Shown one piece after another: positions 1 through 64,000 of a DNA stretch of 64,000 nt. Origin of the DNA: Pseudomonadota bacterium (GTDB lineage: Bacteria > Pseudomonadota > Gammaproteobacteria > Steroidobacterales > Steroidobacteraceae); the NCBI GenBank assembly GCA_021838635.1, contig JAKCDC010000006.1:1-64000 (forward strand), given 5' to 3'. How positions within the stretch are numbered: position 1 is the stretch's first letter; each line of letters starts with the position of its first letter. The notes under the pieces were generated by a model. That model ran no database searches, was not told the origin of the DNA, and saw only the letters and a list, made by a program, of their open reading frames with translations. A program made the position numbers and the translations under genes.

Positions 1-236
1 GGGGCTGTCAGGTACCGCTCGGCGCGCTCGCAACGCTCGAGGGCGCACACCTCAGCCTGCGGGCCGTGGTGTGCGCGCTCGACGGCCGCAGCAGCCTCAC
101 TGCGCAGGGCGCTGCGGGCGCCGGAGCCGCCGAAGCGCGCGCCCTCGGAGAGCGCCTCGCCGAGACACTGATCGCCCAAGGCGCGAGCCGGCTGATCGCC
201 GCCCAGCGCGCCGCGCAGCAGGACGCCAACGCGTGA
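1..236 (+). CDS. hemC: Hydroxymethylbilane synthase (porphobilinogen deaminase), 3' end only
   Basis: This is the C-terminal part of the enzyme that polymerises four porphobilinogens into hydroxymethylbilane in tetrapyrrole synthesis. The visible frame (codons from base 3) opens with GCQVPLGA. That is the conserved motif whose cysteine carries the dipyrromethane cofactor in this family. About 77 residues follow before TGA at 234-236; the rest lies upstream of the window. The stop overlaps the GTG start of hemD (GTGA), so the two are translationally coupled, as in most proteobacterial hemCD pairs. Confidence 0.93.
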   Translation, partial: GCQVPLGALATLEGAHLSLRAVVCALDGRSSLTAQGAAGAGAAEARALGERLAETLIAQGASRLIAAQRAAQQDANA

Positions 237-1036
237 GCGACGCCGCCCGACCCGTCGTCGTGACGCGCGCCGAGGCGCCCGGCAGTGGCTTGAACGGCGA
301 GCTGGCCCGCATCGGTCTGGCGGCGCTGCACTGGCCGGTGATCGGCATCGAGCCGACCGCGCCCGACACCTGGCGCGAGGCGCGCGAGGCGATCGACACC
401 TTCGACTGGATCGTGTTCACCAGTGCACATGCCGTGGACGCGCTCACCGAGGCGCTGCCGGCGCCACCGCGTGCGCGCATCGGCGCCGTCGGCCCCTCGA
501 CCGCCGAGACGCTGCGCGAGCGGGGCTGGCGGGTCGATCTGACCGGTTGCGGCGGGGCTCAGGGGCTGCTCGGTGCGCTCGCCGAAGCCGGCGTGCGCGG
601 CCAACGTGTGCTGCATCCGGCCGGCTCGCGCGCGCTGCCCACGCTTGCGGCGGGACTGCAGCAGCTCGGCGCCGAGGGGGTGAGCTGCATCGTGTACCGT
701 ACCGTCGCAAACGCGCTCGACGTCAGCGAGTGCCGCCGCTGGATTGCCCGTCGGGGCGTGAGCGCCGTGACGTTCGCCAGCCCCTCGGCCGTCACCGAGT
801 TGGCGCACGCGATTGGGGAGTACGACTTCTCGCAACTGCTCACCGATGCACCCGCGCTCGCCATCGGACCGACCACCGCGCGCCAGCTTGCCGCGCGCGG
901 CGTGGCCGCCGTGACCGCATCTGCCCCCACGCTGCGCGCCCTTGCGCTCGCCTGCCGCGGGGTGTCTCCGGGTTCGCCAGGCGCGGACCTGGAATCTGCA
1001 CCGGCGCTGCGCGCCGAATCGAGGCCTTCGTCATGA
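233..1036 (+). CDS. hemD: Uroporphyrinogen-III synthase
   Basis: A 267-residue HemD protein. It closes hydroxymethylbilane to uroporphyrinogen III with inversion of ring D. The protein starts VSDAARPVVVTRAE at GTG 233, which overlaps the hemC stop by four bases. The two-lobed HemD pattern is visible: an N-terminal VVVTR strand, IVFTSAHAVDAL near residue 60, GAVGPSTAETL near 85, and a second lobe with VTFASPSAV and LAIGPTTARQL. Sequence conservation in HemD is always low, so position after hemC and these loop motifs carry the call. The stop overlaps the hemB ATG (ATGA). A HemX/HemY pair, frequent after hemD in other gammaproteobacteria, is replaced here by hemB. Confidence 0.92.
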   Translation: MSDAARPVVVTRAEAPGSGLNGELARIGLAALHWPVIGIEPTAPDTWREAREAIDTFDWIVFTSAHAVDALTEALPAPPRARIGAVGPSTAETLRERGWRVDLTGCGGAQGLLGALAEAGVRGQRVLHPAGSRALPTLAAGLQQLGAEGVSCIVYRTVANALDVSECRRWIARRGVSAVTFASPSAVTELAHAIGEYDFSQLLTDAPALAIGPTTARQLAARGVAAVTASAPTLRALALACRGVSPGSPGADLESAPALRAESRPSS

Positions 1037-2010
1037 ATTTCCCTGCTGTCAGAGCGCGCCGCACCCGCCAGTCGGACCTGTGGCGACGCATGGTGCGCGA
1101 GACGCGTCTCACGCCCGATCAGCTGATCTATCCGTTGTTCGTCGTGCCCGGCCGCGGCGTGCGCCATCCGGTGCAGAGCATGCCCGGGGTCTGCCAGCTG
1201 TCGGTGGACGAGGCCGTGCAGGAGGCGCGCGCAATCGAGCAGGCGGGTCTGCCGGCGGTGCTGCTGTTCGCCGCGCCGGACCACAAGGACGCCGCAGCGA
1301 GTGCCGCGCTCGACCCGCACGGGCTCGCCGCCGAGGCGATCGCCGCGATCAAGGCGGCCTGCCCGCATCTGCAGGTCTGGGCCGACGTGTGCCTGTGCGG
1401 CGCGACCGACCACGGCCACTGCGGTCACGTGCTCCCTGGGGGGGTGATCGACAACGACTCCTCGGTACAGACGCTTGCGCAGGTGGCGCTGAACTACGCT
1501 CGGGCCGGTGCCGATGCGGTCGCGCCGAGCGACATGATGGATGGGCGCGTCCGGGCGATCCGCGCGCTGCTCGATCGCGAGGGGTTTTCGATGACGCCCA
1601 TCGTGTCGTATGCGGCGAAGTACGCCTCGGCGTTCTACGGCCCGTTCCGCGAAGCCGCCGAATCCGCCCCGGCCTTCGGCGACCGACGCAGCTACCAGAT
1701 GGACCCGGCCAACGCTCGTGAAGCGCTGCACGAGGTCTTGCTCGATGTCGCCGAGGGCGCCGACCTGGTGATGGTCAAGCCCGCCGGCCCCTACCTCGAC
1801 ATCCTCCGCCAGGTGCGCGATGCGGTACGCCTGCCGGTGGTCGCCTACCAGGTGAGCGGGGAGTACAGCCTGATCAAGGCCGCCGCCGAGCGCGGCTGGA
1901 TTGATGAGCGCGCCGCGGTGCTCGAGACGCTGACCGGCATCCGCCGCGCCGGCGCTGACCTGATCATCACCTACTTCGCGCCCCAGGTGGCGCGCTGGCT
2001 GCGCGCATGA
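1033..2010 (+). CDS. hemB: Delta-aminolevulinic acid dehydratase (porphobilinogen synthase)
   Basis: A 325-residue HemB that condenses two 5-aminolevulinates to porphobilinogen in the cytoplasm. Both Schiff-base lysines are visible: K196 in SYAAKYASAFYGPF and K249 in LVMVKPAGPYLD. The metal motif DVCLCGATDHGHCG gives cysteines 120, 122 and 130. That marks the zinc-dependent class rather than the aspartate-rich, magnesium-dependent class found in many pseudomonads. ATG 1033 is chosen because it overlaps the hemD stop (ATGA) and the protein then begins with the normal MNFPAVRARR-type N-terminus. The stop again overlaps the next start, hemE. Confidence 0.97.
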   Translation: MNFPAVRARRTRQSDLWRRMVRETRLTPDQLIYPLFVVPGRGVRHPVQSMPGVCQLSVDEAVQEARAIEQAGLPAVLLFAAPDHKDAAASAALDPHGLAAEAIAAIKAACPHLQVWADVCLCGATDHGHCGHVLPGGVIDNDSSVQTLAQVALNYARAGADAVAPSDMMDGRVRAIRALLDREGFSMTPIVSYAAKYASAFYGPFREAAESAPAFGDRRSYQMDPANAREALHEVLLDVAEGADLVMVKPAGPYLDILRQVRDAVRLPVVAYQVSGEYSLIKAAAERGWIDERAAVLETLTGIRRAGADLIITYFAPQVARWLRA

Positions 2011-3053
2011 GGGCCGACACGCCGGTGTTCCTCGCCGCCTGCCGCCGCGAGCCGGTGGCGTACACGCCCATCTGGATCATGCGCCAGGCGGGCCGCTACC
2101 TGCCGGAGTACCGCGAAGTGCGCGCCAAGGTGTCCTTCGAGACCCTCACGCGCACCCCGGAACTCGCCGCAGAAGTGACCCTGCAGCCGCTGCGACGCTT
2201 TGCGCTCGATGCGGCCATCCTCTTCAGCGACATCATGACGCCGCTGCAGGGCATGGGCATCGACCTGACGTTCGAGCCCGGTCCGGTGGTCCGCGAGCCG
2301 ATCCGCACGCGCGCGGCCGTCGAGGCACTGCGTACGCTCGAGCCTGAGCGCGACGTGCCGTTCGTGCTCGAGAGCATCCGCCTGATCCGCGCCGCCGCAC
2401 CGCGCGACGTGCCGCTCATCGGCTTCGCGGGCGGTCCGTTCACGCTCTTCTGTTATCTCGTCGGCGGACGACCGTCGAAGGAGTTCGAGGCGGCGCGCGC
2501 CTTCCTCTACGCCGAGCCGGAAGCCGCCGGCGCGCTGCTTGATCGACTGGCCGATGCCATGGCCGCCTACCTCGCCGCCCAGGCTGCCGCCGGCGCCCAG
2601 GCGCTGATGCTGTTCGAGTCCTGGGGCGGTCTGCTCGCCCCGCCGCAATTCGAGCGCTTCGCGCTGCGGGCCGCGCGCCGCACGCTCGCGGCGCTGCGCG
2701 GCTGCGGCGTGCCGCTCATCTACTACCTCAACCAGGGCAGCGCGTTGCTTCAGCAGCTCGCGCCAATCGAGGCCGACGTCATCGGCCTCGATTGGCGCAC
2801 GCCGCTCGGCACGGCGCGAGGGATTCTCGGCGCCGACAAAGCGGTGCAGGGCAATCTCGACCCCGCGGCGCTGTTCGCCCCGCCCGAGGTGCTGGCCGCG
2901 CAAGCCGAGCGGGTGCTGCGCGAGGCCGGAAACACGCCCGGACACATCTTCAACCTCGGGCACGGCATCTGGCCGCACGCCAATCCGGAGGCAGTCGCAC
3001 GGCTCGTCGACGTGGTGCACGAACGCTCGGCCCGCAGCGCAGGCGACGCATGA
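2007..3053 (+). CDS. hemE: Uroporphyrinogen decarboxylase
   Basis: A 348-residue HemE, the usual length. It removes the four acetate carboxyls of uroporphyrinogen III to give coproporphyrinogen III. Family signatures are clear: PIWIMRQAGRYLPEYR near residue 20, the ILFSDIMTPLQGMGID strand with its substrate-binding aspartate, GFAGGPFTLFCYLV, FESWGG and the C-terminal FNLGHGIWP loop. The ATG overlaps the hemB stop and the hemE stop overlaps the hemF ATG. The whole block reads as one translationally coupled operon. Confidence 0.97.
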   Translation: MRADTPVFLAACRREPVAYTPIWIMRQAGRYLPEYREVRAKVSFETLTRTPELAAEVTLQPLRRFALDAAILFSDIMTPLQGMGIDLTFEPGPVVREPIRTRAAVEALRTLEPERDVPFVLESIRLIRAAAPRDVPLIGFAGGPFTLFCYLVGGRPSKEFEAARAFLYAEPEAAGALLDRLADAMAAYLAAQAAAGAQALMLFESWGGLLAPPQFERFALRAARRTLAALRGCGVPLIYYLNQGSALLQQLAPIEADVIGLDWRTPLGTARGILGADKAVQGNLDPAALFAPPEVLAAQAERVLREAGNTPGHIFNLGHGIWPHANPEAVARLVDVVHERSARSAGDA

Positions 3054-3883
3054 CTGCCGTTCAGGCGCCACTCGCCGATCAGGCCGCGCAGTATTTTCGC
3101 GACCTGCAGGGACGGATCTGTGCGGCCTTCGAGGCGTTCGAGCCCGCGGCGCGCTTCGAACCACGCCGCTGGAGTCGCCCGAGCGGCCACCGCCTGGAGG
3201 GGGGCGGGGAGTCGCGCCTGATGCGCGGGGCGGTGTTCGAGAAGGTCGGCGTCAACTTCAGCCACGTCTGGGGCACGTTCTCCGAGCAGGCACGCGCGCA
3301 GATGCCCGGTGCGGCCGAGTCCGATGGCCGCTTCCTCGCCTGCGGCCTCTCGCTGGTCGCGCACATGCGCAATCCCTACGTGCCCACGGTGCACCTGAAC
3401 CTGCGCTACCTGCACACCAGCCGCGGCTGGTTCGGCGGCGGGTCAGACCTGACACCGACATTCCCGTTCGAGGAGGACACCGCGGCGTTTCACGCGGCGC
3501 TGCGCAGTGCCTGCGACACCTACTGGCCGGATGCGTACGAGACATACAAGGCCTGGTGCGACCGGTACTTCTATCTACCGCATCGGCACGAGCCGCGCGG
3601 GGTGGGTGGCATCTTCTTCGATGAACTCGCCGGAGCGGATCCGCAGTGCGATTTCGCGTTCGTGCAGCAGGTGGGCGAGGCCTTCCTCGGGATCTACCCC
3701 GCCCTGGTGTCGCGCCGCAAAGACACCCCCTACGACGAGGCCGCGCGCGAGCGGCTGCTGTACAAGCGGGGGCGGTACGTGGAGTTCAACCTGGTCTATG
3801 ATCGCGGCACACGGTTCGGGTTTCAGACGGACGCAGACCCTGAGGCCTACCTGATGAGTCTGCCCCCGCTGGTCAGATGGTGA
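3050..3883 (+). CDS. hemF: Oxygen-dependent coproporphyrinogen-III oxidase
   Basis: A 277-residue HemF. It oxidatively decarboxylates coproporphyrinogen III to protoporphyrinogen IX using O2, which implies growth with oxygen. Conserved blocks are RGAVFEKVGVNFSHVWGTF, NPYVPTVHLNLRYL, WFGGGSDLTPTFPF, HRHEPRGVGGIFFDEL and the C-terminal YVEFNLVYDRGTRFG. ATG 3050 overlaps the hemE stop. The protein is slightly shorter than the E. coli enzyme of about 299 residues, the difference lying at the N-terminus. It is the last haem gene of the cluster. Confidence 0.97.
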   Translation: MTAVQAPLADQAAQYFRDLQGRICAAFEAFEPAARFEPRRWSRPSGHRLEGGGESRLMRGAVFEKVGVNFSHVWGTFSEQARAQMPGAAESDGRFLACGLSLVAHMRNPYVPTVHLNLRYLHTSRGWFGGGSDLTPTFPFEEDTAAFHAALRSACDTYWPDAYETYKAWCDRYFYLPHRHEPRGVGGIFFDELAGADPQCDFAFVQQVGEAFLGIYPALVSRRKDTPYDEAARERLLYKRGRYVEFNLVYDRGTRFGFQTDADPEAYLMSLPPLVRW

Positions 3884-3897
3884 GACGAGTGGCTCGG

Positions 3898-4437
3898 ATG
3901 AAGAGGATATGGGTGCCGGCACTGTGCGCGCTGTCGGCCGTGGCGCTTGGCGCATGCAGTCAGCAGAACGCGCAATTCCTGCCCGGCGGCTCGACGGAGT
4001 CGACGGCGAGCGCCGCGGCCCCGACGCGTGCGCCCGCGCCGCCCCTGCCCGTGGTGGCTCAGCGGGCCTCCACGCTGATCGGGCTGGCCGTGCAGGCCCG
4101 TGACGGCCAGCCGCTCGGCACCGTGCAGGACATTGTCTTCGGCCGCGACGGCCGGGCGACGCATCTGGTCGTGGCCCCGGCCGCCGGCAGCGGCGTCTCG
4201 ACTCTCATCCCCGTACCCTGGTCCGTGGCCCTGAGGCATCTGCACAACGGAACGCTCGTGTTCAAGTCGCAGCGCTTCATCGGGGCACCGGGGTTTGCGC
4301 CCGGCCGCTGGCCTGCACTCGGCAGCACGGGCTGGAGCGCCGCAGCTGATGCCTACTGGTCCCGGACCGCCGGAGAACCGTTCACGCCGGTCGACCCGAC
4401 GGGCCGCTCACGCGCCCGTCCGACCATGCACCTGTAG
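3898..4437 (+). CDS. PRC-barrel domain lipoprotein
   Basis: A 179-residue predicted lipoprotein. From ATG 3898 it has the signal MKRIWVPALCALSAVALGAC, with a lipobox ending at cysteine 20, then a low-complexity Ser/Thr/Ala/Pro linker. A PRC-barrel-like domain of about 80 residues follows (STLIGLAVQARDGQPLGTVQDIVFGRDGRA and onward, quoted here only in part by position 50-105). PRC barrels serve as small adaptor or sensor domains; no function can be assigned here. An in-frame ATG at 3877 overlaps the hemF stop and would add seven basic residues without destroying the signal. The gene ends directly against the next ATG. Confidence 0.75.
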   Translation: MKRIWVPALCALSAVALGACSQQNAQFLPGGSTESTASAAAPTRAPAPPLPVVAQRASTLIGLAVQARDGQPLGTVQDIVFGRDGRATHLVVAPAAGSGVSTLIPVPWSVALRHLHNGTLVFKSQRFIGAPGFAPGRWPALGSTGWSAAADAYWSRTAGEPFTPVDPTGRSRARPTMHL

Positions 4438-5595
4438 ATGAAAGCGCTGCGCTGGAGCCTCGGCATCCTCGGCGCCGTGGTGCTGCTGATCGCGCTCGCA
4501 CTCTTCGTCGTCACGCGGGTCATCAACCCGGATGACTACCGCGGCGAGCTCGAACGCCTAGTGGCGCGCGACACCGGCCGGCCGTTGCAGATCGAGGGGC
4601 ACCTGCGGCTCGAGTGGTATCCGTGGCTGGAGCTGCGCATCGGGGCGGCCCGGCTCGGCAACTTCGCGCCGGTTCATGGGCCGGACCTGGTGCGCTGGCG
4701 CTCGATGCACCTGCCGGTGCGGCTGCTGCCGCTCCTGCTGCACCAGAGACTGCAGATCGGCACGATCCGCATCGACGGGGCGCACATCCACCTGTGGCGC
4801 ACCGCCGCCGGTACCGGCAACTGGCAGCCGCTGCTCGCCGCTCCCCCGGGCGGCGCCTCGCACGCCCCGCCCACCCTGGGCGGCCTCGTGCTGCGCGATG
4901 CCACGCTGCAGTACACCGCGGCAAGCGGCGTGATCCGCTTGACGCACTGGCAGTTGCGCCTCGGAGCGTGGCAGCCCGGCCAGCCGTTCGCCCTCGCCAC
5001 CCGCTTGCGGCTGCGCGCCCCGAAGCTGCCGAAGAAGGGCATCCGCATCGCCTTCCGGGCCCGGCGCCTGGACGTGCGCGCCACACCGCTCTCGCTCACC
5101 GCACCGCACTGGGAACTCACGGCCGCGCATGCAACGCTGTCAGGGTCCGTGCACTTTTCCGACCCGAACGCGAGACCCCGTGCAACGGGCCATCTGACCG
5201 TGCAGGTCCCCTCGGTGCGCGCACTGATCGCCGACCTGGGGGTGAAGATGCGTCTTCCGCAAGACCCCCGCGCGCTCGGCCGGCTCTCGCTGGCGGGCCA
5301 CTGGACCCTGCAGAGCGGCACGCTGCGGATCGACCCACTCACCGCACGGCTCGACCAGACGACGCTCAACGGGTGGGTTGCACACTCCGGGGGAGCAACG
5401 GCGCGCTGGACGTTCAACCTCAACGCCGACCGCATCGACTTCAGCCACTATCTGCCGCCGGCCCGCAAACATCCTCGGCCGCTGAAGCTGCCGCTCGCCC
5501 TGCTGCGTAAGCTGCATGCACGCGGCGTTCTCACCGTACGCCGCGCACGACTCGGCACCACCACGCTGCGCCACGCGCGCCTGCAAGTTCAGTGA
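4438..5595 (+). CDS. AsmA-family protein, C-terminally short
   Basis: A 385-residue inner-membrane-anchored protein of the AsmA family, which is thought to affect outer-membrane lipid transport or assembly. Residues 7-28 form the single N-terminal membrane segment ([18 protein letters not shown]). It is followed by the typical AsmA start [20 protein letters not shown] and [20 protein letters not shown]. The chain stops at about the point where the C-terminal AsmA domain begins in full-length relatives (E. coli AsmA has 617 residues). It ends [19 protein letters not shown] plus nine residues. The ATG abuts the preceding stop and the stop overlaps the GTG of mutY. The asmA-mutY-yggX order is conserved in gammaproteobacteria. 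Confidence 0.85.
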
Positions 5596-6707
5596 GCCGC
5601 ACTCGATCAGACGCGCCAGCCGTCTGCGGTACGGCGCAGGCTGGCGCGCCCGTGGCCCGTGCGCTCATCGCCTGGCACGAGCGCTGCGGCCGGCACGATC
5701 TGCCCTGGCAACACGAGCGCACCCCGTACCGGGTCTGGGTGTCGGAGATCATGCTGCAGCAGACCCAGGTGAGCACGGTCATCCCGTATTACGAGCGGTT
5801 CATGCAGCGCTTCCCCGACATCACGGCGCTTGCCGCCGCACCGCTCGATGAGGTGCTGCACCTGTGGTCGGGCCTTGGGTACTACGCGCGGGCCCGCAAC
5901 CTGCAGCGCGCCGCGCAGCAGGTGTGCGAGGCGCACGACGGCCGCTTCCCGCAGACCTTCGAGTCCATCGCGGCGCTGCCGGGGGTCGGCCGCTCGACCG
6001 CCGGTGCGATCCTGGCGCTCGCGCGCGGCGAGCGATTTCCCATCCTCGATGGCAACGTCCGCCGGGTGTTGGCCCGGGTCTTCGAGGTGCAAGGCGATCC
6101 GTCGCAACCGGCCACCCTGGCGCGGCTGTGGGCATTGTCCGAAGCCTGCACGCCCGAGACGCACGTCGACGTCTACACGCAAGCCATCATGGATCTGGGC
6201 GCCACGCTCTGCACGCGCCGCAACCCGGCCTGCGAACGCTGTCCGCTCGCGCCGCACTGCGGTGCACGCCGCACCGGCCGCCAGCACGAGCTGCCCGCGC
6301 CGAAGCGCCGCCGGGTCCGGGCGCTGCGCCGAACGTGGCTCCTCGTGCTGCGACGCCCCGACGGGGCCGTGCTGCTCGAGCGCCGGCCCGAACGCGGCAT
6401 CTGGGGCGGGTTGTGGAGTCCACCGCAGTTCGAGGATGCGCCGGCCGCCGAGGCCTGGCTCGCCGCGCGACTCACCGCGGTGCCCGCGCTGCAGCCGCTC
6501 GCAGCGATCGAACATGCCTTTACGCATTTTGATCTTGTCATGACGCCGCTTCTGGGCCATTGTTCGGGGTATGACGGCGCGCCGGATCCGGCGCAGTTCG
6601 CGTGGTACTCCCTCGCAGCGCCTGATGCGCGCGGCCTACCCGCTCCGATCCTGCGGTTCCTGCAAGGCCTGGCGGCAGCGGCGACGCAGTCACAACTTTT
6701 TGATTGA
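5592..6707 (+). CDS. mutY: A/G-specific adenine glycosylase
   Basis: A 371-residue MutY that excises adenine mispaired with 8-oxoguanine. The general-base glutamate is E52 in [10 protein letters not shown]. The helix-hairpin-helix ends [12 protein letters not shown] near residues 129-140. The catalytic aspartate is D153 in LDGNVRRVL. The [4Fe-4S] loop has cysteines 207, 214, 217 and 223, spaced C-x6-C-x2-C-x5-C. A C-terminal Nudix-like domain (from about residue 240; [16 protein letters not shown]) reads out 8-oxoguanine. GTG 5592 is chosen because it overlaps the asmA stop (GTGA) and gives the normal spacing to [13 protein letters not shown]. Confidence 0.96.
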
Positions 6708-6713
6708 TATAAC
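6705..6713 (+). promoter_or_regulatory. Possible extended -10 promoter for yggX at the mutY stop
   Basis: TGATATAAC spans the mutY stop codon. It combines TGA in the extended -10 position with TATAAC (6708-6713), five of six bases matching the sigma-70 -10 box. It sits in a short AT-rich patch of an otherwise GC-rich region. Transcription would start near 6720, about 15 bases before yggX. No good -35 is seen, as is usual for extended -10 promoters. Confidence 0.4.
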
Positions 6714-6734
6714 GTTTCCGGTCCGGAGGACGAT

Positions 6735-7010
6735 GTGTCCCGAATGGTGCAGTGTGTCATGCTCAAGCGCGAGGCCCCCGGTCTCGACCGCCCGCCGTAT
6801 CCCGGTCCGCTCGGGCAGCGGATTTTCGAGCACGTCTCGCGCGAGGCCTGGGGCCGCTGGGTGCAGCACCAGGTCATGCTCATCAACGAGTACCGCTTAA
6901 GCCCGATGGAGCCGAAGGCGCGCCAGTTCCTCACCGCGGAAATGGAGAAGTTCTTCTTCGGCAGCGGCGCCGAGCGGCCCGAAGGCTATCGTCCCCCGGC
7001 ACAGGACTGA
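6735..7010 (+). CDS. yggX: Fe(2+)-trafficking / oxidative-damage protection protein
   Basis: A 91-residue YggX protein. The family is small, cytoplasmic and linked to iron handling and protection of iron-sulphur proteins. Family positions are kept: [18 protein letters not shown] with the conserved cysteine, [29 protein letters not shown] and the FFF..GYRPP end. GTG 6735 is preferred over ATG 6744 because relatives begin MSR and a GGAGGA box lies at 6725-6730. The gene follows mutY, as in Pseudomonas and enterics. That pairing makes sense because MutY carries a [4Fe-4S] cluster. Confidence 0.94.
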
Positions 7011-7017
7011 CGCACCG

Positions 7018-8841
<1,824 letters not shown>

Positions 8842-8861
8842 GGGCGCGCGGCGCTGAGACG

Positions 8862-8889
8862 CCCGCCGCTCACGGCACGAGGCGGCGGG
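8862..8889 (+). terminator. Hairpin downstream of edd
   Basis: A perfect 8-base inverted repeat (CCCGCCGC at 8862-8869, GCGGCGGG at 8882-8889) with a 12-base loop lies 20 bases after the edd stop. No T-run follows, so it may only stabilise the 3' end or act with Rho. Confidence 0.4.
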
Positions 8890-9197
8890 GACCGGGGAAC
8901 GCCCGTCATTCACCCCCCCGGCACCTGCGACGCACGATGGCGCCCTCACTGGCGTGCAGTGCCCTGGAGACTCGCCATGGGAATCCCCCACCGGTGAAGG
9001 TCTCGCCAGCGCCACGCCACGCCGGGGCGCAACGCGCGCGAGCGCGGCGATGGCTCGGCGCCTGCGCCGCGCAGCAGTCCCCGCCTCAGGAAAAGAACGT
9101 CACCTCGCCCGCCAACGGGCCACAAGGGTCATCCCCATCGCCCAGTGGCGCGTTTCAGACGGCCAATGCTCTGCGGGAGGCAAGGCCCCGGCCGCAC
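8890..9197. other. Convergent intergenic region edd/minE, no gene recognised
   Basis: About 300 bases separate the edd hairpin from the minE stop. Open frames cross it on both strands, but their translations are Arg/Ala/Pro-rich shadow-like sequences with no recognisable motif or credible ribosome site. I see no RNA gene. Confidence 0.6.
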
Positions 9198-9455
9198 TCA
9201 GGCGCCGGGTTTCTCCGGCAGCGCGATGCTGAACTCGAGCACCTCGTGCCCGGCTTCGCGCTCGAGATTGATCTGCACCGCTTCCGGGTCCACGTTGACG
9301 TATTTGTGGATCACCTGCAGCAGCTCGCGCCGCAACAGAGGCAGGTAGTCCGGCCCTCCGCGGCTGCCGCGCTCCTGCGCCACGATGATGCGCAAGCGCT
9401 CCTTGGCGATGTTCGCCGTGGCGGGCTTGCTGCGGAACATTGCCAACAGACCCAT
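9198..9455 (-). CDS. minE: Cell division topological specificity factor MinE
   Basis: An 85-residue MinE. It stimulates MinD ATPase and drives the pole-to-pole oscillation that keeps Z-rings at mid-cell. The N-terminal anti-MinCD region is present ([16 protein letters not shown], corresponding to the MinD-binding helix). The C-terminal dimerisation domain follows ([20 protein letters not shown] and LEFSIALPE). It is the last gene of minC-minD-minE and starts two bases after the minD stop. Confidence 0.97.
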
Positions 9456-9457
9456 GG

Positions 9458-10270
9458 TCAGCCTCCGAACATGCGCGCAAAGAAGCCGCGCTTGGGTTCT
9501 TCGAGGAACCTCAGCGGCAGCTCCTCGCCGAGCAGACGCGCCACGGCATCGGAGTAGGCTTCCGCCGCAGTGCTGTCGTCGTTGAGGATCACGGGCACGC
9601 CGGCATTGGAAGCGGCGAGGACGTCGGGGGATTCCGGGACCACGCCGATCACATCAAGTCCCAGGATCTCCTTGATGTCCCCGACGCTCATCATCTCGCC
9701 GTTGGCCACGCGCCGCGGGTTGTAGCGGGTGAGCAGCAGGTGCTCCTTCACACCGCCATTGCCGTTGGCGGAACGGTGGGTCTTGCTGGAGAGCAGACCG
9801 AGGATGCGGTCGGAATCGCGCACCGAGGAGACTTCCGGATTCACGACGACCACGGCGCGGTCGGCGAAATACATCGCCAGATGCGCCCCTTTCTCGATGC
9901 CGGCCGGGGAGTCGCACAGAATGTAGTCGAACCCATCGGCGATGAGCTCATCGAGCACCTTGCGCACACCCTCTTCGGTCAATGCATCCTTGTCCCGCGT
10001 CTGGGAAGCCGCCAGTACGTACAGCGTCTCGATGCGCTTGTCCTTGATCAGCGCCTGCTTGAGCGTGCAGTCGCCGTTGATGACGTTGACGAAGTCGTAC
10101 ACCACGCGCCGCTCGCACCCCATGATCAGGTCGAGGTTGCGCAGGCCGATATCGAAGTCGATGACGGCCACGCGCTTGCCGCGCCGCGCCAGTCCGCAGG
10201 CCATGCTGGCCGAGGTGGTGGTCTTGCCGACCCCGCCCTTGCCAGAGGTCACCACGATGATTTCAGTCAA
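9458..10270 (-). CDS. minD: Septum-site determining ATPase MinD
   Basis: A 270-residue MinD, a membrane-cycling ATPase that recruits MinC. The deviant Walker A motif is at residues 10-18 (GKGGVGKTT). Switch I and II and the family blocks [20 protein letters not shown] and [15 protein letters not shown] are present. The C-terminal amphipathic membrane-targeting helix is [12 protein letters not shown]. The start is TTG at 10270: [13 protein letters not shown] needs this codon, and a strong AGGAG lies six bases upstream (AGGAGCGACCT-TTG). No nearer ATG gives the correct N-terminus. Confidence 0.97.
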
Positions 10271-10309
10271 AGGTCGCTCCTAGAATGAGGTTCAGTGCCC
10301 CAGGCATAC

Positions 10310-11062
10310 TCAAACGCCCAGGCGCTCGAAACGCAAGACGTCGCCATCCAGCCACGCCTGCACGGGTTTGCCCGCGAGCTCCGGCGGCAACGTCTCGAAG
10401 ACGCGGAAGACACCGGCGATCGACACCAGCTCCGCGTGAAATTCCTGGCAAAACACTCGCGCCGATGTGTCACCGCGCGCACCGGCCACTGCGCGTCCGC
10501 GCAGCGCGCCATACACGTGCACGCAGCCGTCGGCAATCACTTCCGCACCGGCGCCGACCATGGCCGTGACGACCAAGTCGCGCCCGCGCGCATAGGTGCG
10601 CTGGCCCGATCGCACCGGGTGCGTGTGCACCTGGGCTGCGGCACCTTCGGGTTCAAGTTCCACCGCTACCGGCTCGACGCGCCGCGCGCCCGTGCGCCCG
10701 TGCGCCTCGGCCGGCGGATGGAACTCGCGGAACGGCGGCAGCAGCGGCAGATCGAGCGGCTGGCTCAAGGCCTGCGCCGTCGCCGGGCCGCTGGCGAGTC
10801 CAATCGGACACATCCCAGCCCGGCGTACCGCCTCCATCACCCCACGCATCTCCTCGACCGACGGCTCGCGGCCGAGCGGCCCGACGTCCAACGCCACCGC
10901 GGTGCGCTGGAAGAACTTCGGCGCCGTGGCCACCCGCCCCGTGAGCTCATCGAGGATGGCTCCCGGATCGGTCGTCCAGATGAGCACCTGAATCAGACCC
11001 ACCTGTCCGAAACGGATGTCGATGGCTGGCGCAACGGCCGCCTCGGCTCTCTGTGTCGTCAT
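10310..11062 (-). CDS. minC: Septum-site determining protein MinC
   Basis: A 250-residue MinC, the FtsZ polymerisation inhibitor positioned by MinD. An N-terminal domain (residues 1-110) ends in an Ala/Pro-rich linker. The C-terminal beta-helix domain starts at about residue 145 (VRSGQRTYARGRDLVVTAMVG) and contains the conserved GAEVIADGCVHVYGALRGRA and AGARGD turn, the MinD/septum-binding face. It is the first gene of the min operon. The ATG lies 55 bases from the convergent-side end of hrpB, so the operon promoter must lie in that gap or inside hrpB. Confidence 0.95.
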   Translation of the reverse strand: MTTQRAEAAVAPAIDIRFGQVGLIQVLIWTTDPGAILDELTGRVATAPKFFQRTAVALDVGPLGREPSVEEMRGVMEAVRRAGMCPIGLASGPATAQALSQPLDLPLLPPFREFHPPAEAHGRTGARRVEPVAVELEPEGAAAQVHTHPVRSGQRTYARGRDLVVTAMVGAGAEVIADGCVHVYGALRGRAVAGARGDTSARVFCQEFHAELVSIAGVFRVFETLPPELAGKPVQAWLDGDVLRFERLGV

Positions 11063-11117
11063 GTCTGCCTGCTGAGCGGTGCGCGGCTGGGTGATGTTGG
11101 GCGTGAAGTGTACCGGC

Positions 11118-13649
11118 TCAGGGCCGCCGCCGCACGCCCCGCACCGCTTCGGCCGTCAGCGGATCCTCCGGCCAGTGATGCTTCGGGTAGCGTCCGCGCA
11201 GATCCTTGCGCACCTCGGCGTACCCGCGGCGCCAAAAACTGCCCAAGTCGCGCGTCACCTGCACCGGCCGGTGCGCCGGGGAGAGCAGTTTGAAGGTCAC
11301 CGGCACGCGTCCGCCAGCGAGGCAAGGCGTCTCGGCCAGCCCGAACACCTCCTGCAGGCGCACGGCCACGACCGGCGCGCTCTCGTCGAGATAATCGATG
11401 CGGATCTGCGAGCCGCTCGGCACCGTGAGGTGCGTCGGAGTGAGCACATCGAGCTCGCGCAGGCGCTGCCAACCCAACCGGGCGCGCAGCGCCTCGGCAA
11501 TCGGCAGGCGCGCCAGGTGCTCGCGGCGGGTCACGCCCTCCAGCCAGGGGGCGAGCCAGTCCTGGAGCGATTCGGCGAGCGCCGCGTCCGCGAGATCGGG
11601 CCACTCGGTGCGCGGCCCGCCCAAGCCGCGCACCAGCGCGACCCGCGCCTGCAGCTCACGACTCTCGCGTTCCCAGGGCAACGCGCCGATGCCCAGATCG
11701 CGCACGCCCGCGAGCAGCGCCTCGCGGGCCCGCTCGGCCGGCACCGCGGCGAGCGGGTGCGCCTCGAGCAGCACCTGATCGAGGCGCAGTTCGCGTCGCG
11801 CCACCACGGCCTGTTCGCGCCGGTTCCACTCGACCGTCTCGCGCCACTGCAGCGCCCCCGGGATCACCGCCTCCAGCGCCTCGCGCTCCAGGGGCGCGGC
11901 GAGCAGGATACGCGCATCGCGCTCGCGGTCATCCAGATGCACCGCGACGATGAGCGGCTGGCGGGCGAGACTCTGCGCCTCGGCAAAGTGTGCGCCACGT
12001 CCGTTAGCGAGCGCAAATCGCCCCTCCCCGCCGGCGCGCTGCGCACCGATGCGATCCGGAAAGGCCAGCGCAAGCAGCGCCCCGGCAGACGTCGCATACG
12101 GGCCGGCGCGGGCCGCACCGCCGAGCTGTCGGGTGAACTCGCGCGCCTGCGCCCGGACCGCCATCAGCGCATCCCGGTCCGTCTCCCCGAGCGGCGCCTC
12201 GCCGCGCAGAATTTCCAGACGCGTGCGGATATCGGCATCCCGGCCGCCGCTGCGCACCAGATCGCGTTCGGCCAGCAGCGCCGCAAGATCCGCCGCGAGC
12301 GCCACGGCGCCCAGTTCGCGGGCGCAGAGCAGCATGTGCGCGAGCCGCGGATGCACGGCGAGGCGCGCCATCGCACGGCCGTGCTCGGTGATGCGCCCCT
12401 GTGCATCGAGCGCGCCGAGTCGTGCGAGCAGGTCGCGGGCGCTCTGCAGCAGCCCCGCCGGCGGTGGATCGAGCCACGACAGGGCGGTCGCATCACGCGC
12501 CCCCCACTGCGCCAGCTCAAGCGCAAACGAAGCAAGATCCGCCTCCAGGATCTCCGCCGGCGTGAACGGGGCAAGAGAGCGGTGGGCCGCCTCGCTCCAG
12601 AGCCGATAGCACACGCCGGTCTCGAGCCGTCCGGCCCGGCCCTGACGCTGCTCGGCCGACGCCCGCGAAATCCGCTCGAGCTCGAGGCGGCTCATCCCCG
12701 TGTTCGGATCGAAGCGCAGGCGGCGCACCAGCCCGGAATCCACCACCACCCGCACCCCTTCGAGCGTCAGACTGGTCTCGGCGATGTTGGTGGCGAGCAC
12801 GACGCGACGCACCCCCGCGAGCGGTGTGAGGGCCGCATCCTGCGCCGCGGCGGACAGCTCCCCGTACAGCGGCAGGATGCGCGCCTCGGCACCCTCGCTC
12901 TGCAGCAGCTGCGCGACCCGGCGGATCTCACGTGCCCCGGGCAGGAACACCAGCACATCACCGTGTGTTTCCTCGAGTGCGCGCAGCACCAGGCGAGCGA
13001 CGCTCTGTTCGGGACTCGCCGTGCCGCGGGCGAGCGCCTCCGGCAGCGGTGGCGCACCGGTACCCGCGTAGCGCGTCTCCACCGGGAATGAGCGGCCGGC
13101 GGCGCGCACCACGGGCGCTCCGCCGAGGAGCTGGGCGACGCTCTCGGCCTCGAGCGTGGCGGACATGATCAGGAACTTCACCGGTGCGCCGAGCGTCTCG
13201 CGCGCATCGAGCGCGAGCGCGAGGGCCAGATCGGCCTGCAGGCTGCGCTCGTGAAACTCATCGAACAGCACCGCCGCAACACCCTCAAGCGCCGGATCGC
13301 TCTGCAGCATGCGCACCAACACCCCTTCGGTGAGCACCTCCAGACGGGTGTCCTTCGAGACGCGCGTGTCGCGCCGCATGCGGTAGCCGACCGTGCGTCC
13401 GACCGACTCCCCGAGCGTACGCGCCATGCGCTCGGCGACCGCACGCGCCGCGAGGCGCCGCGGCTCGAGCATCAGGAGCCGTTTGCCCCGGGCCCAGGAC
13501 TCCCCGAGCAGCACCAGCGGTACGACCGTGCTCTTACCCGCGCCGGGCGGCGCGGTGAGCACGACCGCGCCGTGCGCGGCCAGCTCGGTGCGCAACGCCG
13601 GTAGCGCCGCATCGATGGGCAGACCCGACTCGGGCACCGCGGCGGGCAA
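11118..13649 (-). CDS. hrpB: ATP-dependent helicase HrpB
   Basis: An 843-residue DEAH/RHA-family RNA helicase of the HrpB subgroup. Walker A APPGAGKST is at residues 33-41, the DEFH box at 130-133 and motif III SAT at 163-165. Helicase C motifs (VFLPGAREIRRV, VLATNIAETSLT, QRQGRAGR) follow, then the HrpB-specific C-terminal domain (YLDESAPVVAVRLQEVFG and ending VRRRP). The only in-frame starts are rare codons. TTG 13649 directly abuts the upstream stop; GTG four codons later is an alternative. The cellular role of HrpB is not well defined. Confidence 0.94.
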   Translation of the reverse strand: MPAAVPESGLPIDAALPALRTELAAHGAVVLTAPPGAGKSTVVPLVLLGESWARGKRLLMLEPRRLAARAVAERMARTLGESVGRTVGYRMRRDTRVSKDTRLEVLTEGVLVRMLQSDPALEGVAAVLFDEFHERSLQADLALALALDARETLGAPVKFLIMSATLEAESVAQLLGGAPVVRAAGRSFPVETRYAGTGAPPLPEALARGTASPEQSVARLVLRALEETHGDVLVFLPGAREIRRVAQLLQSEGAEARILPLYGELSAAAQDAALTPLAGVRRVVLATNIAETSLTLEGVRVVVDSGLVRRLRFDPNTGMSRLELERISRASAEQRQGRAGRLETGVCYRLWSEAAHRSLAPFTPAEILEADLASFALELAQWGARDATALSWLDPPPAGLLQSARDLLARLGALDAQGRITEHGRAMARLAVHPRLAHMLLCARELGAVALAADLAALLAERDLVRSGGRDADIRTRLEILRGEAPLGETDRDALMAVRAQAREFTRQLGGAARAGPYATSAGALLALAFPDRIGAQRAGGEGRFALANGRGAHFAEAQSLARQPLIVAVHLDDRERDARILLAAPLEREALEAVIPGALQWRETVEWNRREQAVVARRELRLDQVLLEAHPLAAVPAERAREALLAGVRDLGIGALPWERESRELQARVALVRGLGGPRTEWPDLADAALAESLQDWLAPWLEGVTRREHLARLPIAEALRARLGWQRLRELDVLTPTHLTVPSGSQIRIDYLDESAPVVAVRLQEVFGLAETPCLAGGRVPVTFKLLSPAHRPVQVTRDLGSFWRRGYAEVRKDLRGRYPKHHWPEDPLTAEAVRGVRRRP

Positions 13650-14069
13650 TCAGCTGCGCCAGACGCCCACGGCGAACGTGCCCCAGGCGCCGATCATGAG
13701 CACGCCGCCGATCGGCGTGAGCAGACCGACCCAGCGGGGCGCATGTAGGCTGAGGGCGTACAGGCTGCCGGAGAACAACACGATGCCGGTGAGCAGCGAG
13801 TGGGGCGCGGCACGGCAGCGGCGCAGGGTCTGGCGTTGTGCCGAGGTCAGTCCGTCGTAGTTGCGCGTACCGAGCCAGACCCCCATCGCGAGCAGCCCGA
13901 GCGACTGGAAGAACTGGTAGCGCACCGCGATGTTGAAGATATGCATCCGCTGAGCGCTCCAGCCGTGCGGCAGCGCGTGCGCACCGATGGCCCCGGCGAT
14001 CGTCGCGAGCGCAAGCAGTGCCGCGCCCGCCACCACCCACAGACGTCCGAGCGAGGAATCCAGCCGCAT
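13650..14069 (-). CDS. DUF423 (YgdD-type) inner-membrane protein
   Basis: A 139-residue protein with about four membrane segments (residues 10-30, 45-65, 92-110 and 115-135). It matches the DUF423 pattern: AGAIGAHALPHG, IFNIAVRYQFFQSLGLLAMGVW, GIVLFSGSLYALSL and LTPIGGVLMIGAW. Function is unknown; the family is widespread in proteobacteria and firmicutes. It lies between slipin and hrpB on the same strand, seven bases from the slipin stop and abutting hrpB, so all may be cotranscribed. Confidence 0.9.
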   Translation of the reverse strand: MRLDSSLGRLWVVAGAALLALATIAGAIGAHALPHGWSAQRMHIFNIAVRYQFFQSLGLLAMGVWLGTRNYDGLTSAQRQTLRRCRAAPHSLLTGIVLFSGSLYALSLHAPRWVGLLTPIGGVLMIGAWGTFAVGVWRS

Positions 14070-14075
14070 CGCGCC

Positions 14076-14837
14076 TCAACTCCTCGGCGGCGTGCCGCCG
14101 CGATTCAACAGCGGCCCGATCAGATCGAGCGGCAGCGGGAAGATGATCAGCTGCGACTTGTCGTGCGAGATGTCGGCGAGCGTCTGCAGGTAGCGCAGCT
14201 GCATCGCGCTTGGCTGCTGCGCCAGGGCCTGAGCGGCCTCGACCAGCGTCTGCGCCGCTTGGCGCTCGCCCTCGGCGTTGATCACCTTGGCGCGGCGGTT
14301 GCGCTCAGCCTCGGCCTGGCGCGCCATGGCGCGCACCATGCTCTCGTCCAGATCGACGTCCTTCAGCTCGACGTTGGCCACCTTGATGCCCCAGGCCTCG
14401 GTGCTCTCATCGAGAATCCGCTGAATGTCGGCATTGAGCTTGTCGCGCTGGGACAGCAGGTCGTCCATCTCATGCTGCCCGAGCACCGAGCGCAGCGTGG
14501 TCTGTGCCACCTGACTGGTGGCATCCCAGGCATTGGCCACCTGGATGATGGCTTTGCTCGGATCGACGATGCGGAAGTAGACGACCGCGTTCACCTTCAC
14601 CGACACGTTGTCGTGCGTGATGATGTCCTGCTTCGGCACGTTCAGCACGATGACGCGCAGGTCCACCTTGTTCATGCGCTGAATCAACGGCCAGAGCAGA
14701 ATCAGGCCGGGGCCGCGGATGCCGGTGAAACGCCCGAGCGTGAACATGACCGCCCGCTCGTATTCATTCAGCACCCGCACTGAGCTGATCAGAAGCAGTG
14801 CGACCAGCACGATCACGACGATCAGAAAATACGACAT
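14076..14837 (-). CDS. Slipin / SPFH-domain (stomatin-like) protein
   Basis: A 253-residue SPFH protein with one N-terminal membrane segment (residues 3-20, [18 protein letters not shown]). A stomatin-type band-7 domain follows: [57 protein letters not shown] coiled-coil region rich in Ala/Glu/Arg runs from about residue 180 to 215. Prokaryotic slipins form membrane scaffolds and are characteristically encoded next to NfeD. Here nfeD lies directly upstream with a 28-base gap, the usual arrangement. Confidence 0.94.
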
Positions 14838-14865
14838 GTGAACCTCCGCGCCGGGCGCCCGTGCA

Positions 14866-16173
14866 TCAGAGCGGCTCGACCCACACCTGCAGCCCTTCGA
14901 CCTTCACGATCCGCGCCCGCTCACCGCGCTTCAGGGGCGAGAGCGCAACCGCATTCCAAATCTCCCCGCCATAGCGGACCCGGCCGTGCGCCTCAATGTC
15001 CTCTTGCGCCTCCACGATCGCGCCCACCATGGCCTGCACGCCCGCGGCCGGCGGCCGCAGCTGGGCGCGAGTGCCAAGATACACGATCCCGAGAATGACC
15101 CCGCCGCCGACGGTGGCGAGCGCGCCGATCACGGCACGGCTGATGGACATGCCCGGGACTCCTGAATCGAATAGCACGAGCGACCCAATGACAAAGGCGA
15201 TCAGGCCGCCGATGCCGAGCGATCCGTAAGTAGGCAAGAAGAATTCCGCGGCCATCAGGGCCGATCCAAGCACGATCAGCGCCAAACCAGCAAAATCCGT
15301 CGGCAGCAGCTGGAAGGCGAACAGCGCCACCAGCAGCGCCACCACGCCGACCACTCCCGGCAGCACGCCGCCCGGATGGAACCCCTCGAAGATCAGCCCC
15401 CACAGCCCGATCAGCAGCAGCCCGTAGGCGATCGTCGGGTTGGTGATGGCCGCCAGCACCCGGGTGCGCCAGCCCGGCGCCAGCCACATCACCGCCACCC
15501 CGGCGCTCGCCAAATGGACCGTGCGGCCGTGCAGCTCGACAGTGCGGCCATCGAGCTGCGCGAGCAGATTCGCGAGACTGGGCGCGATGAGGTTGACCAC
15601 GTGCCGGCGCAGCGCATCCTGGGCCGGCAGACTCGCCGCGCCGCGCACCGCCTGCTCGGCCCACGCGACATTGCGCCCGCGCAGCTCGGCAAGCGAGCGG
15701 ATATAGGCGATGGAATCATTGAGGATCTTGCGCTGCTCGGCACTCATATGGCCCGGTGTCGGCGTTGCGCCGCCGATCGACACCGGGGTGGCGGCCCCGA
15801 GATGGGTGGCCGGCGCCATGGCCGCGATCGCGCATGCGTACAGGATGTAGGTTCCGGCGCTTGCGGCGCGGGCGCCCGCGGGTGCGACATAGCCGATCAC
15901 CGGCAGGGGCGCAGCCAGGATGGCCTTGATGATCTCCCGCATCGAGGTCTCCAGTCCGCCCGGCGTGTCGATGCGCAGGATGACGAACGGGGCGTCGCGC
16001 GCGGCGGCCGTGCGCAATCCCTGCACGATGTAGTGCGCCGTGGCCGGCCCGATCGCCCCCTGCAGCTCGAGTCCGATCGCAGGCGGCCCGGACTTTGCGG
16101 GCGCGGCGCCGTGCGCCCGCGGGGCGAGCGCCCCTGCGAGCAGCGCCGTCAGCACGATCAGCCAGGCTCTCAT
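14866..16173 (-). CDS. NfeD-type membrane serine protease
   Basis: A 435-residue long-form NfeD (NfeD1b). A cleavable signal (residues 1-23) leads into a ClpP/SppA-like protease domain with the nucleophile in the [11 protein letters not shown] motif (S105). A lysine in EQRKILND (K149) is a good candidate for the dyad base. Five to six membrane helices follow from about residue 230 to 365, and a C-terminal OB-fold NfeD domain ends the chain ([34 protein letters not shown]). Archaeal homologues cleave stomatin near its C-terminus, and the slipin gene follows immediately. The ATG at 16173 is the one that exposes the signal peptide. Confidence 0.93.
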
Positions 16174-16226
16174 GGGTGCATTATCCGCCCGCCCCGCCGG
16201 CCGGCAACCCGACCGCTGCCGCATCC

Positions 16227-16979
16227 TCAAGGCGCGTTCAGCTGGACGAAGCGCCGATCGATCTCGGCCCGCGAGGCACGCATGGCATCGGCACTGAACC
16301 CATAGCCGATCTCCGCGACGTCGCTCTCGAGGTCGGCCATGACCACGGCCGCGAACTCGGACGGCTCGAGGTCCATCTTCAGCCGCGGCCGGCGTGCGCG
16401 GCCCTGTGGGTTCAGCCCAGTGTTGATCGCTGGCGGCACGACCTCGAACACCTGGATGCCCAGCGGCATCAACTGGTGACGCAGAGCCATGCTGAAGGCG
16501 TGCAGGCCGGCCTTCGCGGCGCTGTACACGGGGGTACGAGCCGAGGGGACGAACGCCAGCCCCGAGGTGACGTTGATGATGGCGGCAGGCCGCTTCCCGG
16601 CGAGCAGCGGCACCATCAGGCCTGAGAGCAGGATGGGTGCCTCCAGGTCGACGCGCAGCTCGTTCTCCCCGGAGAGAAACTCGCTCGCGCCGCCGGAAAA
16701 ATCGATGTCGCGTTGCAGGCCTGCGTTGTTGATCAGGATATTCAACCGCTCGAAGCGGTCCGCCGCCCAGAGCGACAGCTCCTGACAGCCGGCGAGGTCG
16801 GACAGATCCGCCGTCTTGGTATGCAACGCCGGATACCAACGCTTGGCGGCAGCGAGCCGATCGGCGCTGCGCCCGCAGATGATCACCTCGTTGCCGCGCT
16901 GCAGGAAAGCCGCCGCCAGCGCCAGGCCAATGCCGCTGCCGCCACCGGTGATCAGCACAGTGTTACCGTCGAGTTTCAT
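16227..16979 (-). CDS. SDR-family oxidoreductase (DltE-like)
   Basis: A 250-residue short-chain dehydrogenase/reductase. The cofactor motif is TGGGSGIG (residues 10-17), then NNAG. The catalytic triad region is INVTSGLAF with serine and YSAAKAG with Y and K. Substrate is unknown. The NAD(P)-binding start, length and GLNP/PPAINTG region resemble the DltE-annotated subgroup, but that name carries no proven reaction. The ATG at 16979 overlaps the upstream nitroreductase stop (ATGA), so the two redox proteins are co-translated. Confidence 0.88.
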   Translation of the reverse strand: MKLDGNTVLITGGGSGIGLALAAAFLQRGNEVIICGRSADRLAAAKRWYPALHTKTADLSDLAGCQELSLWAADRFERLNILINNAGLQRDIDFSGGASEFLSGENELRVDLEAPILLSGLMVPLLAGKRPAAIINVTSGLAFVPSARTPVYSAAKAGLHAFSMALRHQLMPLGIQVFEVVPPAINTGLNPQGRARRPRLKMDLEPSEFAAVVMADLESDVAEIGYGFSADAMRASRAEIDRRFVQLNAP

Positions 16980-17665
16980 GGAGGCCCTCCCCGGGAACGC
17001 TGCTGTGGATGTCCGACCGTCTGTGCGAACAGTACACGCTGTCCGGCTCGCAGCGCCAGACGCGCGGCCAGGCGCGCGCGGTCGCAGTTGTGGAACCACG
17101 CCCCCAGGCCCGTGGCGGCGGCGAACAGGTAGACGTTGGCTGCGATCAGCCCAATATCGACGCAGGAGTAGGCGTGCTGCATCTGCGGGTCGCGCAGGCC
17201 CGGCTCCTGCACACCGCGCGTATGCACCAAGCGCTCCAGGTCCGCGACATAGATCAACCGCACGGGCGCACCGGCACCGCCGTCGGCTTTGGATTGCCGC
17301 CGGCTCATGGCCAGCGCCCGTAAGTCCCCGGGCACGACCAGTTCGAGACGGTGCGCCGGCGCGTCGTACCGGTAGGTCCCGTCGGCCAGCGCGACGTAGA
17401 CGTCGATCTCCTGGGAGTTGCTCGCCGAGGCGGCCGTTCGCCCAACGCCGCCGAACGGCCCCCGCGGGCGGTTCACGCCGAAGGCGGCCCAGAGCAGCTC
17501 CGAGAGCGTCTCGGCCGAGAGCTTTCGAGCGCTGAACGCACGGGTCGTCTGCCGCCGCTTAAGGGCACGGAGCAGCACATTACGCGCCGCGCTGCGCGGG
17601 CGCGGCAGCCGCCGCGCGGCCGCCGCGGCGCCTGCCGGCCGCGCCGCCGATCGTCTGGTGTGCAT
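16976..17665 (-). CDS. Nitroreductase / SagB-ThcOx-family FMN protein
   Basis: A 229-residue protein of the nitroreductase superfamily, in the subgroup that includes SagB/ThcOx-type oxidoreductases. The family landmarks are RRQTTRAFSARKLSAETLSE (FMN phosphate contact), LLWAAFGVNRP, TAASASNSQEIDVYVAL, YSCVDIGLIAANVYLFAAA and GLGAWFHN near the C-terminus. The first about 25 residues are Arg/Ala-rich and unlike the family; the true start may be later. It precedes and overlaps the SDR gene by four bases. No peptide-modification genes that would support a ThcOx role are nearby. Confidence 0.85.
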   Translation of the reverse strand: MHTRRSAARPAGAAAAARRLPRPRSAARNVLLRALKRRQTTRAFSARKLSAETLSELLWAAFGVNRPRGPFGGVGRTAASASNSQEIDVYVALADGTYRYDAPAHRLELVVPGDLRALAMSRRQSKADGGAGAPVRLIYVADLERLVHTRGVQEPGLRDPQMQHAYSCVDIGLIAANVYLFAAATGLGAWFHNCDRARLAARLALRAGQRVLFAQTVGHPQQRSRGGPP

Positions 17666-17772
17666 GGGTGTCCCCGGGGGGGTCAGGACCCGACTGCATC
17701 ACGGTAGTCCGCCCCGCCGTACCCCCGAAAGTGTGGTTTTCCCCTAGCGCACTCGGGCGCACGGCAGGCCGC

Positions 17773-18237
17773 TCACGGCCTGAACACCTTGCCGTAGACC
17801 CGTTGCGTCTTCTCCAGGGTGTACTCAAGCGACGGGTAGAACGCATGCGCCTCGGGGCGCACCGCGTTCGAGCGCACCACGATCCGCTCGAATCCCGCCG
17901 CGCGGCTCCACTGTTCGGCGGCACCGATGAGCCTGCGGCCCACGCCGCCGCGACGCGCTGCCGTATCGACAACTAGTCCGAGAATCTCCGCGCACTCGCC
18001 GGACTCCAGCCACAGACCCGCCCCGACGTGGACCCAGCCGGCGAGCAGTGCGCCCGCGTCGATGCTCGCCACGAACACGGCATGATCGGCGCGCGCGGTG
18101 AGCCGCTCGAGGCGTTGACGCATCGCGGCCGGCTCGCACGGGTAACCGAGTTGCGCAGACAACCGCGCGAGCTCTGCGGCGTCGGTCACTCCTGCGGCGC
18201 GGATGTGCAACTTCGAGCGTGTCTCGTCGTGATTCAT
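17773..18237 (-). CDS. GNAT-family N-acetyltransferase
   Basis: A 154-residue GNAT. From ATG 18237 (MNHDETRSKLHIRAAG) the usual order is seen: RAAGVTDAAELARL at the N-terminus, ECAEILGLVVDTAARRGGVG for beta4 and the acetyl-CoA-binding R/Q-x-x-G-x-G/A loop (RRGGVGRRL), then RIVVRSNAVRPEAHAFYPSLEY and KTQRVYGK at the end. The acceptor is unknown. The frame is open upstream, but that extension lacks protein-like sequence and crosses two strong hairpins, so it is not included. Confidence 0.88.
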   Translation of the reverse strand: MNHDETRSKLHIRAAGVTDAAELARLSAQLGYPCEPAAMRQRLERLTARADHAVFVASIDAGALLAGWVHVGAGLWLESGECAEILGLVVDTAARRGGVGRRLIGAAEQWSRAAGFERIVVRSNAVRPEAHAFYPSLEYTLEKTQRVYGKVFRP

Positions 18238-18646
18238 GTTCCGATGCTCATCGTGGCCGCTTGACACCCACCGGCACCGACGGCCTGTACAGGCGCGACT
18301 GTCCGAGTGCATCACGATCTGTCCCCGTTGCGACGGGTCTGGCCGTCGGCGCACCGCTGCCGGGCGCAGCGGTGCGCACCGGGACATTCTCCTGCGCACG
18401 CCCGCTCCGCTGCAAGGCCCCGTGGACCTGCGCCCCTGTGCCACAGGGGGGCGATTCAGCGCGCCTCGCACCCCCGAGGAAACGCAGTGATGTCGACTCG
18501 CGGGCGCGGGCAGCACCCGACCGACCGGATCGACCTGTGCGCCCGCGACCAACAGTGCCGGATCTGCAACTGCCTGCGGAATCGGCTCGATCGTGATCCC
18601 CCTCCTGTAGCCGGCCGCGCACTGTGGGCCGCCGCAGTCCTGCCAC
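18238..18646. other. Hairpin-rich gap between two acetyltransferase genes
   Basis: A 409-base stretch without a recognisable gene. It contains a perfect 11-base-pair hairpin (18349-18377) and a nearly perfect 17-base palindrome CCCCTGTGCCACAGGGG (18433-18449). On the minus strand these would lie in a long 5' leader of the GNAT gene at 17773-18237. I recognise no known riboswitch class. Confidence 0.5.
18349..18377 (-). other. Perfect 11-bp hairpin in GNAT leader
   Basis: GCGCACCGCTG (18349-18359) and CAGCGGTGCGC (18367-18377) are exact reverse complements around a 7-base loop. No T-run follows on either strand, so it is not a typical intrinsic terminator. Confidence 0.55.
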
Positions 18647-19342
18647 TCAAACCGGCGTCGCGCGGACCAATACGCAGACACTCATCTCGGCGCGAATCTC
18701 AAAACCGAGCGACTGATACAACGTGATCGCCGGCGTGTTGGTCTTCCAGGCCTGCAGGAACGCCCGTTCGCCGCGCTGATGAATAGCGGCAGTGACCGCA
18801 GCGGTAAGGCGGCGTGCGAAGCCTCTGCCGCGAAAGTCCGGATGCGTACAGACGGCGCTGACCTCGGTGTAACCGGGAAATCGGAAGCGCTCCCCGGCCA
18901 TGGCCGCAAGCCGCCCGTCGATACGGATGCCGAGAAAGCGGCCAAGTGCGTGGGTACGCGACGCGAACGGCCCCGGCTCGGTGAGCCGGGCGAGCGCGAA
19001 CATCTCTGGTGCATCACGTTCCGTCAACGCAACCAGCGGTTCGACCCCGTCCGGCACGTCGAGCGCCGCCGGAGCCGTCAGCTGCACACCCTGCAGGCTC
19101 TTGTGCACCGTGAGTCCCGGCGGCACCACCACCGGCATCGCCTGCGCGATGCACACCTGCTCGCCGGGACCGACCAGCGCGGCAAGCGCCGCGAGCGCCT
19201 CGGGCGACTCATCCGATTGACCGGCGAACACGTTGTACTCGGCGCGGTAACGCCGGGCGAGCGCACCGCCAGCGGCGAACGGCTCGTGGTGAGTCGTCAG
19301 ACTCGCCCAGACCGGGCGATCAAGAGGATGGGGGGTGGTCAT
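18647..19342 (-). CDS. GNAT-family N-acetyltransferase (FR47-like)
   Basis: A 231-residue protein. The acetyltransferase fold is in the C-terminal half: [24 protein letters not shown] is the beta4 strand plus the acetyl-CoA pyrophosphate loop, followed by [24 protein letters not shown], the standard end of GNAT domains. The N-terminal half (residues 1-110) is the helical/strand extension typical of FR47-like members. ATG 19342 is preferred: the longer open frame upstream adds a basic, unstructured sequence. Substrate is unknown. Confidence 0.86.
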
Positions 19343-19358
19343 GACTACCGTTCGGTGC

Positions 19359-21500
19359 TCAGCGCCGCGGAGTGCGTGGCAGTCCGGTGTGTTGCGTGCG
19401 AAACGGCTGCGGACGCGGCCCGGCACGCTCGCCCGTCCGGGCGCCGCGATGTCCTTCGTGTGCCTGACCGGTCCCCGGCGGCTGATAGGCCGGCACGAGC
19501 TGGTGTTTGCCGCTGCCGATGAGCTCGGCGCGACCCATCCGGCGCAGCGCCTCGCGCAGCATCGGCCAATTGTTCGGGTCGTGATAGCGCAGAAAGGCCT
19601 TGTGCAGACGGCGCACTTTCAGCCCCTTCGGCACGTGCACTTCCCCGCCGTCGCGGCGTACGCGTTTCAGCGGATTCTTGCCCGAGTGGTACATCGCGGT
19701 TGCACTGGCCATCGGTGAGGGCAGGAACGCCTGCACCTGATCGGCCCGGAATCCATTGCGCTTCAGCCACAAGGCAAGCTCGAGCATGTCTTCGTCGCGG
19801 GTCCCGGGATGCGCGGCGATGAAATACGGGATCAGGTACTGCTCCTTGCCCACCTCGCGTGAGTAACGGTCGAACAGCTCCTTGAAGCGATCGTAGGCGC
19901 CGATCCCCGGCTTCATCATCATCGCGAGCGGCCCGTCGGAGATCGCCTCCGGGGCGATCTTCAGGTACCCGCCGGTGTGATGCTGCGCGAGCTCCTTGAC
20001 GTACTCCGGAGACTCCACGGCGAGGTCGTAGCGTACGCCCGAGGCGATCAGCACCTTGCGGATGCCGGGCAGCTCGCGCACCTTGCGGTACAGCTGGATC
20101 AGCGGCGCGTGGTTGGTGTCGAGGTTGGGGCAGATGCCCGGAAAGACGCACGAGGGCCGGCGGCAGGCGCTCTCGATCTCCCGGCTGCGGCACGCCAGGC
20201 GGTACATGTTGGCGGTCGGCCCGCCGAGATCGGAAATCACGCCAGTGAAGCCCGGCACCCGATCACGGATGTCCTCGACCTCGCGCAGAATCGAGGCCTC
20301 GGAGCGGTTCTGGATGATCCGGCCTTCGTGCTCGGTGATCGAGCAGAACGAGCAACCACCGAAACAGCCGCGCTGAATGGCCACCGAGAAGCGGATCATC
20401 TTGTACGCCGGGATCGCCGCCTCGCCGTAGACCGGATGCGGCTGGCGCTGATAGGGGCGCTCGTACACCCAGTCCATCTCCGCGGTGCTGAGCGGGATCG
20501 GCGGGGGATTGAGCCACACGTCGAAGTCCCCGTGCCGCTGCGCAAGCGCACGCGCATTACCGGGGTTCGCCTCCAGGTGCAGGATGCGCGAGGCGTGCGC
20601 ATACAACACCGGGTCGGCCGCGACCTGCTCGTAGGAGGGCATGCGGATCACGCTGCGCTCCCGGTCGGCGTTCTTCACGCGGCGCACAAAGCGCACGACG
20701 TTCTCGGCGGGATGTGCCGGTGCGGGCGCCGTCGCGGGTTGCGACGCCATGGCATAGGGATCCGCAGGCGGCTCGATCACCCCGGGTTCATCGAGGTGCG
20801 TGGAGTCGATCTCGATCCACCCGGCCGGCAGCGACTTGCGCACGAACGCCGTGCCGCGCACGTCGGTGAGTTCATCGATGCGCGCCCCGGCCGCCAGGCG
20901 GTGGGCAATCTCGCACACCTGGCGCTCGCCGTTGCCGTACACGAGCAGGTCGGCCTTCGAATCGAGCAGTACGGAGCGACGGACTTTCTCCGACCAGTAG
21001 TCAAAGTGCGCAATGCGCCGCAGCGAGGCCTCGATGCCACCGATCACGATCGGCACGTCCTTGAACGCCTCGCGCGCACGCTGTGCATACACGATCACCG
21101 AGCGGTCGGGACGCTTACCGCCGATGCCACCCGGGGTATACGCATCGTCGCTGCGCAACCGCCGGTCCGCGGTGTAGCGGTTGACCATGGAGTCCATGTT
21201 GCCGCCCGTGATGCCGAAGAACAGGTTCGGCCGCCCGAGCGCCGCGAACGGCTCGGCACTGTGCCAGTCGGGCTGGGCGATGATGCCGACCCGAAAGCCC
21301 TGCCCCTCGAGCACCCGGCCGATCACCGCCATGCCGAAGCTCGGCAGGTCGACGTAGGCATCGCCCGTGACCAGGATGATGTCGCAGCTGTCCCAGCCCA
21401 GCGCCTCCATTTCCGCGCGGGTCATGGGCAAGAAAGGCGCCGTACCGAAACGTTCGGCCCAGTGCTTGCGGTAGCGGGTGATGTCGAGTGCGGCGTTCAT
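19359..21500 (-). CDS. YgiQ-family radical SAM protein
   Basis: A 713-residue YgiQ-type protein, full length for the family. The N-terminal UPF0313 domain is seen ([83 protein letters not shown]). The radical SAM motif is C379-x3-C383-x2-C386 within [14 protein letters not shown]. Downstream blocks [21 protein letters not shown] and [20 protein letters not shown] are also family-specific. The reaction is unknown. ATG 21500 is chosen because [14 protein letters not shown] matches family N-termini. Confidence 0.94.
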
Positions 21501-21644
21501 GGAACCAACCCTGCAGCGCCCAGCGCCGGCGGGATAAAGCACCGGGCTCGGCCCGGAATGGACAGGAAACAGAGCGCCGCTGCGGCTGGCGAGACGCCGC
21601 CGCAGGCCAGAGCGTGAACCTGGCCGGCAACTCTTTGATAAATC

Positions 21645-22850
21645 TCAGTATATCAAAAAAGGACGCCGCGCGTCCTGCCAGGCAGCCTCATCGGCACTGG
21701 CCAGTGCCTCGAGATCGCCGGCCGCGGCGGACGGGTCATCGACCCAGTGGCGCAGCGCCTCTCCGCCATTGATCACGTCGATCGCGAGTCGCTCGCGCTC
21801 GTACTCGTAGGGAAACTCCCGCCACAGGGGTGTCTCTGGCCGCAGCTGGCGCAACGCCTTGAGCGCCAGCGCCATCAGCCGCCACGGACGAAACGCCCGA
21901 TGGTCGTAATGGATCGGATCCTCAACATGCACCTGCACACCCGCGCAGAGCGTGCCGGCGTGCTTGTGGAATGTCGGCTCGAACCAGCACGGCCGCAGCC
22001 GGCAACCGCGCAGCCACGCAGGCGCCAGCGCGTGCATGGTCTCCAGCAGGGCCGGTACCTCGAGGCCCGGCGCGCCGAACACCTCGAGCGGCCGTGTCGT
22101 GCCACGGCCCTCCGAAAGGGTCGTACCCTCGAGCATCACCGTGCCTGGATAGCAGCGGGCCATGAACAGGTTCGGCGCATTCGGGCTGGGATTGACCCAG
22201 GTGCGCTCCCCGAGCGGCCAGCCATAACCCGGTGCGGCATGAGGGTTCCACCCCTCAAGCGGCACCACCTGGCAGTCCACGTCGAGCCTGAGGGTGTGCA
22301 CGAACCAGCGCGCAAGCTCCCCGAGCGTCATGCCGTGGCGCATCGGCATCGCGCCGGCACCGACGAAACTCTCCGCGCCCGGCTGCAGCAGCAGCCCCTC
22401 GGCCGGGCGGCCGATCGGATTGGGCCGCTCGAGCACCCAGAGACTCTTGCGGTGGCGGGCACACGCCTCGAGCACGTAGCGCAGCGTCGTGACGAACGTG
22501 TAGACGCGGCAGCCCAGATCCTGCAGATCGACCAACAGGACATCGAACGTGTCCATCATCGCATCGGTCGGCCGGCGCACCTCACCGTAGAGGCTGAACA
22601 CCGCAATGCCGTGCACGGGGTCGGTGAAGTCCGAGGACTCCATCATGTTGTCCTGCTTGTCGCCGCGCAGTCCGTGCTGCGGACCGAACGCGGCCGTCAG
22701 GCGCAGATCCCCGAGCGCCGCCAGCGCATCGAGGCTGTGCGTCAGGCCGCGGGTGAGGGAGGCCGGATGCGCCAGCAGCGCCACGCGCCGGCCGGCGAGG
22801 GGCTTGCGCAGGGCCGGATCGGCCAACAGACGGTCGATGCCGAATTTCAT
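21645..22850 (-). CDS. DUF1343 / NamZ-type exo-beta-N-acetylmuramidase family protein
   Basis: A 401-residue DUF1343 protein. Bacillus subtilis NamZ (YbbC), of this family, releases MurNAc from muropeptides. Family blocks are visible: FGIDRLLAD, RVALLAHPASLTRG, FGPQHGLRGDKQDNM, VFSLYGEVRRPTDAMM, DLQDLGCRVYTFVTTL, VLERPNPIG, RHGMTLGELARWF, SPNAPNLFMARCYPGTVMLEGT and LSEGRGTTRPLE. No signal peptide is present at ATG 22850, so unlike NamZ it should act in the cytoplasm unless exported otherwise. The start overlaps the stop of the DOMON-like gene. A T-tailed hairpin is embedded in its last codons. Confidence 0.88.
   Translation of the reverse strand: MKFGIDRLLADPALRKPLAGRRVALLAHPASLTRGLTHSLDALAALGDLRLTAAFGPQHGLRGDKQDNMMESSDFTDPVHGIAVFSLYGEVRRPTDAMMDTFDVLLVDLQDLGCRVYTFVTTLRYVLEACARHRKSLWVLERPNPIGRPAEGLLLQPGAESFVGAGAMPMRHGMTLGELARWFVHTLRLDVDCQVVPLEGWNPHAAPGYGWPLGERTWVNPSPNAPNLFMARCYPGTVMLEGTTLSEGRGTTRPLEVFGAPGLEVPALLETMHALAPAWLRGCRLRPCWFEPTFHKHAGTLCAGVQVHVEDPIHYDHRAFRPWRLMALALKALRQLRPETPLWREFPYEYERERLAIDVINGGEALRHWVDDPSAAAGDLEALASADEAAWQDARRPFLIY
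21647..21655 (-). promoter_or_regulatory. Possible extended -10 promoter for the ygiQ-type gene
   Basis: On the minus strand TGATATACT carries TGA plus TATACT (five of six bases of a -10 box) about 150 bases before the ygiQ-type ATG. It overlaps the last codons and stop of the preceding namZ-like gene. It lies inside a TTTGATA...TATCAAA inverted repeat (21634-21657). Confidence 0.35.
21655..21676 (-). terminator. Intrinsic terminator inside the 3' end of the NamZ-like gene
   Basis: Read on the minus strand, AGGACGC-GCG-GCGTCCT is a perfect 7-bp stem with a 3-base loop, followed by a run of five more T. It lies about ten bases before the TGA at 21645-21647, so it is part of the last coding codons. 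Confidence 0.7.
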
Positions 22851-23461
22851 GCCGGGTCCGTCGCCGGCGAGCGGTCCGCGCCGGTCGCATCGAGCGTGAG
22901 CGCAAACGCATCCGGATGATGAAAGTCGGGCCGTCCCGGCGCATGCCGCAACGCCCAGTACGACAGCACACCGGCCTCGTCCTCGAGCACCGCATTGAGT
23001 GCGAGCTGTAGCGCGTGGCGACCCTCGGCATACGGCGCCGGCAGACACACGAGCGCCTCGAGCACGAGTGCGTCGTCCGCGCCACGAGTGCGCCCTTGAG
23101 GCTCTCGGCACTCGCGGTGCCCGATCGTCAGGACCGGCGGCGCGGGCAGCTCCGCAGGCATCATCCCCACTCGACGGGCGCTGAAGCGGTATGCCTGCCA
23201 CGCCCGTGACGGCGCGAAGTTGAATTCCAGGTACCCCGGCACGTGCTCGAGCGCCACGAAGGCCTCGAAGCACGTGTGCCGCCACAGCTCCTCGGCACGC
23301 GCCCCGGAGGTTTCTGCGGGCACGCGCACGTGCCGCAGCGGTCCGCTCAGGACGAACCGCAGCGTCAACGCGTCCGCGCGCAGCCGCTGCGCCTGTGCGA
23401 CCAGAGTGAGCGCCGCAGGCGCCGGCGAGCTGGGATGGACGAGCAGGGCGTGGTAGGTCAA
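22847..23461 (-). CDS. DOMON-like domain protein (MurB-associated type)
   Basis: A protein of about 204 residues with the DOMON-like pattern found in bacteria: TYHALLVHPSSPAP start, LRFVLSGPLRHVRVP, EELWRHTCFEAFVAL, YLEFNFAPSRAWQAYRFSARRVGM and the end SYWALRHAPGRPDFHHPDAFALTLD. The domain binds small ligands such as sugars; its function here is unproven. Both possible starts are TTG. TTG 23461 gives a family-like N-terminus; TTG 23563 would add 34 unrelated residues. The stop overlaps the NamZ-like start (ATGA), so a shared role in cell-wall sugar recovery is plausible. Confidence 0.8.
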   Translation of the reverse strand: MTYHALLVHPSSPAPAALTLVAQAQRLRADALTLRFVLSGPLRHVRVPAETSGARAEELWRHTCFEAFVALEHVPGYLEFNFAPSRAWQAYRFSARRVGMMPAELPAPPVLTIGHRECREPQGRTRGADDALVLEALVCLPAPYAEGRHALQLALNAVLEDEAGVLSYWALRHAPGRPDFHHPDAFALTLDATGADRSPATDPA

Positions 23462-23590
23462 CGCAGTGGATTTCCAGGACGGCGCCTCGTGGACAATCTG
23501 CGGCGCGCAATGCCCCGGATCATAGCGCAAGGGGGCTCCGCGGCGCTCTCTCGGGCACCGCAACGGACACCCTGTGTCGGTGCGTTGCGC

Positions 23591-24334
23591 TCATTCCCCC
23601 AAAGCCGCGGCGGCAGCCCGACGTGCGGCGCCGGCTTTGCGCGCACGCGCCGCGTAGCGAAACGTCCAGAGCATCGTCAGTACGGACGCCCCGCCGAGCA
23701 CCAGCGGAGAGACCGCGAGCACCATCGCGGGGGAGAGGGTGTAGATGAAGACGACCCGCAGCGCGAACTCCCCGACGAACACCAGCCCCCAGACGAGTGT
23801 CATGATGCGCTGGACGCGGCGAAAGCCCGGATACTGCCAATTCTGATCGAACGCCGCGCGCTGGCGCGGATCGCTGCCGGCGGCAAAGAAGCGCCCGAAA
23901 TAGAACATCACCGGAGGGCGCGAGCGCACAAGCAGCGATATCAGGCAGGCGAGACCGAATGCGCCAGTAAAGAGCGACTCACGCAGCAGCAACACTTTCA
24001 CACCACCACCGAGCAACAGCGCGCCAAGTCCGAACAGCAGCCCGGCGAGAATCAGCAGACTGACCGGATCGAGATCGCGCCGCCGAGACAGCCCGTAGAG
24101 CGTCTTCACCGTCGGAAAGACACTCGCGATCAGCAACGCGACGACCTCGGAATGCGACCAGTAGGCCATCGACGCCTGGTAACAGACCCAGGGAACACCA
24201 GCATCGATGAGCATCTCGCGCAGCATCGGCAGAATGACGAGCGGACGAGCGCCTCCCTCGGAAACAGCATCGGCGTCGGGTCTCGATGCTACGCTCGACG
24301 ATGCGATCGGTGATTCAGGCTCATGGGCGGTCAT
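23591..24334 (-). CDS. VC0807-type integral membrane protein
   Basis: A 247-residue protein with about six membrane segments after an Ala/Ser/Asp-rich N-terminus. The family pattern is visible: LPMLREMLIDAGVPWVCYQASMAYW region, SVFPTVKTLYGLSRRRDLDPVSLL, LLGGGVKVLLLRESLFTGAFGL, RPPVMFYFGRFFAAG and FRRVQRIMTLVWGLVFVGEFALRV. Function is unknown. ATG 24334 is the first start that gives this protein-like sequence. The gene is divergent from the long uvrA-type gene, with 362 bases between them. Confidence 0.85.
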   Translation of the reverse strand: MTAHEPESPIASSSVASRPDADAVSEGGARPLVILPMLREMLIDAGVPWVCYQASMAYWSHSEVVALLIASVFPTVKTLYGLSRRRDLDPVSLLILAGLLFGLGALLLGGGVKVLLLRESLFTGAFGLACLISLLVRSRPPVMFYFGRFFAAGSDPRQRAAFDQNWQYPGFRRVQRIMTLVWGLVFVGEFALRVVFIYTLSPAMVLAVSPLVLGGASVLTMLWTFRYAARARKAGAARRAAAAALGE

Positions 24335-24696
24335 GGCAACACTCTCCGGTCTGGACAGCCACGGTGCGCCGTCACGACCACAAGGAGTCGGCACCGATTG
24401 CCGGACCGTACGCCGGTGAGGACGCGTCACGGCAGTGTGAAGGGTCAGGGCCGGAACGTGACACCTGTCACCTGCGCGCCGGGGTCGCGCCCACGGAGGG
24501 CGGACCCAGTCGAGCGTCACCCCGATGTCGGCGCGCGTCATCCAGCACCACGCATGCCGCGATCCTGTATGGAAAAAGGCGCGCGATGTGCGTCCCGGGA
24601 CGGCCGCCAGATCCGGGCGCTTTACGGTAGAATCTTCGTGGACGTGCGCCATCCGCGCACCGACAGCACCCACACGATCCGTCGCAAGGTGAAGGA
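24335..24696. other. Divergent control region between VC0807-type gene and uvrA-type gene
   Basis: This 362-base region has no recognisable gene. It holds a perfect palindrome at 24458-24471, a possible -10 box TAGAAT at 24628-24633 for the right-hand gene, and a clear ribosome site AAGGTGAAGGA just before ATG 24697. No convincing LexA box was found by eye. Confidence 0.5.
24458..24471. promoter_or_regulatory. Palindrome, possible operator
   Basis: GTGACACCTGTCAC is an exact inverted repeat of six-base arms (GTGACA/TGTCAC) around CC. A weaker TCAC...GTGA pair lies just left at about 24427-24440. Placement between divergent genes suggests a regulator site; the factor is unknown. Confidence 0.4.
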
Positions 24697-27600
24697 ATGA
24701 CCGACGCCCCTCGAGACGTCATCCGCGTACGCGGCGCACGCCAGAACAACCTGAAGAACCTCGACCTCGATATCCCGCTCAACGAGCTGGTCGTGGTGAC
24801 GGGCGTGTCAGGCTCAGGCAAATCCTCCTTGGTGTTCGACACGCTGTACGCCGAGGGCCAGCGGCGTTACGTGGAGACCTTCTCGCCGTACGCACGCCAG
24901 TTCCTCGACCGCATGGACAAGCCGCAGGTCGACACCGTCGGGGGCATTCCGCCGGCCATCGCCATCGACCAGACCAACCCGGTGCGCACGTCGCGCTCCA
25001 CGGTCGGCACGATGACCGAGTTGAACGATCACCTCAAGCTGCTCTTCGCCCGCACCGCGGTGCTGTACTGCCAGCACTGCGGACACCCGGTGCGCCGCGA
25101 CAGTGCCGAAACCATTCATCAGCAACTGCTCGAGCGCGCGGCGGCCGCGGGGGATCCGCGGCTGCTGGTCACGTTCCCGGTTGAAGTGCCGGGAAACTTC
25201 ACCACCGAAGAGGTGCGCGCCCTGCTGGAGAAGCAGGGGTACACCCGGTTCCTCGAGCCCCCGCCGCGCCCGAGCGCTCCGCCGCCGGCAGGCAAACGAG
25301 GTCGTCGCAAGGCCGCGCCGGTCCCGGCGGTGACCTTCGAGGTGATTCAGGACCGTCTGCGCGCCGGACGTGCCGAGCGCAGCCGGGTGCTCGAGGCGCT
25401 CGAAACGGCGCTGCGGGTGGGCCGCGGCAAGGTCACGATCCACGCCCTCGATGACGCCGATCCGCCCAACACCCTCGCCGTGTGGCGCTTCTCGAGTGGC
25501 CTGCACTGCGCCGAGTGCGACCTGTCGTACCAGGAGCCCTCCCCCAGTCTCTTCTCGTTCAACTCCCCGCTCGGCGCCTGCGAGACCTGCCGCGGCTTCG
25601 GCCGAGTGATCGGCGTGGACTACGGCCTGGTGGTGCCGGATGACAGCAAGACGCTGCGCGGCGGCGCCATCAAGCCGTGGCAGACGAAGTCCTACGCGGA
25701 ATGTCAGCAGGACCTGGAGAAATACGCGCGCAAGCGCGCCATCCCGCTCGATACGCCCTGGCGCGATCTGTCCGCGCAGCAGCGCGACTGGGTGATCGAG
25801 GGCGAAGGCGAGTGGAGCAAGGGCGTCTGGTACGGCGCCAAGCGATTCTTCGCCTGGCTCGAGAGCCGCTCCTACAAGATGCACGTGCGCGTGTTGTTGT
25901 CACGCTATCGCGCCTACACGCCCTGTGAGACCTGCGGCGGGGCGCGCTTGAAGACGCAAGGTCTGCTGTGGCGCGTCGGCGACCATGACGTGGCCGACGC
26001 AGCCCTCGGCGCCACGCCGCGCTTCCAGCCACGCGGCACGCAATGGAGCGAGGCGACGCGCCAGAGTCTGCCGGGGCTCTCGCTGCACGATCTGATGCTG
26101 CTGCCGGTGAGCCGCGCCCGGGAATTCTTCGGCACGCTGCGGCTGCCGAAGCCGCTCGATGAGGCGGCCGACCTGCTGCTCGAGCAGATCCGCGCGCGTT
26201 TCGGCTACCTCGTCGAGGTCGGCCTCGGGTACCTGACGCTCGATCGTCAGTCGCGCACGCTCTCTGGCGGTGAGGTGCAACGCATCAACCTCACTACGGC
26301 GCTCGGCACTTCGCTGGTCAATACGCTGTTCGTGCTCGATGAGCCCTCGATCGGCCTGCACCCGCGCGACATGCAGCGGGTCATCACGGTGATGAAGCGG
26401 CTGCGCGACGCCGGTAACTCGCTGCTCGTCGTCGAGCACGATCCGCAGATCATGCTCGAGGCCGACCGCATCCTCGATCTCGGCCCCGGCGCCGGGGAGC
26501 GCGGCGGAGACATCGTGTTCTTCGGCACGCCGCGCGAAATCCGCCGCAGCGCCCACTCCGTGACCGGGGAGTACCTCAGCGGCCGCAAGCGCGTCGGCAG
26601 CGAACGGGCCGAAGGTGCGAGCCCGCGCACGGCCACGCCGGGCGAGGTCGTGGCGGAGGCACGCTCGAACCGCTGGATCGAGCTGCACGGGGTCACGCAG
26701 CACAATCTGAAGAACGCCGAGGTGCGCATCCCGCTGAAACGCCTGGTGTGCGTCACCGGGGTTTCCGGCTCCGGCAAATCCACGCTGATCGAGGATGTGC
26801 TCTACCCGGCGTTGCTGAAATATCACGGCAAGCCGACCGAAGCGCCCGGGACGTTTGCCGCGCTCGCCGGCGCGGAGCTCATCGACGATGCCGTCATGGT
26901 CGACCAGAGTCCGATCGGCCGCACGACGCGCTCGAACCCGGCCAGCTACGTCGGCGCATTCGACGCCATTCGGGCCCTGTTCGCCGCGGAGCCCGCCGCG
27001 CTCGAGCGCAAGTACACCGCCGGTACGTTCAGTTTCAACTCCGGCAACGGCCGCTGCCCGACCTGCAGCGGCAACGGCTTCGAGCACGTGGAGATGCAGT
27101 TCCTCTCCGATGTGTATCTGCGGTGCCCCGACTGCGACGGCCGCCGCTACCGCGATGAAGTGCTCGATGTCCGCCGCGAAGGCGCCGACGGCCGGCGCGC
27201 GAACATCGCCGAAGTGCTCCAGATGACCGTCACGGAGGCGCTGGAGTTCTTCCGCGATTCGCGCGAGATCTGCGCCCGGCTGGCGCCGCTCGCGGACGTC
27301 GGCCTGGAGTATGTCGCCCTCGGTCAACCGGTGCCGACGCTCTCCGGCGGCGAGGCGCAACGGCTGAAGCTCGCCGGACACCTGGCCGAGGCCGGCTCGG
27401 TGCTCTCGAGCATCACGCACAAAGGCAAGCTGTTCCTGTTCGATGAGCCCACGACGGGGTTACATTTCCAGGACGTGACGCGGCTGCTGATGGCGTTTCG
27501 CAAGCTGCTCGCAGCGGGCCACTCGCTGCTCGTGATCGAACACAACCTCGATGTGATCCGCGAGAGCGATTGGATCATCGACCTCGGCCCGGAAGGCGGC

Positions 27601-30438
27601 GAGGAAGGCGGCAGCATCGTCTGCACCGGTACGCCGGCTGAGGTGCGCGCGCACCCGCAGTCGCACACCGCCCGGGCGCTCGTGGAATACGAACTCTCCC
27701 TCGCCGGAGAGCCGCCGGCCGCACCGTCGGTCGCCACGGTCACCGAGCCGGTCCCGAGCCGAGCGCTGATCGACCCGGCCGCGCGCCACGACATCGTCAT
27801 TCACAATGCCCGTGAGCACAATCTCAAGAGCATCGATGCGCGCATCCCGCGCAATCGATTCACGGTGATCACCGGAGTGTCGGGCTCCGGCAAATCGACA
27901 CTCGCCTTCGATATTTTGTTCAACGAGGGTCAGCGCCGCTACCTGGAATCTCTGAATGCGTACGCGCGTCAGTTCGTGCAGCCGGCGGCCCGTCCGGACG
28001 TGGACGCGATCTTCGGCATTCCGCCGACGGTTGCCATCGAGCAGCGCACCAGCCGCGGCGGGCGCAAGAGCACGGTGGCGACGCTGACGGAGATCTATCA
28101 CTTCCTGCGCCTGCTCTACGTGAAGCTCGGGACACAGTTCTGCCCCGACTGCGACGTGGCGATCGAACCGCAGAGCCCGGCCTCGATCGCCGCGCGGCTG
28201 CTGCGCGAGTACCGAGGCAAGCGCATCGAGCTGCTCGCACCGCTGGTCGTGGCGCGCAAGGGCTATTACACCGACCTCGCCAAGTGGGCGCACAAGAAGG
28301 GGTTCAAGACCCTGCGTGTCGACGGCACCGCGTTGCCCACCGCGAAGTGGCCACGGCTCTCGCGCTTCAAGGAGCACACGATCGAGCTGCCGGTGGCCAC
28401 CATCGAGATCGGTGCGCGCACCGACACCGAAGTGCACCAGGCACTGGCGCGCGCGCTGGATTTCGGCAAGGGTCTGGTACACGTGCTCACGCCCCATGCC
28501 GCGCGCGTCACCGTGTTTTCCACCAAACGGGCGTGCCCGTCGTGCGGGCGCAGCTTCGCCGAACCCGATCCGCGTTTGTTCTCATTCAACTCCAAACACG
28601 GCTGGTGCGAGCGCTGCTACGGCACGGGTGTGGCGATGGCGGGTTTCGACGCCGCGCAAAGCGGCGAGGAACACTGGTGGAATGATTGGCTCGAGGACGA
28701 GCCGCAGCCCTGTCCGGCCTGCACGGGCCAGCGCCTGAACCCGGTGGCGCTCAGCGTGCGATTCCGCGAACGCTCCATCGCCGCGCTGGCCCTCGAGCCG
28801 GCGGGACGCGCCGCGGAATTCTTCCGCCGGCTGAAACTCACGGGGCGCGAACGGCAGATCGCGCGCGACCTGCTCGCCGAGATCCGCTCACGATTGGCGT
28901 TTCTCGAGCGCGTCGGCCTCGGTTACCTGCAGCTCGACCGCGCGGCGCCGACGCTCTCCGGAGGCGAAGCCCAGCGCATCCGGCTGGCCGCGCAGCTCGG
29001 CTCGAATCTGCAGGGCGTGTGCTACGTACTCGATGAGCCGACGATCGGCCTGCATCCGCGCGACAACGAGATTCTGCTCGATGCGCTCGGGGAGCTCGCG
29101 AGCCACCGCAATACGCTGGTGGTCGTGGAGCATGACGAGGATACGATCCGCCGCGCCGATCACGTTCTGGATCTGGGCCCCGGCGCCGGCGTTCAGGGCG
29201 GGCAGATCGTCGCGGCCGGAACGGTGAAGGAACTGATGCGCAACCCCCGCTCCATCACCGGGCGATTCCTGCGCCGACCGCTGCGTCACCCGGCCGAGCC
29301 GCGCCGTGCAACGAATGCGAAATCCCCGCACCTGACGCTGCAGGGTATTTCGCTGCACAACGTCGCGGGTGATGTGCAGATCCCGCTCGGGCGACTGGTG
29401 GTGATCACGGGGGTGAGTGGTTCGGGCAAGTCGACCGTTGCGCGGGACGTGCTCTACACCAACCTGCGCCGCCTGCTCGGCCCGGCCGACAAGGCGGCTC
29501 GAGCCAACAGCGCTGCGCGTGCGGCCAAGCGTGCGGGCCGGCCGCGCCACAGCGAACTGACCGGCTGCCGCGCGGTCCGCGGTCTGGAGCACCTCGGGCG
29601 AGTGCTGGAGGTGGATCAGACGCCGATCGGCAAGACCCCGCGCTCCTGCCCGGCGACCTACATCGGATTCTGGGACGACATCCGGCAAATCTTCGCGGCC
29701 ACCAGCGAAGCACGCCTGCGCGGCTACACCGCCAGCCGTTTTTCGTTCAACACCGCCGGCGGACGCTGTGCGGCCTGCGAAGGTCAGGGCGTACAGACCA
29801 TCGAGATGAACTTCCTGCCCGATGTGAAGGTGCTCTGTGATGTCTGCGGCGGCCGGCGCTTCAGCTCCGAGACCCTCTCGGTGCTCTGGCGCGGCAAGAG
29901 TATTGGCGACGTGCTGGCCATGAATGTCGACGAGGCGGTGCCGTTCTTTGCCGCGCATGCGCGTATTCACCATGCGCTGAAGCTGCTGCAGGACGTCGGC
30001 CTGGGGTATCTGACGCTCGGCCAGCAGAGTCCGACGCTCTCCGGGGGCGAAGCGCAGCGCATCAAGCTGGTCACGGAGCTGGCCAAGGTGCGTGAGTCGG
30101 GGCCACCGGAGCGCCCCCGGGTCGGCGCGCGCTCGGCACGACACACACTCTATGTGCTCGATGAGCCGACCGTTGGTCTGCACATGGCCGATGTCGAGAA
30201 GTTGATCCTCGTGCTGCACCGACTGGTCGATGCCGGCAATACCGTCGTGGTGGTGGAGCACAACCTGGACGTGATGGCCGAGGCGGACTGGATCCTGGAC
30301 ATGGGTCCGGAGGCCGGCGAGCACGGCGGCCGACTCGTTGCTCAAGGCACGCCGGCGGCGGTAGCCCGGCGCGCCAAGCGCTCGCATACCGGCCGGGTGC
30401 TCGCGCAGTTCCTCGCGACGCGCTGCGGCGAGGATTGA
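24697..30438 (+). CDS. uvrA: Tandem (double-length) UvrA-type excinuclease ATPase
   Basis: A 1913-residue protein consisting of two complete UvrA units fused head to tail; ordinary UvrA has about 940 residues. UvrA scans DNA for damage and loads UvrB. Four Walker A motifs GVSGSGKS are at residues 36-43, 688-695, 1060-1067 and 1572-1579. Four ABC signatures LSGGE are at 522-526, 882-886, 1420-1424 and 1781-1785, each followed by an intact DEP(S/T) Walker B and an EH switch. Zinc modules with paired CxxC (for example CPTCSGNGF/CPDCDGRRY and CPSCGRSF/CERCYGTG) occur in both halves, as do both UvrB-binding-like inserts. A fused UvrA of this kind is known in Chlamydia. A standard uvrA may exist elsewhere, so the symbol is family-level. 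Confidence 0.93.
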   Translation: MTDAPRDVIRVRGARQNNLKNLDLDIPLNELVVVTGVSGSGKSSLVFDTLYAEGQRRYVETFSPYARQFLDRMDKPQVDTVGGIPPAIAIDQTNPVRTSRSTVGTMTELNDHLKLLFARTAVLYCQHCGHPVRRDSAETIHQQLLERAAAAGDPRLLVTFPVEVPGNFTTEEVRALLEKQGYTRFLEPPPRPSAPPPAGKRGRRKAAPVPAVTFEVIQDRLRAGRAERSRVLEALETALRVGRGKVTIHALDDADPPNTLAVWRFSSGLHCAECDLSYQEPSPSLFSFNSPLGACETCRGFGRVIGVDYGLVVPDDSKTLRGGAIKPWQTKSYAECQQDLEKYARKRAIPLDTPWRDLSAQQRDWVIEGEGEWSKGVWYGAKRFFAWLESRSYKMHVRVLLSRYRAYTPCETCGGARLKTQGLLWRVGDHDVADAALGATPRFQPRGTQWSEATRQSLPGLSLHDLMLLPVSRAREFFGTLRLPKPLDEAADLLLEQIRARFGYLVEVGLGYLTLDRQSRTLSGGEVQRINLTTALGTSLVNTLFVLDEPSIGLHPRDMQRVITVMKRLRDAGNSLLVVEHDPQIMLEADRILDLGPGAGERGGDIVFFGTPREIRRSAHSVTGEYLSGRKRVGSERAEGASPRTATPGEVVAEARSNRWIELHGVTQHNLKNAEVRIPLKRLVCVTGVSGSGKSTLIEDVLYPALLKYHGKPTEAPGTFAALAGAELIDDAVMVDQSPIGRTTRSNPASYVGAFDAIRALFAAEPAALERKYTAGTFSFNSGNGRCPTCSGNGFEHVEMQFLSDVYLRCPDCDGRRYRDEVLDVRREGADGRRANIAEVLQMTVTEALEFFRDSREICARLAPLADVGLEYVALGQPVPTLSGGEAQRLKLAGHLAEAGSVLSSITHKGKLFLFDEPTTGLHFQDVTRLLMAFRKLLAAGHSLLVIEHNLDVIRESDWIIDLGPEGGEEGGSIVCTGTPAEVRAHPQSHTARALVEYELSLAGEPPAAPSVATVTEPVPSRALIDPAARHDIVIHNAREHNLKSIDARIPRNRFTVITGVSGSGKSTLAFDILFNEGQRRYLESLNAYARQFVQPAARPDVDAIFGIPPTVAIEQRTSRGGRKSTVATLTEIYHFLRLLYVKLGTQFCPDCDVAIEPQSPASIAARLLREYRGKRIELLAPLVVARKGYYTDLAKWAHKKGFKTLRVDGTALPTAKWPRLSRFKEHTIELPVATIEIGARTDTEVHQALARALDFGKGLVHVLTPHAARVTVFSTKRACPSCGRSFAEPDPRLFSFNSKHGWCERCYGTGVAMAGFDAAQSGEEHWWNDWLEDEPQPCPACTGQRLNPVALSVRFRERSIAALALEPAGRAAEFFRRLKLTGRERQIARDLLAEIRSRLAFLERVGLGYLQLDRAAPTLSGGEAQRIRLAAQLGSNLQGVCYVLDEPTIGLHPRDNEILLDALGELASHRNTLVVVEHDEDTIRRADHVLDLGPGAGVQGGQIVAAGTVKELMRNPRSITGRFLRRPLRHPAEPRRATNAKSPHLTLQGISLHNVAGDVQIPLGRLVVITGVSGSGKSTVARDVLYTNLRRLLGPADKAARANSAARAAKRAGRPRHSELTGCRAVRGLEHLGRVLEVDQTPIGKTPRSCPATYIGFWDDIRQIFAATSEARLRGYTASRFSFNTAGGRCAACEGQGVQTIEMNFLPDVKVLCDVCGGRRFSSETLSVLWRGKSIGDVLAMNVDEAVPFFAAHARIHHALKLLQDVGLGYLTLGQQSPTLSGGEAQRIKLVTELAKVRESGPPERPRVGARSARHTLYVLDEPTVGLHMADVEKLILVLHRLVDAGNTVVVVEHNLDVMAEADWILDMGPEAGEHGGRLVAQGTPAAVARRAKRSHTGRVLAQFLATRCGED

Positions 30439-30452
30439 GGTACAGTGCCGCC

Positions 30453-30755
30453 ATGGCCCACGAGCTGGTCTGTTGGAAATGCGGCGCCTCGCTGGCGGAT
30501 CTGGCGCTGCCGCTGCGCCGCTTGGAGGAGTGTCCTAAGTGCCGCGCGCAGTTGCACGCGTGCCGCATGTGCCGCGAATACGACACCCGCATTGCGGGCG
30601 CCTGCCGTGAGCAAAGCGCCGAGGAAGTACGCAACAAGGAGGGGGCGAACTTCTGCGATTTCTTCCGCCCGCGCCCCGGAGCGTACGCGGCGGGACACGG
30701 CGCCGCGAGTGATCAGGCACTGAGCGAGCTGCGCAAGCTGTTCGGGCCGCGCTGA
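30453..30755 (+). CDS. Small zinc-ribbon protein
   Basis: A 100-residue cytoplasmic protein starting MAHELVCWKCGASLADLALP at ATG 30453, 14 bases after the uvrA-type stop. Cysteine pairs CWKC, CPKC and CRMC, then single cysteines in ACREQ and NFCDFF, indicate one or two zinc ribbons of the rubredoxin-like type. An acidic/basic helical tail follows. I recognise the overall form as a conserved hypothetical of proteobacteria but no function. Its position suggests cotranscription with the repair gene. Confidence 0.8.
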   Translation: MAHELVCWKCGASLADLALPLRRLEECPKCRAQLHACRMCREYDTRIAGACREQSAEEVRNKEGANFCDFFRPRPGAYAAGHGAASDQALSELRKLFGPR

Positions 30756-30784
30756 ACAGCGAGGAGCACGCCGTCCGCCGGCCG

Positions 30785-32233
30785 TCAGTTCTTACGGACT
30801 CGCTCGCCCAACCGCTCCAGCAGCCGCGTGAACGGCGTGCTCCTCTCTGCCTTGCGGGCCCCACCGGAAGCGCGCGCGCCGGCCTCCTCGCGCCGATCGT
30901 CGATAGTCAGTTCGTGGGCACCGAGAATTTCCAGAGTTTCCTCCAGCGTCTGCGGTGCGCGGCGCTCGCGCGCGTGCACCTTGCCACCGCCCGTGGCGCG
31001 CTTGGCCATGGCCGCCGGCCGCAGCTCGTGCACCGGCGCCTTCGGCGGCGTCACGGCCGCAGTCTCCCGCCTCGCTGCGGCTCGCGCCGGCGTCTCTTCT
31101 TCGAACAGCTTGAACTCGTGATCCACGGCCTGCGGAGCTTGCGGAACGGGCCGCAGCGATAGCGCGCCGGACTCCCCGCTCACGCGCTGGCGTTCATCGC
31201 CGCTCACAGGCACCACGGCGGCCGACGGAAACTCCGAGCGCACGTAGCCTGCAACCTGCTTGGCGGAGATCGGATCGTTGAAGAAACCCAGGCGCAGCCC
31301 GTACCACTTGCGGCCCTCGCGGCTACCCTCCACGCAGTACAGCGTGTAGGCGCTGAAGATCGCCAGCGGCGGCAGCTTCTCGAACGCGATCGGCTGCACC
31401 GACCACTTCAGCTGCACGGCGAACGCAGCCGGCTTGGCGAGCGCCTCGGGCGTACGCCCTTCGAGGCACTGCAGCGCCTGGACATCCGAGAGCGCCGCCT
31501 CGGGGAGCGGCAGCGTACGCGTCGCGCCAGTCGTTTCCAGAGGCTCATCGAGCGACGCCAGGACCTCCTTGATGTTGGAATTTCCGAACACGGCCGGTGC
31601 TCGGGCTGGCACCGCAGGGGCAGCGGCCGCGGCGTGCGCCGCAGGACCGGCCGCGGCAGCGCGTGACGGCGGGACCGCCGCACGGACCGGCGCCAGCACA
31701 GGCGTCGGCGCCAGCACGGGCGTGGGTGCGGCTTTCGCCTCGGCAGGTGGATGCAGCGTCGGCACCGCCTGCGGCGCATCAGGCGCCTCGAGGAGCGAGA
31801 GCTCTGGCGGGGTCGGCGCCTCGACCTGCACTTCGACCGGTGGTTCGACCTGCGGCGCGACCGAATGCGGGCCAGCCGCATGCGCCGCCTGCGCTTCGGC
31901 AGCGGCCACGGCGCGGGCGCGCAGCTTCTTGCCGGGGGCTTCGCCGGCCCAGGCACCCGGATAAATCTCACGCACCAGGCCGAGCCAGCTCTCCGCCTCA
32001 GCCTGGGTGGTGAAGAAGCCCATGTGCAGACGGAACCGCTCACGGCCTTCCTCGAAGCGTCGGCTCACGAAAAACGTGAAGCGGCTGAGCTCAGGAAGGT
32101 CGGCGCGCGGCAGCGCCATGGGCGTGCTCGAGGAGCACAGGTTGATGACGAACGGCCCGGCCTCGGCGGCGGGACCGACCGATGATGGCGCGCCGGTCTG
32201 AGGGAGCGGCGCCAGATTTTCCGCTGGTGTCAT
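30785..32233 (-). CDS. Large protein with two SPOR-like modules
   Basis: A 482-residue protein without signal peptide or membrane segment. Two similar modules are seen: residues about 28-95 (FVINLCSSSTPMALP, LHMGFFTTQAEAESWLGLV) and about 271-343 (FAVQLKWSVQPIAFEKLP, LRLGFFNDPISAKQVAGYV). Both have the beta-alpha-beta layout and the GFF...A motif of SPOR-like domains. They are joined by an Ala/Pro/Val-rich linker of about 130 residues. A C-terminal conserved part is TLEETLEILGAHELTIDD. SPOR domains usually bind denuded peptidoglycan in the periplasm, so a cytoplasmic form is odd. ATG 32233 is chosen; the open frame upstream is Arg-rich and unlikely. Confidence 0.75.
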   Translation of the reverse strand: MTPAENLAPLPQTGAPSSVGPAAEAGPFVINLCSSSTPMALPRADLPELSRFTFFVSRRFEEGRERFRLHMGFFTTQAEAESWLGLVREIYPGAWAGEAPGKKLRARAVAAAEAQAAHAAGPHSVAPQVEPPVEVQVEAPTPPELSLLEAPDAPQAVPTLHPPAEAKAAPTPVLAPTPVLAPVRAAVPPSRAAAAGPAAHAAAAAPAVPARAPAVFGNSNIKEVLASLDEPLETTGATRTLPLPEAALSDVQALQCLEGRTPEALAKPAAFAVQLKWSVQPIAFEKLPPLAIFSAYTLYCVEGSREGRKWYGLRLGFFNDPISAKQVAGYVRSEFPSAAVVPVSGDERQRVSGESGALSLRPVPQAPQAVDHEFKLFEEETPARAAARRETAAVTPPKAPVHELRPAAMAKRATGGGKVHARERRAPQTLEETLEILGAHELTIDDRREEAGARASGGARKAERSTPFTRLLERLGERVRKN

Positions 32234-32565
32234 GTCTCTTGGACGCTCGGTCGTAGTGCCCCGGCCGACGGTTCGCCCCTGGAGACGGAGGAAGCTTACG
32301 ATGCGCCTGCGGCGCGATCGTGGCGGCCCCGCCGTCATGGGAATGTCCCGAAGACCGGTGGCTTTGCGTCCCCGCCTTTCGACGGGTTTGCCCTTTACAC
32401 GCGATGCAGTGTCGAGGTAGGGGCCGCGTGAGTCAAGCGTTCCGATGCGGCATATTTCTCAGCTCGTATTTACCGCAGCGCTCAGCGTACATAACGCAGC
32501 GTCGCATGCCCGCGGCGGCGCCATTTATGTCGCCTGCGCGTCGTCATATGTCATGCGGGCGGCAT
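32234..32565. other. Gap between hutU and the SPOR-like gene
   Basis: About 330 bases with no gene recognised. The stretch 32440-32560 is visibly richer in A+T than its surroundings. It should hold the promoter of the minus-strand SPOR-like gene and the 3' end of the hut transcript. No clear terminator is visible. Confidence 0.5.
32408..32436 (-). promoter_or_regulatory. Possible sigma-70 promoter for the SPOR-like gene
   Basis: On the minus strand TTGACT (32431-32436) is followed after 17 bases by GACACT (32408-32413). The -35 matches five of six bases, the -10 only three. The implied leader is about 165 bases. Confidence 0.3.
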
Positions 32566-34263
32566 TCAAGCCGGATCCGAGAATATTCCCGGCAGATCAA
32601 GCCCCTGTTCACGCGCACAGGCGATCGCCTGCGGATAGCCGGCATCGGCATGGCGCATCACGCCGCTCGCCGGATCGTTCCATAGCACGCGCGCAATGCG
32701 CCGCGCAGCCGCCTCCGTGCCGTCGCACACGATGACCAGACCGGCGTGTTGGGAAAATCCCATTCCAACACCGCCACCATGATGTAGCGAAACCCATGTG
32801 GCGCCCGAGGCGGTGCTGAGCAACGCGTTCAACAGCGGCCAATCTGACACCGCATCGGATCCGTCGCGCATCGCCTCAGTCTCGCGGTTCGGCGAGGCCA
32901 CCGAACCGGAGTCCAGATGATCGCGACCGATCACCACCGGTGCCTTCAGCTCCCCGCGCGCCACCATGTCGTTGAAGGCGAGGCCGAGACGGTGCCGATC
33001 GCCGAGTCCAACCCAGCAGATGCGCGCCGGCAGTCCCTGGAAGTGGATTCGCTCGCGTGCCATGTCCAGCCAGTGATGCAGGTGTTTGTCCTCGGGCAGC
33101 AGCTCCTTGACCTTCGCGTCGGTTTTAAAAATGTCCTGCGGATCGCCGGACAGTGCGGCCCAGCGGAATGGCCCCACACCGCGGCAAAACAGCGGGCGGA
33201 TGTATGCCGGCACAAAGCCGGGGAAGTCGAACGCGTTCTTGACGCCCTCCTCGAGGGCCATCTGCCGGATGTTGTTGCCGTAGTCCACCGTCGGCACACC
33301 GGCAGCGTGAAAATCGAGCATCGCCCGCACGTGCGCGGCCATCGACGTCCTGGCGGCGCGGATCACGGCCTGCGGATCGCGCTCGCGCATCTCGAGCCAG
33401 TGCTCGACACTCCAATCAACGGGCAGGTAGCCGTTCAGCGGATCGTGCGCAGAGGTCTGATCGGTGAGCAGGTCGGGCCGCACACCGCGCTTGAACAATT
33501 CCGGCAGCACTTCGGCGGCATTGCCGAGCAATCCGACCGACACCGCCCGGCCATCGGCACAGGCGCGCTGCATGATGTGAAGCGCCTCATCGAGACGCTC
33601 CGTGGCATGGTCGAGATATCCCGAGCGCAGACGCATCTCGATGCGCGAGCGCTGGCACTCGATCGCCAGACAGGAGGCACCGGCCATTACCGCCGCAAGC
33701 GGCTGCGCGCCGCCCATGCCACCGAGGCCGGCGGTGAGCAGCCAGCGGCCCTTGAGCGATCCCTCGTAATGCCGCCGCCCCATCTCGACGAATGTCTCGT
33801 AGGTTCCCTGGACGATGCCCTGACTGCCGATGTAGATCCAGGAACCGGCCGTCATCTGCCCATACATCATCAAGCCCTTGCGGTCGAGCTCGTTGAAGTG
33901 CTCCCAGCTCGCCCAGCGCGGCACGAGATTGGAATTTGCGATGAGCACCCGTGGTGCGTCGGCATGCGTCGTGAACACGCCGACCGGCTTGCCCGACTGA
34001 ATGAGCAGCGTCTGGTCGGCCTCGAGCCGGCGCAGCGTTGCAACGATGGTGTCGTAGCTTTCCCAGTCGCGGGCGGCGCGGCCGATGCCGCCGTACACCA
34101 CGAGTTCTTGCGGCCGCTCGCCCACCGCCGGGTCGAGGTTGTTCATCAACATGCGCAGCGGCGCCTCGGTGAGCCAGCTCTTGGCCGTGAGCGTCGTGCC
34201 GGTGGGGGCATGAATGACGCGGGTGGTGTCGAGGCGGGTCCGGGGCTTGCGATCTGCGCTCAT
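32566..34263 (-). CDS. hutU: Urocanate hydratase
   Basis: A 565-residue urocanase that converts urocanate to 4-imidazolone-5-propionate using NAD+ as an electrophile. Signatures are strong: [30 protein letters not shown] at the N-terminus (residues about 34-63), [24 protein letters not shown], the NAD loop [17 protein letters not shown], and [18 protein letters not shown]. The ATG overlaps the hutG stop by one base (TGATG on the minus strand), so it is the last gene of the hutI-hutH-hutG-hutU unit. Confidence 0.97.
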
Positions 34264-35090
34264 CAGGCGACTCCCGTGGTAGCGTGGGCGAAATCCAGAC
34301 AGGCGCTGAGCGCGCGCTGCAGCACCTGGCTGAGCGGCGCAGCCCGCGCCGGTTCGAACGGCGGCGGCCAGTTGCCATAACCGGGGACGGCCGGCTCGTT
34401 GAGGTAGCTGCGGCAGGCGAGTTCCATCTGCACGGCGTGCACATCGCGCTCGGGGCAGCCGTAATGCCGCGTGGTCCAGCCGCCGACGAAGCGGCCATCG
34501 GTGACACGCGTGAAGCTCGGACTCTCACACGCCTGCTCGAGGGCCCGCCGCAGCGCCGGGGCGCAGCTCGCGCCGCGGTTCGTGCCGAGGTTCAGGTGCG
34601 CCAGCTCCCCTTCAAACAGTCGCGGCACGCGTGAGCGGATCGAGTGCGCGTCGTACAGCACGACCCGGCCGTGCTCGGCGCGCAGCCGCTCGAGTTCGGC
34701 GCTGAGCGCGGCGTGATACGGCTCGAAGTACTGCGCGCGTCGTGCGGCAATCTCGGCCGCCTGCGGCGCCTCGCCCTCGCGGTAGAGCGGCTCACCATCA
34801 AAGGTATGGGTCGGACACAGTTCGGTGGTGTTCTGACCCGGATAGAGCGAGGCACCTGAGGGATCGCGATTGACGTCGATCACCGTGCGACTGATGTCCG
34901 TGCGCACCGTGGTAGCCCCGAGCGCGAGCGCCATCGCGTAGAGCCGATCGACGTACCAGTCCGCGTCTTTGCGGGCGAGCCAGGGCGAGACCAGCCGGTC
35001 GGCCACTGGCGCCGGCAATTGCGTGCCCGTGTGAGGAAAACTGACCACGAGCGGCGCATCGCCGCGCTCGACTTCCAGCCACTCGCTCAT
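34263..35090 (-). CDS. hutG: N-formylglutamate deformylase
   Basis: A 275-residue HutG of the zinc-dependent N-formylglutamate amidohydrolase family. It splits N-formylglutamate into glutamate and formate. Motifs: [14 protein letters not shown] near residue 13, [52 protein letters not shown] and [10 protein letters not shown], then the C-terminal [24 protein letters not shown]. Together with HutF this defines the five-step, formate-releasing route rather than direct formamide release by HutE-type enzymes. The start overlaps the hutH stop by four bases. Confidence 0.95.
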
Positions 35091-36628
35091 GTCGGCTCCA
35101 GCGCGGGCAGTGGCACGTCGGCGGCCGCCCGCGGCAGCGCCCGCTCGCGAACCAGCTCCGCGGCGGCCTCGAGATCGGTGTGCAGATAGCGGTCCTCGCC
35201 GAGCGGCGGGATTCGCGTGCGCACCGCGCTGCGCACCGCTTCAAGCACCTTGCTTGAGCGAAGCCCGCGGTGAAAGTCGCAGCCCTGTGCCGCGGTGATC
35301 AGCTCGATGCCGACGATCGCCGCGGCGTTGCGGGTCATCTGGTGCAGGCGGCGTGCCGCGTGCGCGGCCATCGAGACATGGTCTTCCTGGTTGGCCGAGG
35401 TCGGAATCGAATCGACGCTGGCCGGATGCGCGCACTGCTTGTTCTCGGACACCAGTGCCGCGGCAGTCACCTGCGGCATCATCAGCCCGGAGTTCAGGCC
35501 CGGACTTGGCGTCAGAAACGCCGGCAGTCCGGAGAGCGCCGGGTCGACCAGCATGGCAATGCGCCGCTCGCAGAGCGAGCCGATCTCGCACAGCGCCAGC
35601 GCCATGACGTCGGCGGCGAACGCCACCGGCTCGGCGTGGAAGTTGCCGCCGGAGAGCGCCTCATCGGTGTCGGGAAAGATCAGCGGGTTATCCGATACGC
35701 CATTGGCTTCGCACGCGAGCGTACCGGCGGCGTGGCGCAGCAGATCGAGCGCCGCACCCATCACCTGCGGCTGGCAGCGCAGGCAGTACGGATCCTGGAC
35801 TCTCGGGTCGGCCGTGCGGTGCGAATCACGGATCGCCGATCCGGCCATGAGCGCACGCAGCGCGGCGGCTGTTTCGATCTGACCACGATGCGCGCGCAGC
35901 GCATGGATGCGCGCATCGAAGGGGGTATCGGAACCCTTGGCGGCCTCCGTCGACAGCGCGCCGGTGATCAGGGCGGATTGGAACACCGTCTCGATGTCGA
36001 ACAGAGCCGCGAGCGCGTTGGCCGTCGAGAACTGCGTGCCGTTCAGGAGCGCAAGACCTTCTTTGGGCGCGAGCGTCAGCGGCACCAGTCCCGCCTCGCG
36101 CAGCGCCTGTGCCGCGGGCGCGCGCGTCCCGTCCGGGCGGCGGATCTCCCCGACGCCGATCAGCGCGGAGGCCAGGTGCGCCAGCGGCGCCAGATCGCCG
36201 GAGGCGCCCACGGAACCCTGGGCCGGAACGACCGGCAGCAGGTCGCGCTCCAGCAGCGCACACAGGTGCCGAACTGTTTCGGGACGCACTCCCGAGGCGC
36301 CCTGCGCCACGTTGGCGATCTTCAGCGCCATCATCAGCCGCGTGACGGATGCAGGCATGATCTCGCCCACCCCCGCACAGTGCGACAACACGATATTGCG
36401 CTGCAGCCGGGCCAGATCGGCCGCCTCGATGCGCACGCTGGCAAGCTTGCCGAATCCGGTGTTGATCCCGTAGACCGGCTCCCCGCGCGCCACGATGCGC
36501 GTGACGGCCTGCGCGCCACGCGCGATCCCGGCATAACAGCGCTCATCGAGCGCCACGGGGCGGCCGCGGTAAATCGCCGCCCAATCGGCCAGCGGGACTC
36601 GGCCGGGTGTCATTACGATAGCAGTCAA
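35087..36628 (-). CDS. hutH: Histidine ammonia-lyase
   Basis: A 513-residue HutH that deaminates histidine to urocanate. The Ala-Ser-Gly triad that cyclises into the MIO electrophile is A142-S143-G144 in [23 protein letters not shown] and the C-terminal NQEDHVSM are also conserved. TTG 36628 is preferred over ATG 36613: GGAGG lies five bases before TTG but 18 or more bases before ATG, and TTG overlaps the hutI stop (TTGA). This fits tight translational coupling in the operon. Confidence 0.96.
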
Positions 36629-37827
36629 TGGCCCCTCCAGATGCGGGCATACAGGGGATTGCGGCCGATCCAGTACACGAGCTCGGCCGCTCGGGTTGCG
36701 TTCCAGATGGCCAGATCAGCGGACTTGCCGGGTTCGAGCGTTCCGATGTCGTGCTGGCGCCCGAGGGCGTAGGCCGCCTCACGAGTCACGGCCGCCAGAG
36801 TCTCCTCGACGGTCAGCCCGAATTGAATCGCACCGAGGTTCATCGCCGTGAGCAGCGAGAGCAGCGGCGAGGTCCCGGGATTGCAGTCGGTGGCGAGCGC
36901 GATGCGCACGCCGTGGCGGCGCAGCGCCTGCAGGGGCGGACGTTGCCGCTCCCGCAGACAATGGAAGGCGCCCGGCAGCAGCACCGCGACAGTGCCGGCC
37001 TGCGCCATCGCCGCGACGCCCGCCTCGTTCGTCCACTCCAGGTGATCAGCCGAGACGGCGCGAAACTCCGCCGCGAGCGAAGCGCCGCCGCCGTCGGAGA
37101 GTTGGTCCGCGTGCAGCTTCACCGGCAAACCGTGATGGTGCGCGGTCGTGAAGACTTCGCGTAGCTCCGCTGCGCTGAAGGCGATGCCCTCGCAGAATCC
37201 GTCAACAGCGTCGGCCAAACCTTCGGCCGCCGCCCGTGGAATCATGTCCTCGCGGATGCTGCGCAGGTACGCCGCACGTTCCATCTCCGGCGGTACGGCG
37301 TGCGCGGCAAGCAGCGTCGTGACGACCCCGAGCGGCAAGTCGCGCCCGAGCGCCCGGGCCACACGCAGCATCCGCAATTCCTGCTGCGCCTCGAGGCCGT
37401 AGCCGGACTTGATCTCGACCGTCGTGACGCCCTCGCCCATCAGCACGCGCAACCGCTGCGCAGCGGTGGTGAATAACGTCTGCTCGGTGGCTGCGCGTGT
37501 GGCGCGTACGGTGGAGAGAATGCCGCCACCGGCACGGGCGATGCTCTGATAGTCGGCTCCCGCCAGGCGCATCTCGAATTCCGCGCTGCGCTCGCCGCCA
37601 AAGACGATATGGGTGTGGCAGTCGATCAAACCCGGAGTCACCAGGCGCCCGCCGAGATCGACTTCCTCACGCGCATGGGCGCCCGCGGGCAGCTCGTTGG
37701 CCGAGCCGGCGAATACGATCCGCCCATCCGTGACGCCGAGCGCGCCGCGCTCGATCAGGCCGACGCCGGGGAGCCGCGGCGAGAGTGTTGCCAGGGTCGC
37801 GCCGCGCCACAAACGATCGAATTGCAC
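36625..37827 (-). CDS. hutI: Imidazolonepropionase
   Basis: A 400-residue HutI of the amidohydrolase superfamily. It hydrolyses 4-imidazolone-5-propionate to N-formimino-L-glutamate. Metal ligands appear in [10 protein letters not shown]. Substrate loops are RMAG-like [47 protein letters not shown] and [10 protein letters not shown]. The start is GTG 37827, preceded by AGAAGG with eight bases spacing. It is the first gene of the leftward hut operon; the promoter and operators lie within the next 90 bases. Confidence 0.96.
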
Positions 37828-37842
37828 TGCCGGGGCCTTCTC

Positions 37843-37878
37843 ATTTGCCTAGCCAAATTATAATATGCCTAGACATAT
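37843..37878. promoter_or_regulatory. Paired palindromic operators, probable HutC sites
   Basis: Two matching 16-base imperfect palindromes, ATTTGCCTAGCCAAAT (37843-37858) and ATATGCCTAGACATAT (37863-37878), give the consensus ATWTGCCTAGMCAWAT. Their centres are 20 bases apart, about two helical turns. They flank and overlap both divergent -10 boxes. A GntR/HutC-family repressor encoded 1.4 kb away is the natural ligand. Confidence 0.65.
37857..37864. promoter_or_regulatory. Overlapping divergent -10 boxes for hutI and hutF
   Basis: Reading rightward, 37859-37864 is TATAAT; reading leftward, 37857-37862 is also TATAAT. Both match the sigma-70 -10 consensus in all six bases. The -35 regions are poor. 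Predicted starts are near 37871 for hutF and 37850 for hutI. Confidence 0.6.
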
Positions 37879-37917
37879 TGCGGAACCCCCCGGGGACGCG
37901 GTCGGACCGAGCGCAGC

Positions 37918-39288
37918 ATGAACCGGACATTCTTCTTCGAGACCGCACGGCTGGCCGCTGGATGGCGGCGCAACGTGCGGGTGACGGTGCGCGCCGGGCT
38001 GATCTGCGAGGTGGCCTGCGGCGCCGCAGCCGCCCCTGAGGATGTGCGCCTGTCGCTCGCCCTGCCGGGCGTTCCGAACCTGCACAGTCACGCCTTCCAG
38101 CGCGCCATGGCAGGACTTGCGGAGCGGCGCGGACCGAGCGGCACGGATGATTTCTGGTCCTGGCGCGAGGTCATGTACCGATTTCTCGAGCACATCGACC
38201 CCGACGATCTTCAGGCCATCGCCACCTATACCTATGCCGATCTGCTCGAGGCCGGTTTCACCTCGGTCGGGGAATTCCACTACCTGCACCGCGATCCGCA
38301 TGGTGGTCTGTATCAAGACCCGGCAGAGCTCGGGCTGCGCCATGCGGCCGCCGCCGACGCCACCGGCATCGGACTGACGCTCCTACCCGTCTTCTATGAG
38401 TCGAGCCAGTTCGGCGGAGCCACGCCCACCGCCGGACAGCGGCGCTTCATGACCGACCTTGAGGAGTTTGGGCGCATTACCGAGCGGATACGCGCAGCGG
38501 TTCCGGCGAGCGGGGCGCGCAATGTCGGCATCGCGCCGCATTCGCTGCGAGCGGTAACTGGCCCGCACCTGGCTCGGCTACTGGAACATCACCCGCGGGG
38601 TCCGGTGCACATTCACGCGGCGGAGCAGACGAAGGAAGTCGAAGACTGCGTGGCGTTCACGGGCCTGCGCCCGGTGGAATGGCTGCTGCGGCATGCAAAC
38701 GTGGATGCGCGCTGGTGCCTCGTGCACGCCACCCACCTGACGGACGCGGAGACGACCGAACTGGCGCACAGCGGCGCGGTGGCCGGCCTGTGCCCGGTGA
38801 CCGAGGCCAATCTCGGCGATGGCATTTTCCCCTCGCTCGCCTATGCGCACGCGGCAGGCCGGTGGGGGATCGGCACCGACTCGCACATCCGGCTCGACGC
38901 CGCCGGCGAACTGCGTCAGCTCGAATACGCGCAGCGTCTGGCGCGCCGAGCGCGCAATGTACTGACACGCCCCGATCAGCCCTCGTGCGGCGCGAGCCTG
39001 CTCGAAGAGGCGTTGCGCGGAGGCGCCCAGGCGCTCGCACTGCCGGTGGGCACCATCGCCTCGGGTTATCGTGCGGACTTTATCGGACTGGATGCCGAGC
39101 ATGCCGATCTGACCGGACGTACCACGGATTCCGCGATCGATACGTGGGTGTTTGCCGCGGGCCGCTCGCTGATCAAGGACGTCATCGCCGGCGGCGAGCG
39201 GGTAGTGGAGAACGGCAGACACCGAGACCGGGACCGGATCAACGCCGCCTATCGCCGAACGTTGAACCGACTCCTGCAGACGGCATGA
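37918..39288 (+). CDS. hutF: Formimidoylglutamate deiminase
   Basis: A 456-residue HutF of the amidohydrolase superfamily. It hydrolyses N-formimino-L-glutamate to N-formyl-L-glutamate plus ammonia, feeding HutG. Motifs: PGVPNLHSHAFQRAMAGLAE (metal HxH), FTSVGEFHYLHRDPHGG, APHSLRAVTGPHL, VHIHAAEQTKEV, LVHATHL and GTDSHIRLDAAGELRQLEY. The protein is divergent from hutI across the shared operator region and its stop overlaps the hutC ATG, so enzyme and regulator are co-expressed. Confidence 0.95.
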   Translation: MNRTFFFETARLAAGWRRNVRVTVRAGLICEVACGAAAAPEDVRLSLALPGVPNLHSHAFQRAMAGLAERRGPSGTDDFWSWREVMYRFLEHIDPDDLQAIATYTYADLLEAGFTSVGEFHYLHRDPHGGLYQDPAELGLRHAAAADATGIGLTLLPVFYESSQFGGATPTAGQRRFMTDLEEFGRITERIRAAVPASGARNVGIAPHSLRAVTGPHLARLLEHHPRGPVHIHAAEQTKEVEDCVAFTGLRPVEWLLRHANVDARWCLVHATHLTDAETTELAHSGAVAGLCPVTEANLGDGIFPSLAYAHAAGRWGIGTDSHIRLDAAGELRQLEYAQRLARRARNVLTRPDQPSCGASLLEEALRGGAQALALPVGTIASGYRADFIGLDAEHADLTGRTTDSAIDTWVFAAGRSLIKDVIAGGERVVENGRHRDRDRINAAYRRTLNRLLQTA

Positions 39289-40037
39289 TCATGGAAGGCG
39301 GCGCTGCTTCCTCCCTGGCACGCACCGGTACCGTGCCCCGTTCCCGTGAAATCTATGATGCGCTGCGGCAGAAGATCGTATCGGGCGAATGGCCCGCAGG
39401 CCACCGACTGCCGTCCGAGCACGAGTTGGCGCGGCAATTTGGCTGCGCGCGCATGACCATCGGCAAAGCGCTCGGCGCGTTGGCCGAACAGCGGCTCGTC
39501 ACGCGGCGGCGGCGCGCCGGCACCACCGTGAACATGCCGCGCCCACAAGAATCGGTGCTCGAGATCCACGACATCGAGGCGGAGCTGCTCGCCGCGGGCA
39601 TTCCCTACGCATATGAGTCTCTGGCTCGGCATGTGCGCCGCGCCACCGCCCGGGATGCCGGAGCGCTAGGCGTGCCACCGGGCACACCGGTGTTGTCGCT
39701 GACCGGCCTGCATCGCGCCGCCGGTCGGGCGCATGCGCTGGAGGAGCGGCTCATCAACCTGCGCGCGGTGCCCGAGGCGCGGGCCGAACGATTCACCGCC
39801 ATCTCACCGGGCAGGTGGCTCCTGCAGCGCATTCCGTGGACGGAAGCGGAGCATCAGATCGGGGCACTGAATGCGGATGCCGACATCGCACGATGGCTGG
39901 CCATTCGTCGTAATTGCGCCTGCCTCGCGATCGAGCGCAATACCTGGCGTGACACGCAGCGCATCACCCATGTCCGGGTCATCTACCCCGGTGACCAGCA
40001 TCGACTCGTCGCGCGTTTCCGCTATCGACCCCTGTGA
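39285..40037 (+). CDS. hutC: GntR-family histidine utilisation repressor
   Basis: A 250-residue HutC-type regulator. An N-terminal GntR winged helix (residues about 18-85: PRSREIYDALRQKIVSGEW, GHRLPSEHELARQFGCARMTIGKAL, EQRLVTRRRRAGTTV) is followed by a UTRA effector domain (from about residue 100; VLSLTGLHRAAGRAHALEERLINL, HVRVIYPGDQHRLVARF). In other proteobacteria HutC is released from DNA by urocanate. ATG 39285 overlaps the hutF stop; ATG 39291 is an alternative. It probably autoregulates through the paired palindromes before hutF. Confidence 0.93.
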   Translation: MIMEGGAASSLARTGTVPRSREIYDALRQKIVSGEWPAGHRLPSEHELARQFGCARMTIGKALGALAEQRLVTRRRRAGTTVNMPRPQESVLEIHDIEAELLAAGIPYAYESLARHVRRATARDAGALGVPPGTPVLSLTGLHRAAGRAHALEERLINLRAVPEARAERFTAISPGRWLLQRIPWTEAEHQIGALNADADIARWLAIRRNCACLAIERNTWRDTQRITHVRVIYPGDQHRLVARFRYRPL

Positions 40038-40230
40038 GGGCGGCGACGGACGGATCCAGTTGACCCGGCCCGGACCGGTGAGACGAGCCACTGCACCGGA
40101 TCGTCTACGGCAAGAACCTGCACGACCCACTCACCGCCCCCTCGCGATCCAGTCTTTGCATGGGGACATCCGGCGCGCGCGGGCGAGGCCACGCACACCC
40201 TGCGGAACCGCTACTCTGGAGCGCTCGGTA

Positions 40231-41314
40231 CTAGAAATCCAGCGTCAGCTGCGCACCGGCGCCCGGGCGCCGGAAGCGACCGACGTCGAGCAATACACTC
40301 CGTGCGCAGCTCAAGCCCTTCCGGCGGCAGGCCGCCTGGAAGCGGACCCGCAGCACGTCGGCCAGCGGACCCTCGCCGCGCATGCGGCTGCCAAAGCGCG
40401 GATCATTCTCCCGCCCATGACGCATCTGGCGGATCAGGGATAACACATGCGCGGCTCGGTCCGGGTAGTGCACATGAAGCCACTCGCTGAATAGCGAGCG
40501 CAGTTCGTAAGGCAATCGCAGCAGCACGTATCCGGCCCACCGTGCTCGCGCTGCGGCCGCCGCCTCGAGAATACCTTCCATCTGATGCTCGGTGAGCGCC
40601 GGGATCACCGGCGCGACCAACACGCCGGCCGGAATGCCGGCCGCGGTGAGTTCGCTTACCGTGCGCAGCCTCGCCGCCGGTGATGCCGCCTGCGGCTCCA
40701 TGCGCCGCTTCAGCTCGGCGTCGAGCGTCGTGATGCTGATCCCGACCTGCACCAGGTTGTCCTGCGCCAGCGCGCCGAGCAGATCGAGCTCGCGCAACAC
40801 GAGCGCACTCTTGGTGATGATGGTGACCGGGTGGCGGTACGCGGCCAGCACCTCGAGGATCTGGCGGGTGACGCGCAGCTGACGCTCGATGGGCTGGTAC
40901 GGATCGGTGTTGGCGCCGAGCGTGATGGGCTTGCAGAGGTAACCCGGACGGTCCAGCTCGCGCCGCAACAGCGCCGCCGCATCCGCTTTGTAGGAAAGCC
41001 GGGTCTCGAAATCCAGGCCCGCCGACAGTCCCATGTAGGCATGGGTGGGTGCGGGCATAGCAGTACACGCAGGCATGAGTGCAGCCGCGGTACGGATTGA
41101 TCGACTGCTCGAATGGGATGTCGGGGGAGTCGTTGCTGCTGATCAGCCCGCGGGCATGCTCGGGGGTCACGGTGAGCGGCGGCCCTTCGGTCTCGGTTTC
41201 CTGGAACCAGCCGTCGTCCACCGCCTCGGTGCTGTGCCGTTCGAATCGGCCGGCGGGATTGGAGAGCGCACCCTGTCCACGCCTCACCGGGCCGCCGCGC
41301 AAAGGGGACGTCAT
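40231..41314 (-). pseudogene. PA0069-type radical SAM protein gene with a +1 frameshift
   Basis: The sequence encodes a complete PA0069-family radical SAM protein in two frames. From ATG 41314 the first frame gives [32 protein letters not shown] (the CxxxCxxC cluster motif). After one extra base the second frame continues [36 protein letters not shown] and [18 protein letters not shown], then normal sequence to the stop. Removing the base at 41050 restores [13 protein letters not shown] exactly. The total is 361 codons plus one base. No premature decay is seen elsewhere, so this may be a recent mutation or a sequencing error. The neighbouring hut and glnK genes are unrelated. Confidence 0.85.
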
Positions 41315-41556
41315 GCAGAATACTGCACAAATAAACAGCCACTCTGTAAAGAGGTCCGCGTGCAAGAGGATCGCCTTCACCGGTGGCGGCGCAAGTGCGG
41401 TCATGAACACTGCGCTCACCGTTCTTGCGCCAATCGCGGACCGCTGTTACGCCGAGACAGGGGGGCGCCCGCGAGGCCCCCATCGGTTCGGCGCCGGTCA
41501 GTCCGGGCATGCCCCGCCACTGCGGCGCGAGACGCCCGCCCCCACGGAGGCCGGAT

Positions 41557-41573
41557 CGCCCCATCGTGGTGCG
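41557..41573 (+). promoter_or_regulatory. NtrC-like enhancer site 1
   Basis: CGCCCCATCGTGGTGCG fits the NtrC pattern TGCACC-N5-GGTGCA, with a perfect right half core GGTGC and GC.CC on the left. It lies about 130 bases upstream of the predicted sigma-54 start. Confidence 0.55.
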
Positions 41574-41588
41574 CACTGCGGCGCCCAC

Positions 41589-41605
41589 CGCGCCATAATG
41601 GTGCG
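41589..41605 (+). promoter_or_regulatory. NtrC-like enhancer site 2
   Basis: CGCGCCATAATGGTGCG fits TGCACC-N5-GGTGCA with one core mismatch (GCGCC for GCACC). Its centre is 32 bases (three turns) from site 1, a typical tandem NtrC enhancer spacing. Confidence 0.6.
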
Positions 41606-41667
41606 CGCCCCTGGCCGCCTGGCGTATGCGTATTCACAGACTCAGGCAGTTACGGGCATTCCCCCCA

Positions 41668-41683
41668 TGGCACGAAAGCTGCA
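41668..41683 (+). promoter_or_regulatory. Sigma-54 (-24/-12) promoter of glnK
   Basis: TGGCAC-GAAAG-CTGCA matches TGGCAC-N5-TTGCA at all but one base. The invariant GG (41669-41670) and GC (41681-41682) are ten bases apart, as required. Transcription would start near 41694, about 80 bases before the P-II ATG. Confidence 0.75.
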
Positions 41684-41748
41684 AAATCCGCCGTGGCAAG
41701 ATTGACCGGCGCGCGGGAGATTCCCTGCGCGACCGCACGTTACGCTAG

Positions 41749-42114
<366 letters not shown>

Positions 42115-42120
42115 TGTGCT

Positions 42121-42150
42121 GCGGCGGGCCCGCACAGCCGGGCCCGCCGC
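42121..42150. terminator. Bidirectional hairpin between glnK and ilvH
   Basis: A perfect 12-bp stem (GCGGCGGGCCCG at 42121-42132, its complement at 42139-42150) with a six-base loop sits between two convergent stops. No long T-run is present on either side, but placement makes a terminator role likely. Confidence 0.65.
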
Positions 42151-42153
42151 GAT

Positions 42154-42657
42154 TTACGCGCGCACCATGCGCATGGGGCGCGCATTACGCTCGATACCGA
42201 GCGCGCCACTGCGGACCACCTCGAGCAGCTCGGCGCTGCGGGCGAGTTCGGCCTCGAATGCATTGACCTCCGCCTCGCTCGCCGTCAATTCCACGATGAA
42301 ACCATCCGGCGCCGGGTCGAGCACCCGCCCGCCGGTGCGCACGACGTAGCCGCGCACCGCGTCAACCTGGTCGGGCTGCACCTTGACTTTGACCAGAATG
42401 AGCTCGCGCTCGAGGTGCTCACCTCGAGTCATGTCCTCGATGCTCACGACGTCGATCAGCTTGTACAACTGATTGACGATCTGCTGAATGACCGCATCGG
42501 AACCTTGCGTCACCAGCGTCAGGCGCGAGACGGTCGGATCGTGCGTGGCGGCGACCGAGAGCGATTCGATGTTGTAGCCGCGAGTGGCGAACATGCCGGC
42601 GATACGGCTGAGTGCACCGGCTTCGTTCTGCAGCAGGATGGCGATGATGTGACGCAT
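42154..42657 (-). CDS. ilvH: Acetolactate synthase small (regulatory) subunit
   Basis: A 167-residue IlvH/IlvN. The N-terminal ACT domain is MRHIIAILLQNEAGALSRIAGMFATRGYNIESLSVAATHD, with the valine-binding NEAGALSR loop. The C-terminal ALS_ss_C domain begins near residue 85 (RELILVKVKV). It activates the catalytic subunit and confers feedback inhibition. Unusually it is divergent from ilvB rather than downstream of it; the ATGs are 170 bases apart. Confidence 0.95.
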   Translation of the reverse strand: MRHIIAILLQNEAGALSRIAGMFATRGYNIESLSVAATHDPTVSRLTLVTQGSDAVIQQIVNQLYKLIDVVSIEDMTRGEHLERELILVKVKVQPDQVDAVRGYVVRTGGRVLDPAPDGFIVELTASEAEVNAFEAELARSAELLEVVRSGALGIERNARPMRMVRA

Positions 42658-42827
42658 GGGCTTCCAGGGAAAATCGGGCGGGACGGTACCAGAATAAAGG
42701 ATCGCACCGGCAGCGGCCATGCGCCCGCCCCTGCGGGGCGCAACTTCCGGCCGGCGGACCGACCTGCTAGTCTCGCAGCATCTCCTTTTTTCCCGGAACC
42801 CAGCCGCCGCCACATGAGAGCGCCGCC

Positions 42828-44675
42828 ATGATCACGACCGTCCCCGAATCCAGCCACAGCGCCCACCCGCTCGCCGGGCAGAGAATGTCCGGCGCCCGGA
42901 TGATCATGCAGGTGCTGGCAGACGAGGGGGTAGAGACGATCTTCGGCTACAGCGGGGGGGCGATCCTGCCGACCTACGACGCGGTGTTCCTCTACAACGA
43001 GCAACAGCAGAGCACCGGCGGGCGACAGATTCCGCTGATCGTGCCGGCCAATGAGCAGGGCGCCGGCTTCATGGCCGCCGGCTTCGCACGCGCCACCGGC
43101 CGCGTCGGGGTGTGCCTGGTCACCTCCGGTCCGGGTGCGACGAACACGGTCACCCCGGTACGCGACTGCATGGCCGACTCGGTGCCCATCGTCGTGATCT
43201 GCGGACAGGTGTCGCGAGCGGCCATCGGAACCGATGCGTTCCAGGAGGCCCCAGTCACCGCCATCATGGGTTCGGTGGCCAAGCACGTTTTCCTGGTGAC
43301 CGAGCCGGAGCGGCTCGAGGCCACCATGCGCACCGCCTTCGAGCTGGCCCGCACCGGCCGGCCGGGGCCGGTCGTGGTGGATGTCCCGAAGGATGTGCAG
43401 AACTGGGAAGGCCTGTTCCAGGGGTCGGGCACGCTGTCCATTCCCGGATACCGCCGGCGCATGCAGGCGCTCACCGAGCGGCGCCTCGACTCGCGTGCCG
43501 CGGCGCGTTTCTTCGAGATTCTCGCCGAGTCGCGCCGCCCGTTGATCTATGCCGGCGGCGGCGTCATCCACGGCAATGCCGCGGACGCGCTGCTGCAGTT
43601 CGCGAGTGCCTTCGAACTGCCGGTGGTCACGACACTGATGGGTATCGGGGCTATCGACACGACGCACCGGCTCGCGATGCGCATGCTCGGCATGCACGGC
43701 GCGGCGTTCGCCAATTATGCCGTCGAAGACTGCGACTTCCTGATCACGGTCGGTGCGCGGTTCGACGACCGGGTGGCCGGCGTGCCGGCCAAGTTCGCCC
43801 CCAGCGCCCGGCGCATCGCGCACTTGGACATCGACAGCGCCGAGATCAACAAGGTCAAACGCGCGCACTGGAGTCACGTCGGAATGCTTCCCGAGGCGCT
43901 GCATGCGCTCACCGCGCACGGCCAGCAAAGCGGATTTCACGTCGATTTGACCGCGTGGCACGCGCACCTGGATGCACTCAAGCGCGATCACGCGATGAAC
44001 TACGACCACGACAGCGAACGCATCCAGCCGTACTACGTCATCGAGCAGATCAACCGGCACACCGACGGAGAAGCCATCATCACCACGGGCGTCGGCCAGC
44101 ACCAGATGTGGGCGGCGCAGTACAGTGACTTCCGCCGGCCACGCCTGTGGCTGACCTCCGGCAGCATGGGCACGATGGGCTTCGGCCTGCCGGCCGCGAT
44201 CGGCGCGCAGCTCGCCCATCCTGACAAGCTGGTGGTGGATATCGACGGCGACTCCAGCATCCGCATGAACATCGGGGAGCTGGAGACCGTCACCACCTAC
44301 GAGCTGCCCATCAAGATCGTAGTGCTCAACAACTGCGGTGACGGCATGGTCAAGCAGTGGCAGAAACTCTTCTTCAAGGGCCGACTCTCGGCGAGCGACC
44401 GCTCACTGCACAAGAAGGACTTCATCCGCGCCGCCGAGGCCGATGGTTTTCCCTACGCCGTGCGCCTCGAGCGCAAGGCCGACGTGCCGCGCGTGATCGA
44501 GGAGTTCCTGCGTTTTCCGGGCCCGGCGTTTCTCGAGGTCGTGATCGACCCCGACGCCGGCGTGTACCCGATGGTCGGCCCCGGACAAACCTACTCGGAG
44601 ATGATCACCGGTGAGTTCATTGCCTCACGGCACCCGGTGAACATCACTCCTCCGGGACCGTCGGAGATGTTCTAA
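42828..44675 (+). CDS. ilvB: Acetolactate synthase large (catalytic) subunit
   Basis: A 615-residue ThDP- and FAD-dependent acetohydroxyacid synthase, the first common enzyme of valine, leucine and isoleucine synthesis. The cofactor-activating glutamate is E76 in NEQGAGFMAAGFARATG. SGPGATNTVTP, IGTDAFQEAPVTAI, GRPGPVVVDVPKDVQNW, GVGQHQMWAAQY, GTMGFGLPAAIGAQ and the ThDP motif DIDGDSSIRMN...LNN are present. Details such as QGAG, AIGTDAFQEA and VGQHQMWAAQ resemble the eukaryotic and related bacterial type. A slightly longer N-terminus of about 20 residues precedes the first conserved helix. It is divergent from its small subunit gene. Confidence 0.94.
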   Translation: MITTVPESSHSAHPLAGQRMSGARMIMQVLADEGVETIFGYSGGAILPTYDAVFLYNEQQQSTGGRQIPLIVPANEQGAGFMAAGFARATGRVGVCLVTSGPGATNTVTPVRDCMADSVPIVVICGQVSRAAIGTDAFQEAPVTAIMGSVAKHVFLVTEPERLEATMRTAFELARTGRPGPVVVDVPKDVQNWEGLFQGSGTLSIPGYRRRMQALTERRLDSRAAARFFEILAESRRPLIYAGGGVIHGNAADALLQFASAFELPVVTTLMGIGAIDTTHRLAMRMLGMHGAAFANYAVEDCDFLITVGARFDDRVAGVPAKFAPSARRIAHLDIDSAEINKVKRAHWSHVGMLPEALHALTAHGQQSGFHVDLTAWHAHLDALKRDHAMNYDHDSERIQPYYVIEQINRHTDGEAIITTGVGQHQMWAAQYSDFRRPRLWLTSGSMGTMGFGLPAAIGAQLAHPDKLVVDIDGDSSIRMNIGELETVTTYELPIKIVVLNNCGDGMVKQWQKLFFKGRLSASDRSLHKKDFIRAAEADGFPYAVRLERKADVPRVIEEFLRFPGPAFLEVVIDPDAGVYPMVGPGQTYSEMITGEFIASRHPVNITPPGPSEMF

Positions 44676-44684
44676 GGAGAGCGC

Positions 44685-45104
44685 ATGAAGTACCTGCACA
44701 CCATGGTCCGGGTTGCGGATCTGGACGCCTCGCTGCGTTTTTACTGTGATGCACTCGGCCTGAAGGAGCTCTCACGCAAGGACTATCCGCAGGGACGCTA
44801 CACGCTGGTGTTCCTCGCCGCGCCAGGCGATGAGAGCGCGCAGGTAGAACTGACCCACAATTGGGACCCCGAGACCTATACGGGCGGCCGGAACTTCGGT
44901 CACCTCGCCTACGCCGTCGATGACATCTACGCCGCCTGCGAGCGGCTGCAACGGCACGGGGTGACGATCAACCGGCCGCCGCGCGACGGACACATGGCGT
45001 TCGTGCGCTCACCGGATCAGATCTCCATCGAGCTGCTGCAGCGCGGTGGGCCGCTGCCGCCGGCCGAGCCCTGGCAATCGATGCCCAACACCGGCAACTG
45101 GTAA
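44685..45104 (+). CDS. gloA: Lactoylglutathione lyase (glyoxalase I)
   Basis: A 139-residue GloA that isomerises the methylglyoxal-glutathione hemithioacetal. The four metal ligands are visible: H5, E55 (VELTHNWD), H73 (NFGHLAYAVDD) and E116 (SIELLQR). LTHNWDPETYTGGRNFGHLA is the family hallmark, and the length matches the nickel-type bacterial enzyme. AAGGAG lies just upstream, right after the ilvB stop, so it is probably in one transcript with ilvB. Confidence 0.94.
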   Translation: MKYLHTMVRVADLDASLRFYCDALGLKELSRKDYPQGRYTLVFLAAPGDESAQVELTHNWDPETYTGGRNFGHLAYAVDDIYAACERLQRHGVTINRPPRDGHMAFVRSPDQISIELLQRGGPLPPAEPWQSMPNTGNW

Positions 45105-45121
45105 CGGTACGCACCCCGGCG

Positions 45122-45601
45122 ATGGAAGAGTCGGCTGGCGCCCTGGAACATTATCTGCGTGCGCGGATTCCGCTGACGGCGTCGCTCGGCGTGCGTGTCG
45201 CGGAGGCCAATCTCGACTGCGTGCAGCTCAGCGCGCCTCTTGCGGCCAACATCAATCATAGTGGCACGGTGTTCGGCGGCAGCGCCGCTGCGGTCGCGAC
45301 CCTCGCGGCGTGGAGCCTGCTGCATCTGCGCCTTGCCGCTGCGGGCATCAGCGCCCGCACGATGATCCAGCGCAGCCGCATGGAATATGACCGTCCGATG
45401 ACGGGGGACATTGAGGCGCACTGTCGCCTCGACGATCCGCGGGCCTGGGACCGGTTCACCGGTGTCCTGGCGCGGCGTGGACGAGCGCGCCTTGCTCTGC
45501 AGGCGACGCTCTACTGCGCCGGGCAGTCCGTCGGCCGCTTCGAAGGTGAGTTCGTTGCACTGGGTGCGGCGCAAGCGGTACCCGACCCGGCTGAGCCGTG
45601 A
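45122..45601 (+). CDS. YiiD-C-type hotdog thioesterase
   Basis: A 159-residue protein of the thioesterase domain found at the C-terminus of E. coli YiiD. The hotdog pattern is seen: LEHYLRARIPLTASLGVRVAE, SAPLAANINHSGTVFGGSAAAVATLAAW (hotdog helix), then MIQRSRMEYDRPMTGDIEAHC. Substrate is unknown; the activity is inferred from the family. It lies 17 bases after gloA on the same strand. Confidence 0.8.
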   Translation: MEESAGALEHYLRARIPLTASLGVRVAEANLDCVQLSAPLAANINHSGTVFGGSAAAVATLAAWSLLHLRLAAAGISARTMIQRSRMEYDRPMTGDIEAHCRLDDPRAWDRFTGVLARRGRARLALQATLYCAGQSVGRFEGEFVALGAAQAVPDPAEP

Positions 45602-45722
45602 AGTGCCAAACACGGCATGGAACTACGGCACGCCGCGGTGCACAATGAGGCTCTCATCGACGTGCGACCACACGCCGGTGAGGCAATCGGGGTAGACCGT
45701 CAGACCGTGGGGGACCGTGGCC

Positions 45723-46859
45723 ATGAGTCAAACCGACCTGCGGGGCAAGTTCGTTTGGCACGAGTTGATGACGCCGAACGCTCAGGCCGCCGCCGCCTTT
45801 TATTCGAACGTGCTGCCCTGGACGATCGAGGCGTCCACGGTACCGGGCTACATCCTGTGGATGAATGGACCGGCGCGACTCGCCGGACTGATGCCCCAAC
45901 CGTCGGCTGTGCGCGACAACGGCACGCCGCCGAACTGGCTGGTCTATATCGCGACACCCGAAGTCGACGCCACCGTCGAGACGGCGCAGCAGCTCGGTGG
46001 AAAACTGCTCAAAGCTCCCACCGACATCCCGGGCATCGGTCGCTTTGCCGTGCTGTCCGATCCGCAGGGCGCAGCGTTCGCGCTGTTTACGCCGGCCATG
46101 AGCGGGCCGCCCGATGCCGCCGCCTCGTCCGCGGGCCGCTTTTCCTGGCATGAACTGGCCACGACTGACCCGATCCGGGCGCTCGCGTTCTATGCCCCGC
46201 TGTTCGGCTGGACCCGAGGTCCCGCTCACGACATGGGTGCCGGCGGCCTGTATCAGATCATCGAGCATGCCGGTGTGCCCGTCGGTGGCCTGCACGTGCT
46301 GCAGGATCCGTCCAAGCCACCGCGGTGGTTGAGCTTTGTGCGCGTCGCGCGCATCGAGGCGGCGCTCAAGGCGGTCGAGGCGCACGGCGGACGCGTGCTG
46401 AACGGTCCGAACGTCGTGCCGGGCGGTGACCGCGTGGCCCAAATCATGGATCCACAGGGCGGCACAATTGCGCTGCACGAGCGGGCGCAGGCCCAGGCGG
46501 CCGCGCCGAAGAAGCGCGTGCGCACCGTCCGCAGGCCACGCAAAACGGTGGCCCCGCGCACCCCGAAGCGCGCAAAGCCACTCGTGAAGCGCGCAGGCGC
46601 TAAAGCCGCTCCAAAGTCGACACACGCTCGGGTAAAGCCGGCGGCCCGAGGCAGTGCTGCGCGTAAGAGCGCTGCGCCGCGCGCGGCGAAGCGAACCCGC
46701 CCGAAGGCTGGCGCTCCTCGGCGCGCACAGCCGCCCGCGCCGCGCACCACGGTACGCACACCGCGCACACCGCGCACACCGCGCACACCGCGCACACCGC
46801 GCGCTGCGCGCGTTAGCCCCAAGAAGACCGCGGCTCGAGTCCGCCGCAAGCGTCGCTGA
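45723..46859 (+). CDS. Double VOC-domain protein with histone-H1-like basic tail
   Basis: A 378-residue protein with two glyoxalase/bleomycin-resistance (VOC) modules: residues about 8-125 (FVWHELMTPNAQAAAAFY, FAVLSDPQGAAFALF) and 140-262 (FSWHELATTDPIRALAFYAPLFGW, VAQIMDPQGGTIAL). A tail of about 115 residues, almost wholly Lys/Arg/Ala/Pro/Thr, follows and includes five perfect RTP repeats (residues 345-359) and AKKT/KRRK-like motifs of bacterial histone H1. Paired VOC proteins of this type are common (CFP-32/27-like), but the tail is unusual and should bind nucleic acid. ATG 45723 with GGGGGA eight bases upstream is preferred over GTG 45717. Confidence 0.85.
   Translation: MSQTDLRGKFVWHELMTPNAQAAAAFYSNVLPWTIEASTVPGYILWMNGPARLAGLMPQPSAVRDNGTPPNWLVYIATPEVDATVETAQQLGGKLLKAPTDIPGIGRFAVLSDPQGAAFALFTPAMSGPPDAAASSAGRFSWHELATTDPIRALAFYAPLFGWTRGPAHDMGAGGLYQIIEHAGVPVGGLHVLQDPSKPPRWLSFVRVARIEAALKAVEAHGGRVLNGPNVVPGGDRVAQIMDPQGGTIALHERAQAQAAAPKKRVRTVRRPRKTVAPRTPKRAKPLVKRAGAKAAPKSTHARVKPAARGSAARKSAAPRAAKRTRPKAGAPRRAQPPAPRTTVRTPRTPRTPRTPRTPRAARVSPKKTAARVRRKRR
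46755..46799 (+). repeat. Five tandem copies of a 9-base coding repeat
   Basis: The unit CGCACACCG occurs five times without variation and encodes Arg-Thr-Pro five times in the basic tail of the VOC protein. It can vary in copy number by slippage in steps of three residues. Confidence 0.9.
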
Positions 46860-46861
46860 AC

Positions 46862-46894
46862 GCGCCGGGCCGCCGCTGTGCGGCGGCCCGGCGC
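46862..46894 (+). terminator. Very strong hairpin after the VOC gene
   Basis: A perfect 15-bp, all-G/C stem (GCGCCGGGCCGCCGC at 46862-46876, complement at 46880-46894) with a TGT loop starts three bases after the stop. No T-run follows directly, so termination strength is uncertain. Confidence 0.65.
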
Positions 46895-46953
46895 CGACTG
46901 TGCTTCATTTCGCTTAATCCCGCCTGCCGCCTGCGGCACAATGGCGCTCGATC

Positions 46954-47757
46954 ATGCCGAACCGAAAATCATCTCCGCTGCCGCGCGCCGCGGCGCGCAT
47001 CCGCCGCGGCTACTTCGAGTGCCGTTTCGGACAACTGCACGTGCATCACGCCATTCCGGGCGGCGGCGGCTTCGAGGAAGCCACGCCCGTGCTGGCGCTT
47101 CACCCCGCCGGCCACTCCGGACGCCTGTACGGCGCGCTGCTGGCCGCACTCGGCGAGGACCGCTCGGCGTTTGCGCCTGACTTGCCGGGCTTCGGCCAAT
47201 CCGAGCGCCCGGGCGTCCTGTCGTTCGGCGAACTCGCCGCCGCCCTCGGCGACTTCCTCGACACCATGCGGCTGCGCCAGATCGACCTGATCGGTTGCGG
47301 CCTCGGCGCTCATGTCGTGCTCGAGCTGCTGGCCACCCACCCCGCCGTGCGGCGCCTGATCATTGCCGCGCTGCCGACCGCCGCGACTCCCCCGCCACCG
47401 CGCAATCCAGAGGCCGCCGATGAGTTTCTGCGCGCCGTCTGCAACAGTGCGCGCACCGATTGCGGCCCCGACGCGCCACCGGAGGCCGTCTTCTCGGCTT
47501 GCGGAGAGCGGCTGCAGCACGCCGCGGTGGCCGCTCAGGCCGCAGCGCTGGAGCAGACCCGGGCGCTGCGCGAGCGGCTGCGCGCCGTGACCCAGCCGCT
47601 GCTGATCCTGCATGCGCCGGAGCATCCACACGGATTTGCGCTCACCGCCGCCGACCTGCCGCCGCAGACTCAGCGCGCCACGTGCAGCGGCGTCGCGGCT
47701 CTTGAGGCCGGTACCGCGCCGCTCGTCACCGCGATTCACTCCTTCCTCACGACCTGA
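46954..47757 (+). CDS. Alpha/beta-hydrolase-fold protein lacking the catalytic triad
   Basis: A 267-residue protein with the alpha/beta-hydrolase outline: VLALHPAGHSGRLYGALL (oxyanion strand), FAPDLPGFGQSERPG, FGELAAALGDFLDTMRL, then IDLIGCGLGAHVVLELLATHP. At the nucleophile elbow the serine position is G116 (GCGLG instead of GxSxG). The usual Asp (LLILHAPEHPHG) and His (GVAALEAGTAP before the last helix) positions are also not acidic or histidine. It should therefore be non-hydrolytic and perhaps a binding protein. It lies six bases before ilvA on the same strand. Confidence 0.75.
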   Translation: MPNRKSSPLPRAAARIRRGYFECRFGQLHVHHAIPGGGGFEEATPVLALHPAGHSGRLYGALLAALGEDRSAFAPDLPGFGQSERPGVLSFGELAAALGDFLDTMRLRQIDLIGCGLGAHVVLELLATHPAVRRLIIAALPTAATPPPPRNPEAADEFLRAVCNSARTDCGPDAPPEAVFSACGERLQHAAVAAQAAALEQTRALRERLRAVTQPLLILHAPEHPHGFALTAADLPPQTQRATCSGVAALEAGTAPLVTAIHSFLTT

Positions 47758-47763
47758 GCGCTC

Positions 47764-49281
47764 ATGGTCAGCCCCTATATCGAACAGATCCTCAAGGCAC
47801 GCGTCTACGACGTCGCGATCGAATCACCCCTCGAACCGGCGCCACGGCTCTCGGGGCGCATCGGCAACGACGTGCTGCTGAAGCGCGAGGACCTGCAGCC
47901 GGTGTTCTCGTTCAAGCTACGCGGCGCCTACAACCGCATCGCGAAGCTGTCAGACTCCGCCGCGCAGCGCGGCGTGGTGTGCGCCTCGGCCGGTAACCAT
48001 GCCCAGGGTGTCGCGCTCGCGGCTCGCCGACGCGGGATCCGCGCGGTCATCGTGATGCCGCAGACCACCCCGCAGATCAAGGTCCAGGCAGTCAGCGCAC
48101 TCGGCGGGGAAGTCACGCTGCACGGCGATGACTACGACTCGGCCTTCGAACACGCACTCACCCTCGCTCGCGAACACAACCTGGTGTTCGTCCATCCGTT
48201 TGACGACCCGGACGTCATTGCCGGCCAGGGAACCATCGCCGTGGAACTGGCGCGCCAGACCGGCGGTCACCTGGATGCGCTGTTCGTCCCGGTCGGCGGC
48301 GGTGGCCTCATCGCCGGGGTGTCCGTGTATTTGAAGTACCTCTATCCGGGCATCCGGATCATTGGCGTGGAGCCGCAGGATGCGGCCGGCATGTACGAGT
48401 CGCTCAAGGCCGGCCGACGCGTCACGCTCGAGCGGGTTGGCCTGTTCGCCGACGGTGTCGCCGTGAAGCGGATCGGTGAGGAGACCTTCGAGCTGTGCCG
48501 TAAGCACGTCGATGAGGTCATCCTGCTCGACAACGACGAAATCTGCGCCGCGATCCAGGACGTCTTCGAAGACACCCGCTCGATCGTCGAACCGGCCGGC
48601 GCGCTCGCCGTGGCGGGACTGAAGAAGCTGGCCGCACGCGAGCACTGGCAGGGCAAACGCCTGGCGGCAATCACGAGCGGGGCCAACATCAACTTCGACC
48701 GCTTGCGCCACGTGGCCGAGCGAGCCGATCTCGGCGCAGAGCGCGAGGCACTGCTCGCGGTGTGCATCCCCGAGCGGCCGGGCAGCTTCCGGCAGTTCTG
48801 CGAGATTCTCGGCCGGCGCAGCATCACCGAATTCAATTATCGCTACGAGAGCGAAGCGGCTGCGCACGTGTTCGTCAGCTTCTCCCTGGCGCGCGGGCGC
48901 ACGGAGAAGGACGGCGTGGTACAGGCGCTGCGCGCAGGCGGTTACACCGTCACCGACATGAGCGAAAACGAGATGGCCAAGCTGCATGTGCGCTACATGA
49001 TCGGCGGCCGGGCACGCGGCATTCGCGATGAGCTGCTGTATCGGTTCGAGTTCCCGGAGCGCCCGGGGGCGCTGCTGAAGTTCCTCGACGCGATTGGTTC
49101 ACGCTGGAACATCAGTCTCTTTCACTATCGCAACCAGGGCACCGATTATGGGCGGGTGCTCGCCGGCATCCAGGTCCCCGCACCGGAGCGCGAGGAATTC
49201 CTGCAGCATCTGAACGATCTGCACTATGAGTACGCCGACGAGACGGGCAATCCAGCGTACCGGATGTTCCTCGGCGCCTGA
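47764..49281 (+). CDS. ilvA: Threonine ammonia-lyase, biosynthetic
   Basis: A 505-residue PLP enzyme that deaminates threonine to 2-oxobutanoate for isoleucine. The PLP lysine is K51 in VFSFKLRGAYNR, the phosphate-binding loop is VGGGGLIAG, and SAGNHAQGVALAA is standard. Two ACT-like domains fill residues about 325-505 (ALLAVCIPERPGSFRQFCEIL, RFEFPERPGALLKFLDAI), the arrangement of the isoleucine-inhibited form rather than the short catabolic one. With ilvB/ilvH nearby, it completes the entry to branched-chain synthesis. Confidence 0.96.
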   Translation: MVSPYIEQILKARVYDVAIESPLEPAPRLSGRIGNDVLLKREDLQPVFSFKLRGAYNRIAKLSDSAAQRGVVCASAGNHAQGVALAARRRGIRAVIVMPQTTPQIKVQAVSALGGEVTLHGDDYDSAFEHALTLAREHNLVFVHPFDDPDVIAGQGTIAVELARQTGGHLDALFVPVGGGGLIAGVSVYLKYLYPGIRIIGVEPQDAAGMYESLKAGRRVTLERVGLFADGVAVKRIGEETFELCRKHVDEVILLDNDEICAAIQDVFEDTRSIVEPAGALAVAGLKKLAAREHWQGKRLAAITSGANINFDRLRHVAERADLGAEREALLAVCIPERPGSFRQFCEILGRRSITEFNYRYESEAAAHVFVSFSLARGRTEKDGVVQALRAGGYTVTDMSENEMAKLHVRYMIGGRARGIRDELLYRFEFPERPGALLKFLDAIGSRWNISLFHYRNQGTDYGRVLAGIQVPAPEREEFLQHLNDLHYEYADETGNPAYRMFLGA

Positions 49282-49308
49282 GCGGGCCGCTCCACCCGCG
49301 CGGCCCGC
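49282..49308. terminator. Hairpin between convergent ilvA and the CBS gene
   Basis: A perfect 9-bp stem (GCGGGCCGC at 49282-49290, GCGGCCCGC at 49300-49308) begins right after the ilvA stop, nine bases before the CBS-protein stop on the other strand. It probably serves both directions. Confidence 0.6.
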
Positions 49309-49316
49309 TGCGCGGG

Positions 49317-49745
49317 TCAACCGTGGATGTAGCTTTCCAGCTGCTCGATCGTGCGCTGCTGGTCCTCGATCACCGATTTGACCAGATCGCCGATCGACAC
49401 CACGCCGAGCACGCGGCCGGCGTGGACCACCGGCAGGTGGCGGATGCGCCGCTCAGTCATCAAGACCATGCAGTGCTGGACCGTGGCGTCCGGGGTCACC
49501 GTGAGAACCGGCGAGCTCATGATGTCGGTCACGGGGGTCTGTGCTGAGGCACGCCCGCGCAACACGACTTTGCGGGCATAGTCCCGCTCGGAGACGATGC
49601 CGGTCAGCACGCCCTCGCGCATCACGAGCAGCGCACCCACGCCGTGTTCGGCCATGGACCGCACGGCCTCCAGGACCGGTGCATCCGCAGCGATGCTGTA
49701 CAGCGCGGGCCTCTTCGCCTCGAGCAGGTGGCGCACGGTGATCAT
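49317..49745 (-). CDS. Two-CBS-domain protein
   Basis: A 142-residue cytoplasmic protein made of two CBS motifs: residues about 8-65 (YSIAADAPVLEAVRSMAEHGVGALLVM, GIVSERDYARKVVLRG) and 75-135 (PVLTVTPDATVQHCMVLMTERRIRHLPVV, VVSIGDLVKSVI). Pairs of CBS motifs bind adenine nucleotides and report energy state. A partner protein is not evident. It stands alone, 62 bases from the SIMPL gene on the same strand. Confidence 0.92.
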   Translation of the reverse strand: MITVRHLLEAKRPALYSIAADAPVLEAVRSMAEHGVGALLVMREGVLTGIVSERDYARKVVLRGRASAQTPVTDIMSSPVLTVTPDATVQHCMVLMTERRIRHLPVVHAGRVLGVVSIGDLVKSVIEDQQRTIEQLESYIHG

Positions 49746-49807
49746 GTCAGCCTCCTCCCGGGCACGCCGCGGCGTGCCGCGATCGTAGATGTGCTCGCAG
49801 CGTACGC

Positions 49808-50524
49808 CTACCGCGGCACGACCGCCACAGTCATGCTGACGCCTGCGCTGACCTGGAGGCTGCCTGATTCGATGGGCGTGGCCGGCACCATGCGCTGCGC
49901 GCGCAGCACCGGCCCGAACATCATGGGTGAAGGCGCGCGCACCGCCCCACCGGTCTGGCGCACTGCGAGGATGCGCACGATCCGGAGGTCCAGGGCGGCC
50001 GCAAGCGCACCGGCCGCCGCGCGCGCCCGACGGGCCGCCAGCGCCAGCGCCCGCACCCGCGCCGCTTCAGGATGACGCAGGGCGAACCGGAGATTCTGCT
50101 GCATATTCGCCCCGGCAGCGTTGGCCGCATCGATCACGCTCCCGATGCGCTTGAGGTGATCGAGCCGCACGCGCACGAGATTGGTCACCACATAGCCGGT
50201 GATGGCGGGCGGTTTGCCCGTGTTCGAATACTGGTACTGCGGCGCCAACGAATAATCGGCGGTCGTCAGTTCGGCCGCGGGGCCGGCCGCCTTGCGCACA
50301 GCGGCCAGCATGGTCGCGATCCGAGCGGCATTGTCCGCGGCGGCGACTTTCGGCTGAGGCGCCTCCGTCCGTACGCCCACTTCGATGTAGACGCGATCCG
50401 GCGCGGGATCAACTGTGGCCCCGGCACTGACTTGCAGCGTGGCCGGCGCGCACAGCGCACGCGGCGCCGCGGCCTGAGCGAGCGCCGGCGTGAACGCCAA
50501 CGCGAGGATGAGCAGATGTTTCAT
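49808..50524 (-). CDS. SIMPL (DUF541) periplasmic protein
   Basis: A 238-residue exported protein. A signal peptide covers residues 1-18 (MKHLLILALAFTPALAQA). The SIMPL/DUF541 domain shows LQVSAGATVDPAPDRVYIEVGVRT, NAARIATMLAAVRKAAG, TADYSLAPQYQY, GYVVTNLVRVRLDHLKRIGSVIDAA and a C-terminal SLQVSAGVSMTVAV. Members form periplasmic assemblies of unclear function, one being E. coli YggE. It lies downstream of the ABC exporter genes. Confidence 0.9.
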   Translation of the reverse strand: MKHLLILALAFTPALAQAAAPRALCAPATLQVSAGATVDPAPDRVYIEVGVRTEAPQPKVAAADNAARIATMLAAVRKAAGPAAELTTADYSLAPQYQYSNTGKPPAITGYVVTNLVRVRLDHLKRIGSVIDAANAAGANMQQNLRFALRHPEAARVRALALAARRARAAAGALAAALDLRIVRILAVRQTGGAVRAPSPMMFGPVLRAQRMVPATPIESGSLQVSAGVSMTVAVVPR

Positions 50525-50571
50525 CGGTGGAGTCTCCTGATCAGGCCTTTACATCCATCGCGGCGCAACCG

Positions 50572-51747
50572 TCAGCCCAGCAGTTTTTCGCGTCGGTACA
50601 ACCGGCCGGCGAAAAACGTCAATACGGCACCCAGGGCGAGCGTCACGCCGGCCGAGATCGCCAGGTCCGTCGCCGGTAGCGGCTGGGCGCGCAGCAGGCT
50701 CATGATGATGAAGTGCTGACTGAGCGATGGGACGGCCATGAGTGCCGGCCGCGGCCGCAATCCCATGATATTGGCAAAGATCAGCGGCAGCGTCGGAACC
50801 AGCAATACCAGCCCGACGTACGTTTGCGCTTCGCGGTAGCTGCGCGTGTAGGCGGCCACAAGCGTCATCAGCGCCGCACCCGCCGGAATGAGCGGCAGGC
50901 AGCCGAGCACGATGCCCGCGGCAACACCCGGGCCGAAGTTCGCGCTCATGCCAAGCCGATCAAGTCCGATGTGGTGCAGCGCGACGGCGAAGGCCGCCAC
51001 CGTCAGCACCAGCGACACCACCATCATGGCGCAGGCCGCGAGCATCTTGCCGTACACCAAGTACTCGCGCCGGACAGGCATGGTCAGCAACGGCTCGAGC
51101 GAGCCGCGCTCACGCTCCCCGGCCGTGGCATCGATCGCGATATACAGTCCACTCATCAGCATCGTCAGCAGAATGGCATAACTCAGCATGCCGAGCACCA
51201 GCGCCGCCCGGCTCTGCGGGGTGGAGATGTCAATGGCGTGCAGCGCAATGGGGGCGAGCAGCTGTGGATCGAGGCCACGGGCCACCAGGCGCAACCGGGC
51301 GATAGTGCCGCCGTACAGACCGATCAGACTCCCGAGGCGCTGCACGCGGCTTTGCACCGCGCGCTCGGATTCATCGGCATACAGCCGCAGCGACGCCGGC
51401 TTGCCGGCGGCGAGCCGCGCGCCGAAGTCGCGCGGAACGTACAGCAGCAGACTGTGCGAGCGCTTGACCATCGCGCGCGCCGTGGCGCGATCGGCCTGCA
51501 GCGCCCGGATGTGGACTCGGTACTGGCGCAGAAACTGCAGCAACTGCGGAGCGCGCTCGGCATGGGCCACCGTGAGCACGATCGGCCGGCTCGCCGGGGC
51601 CGCGCCGTGCCGGATCGCCATCGAGAGCGCCACGCTGATCAGCGCCGGCATCAGCAGCGGCCCGATCACCAACGTCGTGAACAGCGAGCGCCGATCGCGC
51701 AACGTCTCGCGAAACTCCTTGCGAAAGACGCGCCAGATCGCCCTCAT
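50572..51747 (-). CDS. ABC-2 type exporter permease (NatB-like)
   Basis: A 391-residue ABC-2 permease. Membrane helix 1 is near residues 22-42 (LFTTLVIGPLLMPALISVAL). A large extracytoplasmic segment (about 45-175) follows, and five more helices lie between about 180 and 380. GERERGSLEPLLTMPVRREYLVYGKMLA is the characteristic cytoplasmic coupling helix of NatB-type sodium exporters and relatives. The ATG overlaps the ATPase stop (ATGA). The substrate is unknown; NatAB of Bacillus exports Na+. Confidence 0.9.
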   Translation of the reverse strand: MRAIWRVFRKEFRETLRDRRSLFTTLVIGPLLMPALISVALSMAIRHGAAPASRPIVLTVAHAERAPQLLQFLRQYRVHIRALQADRATARAMVKRSHSLLLYVPRDFGARLAAGKPASLRLYADESERAVQSRVQRLGSLIGLYGGTIARLRLVARGLDPQLLAPIALHAIDISTPQSRAALVLGMLSYAILLTMLMSGLYIAIDATAGERERGSLEPLLTMPVRREYLVYGKMLAACAMMVVSLVLTVAAFAVALHHIGLDRLGMSANFGPGVAAGIVLGCLPLIPAGAALMTLVAAYTRSYREAQTYVGLVLLVPTLPLIFANIMGLRPRPALMAVPSLSQHFIIMSLLRAQPLPATDLAISAGVTLALGAVLTFFAGRLYRREKLLG

Positions 51748-52481
51748 GCGCTCGACTCCGGCGTACCGAGGCCGGCCAGGCGCACGAACGCCTCCTCCAG
51801 CGAGGCGGTGCCGGCGCGCGCCTTCAACTCCTCTGGCGCGGCCTGCACGATGACCGTGCCGGCGGCGATGATGATGAGCTCATCGCACAACGCCGCGACC
51901 TCCTGCATGACGTGGCTGGAGAAGAGGATGCAGTGCCCCTCGGCACGCAACTCGGCAAGCAGTCGTCGCAGCGTGCGCACCGCCATCACGTCCAGGCCGT
52001 TGGTGGGCTCATCGAGCAGCACGTTGCGCGGCTGGTGCACGAGCGCCCGGGCGAGTGCGGTCTTGACCCGCTGGCCCTGCGAGAAACCTCTCGCCAGCCG
52101 ATCGGCGAAGGACTGCATCTCGAGGCGCTCGATCAGGTGCGCGGCGCGCGCGCGGCGCGCGCCGCGTGCCAGTCCGTGCAGCGTACCGAAGTATTCGATG
52201 TTCTCGCGCGCCGTCAGGTTCGGGTAGAGGCCGGCGCCGTGCGGCAGCACGCCCATGCGCCGCCGCGCCTGAAGCGGATCGGTCAGGACACTCACGCCAT
52301 CGACCCAGGCATCGCCGTCGTCAGGGGTGAGTACCGTGTAGAGCATGCGCAGCGTGGTCGACTTGCCGGCGCCGTTCGGGCCGAGCAGTCCGGTGATCCG
52401 GCCATCGGCGGCGCGCAACGTCACGCCATCGACCGCGGTCACCGTCCCGAAGCGCTTCACCAGGGCGCGCGCCTCGATCAT
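51744..52481 (-). CDS. ABC exporter ATP-binding protein (NatA-like)
   Basis: A 245-residue ABC ATPase. Walker A GPNGAGKST is at residues 34-42, then Walker B LLDEPTNGLD and the switch SSHVMQEV. The signature is FSQGQRVKTALARAL rather than LSGGQ, a variant seen in NatA-like exporters. ATG 52481 overlaps the stop of the upstream secreted hydrolase and the stop overlaps the permease start. The three genes are therefore translated as one unit. Confidence 0.92.
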   Translation of the reverse strand: MIEARALVKRFGTVTAVDGVTLRAADGRITGLLGPNGAGKSTTLRMLYTVLTPDDGDAWVDGVSVLTDPLQARRRMGVLPHGAGLYPNLTARENIEYFGTLHGLARGARRARAAHLIERLEMQSFADRLARGFSQGQRVKTALARALVHQPRNVLLDEPTNGLDVMAVRTLRRLLAELRAEGHCILFSSHVMQEVAALCDELIIIAAGTVIVQAAPEELKARAGTASLEEAFVRLAGLGTPESSA

Positions 52482-53962
52482 GGACCCGGCCCGTTCACGG
52501 TCAGAAAGAACGGCGGCGGGCGCAGCCGGCGGATGCAGCGGGTGTTCAGGCCCTTGACCGAGGCGCGCGCGATGAAGCGGGCCATCAGCCGGCCGACGCA
52601 TGGGTCGAGCAGCTGCCCATGCCCGAAGCCCGGCACCACCAGATCGAGGCTGTGCGGATAGCCGCGCGCGGCTTCGGCGGCGTAGCGCGGCGGGGTGATC
52701 GGATCGTTGCTGCCCGACAGCAACAGCACCGGCACAGTCGAATGCAGTGGCGCGTGAAAGTCGGTCGCGACCGGCCCGCGGGGCCAAAGCTTGCACACCG
52801 TCGTCAGATCACGCAGCGGCGCGAGACCGAGGAAGGTACGGCGCATGGCCGCGCGCTGGCGAGCGCTCACCCGATAAAACGGCACGTCCTCGGAGCAGAC
52901 CACGGTGTTGTTCATGCCTGCGGCGACCGCGCTGCTGTAGAGCCGCTCGATAAGCAGGAACTGCCCGGCGAGCGGCGCATAGTTTCCCGCCGCCGCGGCG
53001 TGCAGATCGAGCGGCAGCAGCGCTGCGAGCGCCGGGGTGTAGCTGGCGAGCCTGAGCACCTCACCCAACTGGTAGGTGCTCATGCGCAGTCGGTCGGGCG
53101 TGCCTCGGGTCGGGTCCGGCACGCTGAGAGTGACCGGGTGCGCGGCGAGCGCGGCACGCACGCGCCGGTAGTCCGCGAGCGGATGAGCGAAGCGAGCCCG
53201 ACAGGTCGGCTGCGCGGCGCATTCGCCGAGAATCCGCCGCACCGCCCGCTGTGCGCTGAGGGCGCTGAGGGCGCCGATCGGCAACTGCGGCGGCACCACC
53301 CCATCGAGAATCACCGCGCGCACCCGCTGCGGGAAGCGGCGCAGATACTCCTGCGCCACCACGGTGCCGTAGGAGGAGCCGTACAGATCGATCCTGCGGT
53401 ACCCGAGCGCAGCACGCACCCGGTCCAGGTCCTCGACCGCCAGATCCGTCGTGTAAAAGCGCACGTGGGCGTGGGTGCGCAGGTGGCGCAGACAGCGTTC
53501 GGTGTCAGCGACGATCGCCGCCTGCGTGGGCGCGCCGTGCAGCTCGTGCCCCGTGCGCGCTCGTGAAGGACAGACAAGGGCGTTCGAGCCGCCCGTACCG
53601 CGCTGGTCGACGAGCACGATGTTGCGGTCGCGGTGAATCCACGCGAATGCGCTCGCCACGCCCGCGTAAAAGGTGCTGGCGGCCTCCCCGGGACCTCCGG
53701 CCAGAACGAACAGTGGATCGGGCTGTGCCGCAGTGCTCACCGCACTCACCACGGCCACGGCGAGATGGATCTGCCGGCCATGCGGATCGGCCGGGTTCTC
53801 CGCCACCGCCAGGTGACCGCACTCGGCCTTGACCAGCTGCAACGCGCCGTTCGAGCGCAGCTCGCAGGGCGTGAGCGGCAGGCGCGGTGCAGGCGCAGCG
53901 CGTCCGGCGGGACTCGCCGCGAGCAGCATCAGCGCCAGGATCGGGACTGCGGGTCGGCTCAC
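52478..53962 (-). CDS. Secreted alpha/beta hydrolase, prolyl/tripeptidyl aminopeptidase type
   Basis: A 494-residue exported hydrolase. The signal peptide is residues 1-22 ([20 protein letters not shown]). The oxyanion loop [10 protein letters not shown] and DQRGTGGS are typical of proline iminopeptidase relatives. The nucleophile is S197 in YGSSYGT. A cap domain follows, then the aspartate in [10 protein letters not shown] and the histidine in GFGHGQ. The C-terminal TAP-like part is complete. The start is GTG 53962. The four-base overlap with an ABC exporter suggests linked export and peptide cleavage; the natural substrate is unknown. Confidence 0.88.
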
Positions 53963-54029
53963 GGTGGGGCATGATAAAGCAAGGGCCGCGGCTGCGCCGT
54001 TTGGGCCGCACCGGGGCCTGCACTACACT

Positions 54030-55958
54030 ATGCAGATGCGATTCACCCATCCATTCGAGGTCATCGTGATCGGCGGTGGCCATGCCGGGACCGAGGCGTC
54101 CCTGGCGGCCGCGCGCATGGGCGCGCGCACGCTGCTGCTGACGCAGAACATCGAAACGCTCGGGCAGATGAGCTGCAATCCGGCCATCGGTGGCATCGGC
54201 AAGGGGCACCTGGTCCGGGAAATCGACGCGCTCGGCGGTGCGATGGGCCGGGCGGCCGATCGGGCCGGTATCCAGTTCCGCACCCTCAACAGCAGCAAAG
54301 GTCCGGCGGTGCGCGCCACCCGGGCGCAGGCCGACCGGCAGCTCTACAAGCAGGCGATTCGCTCGATCCTCGAGGCCGAGCCGAACCTCGTGGTGTTCCA
54401 GCAGGAAGTGGCCGACCTGGTGGTCGAGCGCGATGGGGTGTGCGGTGTCGTGACCGTGACCGGCATCGTGTTCGAGGCGCCGCGGGTGGTACTGACCGTG
54501 GGGACGTTTCTCGGCGGCCGAATCCACGTCGGACTCGACCACTACGCGGGGGGACGGGCGGGCGACCCGCCCTCGAACCGGCTCGCCGCGCGGCTACGAG
54601 AACTGCCACTGCGGGTCGGGCGGCTGAAAACCGGCACGCCGCCGCGCCTCGACGGACGCTCGCTCGATTACGGCGCGATGAGCGTGCAGGACAGCGACGA
54701 GCCGCTGCCGGTGTTCTCCTTCCTCGGCCGACCGCAGGACCACCCGACCCAGGTGTCCTGCCACATCACGCACACCACCGAGCGCACGCACGAGATCATC
54801 CGCGCCGCCACCGACCGCTCGCCGATGTTCACCGGCGTGATCGAGGGCATCGGGCCGCGCTACTGCCCCTCGATCGAGGACAAGGTGGTGCGCTTCGCCG
54901 ACCGCAGCGCGCACCAGATCTTCGTCGAACCGGAGGGTCTGGGCACGCACGAGATCTACCCCAACGGCATCTCCACCAGCCTGCCGTTCGATGTGCAGGT
55001 GGCGCTGGTGCACAGCATCCCGGGCTTCGAGCGAGCGCACCTGACGCGCCCCGGTTATGCGATCGAGTACGACTATTTCGACCCGCGGGACCTGCGCCCC
55101 TCGCTTGAAACACGCCCGCTGCACGGGTTGTATTTCGCCGGGCAGATCAACGGTACCACCGGCTACGAGGAGGCCGCCGCGCAAGGGCTGCTCGCCGGGA
55201 TCAACGCCGCGCTCGCGGTACGCGGGCAGTCCCCGTGGCTGCCCCAGCGCAGCGAGGGCTACCTCGGTGTGCTGGTCGATGACTTGGTGACCCGCGGCAC
55301 GCGCGAACCGTACCGGATGTTCACCAGCCGCGCCGAGCACCGATTGCTGCTGCGCGAGGACAATGCCGATGAGCGCCTGACGCCCATCGGGCGACGCCTG
55401 GGCCTGGTCGATGATGCGCGCTGGCAGGTGTTCGAAACCAAACAGCGGCGCGTCGAACACGAGGTCGCTCGGCTGCGGGGCCTGCGCGTCCATCCGCACA
55501 CTCTGGATGCCGCGTGGAGCGAACGTGTGCTCGGCGCACCGCTGAGCCGCGATGTGTCGGCCTTCGAGCTGCTGCGCCGCCCCGAGGTGCGTTACGAGGT
55601 ACTGATCGAGATCGCCGGCGGACCGGCGGCAGACGGTTGCGAGGCCGAGCGCGACGAGCGCATCCTGGCGCAGCTGCCCGCTCAGATTGAGGCACTCGCC
55701 AAGTATGCCGGCTACATCGAGCGTCAGCAGGACGAGATCGATCGCCAGCGCCGCAACGAGGAGACCCGTTTGCCCGAAGACATCGATTACGCCGAGGTCC
55801 GCGGACTGTCGCACGAGGTGCGTGCGCGGCTGAGTGAGGTTCGGCCCGCGACGCTGGGCCAGGCCGGCCGCCTGCCGGGGGTGACGCCGGCGGCCGTCAC
55901 GCTGCTGCTGGTACACCTGAAGAAGCGCGCGCTGGCCGCCGGGACGCGCGTCGCATGA
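54030..55958 (+). CDS. mnmG: tRNA uridine-5-carboxymethylaminomethyl modification enzyme, FAD subunit
   Basis: A 642-residue MnmG (GidA). With MnmE it builds cmnm5/nm5 groups on wobble uridine 34. The FAD-binding N-terminus is [23 protein letters not shown]. Family blocks include [85 protein letters not shown] and [18 protein letters not shown]. The C-terminal MnmE-contact helices end in [23 protein letters not shown] 54030 and ATG 54036 are both possible and neither has a clear ribosome site. The stop overlaps pyrF. Confidence 0.96.
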
Positions 55959-56791
55959 GCGCCTTCAGCAGCCGTCTGCAGAGCAGCTGGGCGCGCAACG
56001 ACTCGCTGGTCTGCGTCGGACTCGATCCAGAGATCGAACGCTTTCCGGAACACGTCGCCGCGCATGCCTCGCCGATCTTTCAGTTCAACAAGGCGATCAT
56101 CGACGCCACCGCCGATCTGGTCTGCGCCTACAAGCCGCAGTTCGCGCACTACGCGGCCTACGAGGCCGAGGACCAGCTGCAGCGCACCATCGAATACATT
56201 CACGAGACCTACCCCGACATCCCGGTGATCCTAGATTCCAAGCGCGGCGATGTCGGCAATACCGCCGAGCGCTATGCGAACGAGGCGTTCGAGCGCTACG
56301 GTGCCGATGCGGTCACGGTCAACCCCTACCTCGGCGGCGATTCGCTCGAACCGTTTCTCAAATATGCCGAGCGCGGCGTGATCGTGCTGTGCCGCACCTC
56401 AAACCCCGGGGCGCGCGATCTGCAGGACCTCACGATCGATGCTGCCGGACGGCGGCTCTATCACGTGGTGGCTGACCTGGCGGCGCGGCGCTGGAACACC
56501 CGCGGCAATTGCCTCCTCGTGGTCGGCGCCACCTACCCGCAGGAACTCGCCGAGGTGCGCCGCATCGTCGGGGAGATGCCGCTGCTGGTACCCGGCGTGG
56601 GCGCCCAGGGTGGCGATGTCGCTGCCGTGGTGCGCAGCGGCCAGACCGCCGCCGGCACCGGACTTATCATCAGCTCATCCCGCGGGATTCTCTACGCATC
56701 GCGGAGTGAGGACTTCGCGAGCGCGGCGCGCATAGCGACGGAACGGCTGCGCAGCCAGATCAACGAACACCGACTGCGTCCGGCGCGCTGA
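55955..56791 (+). CDS. pyrF: Orotidine 5'-phosphate decarboxylase (long form)
   Basis: A 278-residue PyrF of the longer, type-2 subfamily. It decarboxylates OMP to UMP. The active-site block is [13 protein letters not shown] (D94, K96, D99), with K60 of AYKPQFA upstream and [13 protein letters not shown] plus [10 protein letters not shown] as the phosphate-binding end. Its ATG overlaps the mnmG stop by four bases, an unusual but tight coupling of tRNA modification and pyrimidine synthesis. Confidence 0.95.
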
Positions 56792-56797
56792 GCGATC

Positions 56798-58420
56798 ATG
56801 AGGATGCGTGCGGCCTGGGGTGCGACCGTCACGTTCGTGCTCGCGGCGCTCGTCGGCTGTGCGCCGCATCGCGGTGGCCCGGCGGTCGGGCACGGCGAGG
56901 CGAACATCCTGCGGCGCGGACTGGATCTCGAACCGGACTCCCTCGATCCGCAGAAGGCCCGATCCGTCGAGGCGCAACGCGTACTGCGCGATCTGTGCGA
57001 GGGCCTGACCACCCTGAACCGCCACGGACGCCCAGCGCCCGGCATCGCAACGGGGTGGACGCTGAGTCCCGACGGCAAGACGTACACGTTCAAGTTGCGC
57101 CGCAACGCGCGCTGGTCGACGGGCGCACCGGTCGTCGCGGTGGATTTCGTCGACGGACTACGCCGCCTGGTCGATCCCCGCACCGCATCGGCGTACGCCG
57201 CGGTGGTGAGCGTGATCCGCAATGCGCCCGCCATCATTGCGGGCCGTCTGCCGCCGCAAGATCTCGGCGTGTCCGCGCCCACGGCGCATACCGTTGTGAT
57301 CCGGCTGCGTACGCCCGCGCAGTATCTACCTGCACTACTTGCACACCCGACCACGTGCCCGGTCGACCCGGCGCTCTTGAAGCGTTACGGGGACGCCTAT
57401 GCGCAGCCCGGGCACATGCCCTCCGACGGCGCGTTCACCTTGACGCAGTGGGTGCACGGGTCGTACATCGAACTGACCCGCAATCCCGATTACTGGCGCA
57501 ATGCTCAGACCCGCCTCGCGGGGGTGCGCTACGTCATCTCGACCGACGAGAATACCGAACTCGAGATGTACCGGGCCGGCGAGCTCGACATCATGGATGT
57601 GGTGCCACGCGCCGAGATCGGCTGGATCCGTGCGCATCTGGGCAGCCAGCTGCACGTCGCACCGCAGCTCGGAACGTACTACTACGGCTTCAACCTGCGG
57701 CGCGCGCCGTTCAAGGGCGAGCGAGGACTGCGCCGCGCACTGGCCCTGGTCATTCAGCGGCGGCGCCTCACGCAGGACGTGCTGCGCACCGGCGAGCAAC
57801 CCGCCTACAGCTGGGTCCCCCCCGGCACGGCTGGCTACCAGGTGCAGGCGCCCGCCTGGAGTCGCCTCAGCCTAGGCGCGCGAGTCGCCGAGGCGCGCCG
57901 CCTGTATGCGGCGGCCGGCTACTCCGCCGCGCATCCGCTGCGCTTCACGCTGCAGTACAACACCGGGGAGATCCACCAGGACTTGGCGCTCGCGGTCGCC
58001 TCGATGTGGCGCACCGCGCTCGGCGTGCGGGTGCGCCTGGTTCGCGAGGACTTCAGCACGCTGATGCACAACATCAGCACCGGCGAGGCGACCATGTTCC
58101 GCTCCAGCTGGGAAGCGGACTACAACGATCCGTACACCTTCGCCCAGTACTTCAAGAGCGACTTCGGCATCAACATGCCGCACTATGACAACCCGAACTA
58201 CGACCGATTGGTCGATCGCGCCGAAGCGACGCTCAATCCGGCCCGGCGCATCGCGCTGCTCGAGCGTGCCGAGCGGCTGATGCTGCACGACCAGCCGATC
58301 ATCCCGCTGTACTTCTACGACAGCAAGCACCTGGTCAAACCATGGGTCACGGGGTGGTACGACAACCCGATGGATGTCACCTACAGCCGCGAACTCGGCC
58401 TGCGTGACCGATCACCCTGA
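56798..58420 (+). CDS. Oligopeptide ABC transporter substrate-binding lipoprotein
   Basis: A 540-residue OppA/SBP_bac_5 protein. The signal ends in the lipobox LAALVGC (cysteine near residue 21). Mature-domain motifs are ILRRGLDLEPDSLDPQKA, LCEGLTTLNRHGRPAPGIATGW, YTFKLRRNARWSTGAPVVAVDFV, GAFTLTQWVHGSYIELTRNPDYW and the C-terminal MFRSSWEADYNDPYTFAQYF. The ligand cannot be predicted beyond peptide. No permease or ATPase genes adjoin it, so it must use an orphan or distant Opp system. Confidence 0.92.
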   Translation: MRMRAAWGATVTFVLAALVGCAPHRGGPAVGHGEANILRRGLDLEPDSLDPQKARSVEAQRVLRDLCEGLTTLNRHGRPAPGIATGWTLSPDGKTYTFKLRRNARWSTGAPVVAVDFVDGLRRLVDPRTASAYAAVVSVIRNAPAIIAGRLPPQDLGVSAPTAHTVVIRLRTPAQYLPALLAHPTTCPVDPALLKRYGDAYAQPGHMPSDGAFTLTQWVHGSYIELTRNPDYWRNAQTRLAGVRYVISTDENTELEMYRAGELDIMDVVPRAEIGWIRAHLGSQLHVAPQLGTYYYGFNLRRAPFKGERGLRRALALVIQRRRLTQDVLRTGEQPAYSWVPPGTAGYQVQAPAWSRLSLGARVAEARRLYAAAGYSAAHPLRFTLQYNTGEIHQDLALAVASMWRTALGVRVRLVREDFSTLMHNISTGEATMFRSSWEADYNDPYTFAQYFKSDFGINMPHYDNPNYDRLVDRAEATLNPARRIALLERAERLMLHDQPIIPLYFYDSKHLVKPWVTGWYDNPMDVTYSRELGLRDRSP

Positions 58421-58447
58421 GCGGCCGGGCGGCCACCGGACGCACGA

Positions 58448-59902
58448 TCATTTGCGCCAGAACGTGCGCGTAAACAGCACGATGACGCTGAAGATCTCCA
58501 GCCGCCCGAGCAACATCGCGGTGGTACAGATCCAGATCTGCGGCTCGGTGAGCGCATGCAGGTTCCACTGCGCGTGTCCGGGCAACCCGTAGGCGGTATT
58601 GTTGATCGAGGCGATGGTCACGCGGAACGCCGAATCAAAACCCATGCCGGTAAGCAACATGGCAAACACGAGCAGCGCGACGGCCATGAAATAGAGAAAA
58701 ATGAAGGCGAGGATGCCGTCGGCGGCACGCTCCGGAATCGGTCTGCGGCCGACACGCACCGGCGCAACCGCACTCGGATGCACCAACAGCTTCAATTCCC
58801 GCTCGGCCTGGCGGGCCAGCACGAGCGTTCGGAACATCTTGATGCCACCACCGCTGGTGCCGGTGCTGCACACCATGCCGGAGAGAAACAACATCCAAAT
58901 GGGCGCGAATACAGGCCAGCCATGAAATCCGCCGCGACCGACCGACACCCAGCCGGTGGTGGTCGCCATCGAAATCACGTTGAAAGCCGAGTAGCGCAGC
59001 GCAGTATTGAAATTCGAATAGATTCCATCGAAAAACAACAGCAGCGCCACGCCAACGACGCTCAGCGACAGCACGATCGCCATCGCCTTGAATTCCGGAT
59101 CATTACGATAGGGCTTGAGCGTCAGACGCCGCAGCGCCACGAAATGGCGGGTGAAATTCATCGAAGCGGCGAGCATCAACACCATCAACACCATTTCCAC
59201 GGCCGGAGAGTGGAAATAAGCGATGCTGGCATCGTGCGTGGAAAACCCGCCGAGAGAAACCGCCGAGAATGCATGGCAGATCGCATCGAACCAGGTCATG
59301 CCGCTGACCCGCAGCGCAAAGATGCCGGCCGCGGTGAGCAGCACGTACACGAGCCACACCGAGCGGGCGGCCTCGGTGATGCGTGGTTCGAGCTTCTGAT
59401 CCTTCACCGGCCCGGGCGCATCCGCCTTGTACAGCTGCATGCCGCCGATACCGAGCAATGGCATCACGCCCATGGCCACCACGATCACCGCCAGGCCGCC
59501 GACCCAAATGAGCGTGCAGCGCCAGAAATTCAGCGACGGCGCGAGCGAATCGAGCCCCGTGAACACCGTCGAACCGGTAGTGGTGAGGCCCGACATCGTC
59601 TCGAACAGCGCGCGGGCGAAGGTCAGCCCCGGCATGGCCATCAGGAGCGGCAGCGTCGCGACGGCCGCGAGCAAGATCCAGCCGACGGTCACCAGCAAAA
59701 ACCCATCGCGCGGTTTCAGCTCGCGGCGGTATTTGTAAGTCAGGGCCGCGACTCCCAGGCCCACAGTCGTAGTCAGCGCCGCGCACACCAGGAAGGTCGA
59801 CCACAGACCATCGCCCGTGACGAGCGAGCATCCGATCGGCAGCGCATAGACCAGGCCGAAGGCGGCCAGGATCAATCCAAGGAAATAAATGATGCCGAGC
59901 AT
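58448..59902 (-). CDS. trkH: Trk potassium uptake protein TrkH
   Basis: A 484-residue polytopic membrane protein with the four P-loop repeats of the Trk/Ktr family. Selectivity-filter regions are TMSGLTTTGSTVF (first), FSAVSLGGFSTHD, TGWVSVGRGGF-type segment, and the last near INNTAYGLPGH. It imports K+ with TrkA controlling the gate. It begins ten bases after the trkA stop on the same strand, forming a trkA-trkH operon. Confidence 0.95.
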   Translation of the reverse strand: MLGIIYFLGLILAAFGLVYALPIGCSLVTGDGLWSTFLVCAALTTTVGLGVAALTYKYRRELKPRDGFLLVTVGWILLAAVATLPLLMAMPGLTFARALFETMSGLTTTGSTVFTGLDSLAPSLNFWRCTLIWVGGLAVIVVAMGVMPLLGIGGMQLYKADAPGPVKDQKLEPRITEAARSVWLVYVLLTAAGIFALRVSGMTWFDAICHAFSAVSLGGFSTHDASIAYFHSPAVEMVLMVLMLAASMNFTRHFVALRRLTLKPYRNDPEFKAMAIVLSLSVVGVALLLFFDGIYSNFNTALRYSAFNVISMATTTGWVSVGRGGFHGWPVFAPIWMLFLSGMVCSTGTSGGGIKMFRTLVLARQAERELKLLVHPSAVAPVRVGRRPIPERAADGILAFIFLYFMAVALLVFAMLLTGMGFDSAFRVTIASINNTAYGLPGHAQWNLHALTEPQIWICTTAMLLGRLEIFSVIVLFTRTFWRK

Positions 59903-59912
59903 GGGCGGGTAA

Positions 59913-61283
59913 TCAGGGCGCCGCCCGCATCAGCAGACGCTCCACTGCGTCGATGTGGCGCCGGTCGGCGAGAAAGAGAATGAGATGATCATTGGCCCGG
60001 ATCCGGGTGTCATGGTGTGCCATCAGCACTTGCTCGCCACGCACGATGGCACCGATCGAGGCGCCCTCGGGCAGATCAATGTCTTGCACGGTCCGCCCCA
60101 CCACGCGCGAGCTCCGCTCCTCGCCGCGCGCCACCGCCTCGATAGCCTCAGCAGCGCCACGCCGCAGCGCGTGCACACGCACGACTTCACCGCGGCGCAC
60201 GTGCGCCAGCAGCGTCCCGATCGTAATCGTCTGCGGCGTCACCGCCACGTCGATGCTTCCGCTTTCGATCAGGTCCGCATACGAAGACGCGTTCACCAAC
60301 GCCATGACGCGGCGCGCGCCGAGCCGCTTGGCGAGCATGGCCGAGAGAATATTGGTCTCTTCCGAGTTGGTGATCGCGGCGAATACATCGGCGCTATCGA
60401 TGTTCTCCTCGATCAGCAGCTCTTCATCGGCCGCGTCTCCGGACAGCACGATGGTGTTCTCCAGTTGCTCCGAGAGCAGCTGGGCACGTCGTGAATCGTG
60501 CTCGATGAGCTTGACCTGGGCGCCGCGCTCCAGTGAGCGCGCCAGCCGCTGCCCGATATTGCCGCCACCAGCGATCAGAACACGCCGCACGCGTGAATCC
60601 TCGCGCCGCAACGCGCCGATCACGCTGTGCACGTCCTCGCTCACCGCGAGGAAGAAGACCTCATCGCCCGCTTCGATGACTGAATCGCCCTGCGGGGGAA
60701 CCAGACGACCGGCGCGGTAGATCGCCACCACACGCGTCTGGATCTGCCCGAGAAGCTCCGGCAACTCGCGCAGGCTGTGTCCGACCAACAGTCCACCCGG
60801 CTCAGAGCGTGCGCCCACGAGTCGTACTTTACCGCCGGCGAATTCGAGCAGCTGAAACGCCCCCGGATGGTGAATGAGGCGCTCGAGGTACTCGGTGACG
60901 AGCTGCTCGGGGCTGATGAACACGTCGACCGGAATCGCCGTTTCGCTGAACAGCTCCGGCCGGGAGGTGTACTCCGCGGAACGGATCCGTGCGATCTTGG
61001 TCGGCGTGCGGAACAGGCGAAAGGCGACCTCGCAGGCCATCATGTTGACTTCATCGCTATTGGTCAGCGCGACGAGCAAATCCGCCTCACCCGCGCCAGC
61101 GGCCTGCAGCACGCTCGGAAATGCCGCGTTGCCGGCCACGGTGTGCACATCGAGACGATCCTGCAGATCTCGCAACACGTCCTCGTCGTTGTCGACGACG
61201 GTGACGTCATTAGCCTCCTCGCGCGAAAAGTGGCGGGCGACCGTACGGCCGACCTGACCGGCACCGAGGATGAGAATCTTCAT
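59913..61283 (-). CDS. trkA: Trk system potassium-gating protein TrkA
   Basis: A 456-residue cytoplasmic ring protein that binds NAD(H)/ATP and gates TrkH. It has two RCK units: GAGQVGRTVARHFS (residues 7-20) with VVDNDEDVLRDLQDRLDVHTVAGNA, and IAGGGNIGQRLARSLE (about 236-251). Each unit ends in a TrkA_C domain. ATG 61283 overlaps the uvrD stop (ATGA), so K+ transport genes are coupled to the helicase gene. Confidence 0.96.
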   Translation of the reverse strand: MKILILGAGQVGRTVARHFSREEANDVTVVDNDEDVLRDLQDRLDVHTVAGNAAFPSVLQAAGAGEADLLVALTNSDEVNMMACEVAFRLFRTPTKIARIRSAEYTSRPELFSETAIPVDVFISPEQLVTEYLERLIHHPGAFQLLEFAGGKVRLVGARSEPGGLLVGHSLRELPELLGQIQTRVVAIYRAGRLVPPQGDSVIEAGDEVFFLAVSEDVHSVIGALRREDSRVRRVLIAGGGNIGQRLARSLERGAQVKLIEHDSRRAQLLSEQLENTIVLSGDAADEELLIEENIDSADVFAAITNSEETNILSAMLAKRLGARRVMALVNASSYADLIESGSIDVAVTPQTITIGTLLAHVRRGEVVRVHALRRGAAEAIEAVARGEERSSRVVGRTVQDIDLPEGASIGAIVRGEQVLMAHHDTRIRANDHLILFLADRRHIDAVERLLMRAAP

Positions 61284-64000
61284 AGGGGTTCCAGATTGGC
61301 GTACTGCATGACCAGCCACTTCAGGCCCTGGCGCTCGAAGTTGACCTGAATGCGGGCCTGCGGGCCGCTGCCCTCGAGATTGAGGATCACACCTTCGCCG
61401 AATTTGCCGTGGCGAACGCGCGCCCCAAGCCGCAAGCCGGGTATGGACGGCTCGGCGCGCGGCCGGGGTGTCCCGTAACTCCCTCGGTGCACCGGCGCGG
61501 TGTCGTACGTGGACTCACGTGAAAATCGCCCGCTCGCCACCGGCCGGGCCACCTGCAGCCGCGGCCGGATCTCCTCGATGAGCTCCTGCGGGGTCTCCTT
61601 GATGAAGCGCGAGGGCTGACTGTAACTGTCGACGCCGTGCAGCCGGCGCTGCTCGGCATACGTCAGGTACAGCTGCTTCATTGCCCGGGTCATGCCGACA
61701 TAGCACAAGCGGCGCTCTTCCTCGAGGCCGTCCAGATCGCCGATCGAGCGTTGGTGCGGGAACAGACCGTCCTCCATACCGGTGAGAAACACGACGGGAA
61801 ACTCCAGCCCCTTCGCGGTATGCAGCGTCATCATCTGCACGCAGTCTTCCCAGGCGTCGGCCTGGCCTTCCCCGGACTCGAGCGTCACATGGGCGAGGAA
61901 CGCCTCGAGCGGCGGCAGATCGGTATCCAGCGTATCGGCCTGGAAGCCGCGCGCGGCACTCACCAGCTCCTCCAGGTTCTCCACCCGCGCCTCGCCGCGG
62001 TCAGCCTTGTCGCGCTTGTGAAATTCGATCAGGCCACTCACCTCCAGCATCCGATCGACCTGCTCGTGCAACGCGAGGCCCTGCACTTCGGCGCTCAGGC
62101 GCTCGATGAGCTCGAGGAATCCGCGCAGCGCCGCCGAGGCCTTCGGCCCCAACGCATCGCCCGCGACGGTGGCCTGCGCCGCCTCCCAGAGCGGACTGCC
62201 GGCCGCACGAGCCGCGGCGCGCAGCGTATCGAGGCTCTTCGCTCCGATGCCCCGGGTCGGCAGATTCACGACCCGCTCGAAAGAGGCATCGTCACGCCGG
62301 TTGGCAATCAGGCGCAGGTACGCGAGCGCATCCTTGATTTCAGCCCGCTCGAAGAATCGCAGGCCGCCGTACACTCGGTAGGGGATGCGAGCGGCCAGAA
62401 ACATCTCTTCGAATACCCGCGACTGCGCGTTCGAGCGGTAGAGAATCGCGATGTCACGATGAACCCCGCCGTGCGCGACGTGCTCGCGGATACGCTGGCA
62501 AACAAACTCCGCCTCGTCGCGCTCGTTGAACGCAGCATAGATGCGGATCGGCTCGCCTTCATCGCCGCTGGTCCAGAGCGTCTTGCCCAGTCGGCCTGAA
62601 TTGTTGTGGATCAACCCGTTCGCGGCCGCCAGAATCGTCCCCGTCGAGCGGTAGTTCTGTTCCAGTCGGTACAGATTAATTGCCGGAAAATCCCGTCCGA
62701 ACTGCTGGAGGTTCTCCACACGCGCCCCCCGCCAGCCGTACACGGAATTGTGTGTAACAACACCGTTGGCGATGTAATTATGTGTGCGATCGACGTTCAG
62801 ATCAAAAACTTGAGTATCCGACTCTTGGTGTTCTACCCGCTCCACAATATCGAATCCGGAATTTTCAGTCGCCATGACCATTCCGGGTCGAATTGCCGCC
62901 GCTTGAACAAACGGAAGCGCGCGATCGAGGATTCTTGCCTGAAGGACGAAACGCGCACCGAGCGCTTTGCGAATGCGCCGCGCAATCTCCATCAGTTCGG
63001 CAAAATCGCTTCGTGCCGTCTCAAACCGCCAACCCTTGGATCCGGTCTTCGCTGCTCTGACGCTAAAGCCGTTCTCCTTCAGCACGGCTTTATCGACCTC
63101 GCTTGTTCCGACGATGCTGATGCAGTGCATGGGATTTGATCCCTGGCGATCACCGCACAATGTGATTACCAGGTTGCGCCGACATGAATTGCGGCTACGA
63201 GGCACATGGTGTGGGCGCTCCGGGTCTAATCCTACGTCGGCGAGAAGTCGGATCGCGGCCGACTCAGAATCTATGGATCTAAAAACCCGCGCGATATATT
63301 CCGGATCGTGCACCGGTGCGTTGCGCGCCTTCCCCTTGCGCGGCACGAACGGCAACGTCGGCAGTCCGTACTTTAGTGACGTCAGCGTCTCATCGAGACG
63401 CGCGTCACTTTCATTGGAATGGGTACGAATGACCCAGGCAGCGTCCGCGTGTTCGACGCGCGCCCGATGTTTGAAACCCACCATGGGCTTGGCTTCGGCA
63501 TTTGTATAGACCTCAGAGGTGCCGAGCCGGTACCCGATGCCTTCCTTGTGCATGAGGTATAGAACGTAGGTTCGTGGCGTCTCACCCAGGAGATATCCGG
63601 CCAGATGGGTATGCTCAGGAGTGCTGCAGATGACTCGCCCTGAGCGCATGTTCAGACGAACCATTGTTCCCTGGCGGTGGACGGAAAACTTTCGCGTGAC
63701 TGCGGCCGGCCTGAAATCGCCATTGCCGTAGCCGGAAATGATCTGCTCGCCCACCTCAATTGCTTCGATGGCTTTCTGAGAGCCATCAGCCATCGCGATC
63801 ATTGTGCCGGCAGCCAGGCACTGATCGTCATCACCAACCACGAACGGGCAACCGCCCTCGCCGGCAATCAGCTTCAGCCACGCGTACTGGATGGTGTTGG
63901 TATCCTGGAACTCATCGACCAGGATGTGACGGAAGCGCTGACGATAATGCGCCAGCAGCGCCGGCTGATCGCGCCACAGCTCGAACGCGCGCAGCAGCAG
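61280..64000 (-). CDS. uvrD: DNA helicase II (UvrD/PcrA type), intein-containing, 5' end outside window
   Basis: The C-terminal 906 codons of a superfamily-1 helicase that unwinds DNA in excision and mismatch repair. The in-window start reads LLLRAFELWRDQPALLAHY and the Walker B block VDEFQDTN. Motif III VVGDDDQ is interrupted by a 358-residue intein. The extein resumes SVYGWRGARVENL, then QNYRSTGTILAAAN (motif IV), VYGGLRFFERAEIKDALAYL, LHTAKGLEFPVVFLTGMEDG (V) and EEERRLCYVGMTRAMKQLYL (VI). A C-terminal Tudor-like end (GARVRHGKFGEGVI) follows. After splicing the helicase would be of normal composition. The frame is intact, so splicing seems necessary for function. Confidence 0.95.
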   Translation of the reverse strand: MLLRAFELWRDQPALLAHYRQRFRHILVDEFQDTNTIQYAWLKLIAGEGGCPFVVGDDDQCLAAGTMIAMADGSQKAIEAIEVGEQIISGYGNGDFRPAAVTRKFSVHRQGTMVRLNMRSGRVICSTPEHTHLAGYLLGETPRTYVLYLMHKEGIGYRLGTSEVYTNAEAKPMVGFKHRARVEHADAAWVIRTHSNESDARLDETLTSLKYGLPTLPFVPRKGKARNAPVHDPEYIARVFRSIDSESAAIRLLADVGLDPERPHHVPRSRNSCRRNLVITLCGDRQGSNPMHCISIVGTSEVDKAVLKENGFSVRAAKTGSKGWRFETARSDFAELMEIARRIRKALGARFVLQARILDRALPFVQAAAIRPGMVMATENSGFDIVERVEHQESDTQVFDLNVDRTHNYIANGVVTHNSVYGWRGARVENLQQFGRDFPAINLYRLEQNYRSTGTILAAANGLIHNNSGRLGKTLWTSGDEGEPIRIYAAFNERDEAEFVCQRIREHVAHGGVHRDIAILYRSNAQSRVFEEMFLAARIPYRVYGGLRFFERAEIKDALAYLRLIANRRDDASFERVVNLPTRGIGAKSLDTLRAAARAAGSPLWEAAQATVAGDALGPKASAALRGFLELIERLSAEVQGLALHEQVDRMLEVSGLIEFHKRDKADRGEARVENLEELVSAARGFQADTLDTDLPPLEAFLAHVTLESGEGQADAWEDCVQMMTLHTAKGLEFPVVFLTGMEDGLFPHQRSIGDLDGLEEERRLCYVGMTRAMKQLYLTYAEQRRLHGVDSYSQPSRFIKETPQELIEEIRPRLQVARPVASGRFSRESTYDTAPVHRGSYGTPRPRAEPSIPGLRLGARVRHGKFGEGVILNLEGSGPQARIQVNFERQGLKWLVMQYANLEPL
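62747..63820 (-). other. Intein inserted at the GDDDQ/S site of UvrD
   Basis: A 358-residue in-frame protein-splicing element. Block A is CLAAGTMIAM with nucleophile C1. Block B is RVICSTPEHTHL (T67, H70). Block F is FDLNVDRTHNYIANG and block G is VVTHN, ending in H357-N358 with Ser as +1 extein residue. Residues about 105-320 form an insertion that includes SLKYGLPTLPF and RRNLVITLCGDRQGS. It shows no clear LAGLIDADG or HNH motif. Two 60-base stretches near its 3' end have 27 and 29 G+C, against 40 in a nearby uvrD stretch, which suggests acquisition from elsewhere. Confidence 0.92.

Follow-up and report, generated by a model that had tools for sequence, protein, structure and literature searches.

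A class-1 intein in motif III of a bacterial UvrD helicase carries an insertion domain that recurs in phage inteins

The window, that is, the whole stretch of 64,000 nucleotides that was analysed, ends within a uvrD gene on the minus strand that is interrupted by an intein. The C-terminal extein of UvrD, including the stop codon, was placed at 61280..62746 by translation and comparison with an intein-free relative, and part of the N-terminal extein was placed at 63821..64000 by translation. The gene continues past the window edge, beyond which its start lies, and in the full contig the host frame comprises 1101 amino acids. Between the exteins, positions 62747..63820 were read on the minus strand as an open frame of 358 residues with Cys as the first residue and Thr-His-Asn as the last three (C1 to H357-N358); the plus-strand reading of the same positions contained seven stop codons. 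The frame is preceded by VVGDDDQ (63821..63841, minus strand) and followed by SVYGWRGA (62723..62746, minus strand), the Ser of which is the +1 residue. These sequences are the two extein sides of a single motif, which we take to be helicase motif III, and the precise in-frame insertion splits it after GDDDQ, in agreement with the insertion site proposed in an earlier note on this DNA. Judged from its sequence, the host protein is DNA helicase II. The intein-free relative G023 (locus L022), which is 93% identical to the C-extein studied here, scored 1137 bits against PRK11773 (NCBIfam; cut-off 965 bits) and stayed just below the cut-off of TIGR01075 uvrD (1083 vs 1144 bits). The GC content of the intein is 56.4% (61% at third positions), compared with 65.6% (82%) in the C-extein.

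To the 358-residue segment, Pfam PF14890 (Intein_splicing) matched above its cut-off (E=5.3e-12, 46.3 vs 35.8 bits), as did NCBIfam intein_Cterm, and intein_Nterm remained below (15.9 vs 24.5 bits). Together with the presence of copies at the same site in other genomes of the genus, the two matches above cut-off argue against a chance resemblance. The residues required for splicing are intact. Using the block names A, B, F and G, which we presume to apply to this intein, C1 was assigned by eye on the alignments to block A, T67-P-E-H70 to block B, D340...H347 to block F and H357-N358, followed by Ser+1, to block G. The C-terminal Thr-His-Asn and the following Ser are those of a class-1 intein. 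C1 was present in all nine complete rows of alignment A2 and, like H70, was invariant in an alignment of 17 rows, in which T67 was conserved in at least 90%. Based on profile matches and alignments, the N-terminal Hint half, with Cys1 and block B, spans residues 1-80 (63581..63820) and the C-terminal half, with blocks F and G and the final His-Asn, residues 301-358 (62747..62920). The core of an insertion domain, delimited by alignments and constraint and GIY-YIG-like by eye only, occupies residues 81-160 (63341..63580). It is followed by a second part in its long form, residues 161-300 (62921..63340); all four regions lie on the minus strand. The 18 complete copies at this site are 358 to 361 amino acids long. 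These results confirm that UvrD is interrupted, between VVGDDDQ and SVYGWRGA, by a class-1 Hint intein; the earlier note had given its boundaries and blocks A, B, F and G correctly and had left its strand, the minus strand, and its insertion domain unmentioned.

The intein is sporadically present among relatives. Among 57 other genomes of the same genus, 34 had an empty site, nine carried the intein (eight complete copies and one, in G046, interrupted by a contig end) and 14 were uncalled. The comparison with empty uvrD sites that the earlier note had suggested was thereby made, and 43 exact intein-free junctions were read in relatives: 23 from a set of loci that leaves out a 24th, L046, which the script did not parse, and 20 from all 20 further genomes, 19 in one set and that of G040 by eye. 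The empty site of G040 has Ala in place of the motif III Gly, and in G030 and G017 the Gln is followed by Ala. In a family-wide draw, the intein was found in 13 of 150 genomes, including the one studied here, and in 6 of 25 genera (E <= 1e-10). None of 38 genomes of the same order matched it, nor did any of the three genomes from other genera of the family in the same comparison, and in a phylum draw of 398 genomes searched with the whole intein at E <= 1e-15 the genome studied here stood alone. A different intein was seen in an aconitase-like gene of G026, a genome of the same genus (L019:3-1853, plus strand, E=3e-4, in a stretch with some unread letters); the uvrD gene of G026 has an empty site.

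To follow the history of the intein, its presence was mapped on a tree of the hosts, the 41 rows of which comprise 18 carriers and 23 empty sites. Eight changes were counted, at least six of them on starred branches, compared with a mean of 13.6 after shuffling. The nearest empty relatives, G023 and G020, adjoin the genome studied here and G025 on this tree, so that a gain or a loss, in either direction, was recent there. Intein and extein trees of the carriers have 8 of 15 splits in common and partly disagree, with conflict at some deep branches. For clades picked after the trees had been seen, the intein data rejected a grouping of the eight of the own genus with G033 (p-AU 0.004), which has an extein-tree support of only 83/81, and the extein data rejected G033 with G584 (p 0.001); not rejected were the own eight with G529, a clade of the intein tree, by the extein data (p-AU 0.28), and the five of g30 (p 0.07) and G584 with G595 (p 0.13) by the intein data. 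In no carrier pair was the intein pS more than 0.08 below the extein pS. The intein is thus not clearly less diverged than its host at silent sites, and no very recent transfer was seen.

Constraint on the four regions was estimated from the 18 of 153 carrier pairs with an extein pN below 0.12, which are not independent of each other. Mean pN/pS was lowest for residues 81-160 (0.127), followed by the exteins (0.131), the Hint halves (0.189 and 0.190) and residues 161-300 (0.220); on average, the core of the insertion domain is therefore under the strongest constraint within the intein. Among the pairs that include the genome studied here, the closest, that with G025, instead showed its largest pN/pS value among the four regions (0.31) in residues 81-160. 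Residues noted in the core are Y88-L-M90, R98-x-G100, R119, E123, W129, E144 and G152. In an alignment of 33 domain members, Y, M, R-x-G, E and W were invariant, and R, A, D, A, E and G were conserved in at least 90%.

Homologues of the domain were found in phage JohannJBalmer and similar phage records, an uncultured 485-kb phage and a Streptococcus phage, on plasmids of Stanieria, Providencia and Thermobispora, and in a methylase gene of the bacterial genome G459, which together with the genome studied here gave the only matches among the 398 genomes of the phylum draw at E <= 1e-4. Outside the phylum, Actinomycetota above all are a likely home of relatives. Parsing covered 34 of 35 viral loci, all but L132, which is the contig of L050, and yielded 23 distinct domains. 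All 23 could be read as parts of inteins with both ends, and the phage, plasmid and bacterial copies that were read out likewise appear to lie in inteins. In at least six of the 23 viral inteins (L133, L137, L139, L141, L145, L158) a residue other than His precedes the terminal Asn. By eye, the site of 11 of the 23 viral copies immediately follows GDxxQ in a UvrD-like helicase; three copies lie elsewhere in that motif, two near motif II, four in DNA-methylase-like genes and three in other genes. DNA-methylase inteins with the same insertion domain and a HEP|CLYGWK site were observed on the Providencia plasmid (L126:3001-3858, plus strand, with no listed gene over the stretch) and in the Streptococcus phage (L127:2501-3355, plus strand). 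A viral helicase-like frame, L050:1144-4785 on the plus strand, apparently contains two inteins by eye, one after TGFGK and one bearing the domain.

Next, the family of the insertion domain was addressed. Neither LAGLIDADG nor HNH families matched the intein (for LAGLIDADG at E <= 1 in Pfam), nine related inteins or the 33 domain members. Pfam gave no consistent family for the 33 members; eight families, no GIY-YIG family among them, matched one member each (best E 0.0097) and were taken as chance matches. Two profiles of the domain found no PDB sequence at E <= 10; the intein as query gave weak PDB matches from E 0.003 upward (designed ankyrin proteins, intein chains and a few others) and no match in PHROGs at E <= 1. 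A relationship to GIY-YIG nucleases, suspected by eye, was not supported by Pfam, hhalign or hmmsearch. In hhalign, 22 of 100 shuffles reached the observed score of 11.03, and the reversed profile surpassed it; the positive control (T5orf172 against UvrC-type domains) failed, with probabilities of 1.5 and 2.3%, so that this test has little power. In hmmsearch, 4 of 33, 2 of 13, 0 of 14 and, for the UvrC type, 1 of 2 scored above the 95th percentile of shuffled sequences, with 2 of 2 for the positive control. Crude propensities, a pattern obtained without a control, follow the order strand-strand-helix-strand-helix. No name for the domain was found in the literature searched, which had most subscription journals outside its scope, and it is not named in the parts covered of PMC5874633, PMC7765530, PMC1564403, PMC11855218, PMC8966425, PMC11162368, PMC8594841 and PMC5050341. 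We suspect a nuclease because the domain recurs in inteins inserted at unrelated sites and has conserved charged residues. The intein is best regarded as one of a family that lies outside those named in the libraries searched and probably bears an endonuclease.

Two further inteins were observed in the same genome. One lies in a gene that looks like a dCTP deaminase (L217, contig C10, 63899-64795, plus strand) and has an HNH-like stretch by eye; the other lies in a gene that reads as DnaB (L219/L220, contig C6, 16129-17340, minus strand) and has LAGLIDADG-like stretches by eye. Three inteins, each with a different kind of insertion, thus seem to be present in this one genome. A tRNA-His gene was recorded at 17256-17342 on the minus strand, with its anticodon given as atg.

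Taken together, these results make it likely that the class-1 intein in motif III of UvrD has a homing endonuclease as its middle domain and is copied into empty sites. Translation would produce the intein as part of UvrD, following the motif III Gln; as its anatomy suggests, the two Hint halves would then assemble, remove the 358-residue intein and ligate the exteins into an uninterrupted helicase II. The middle domain would cut the intein-free uvrD site, upon which the intein would be copied in. Because motif III is split by the intein, it is reasonable to infer that the UvrD precursor is inactive before splicing. This presumed inactivity, the position in a catalytic motif and purifying selection across the whole intein would also suit a domesticated intein, whose conditional splicing in response to redox state, metals or DNA damage gates UvrD activity, and excerpts of PMC6195587 and PMC7360933 describe conditional splicing for mycobacterial DnaB inteins. 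However, the intein is absent from the 34 empty sites among the 57 genomes of the genus, and on average the insertion domain is more constrained than the splicing halves. The switch on DNA repair proposed in the earlier note thus gained no support from the distribution, and we regard such domestication as improbable; the patchy occurrence and the partial disagreement of the trees are more in keeping with a mobile element than with a conserved switch on repair.

Somewhat less improbable, though still unlikely, is a fixed and immobile intein that is inherited vertically with losses and whose insertion is no nuclease and serves, as a structural or DNA-binding domain, in folding or splicing. The splits common to both carrier trees, the narrow length range of the 18 complete copies and the lack of a pS signal of recent transfer are in line with this explanation. 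On the other hand, the same domain occurs in inteins of unrelated sites and hosts, as a mobility module does, and some deep branches of the intein and host trees conflict. That the segment is an ordinary helicase insertion devoid of a Hint fold, the case that would have spoken against the earlier note, or an assembly artefact found no support and can practically be dismissed given the Intein_splicing match above cut-off, the 17 more complete copies outside the genome studied here and the empty sites read in relatives. Within the preferred reading, a mobile intein with a homing endonuclease, we tentatively suggest, as a possibility somewhat short of even, that the inserted domain represents a previously unnamed homing-endonuclease class with a GIY-YIG-like core, which is confined to inteins, spreads mainly through phage helicases and methylases and has established itself in the cellular uvrD of this bacterial family. 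Inteins in repair helicases are already known, and the phage relatives are annotated; the potential interest lies in the insertion domain, a recurring intein module without a name in the libraries searched. Should it prove to be a nuclease, inteins would gain a further homing-endonuclease class, and phages would be indicated as a reservoir for the invasion of a cellular repair gene.

Homing endonucleases comprise the H-N-H, His-Cys box, GIY-YIG and LAGLIDADG families, of which LAGLIDADG is the commonest in inteins according to the part covered of PMC7765530. Inteins with LAGLIDADG or HNH domains likewise have Hint halves around an inserted domain, but the UvrD insertion matches neither family. 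By eye, it shares with GIY-YIG domains (T5orf172, MUG113, UvrC) the order strand-strand-helix-strand-helix, R-x-G after strand 2, Arg in helix 1 and Glu in helix 2, and is closest in look to the T5orf172/MUG113 branch, although there is no significant sequence similarity; in the part covered of a 2006 survey (PMC1564403), GIY-YIG is given as not found in inteins. The best NCBIfam match over residues 1-358 was NF038136, an intein-containing Rv2578c-family radical SAM protein (E=4.8e-11), which scored 42.2 bits (cut-off 700) and may reflect the insertion or the Hint halves only. UvrD/Rep/PcrA is listed among intein-bearing bacterial proteins in excerpts of PMC5874633, in which these inteins lie at the P-loop, whereas the present one lies in motif III. 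Inteins have been identified in BASEL phages (PMC8594841, part covered). In Escherichia phage JohannJBalmer (MZ501084, bas62_0080), the GenBank record of which already annotates a helicase intein, the intein of a UvrD/Rep-family helicase lies at the same motif III site (GDEFQ|CIYQFRG), carries the same insertion domain and is spanned by tblastn over residues 1-358 of the UvrD intein. It differs in its identity of about 25%, its Cys at +1 instead of Ser, its length of 346 amino acids and its host, a phage helicase and not a cellular UvrD. The intein in a UvrD-like helicase of L149, a 371-kb viral contig, is 341 amino acids long and 32% identical over the whole intein; it lies at the same site (GDVAQ|...HN|SIYGWRGA), is likewise followed by Ser+1 and, by eye, also has some of the insertion's second half in common with the UvrD intein.
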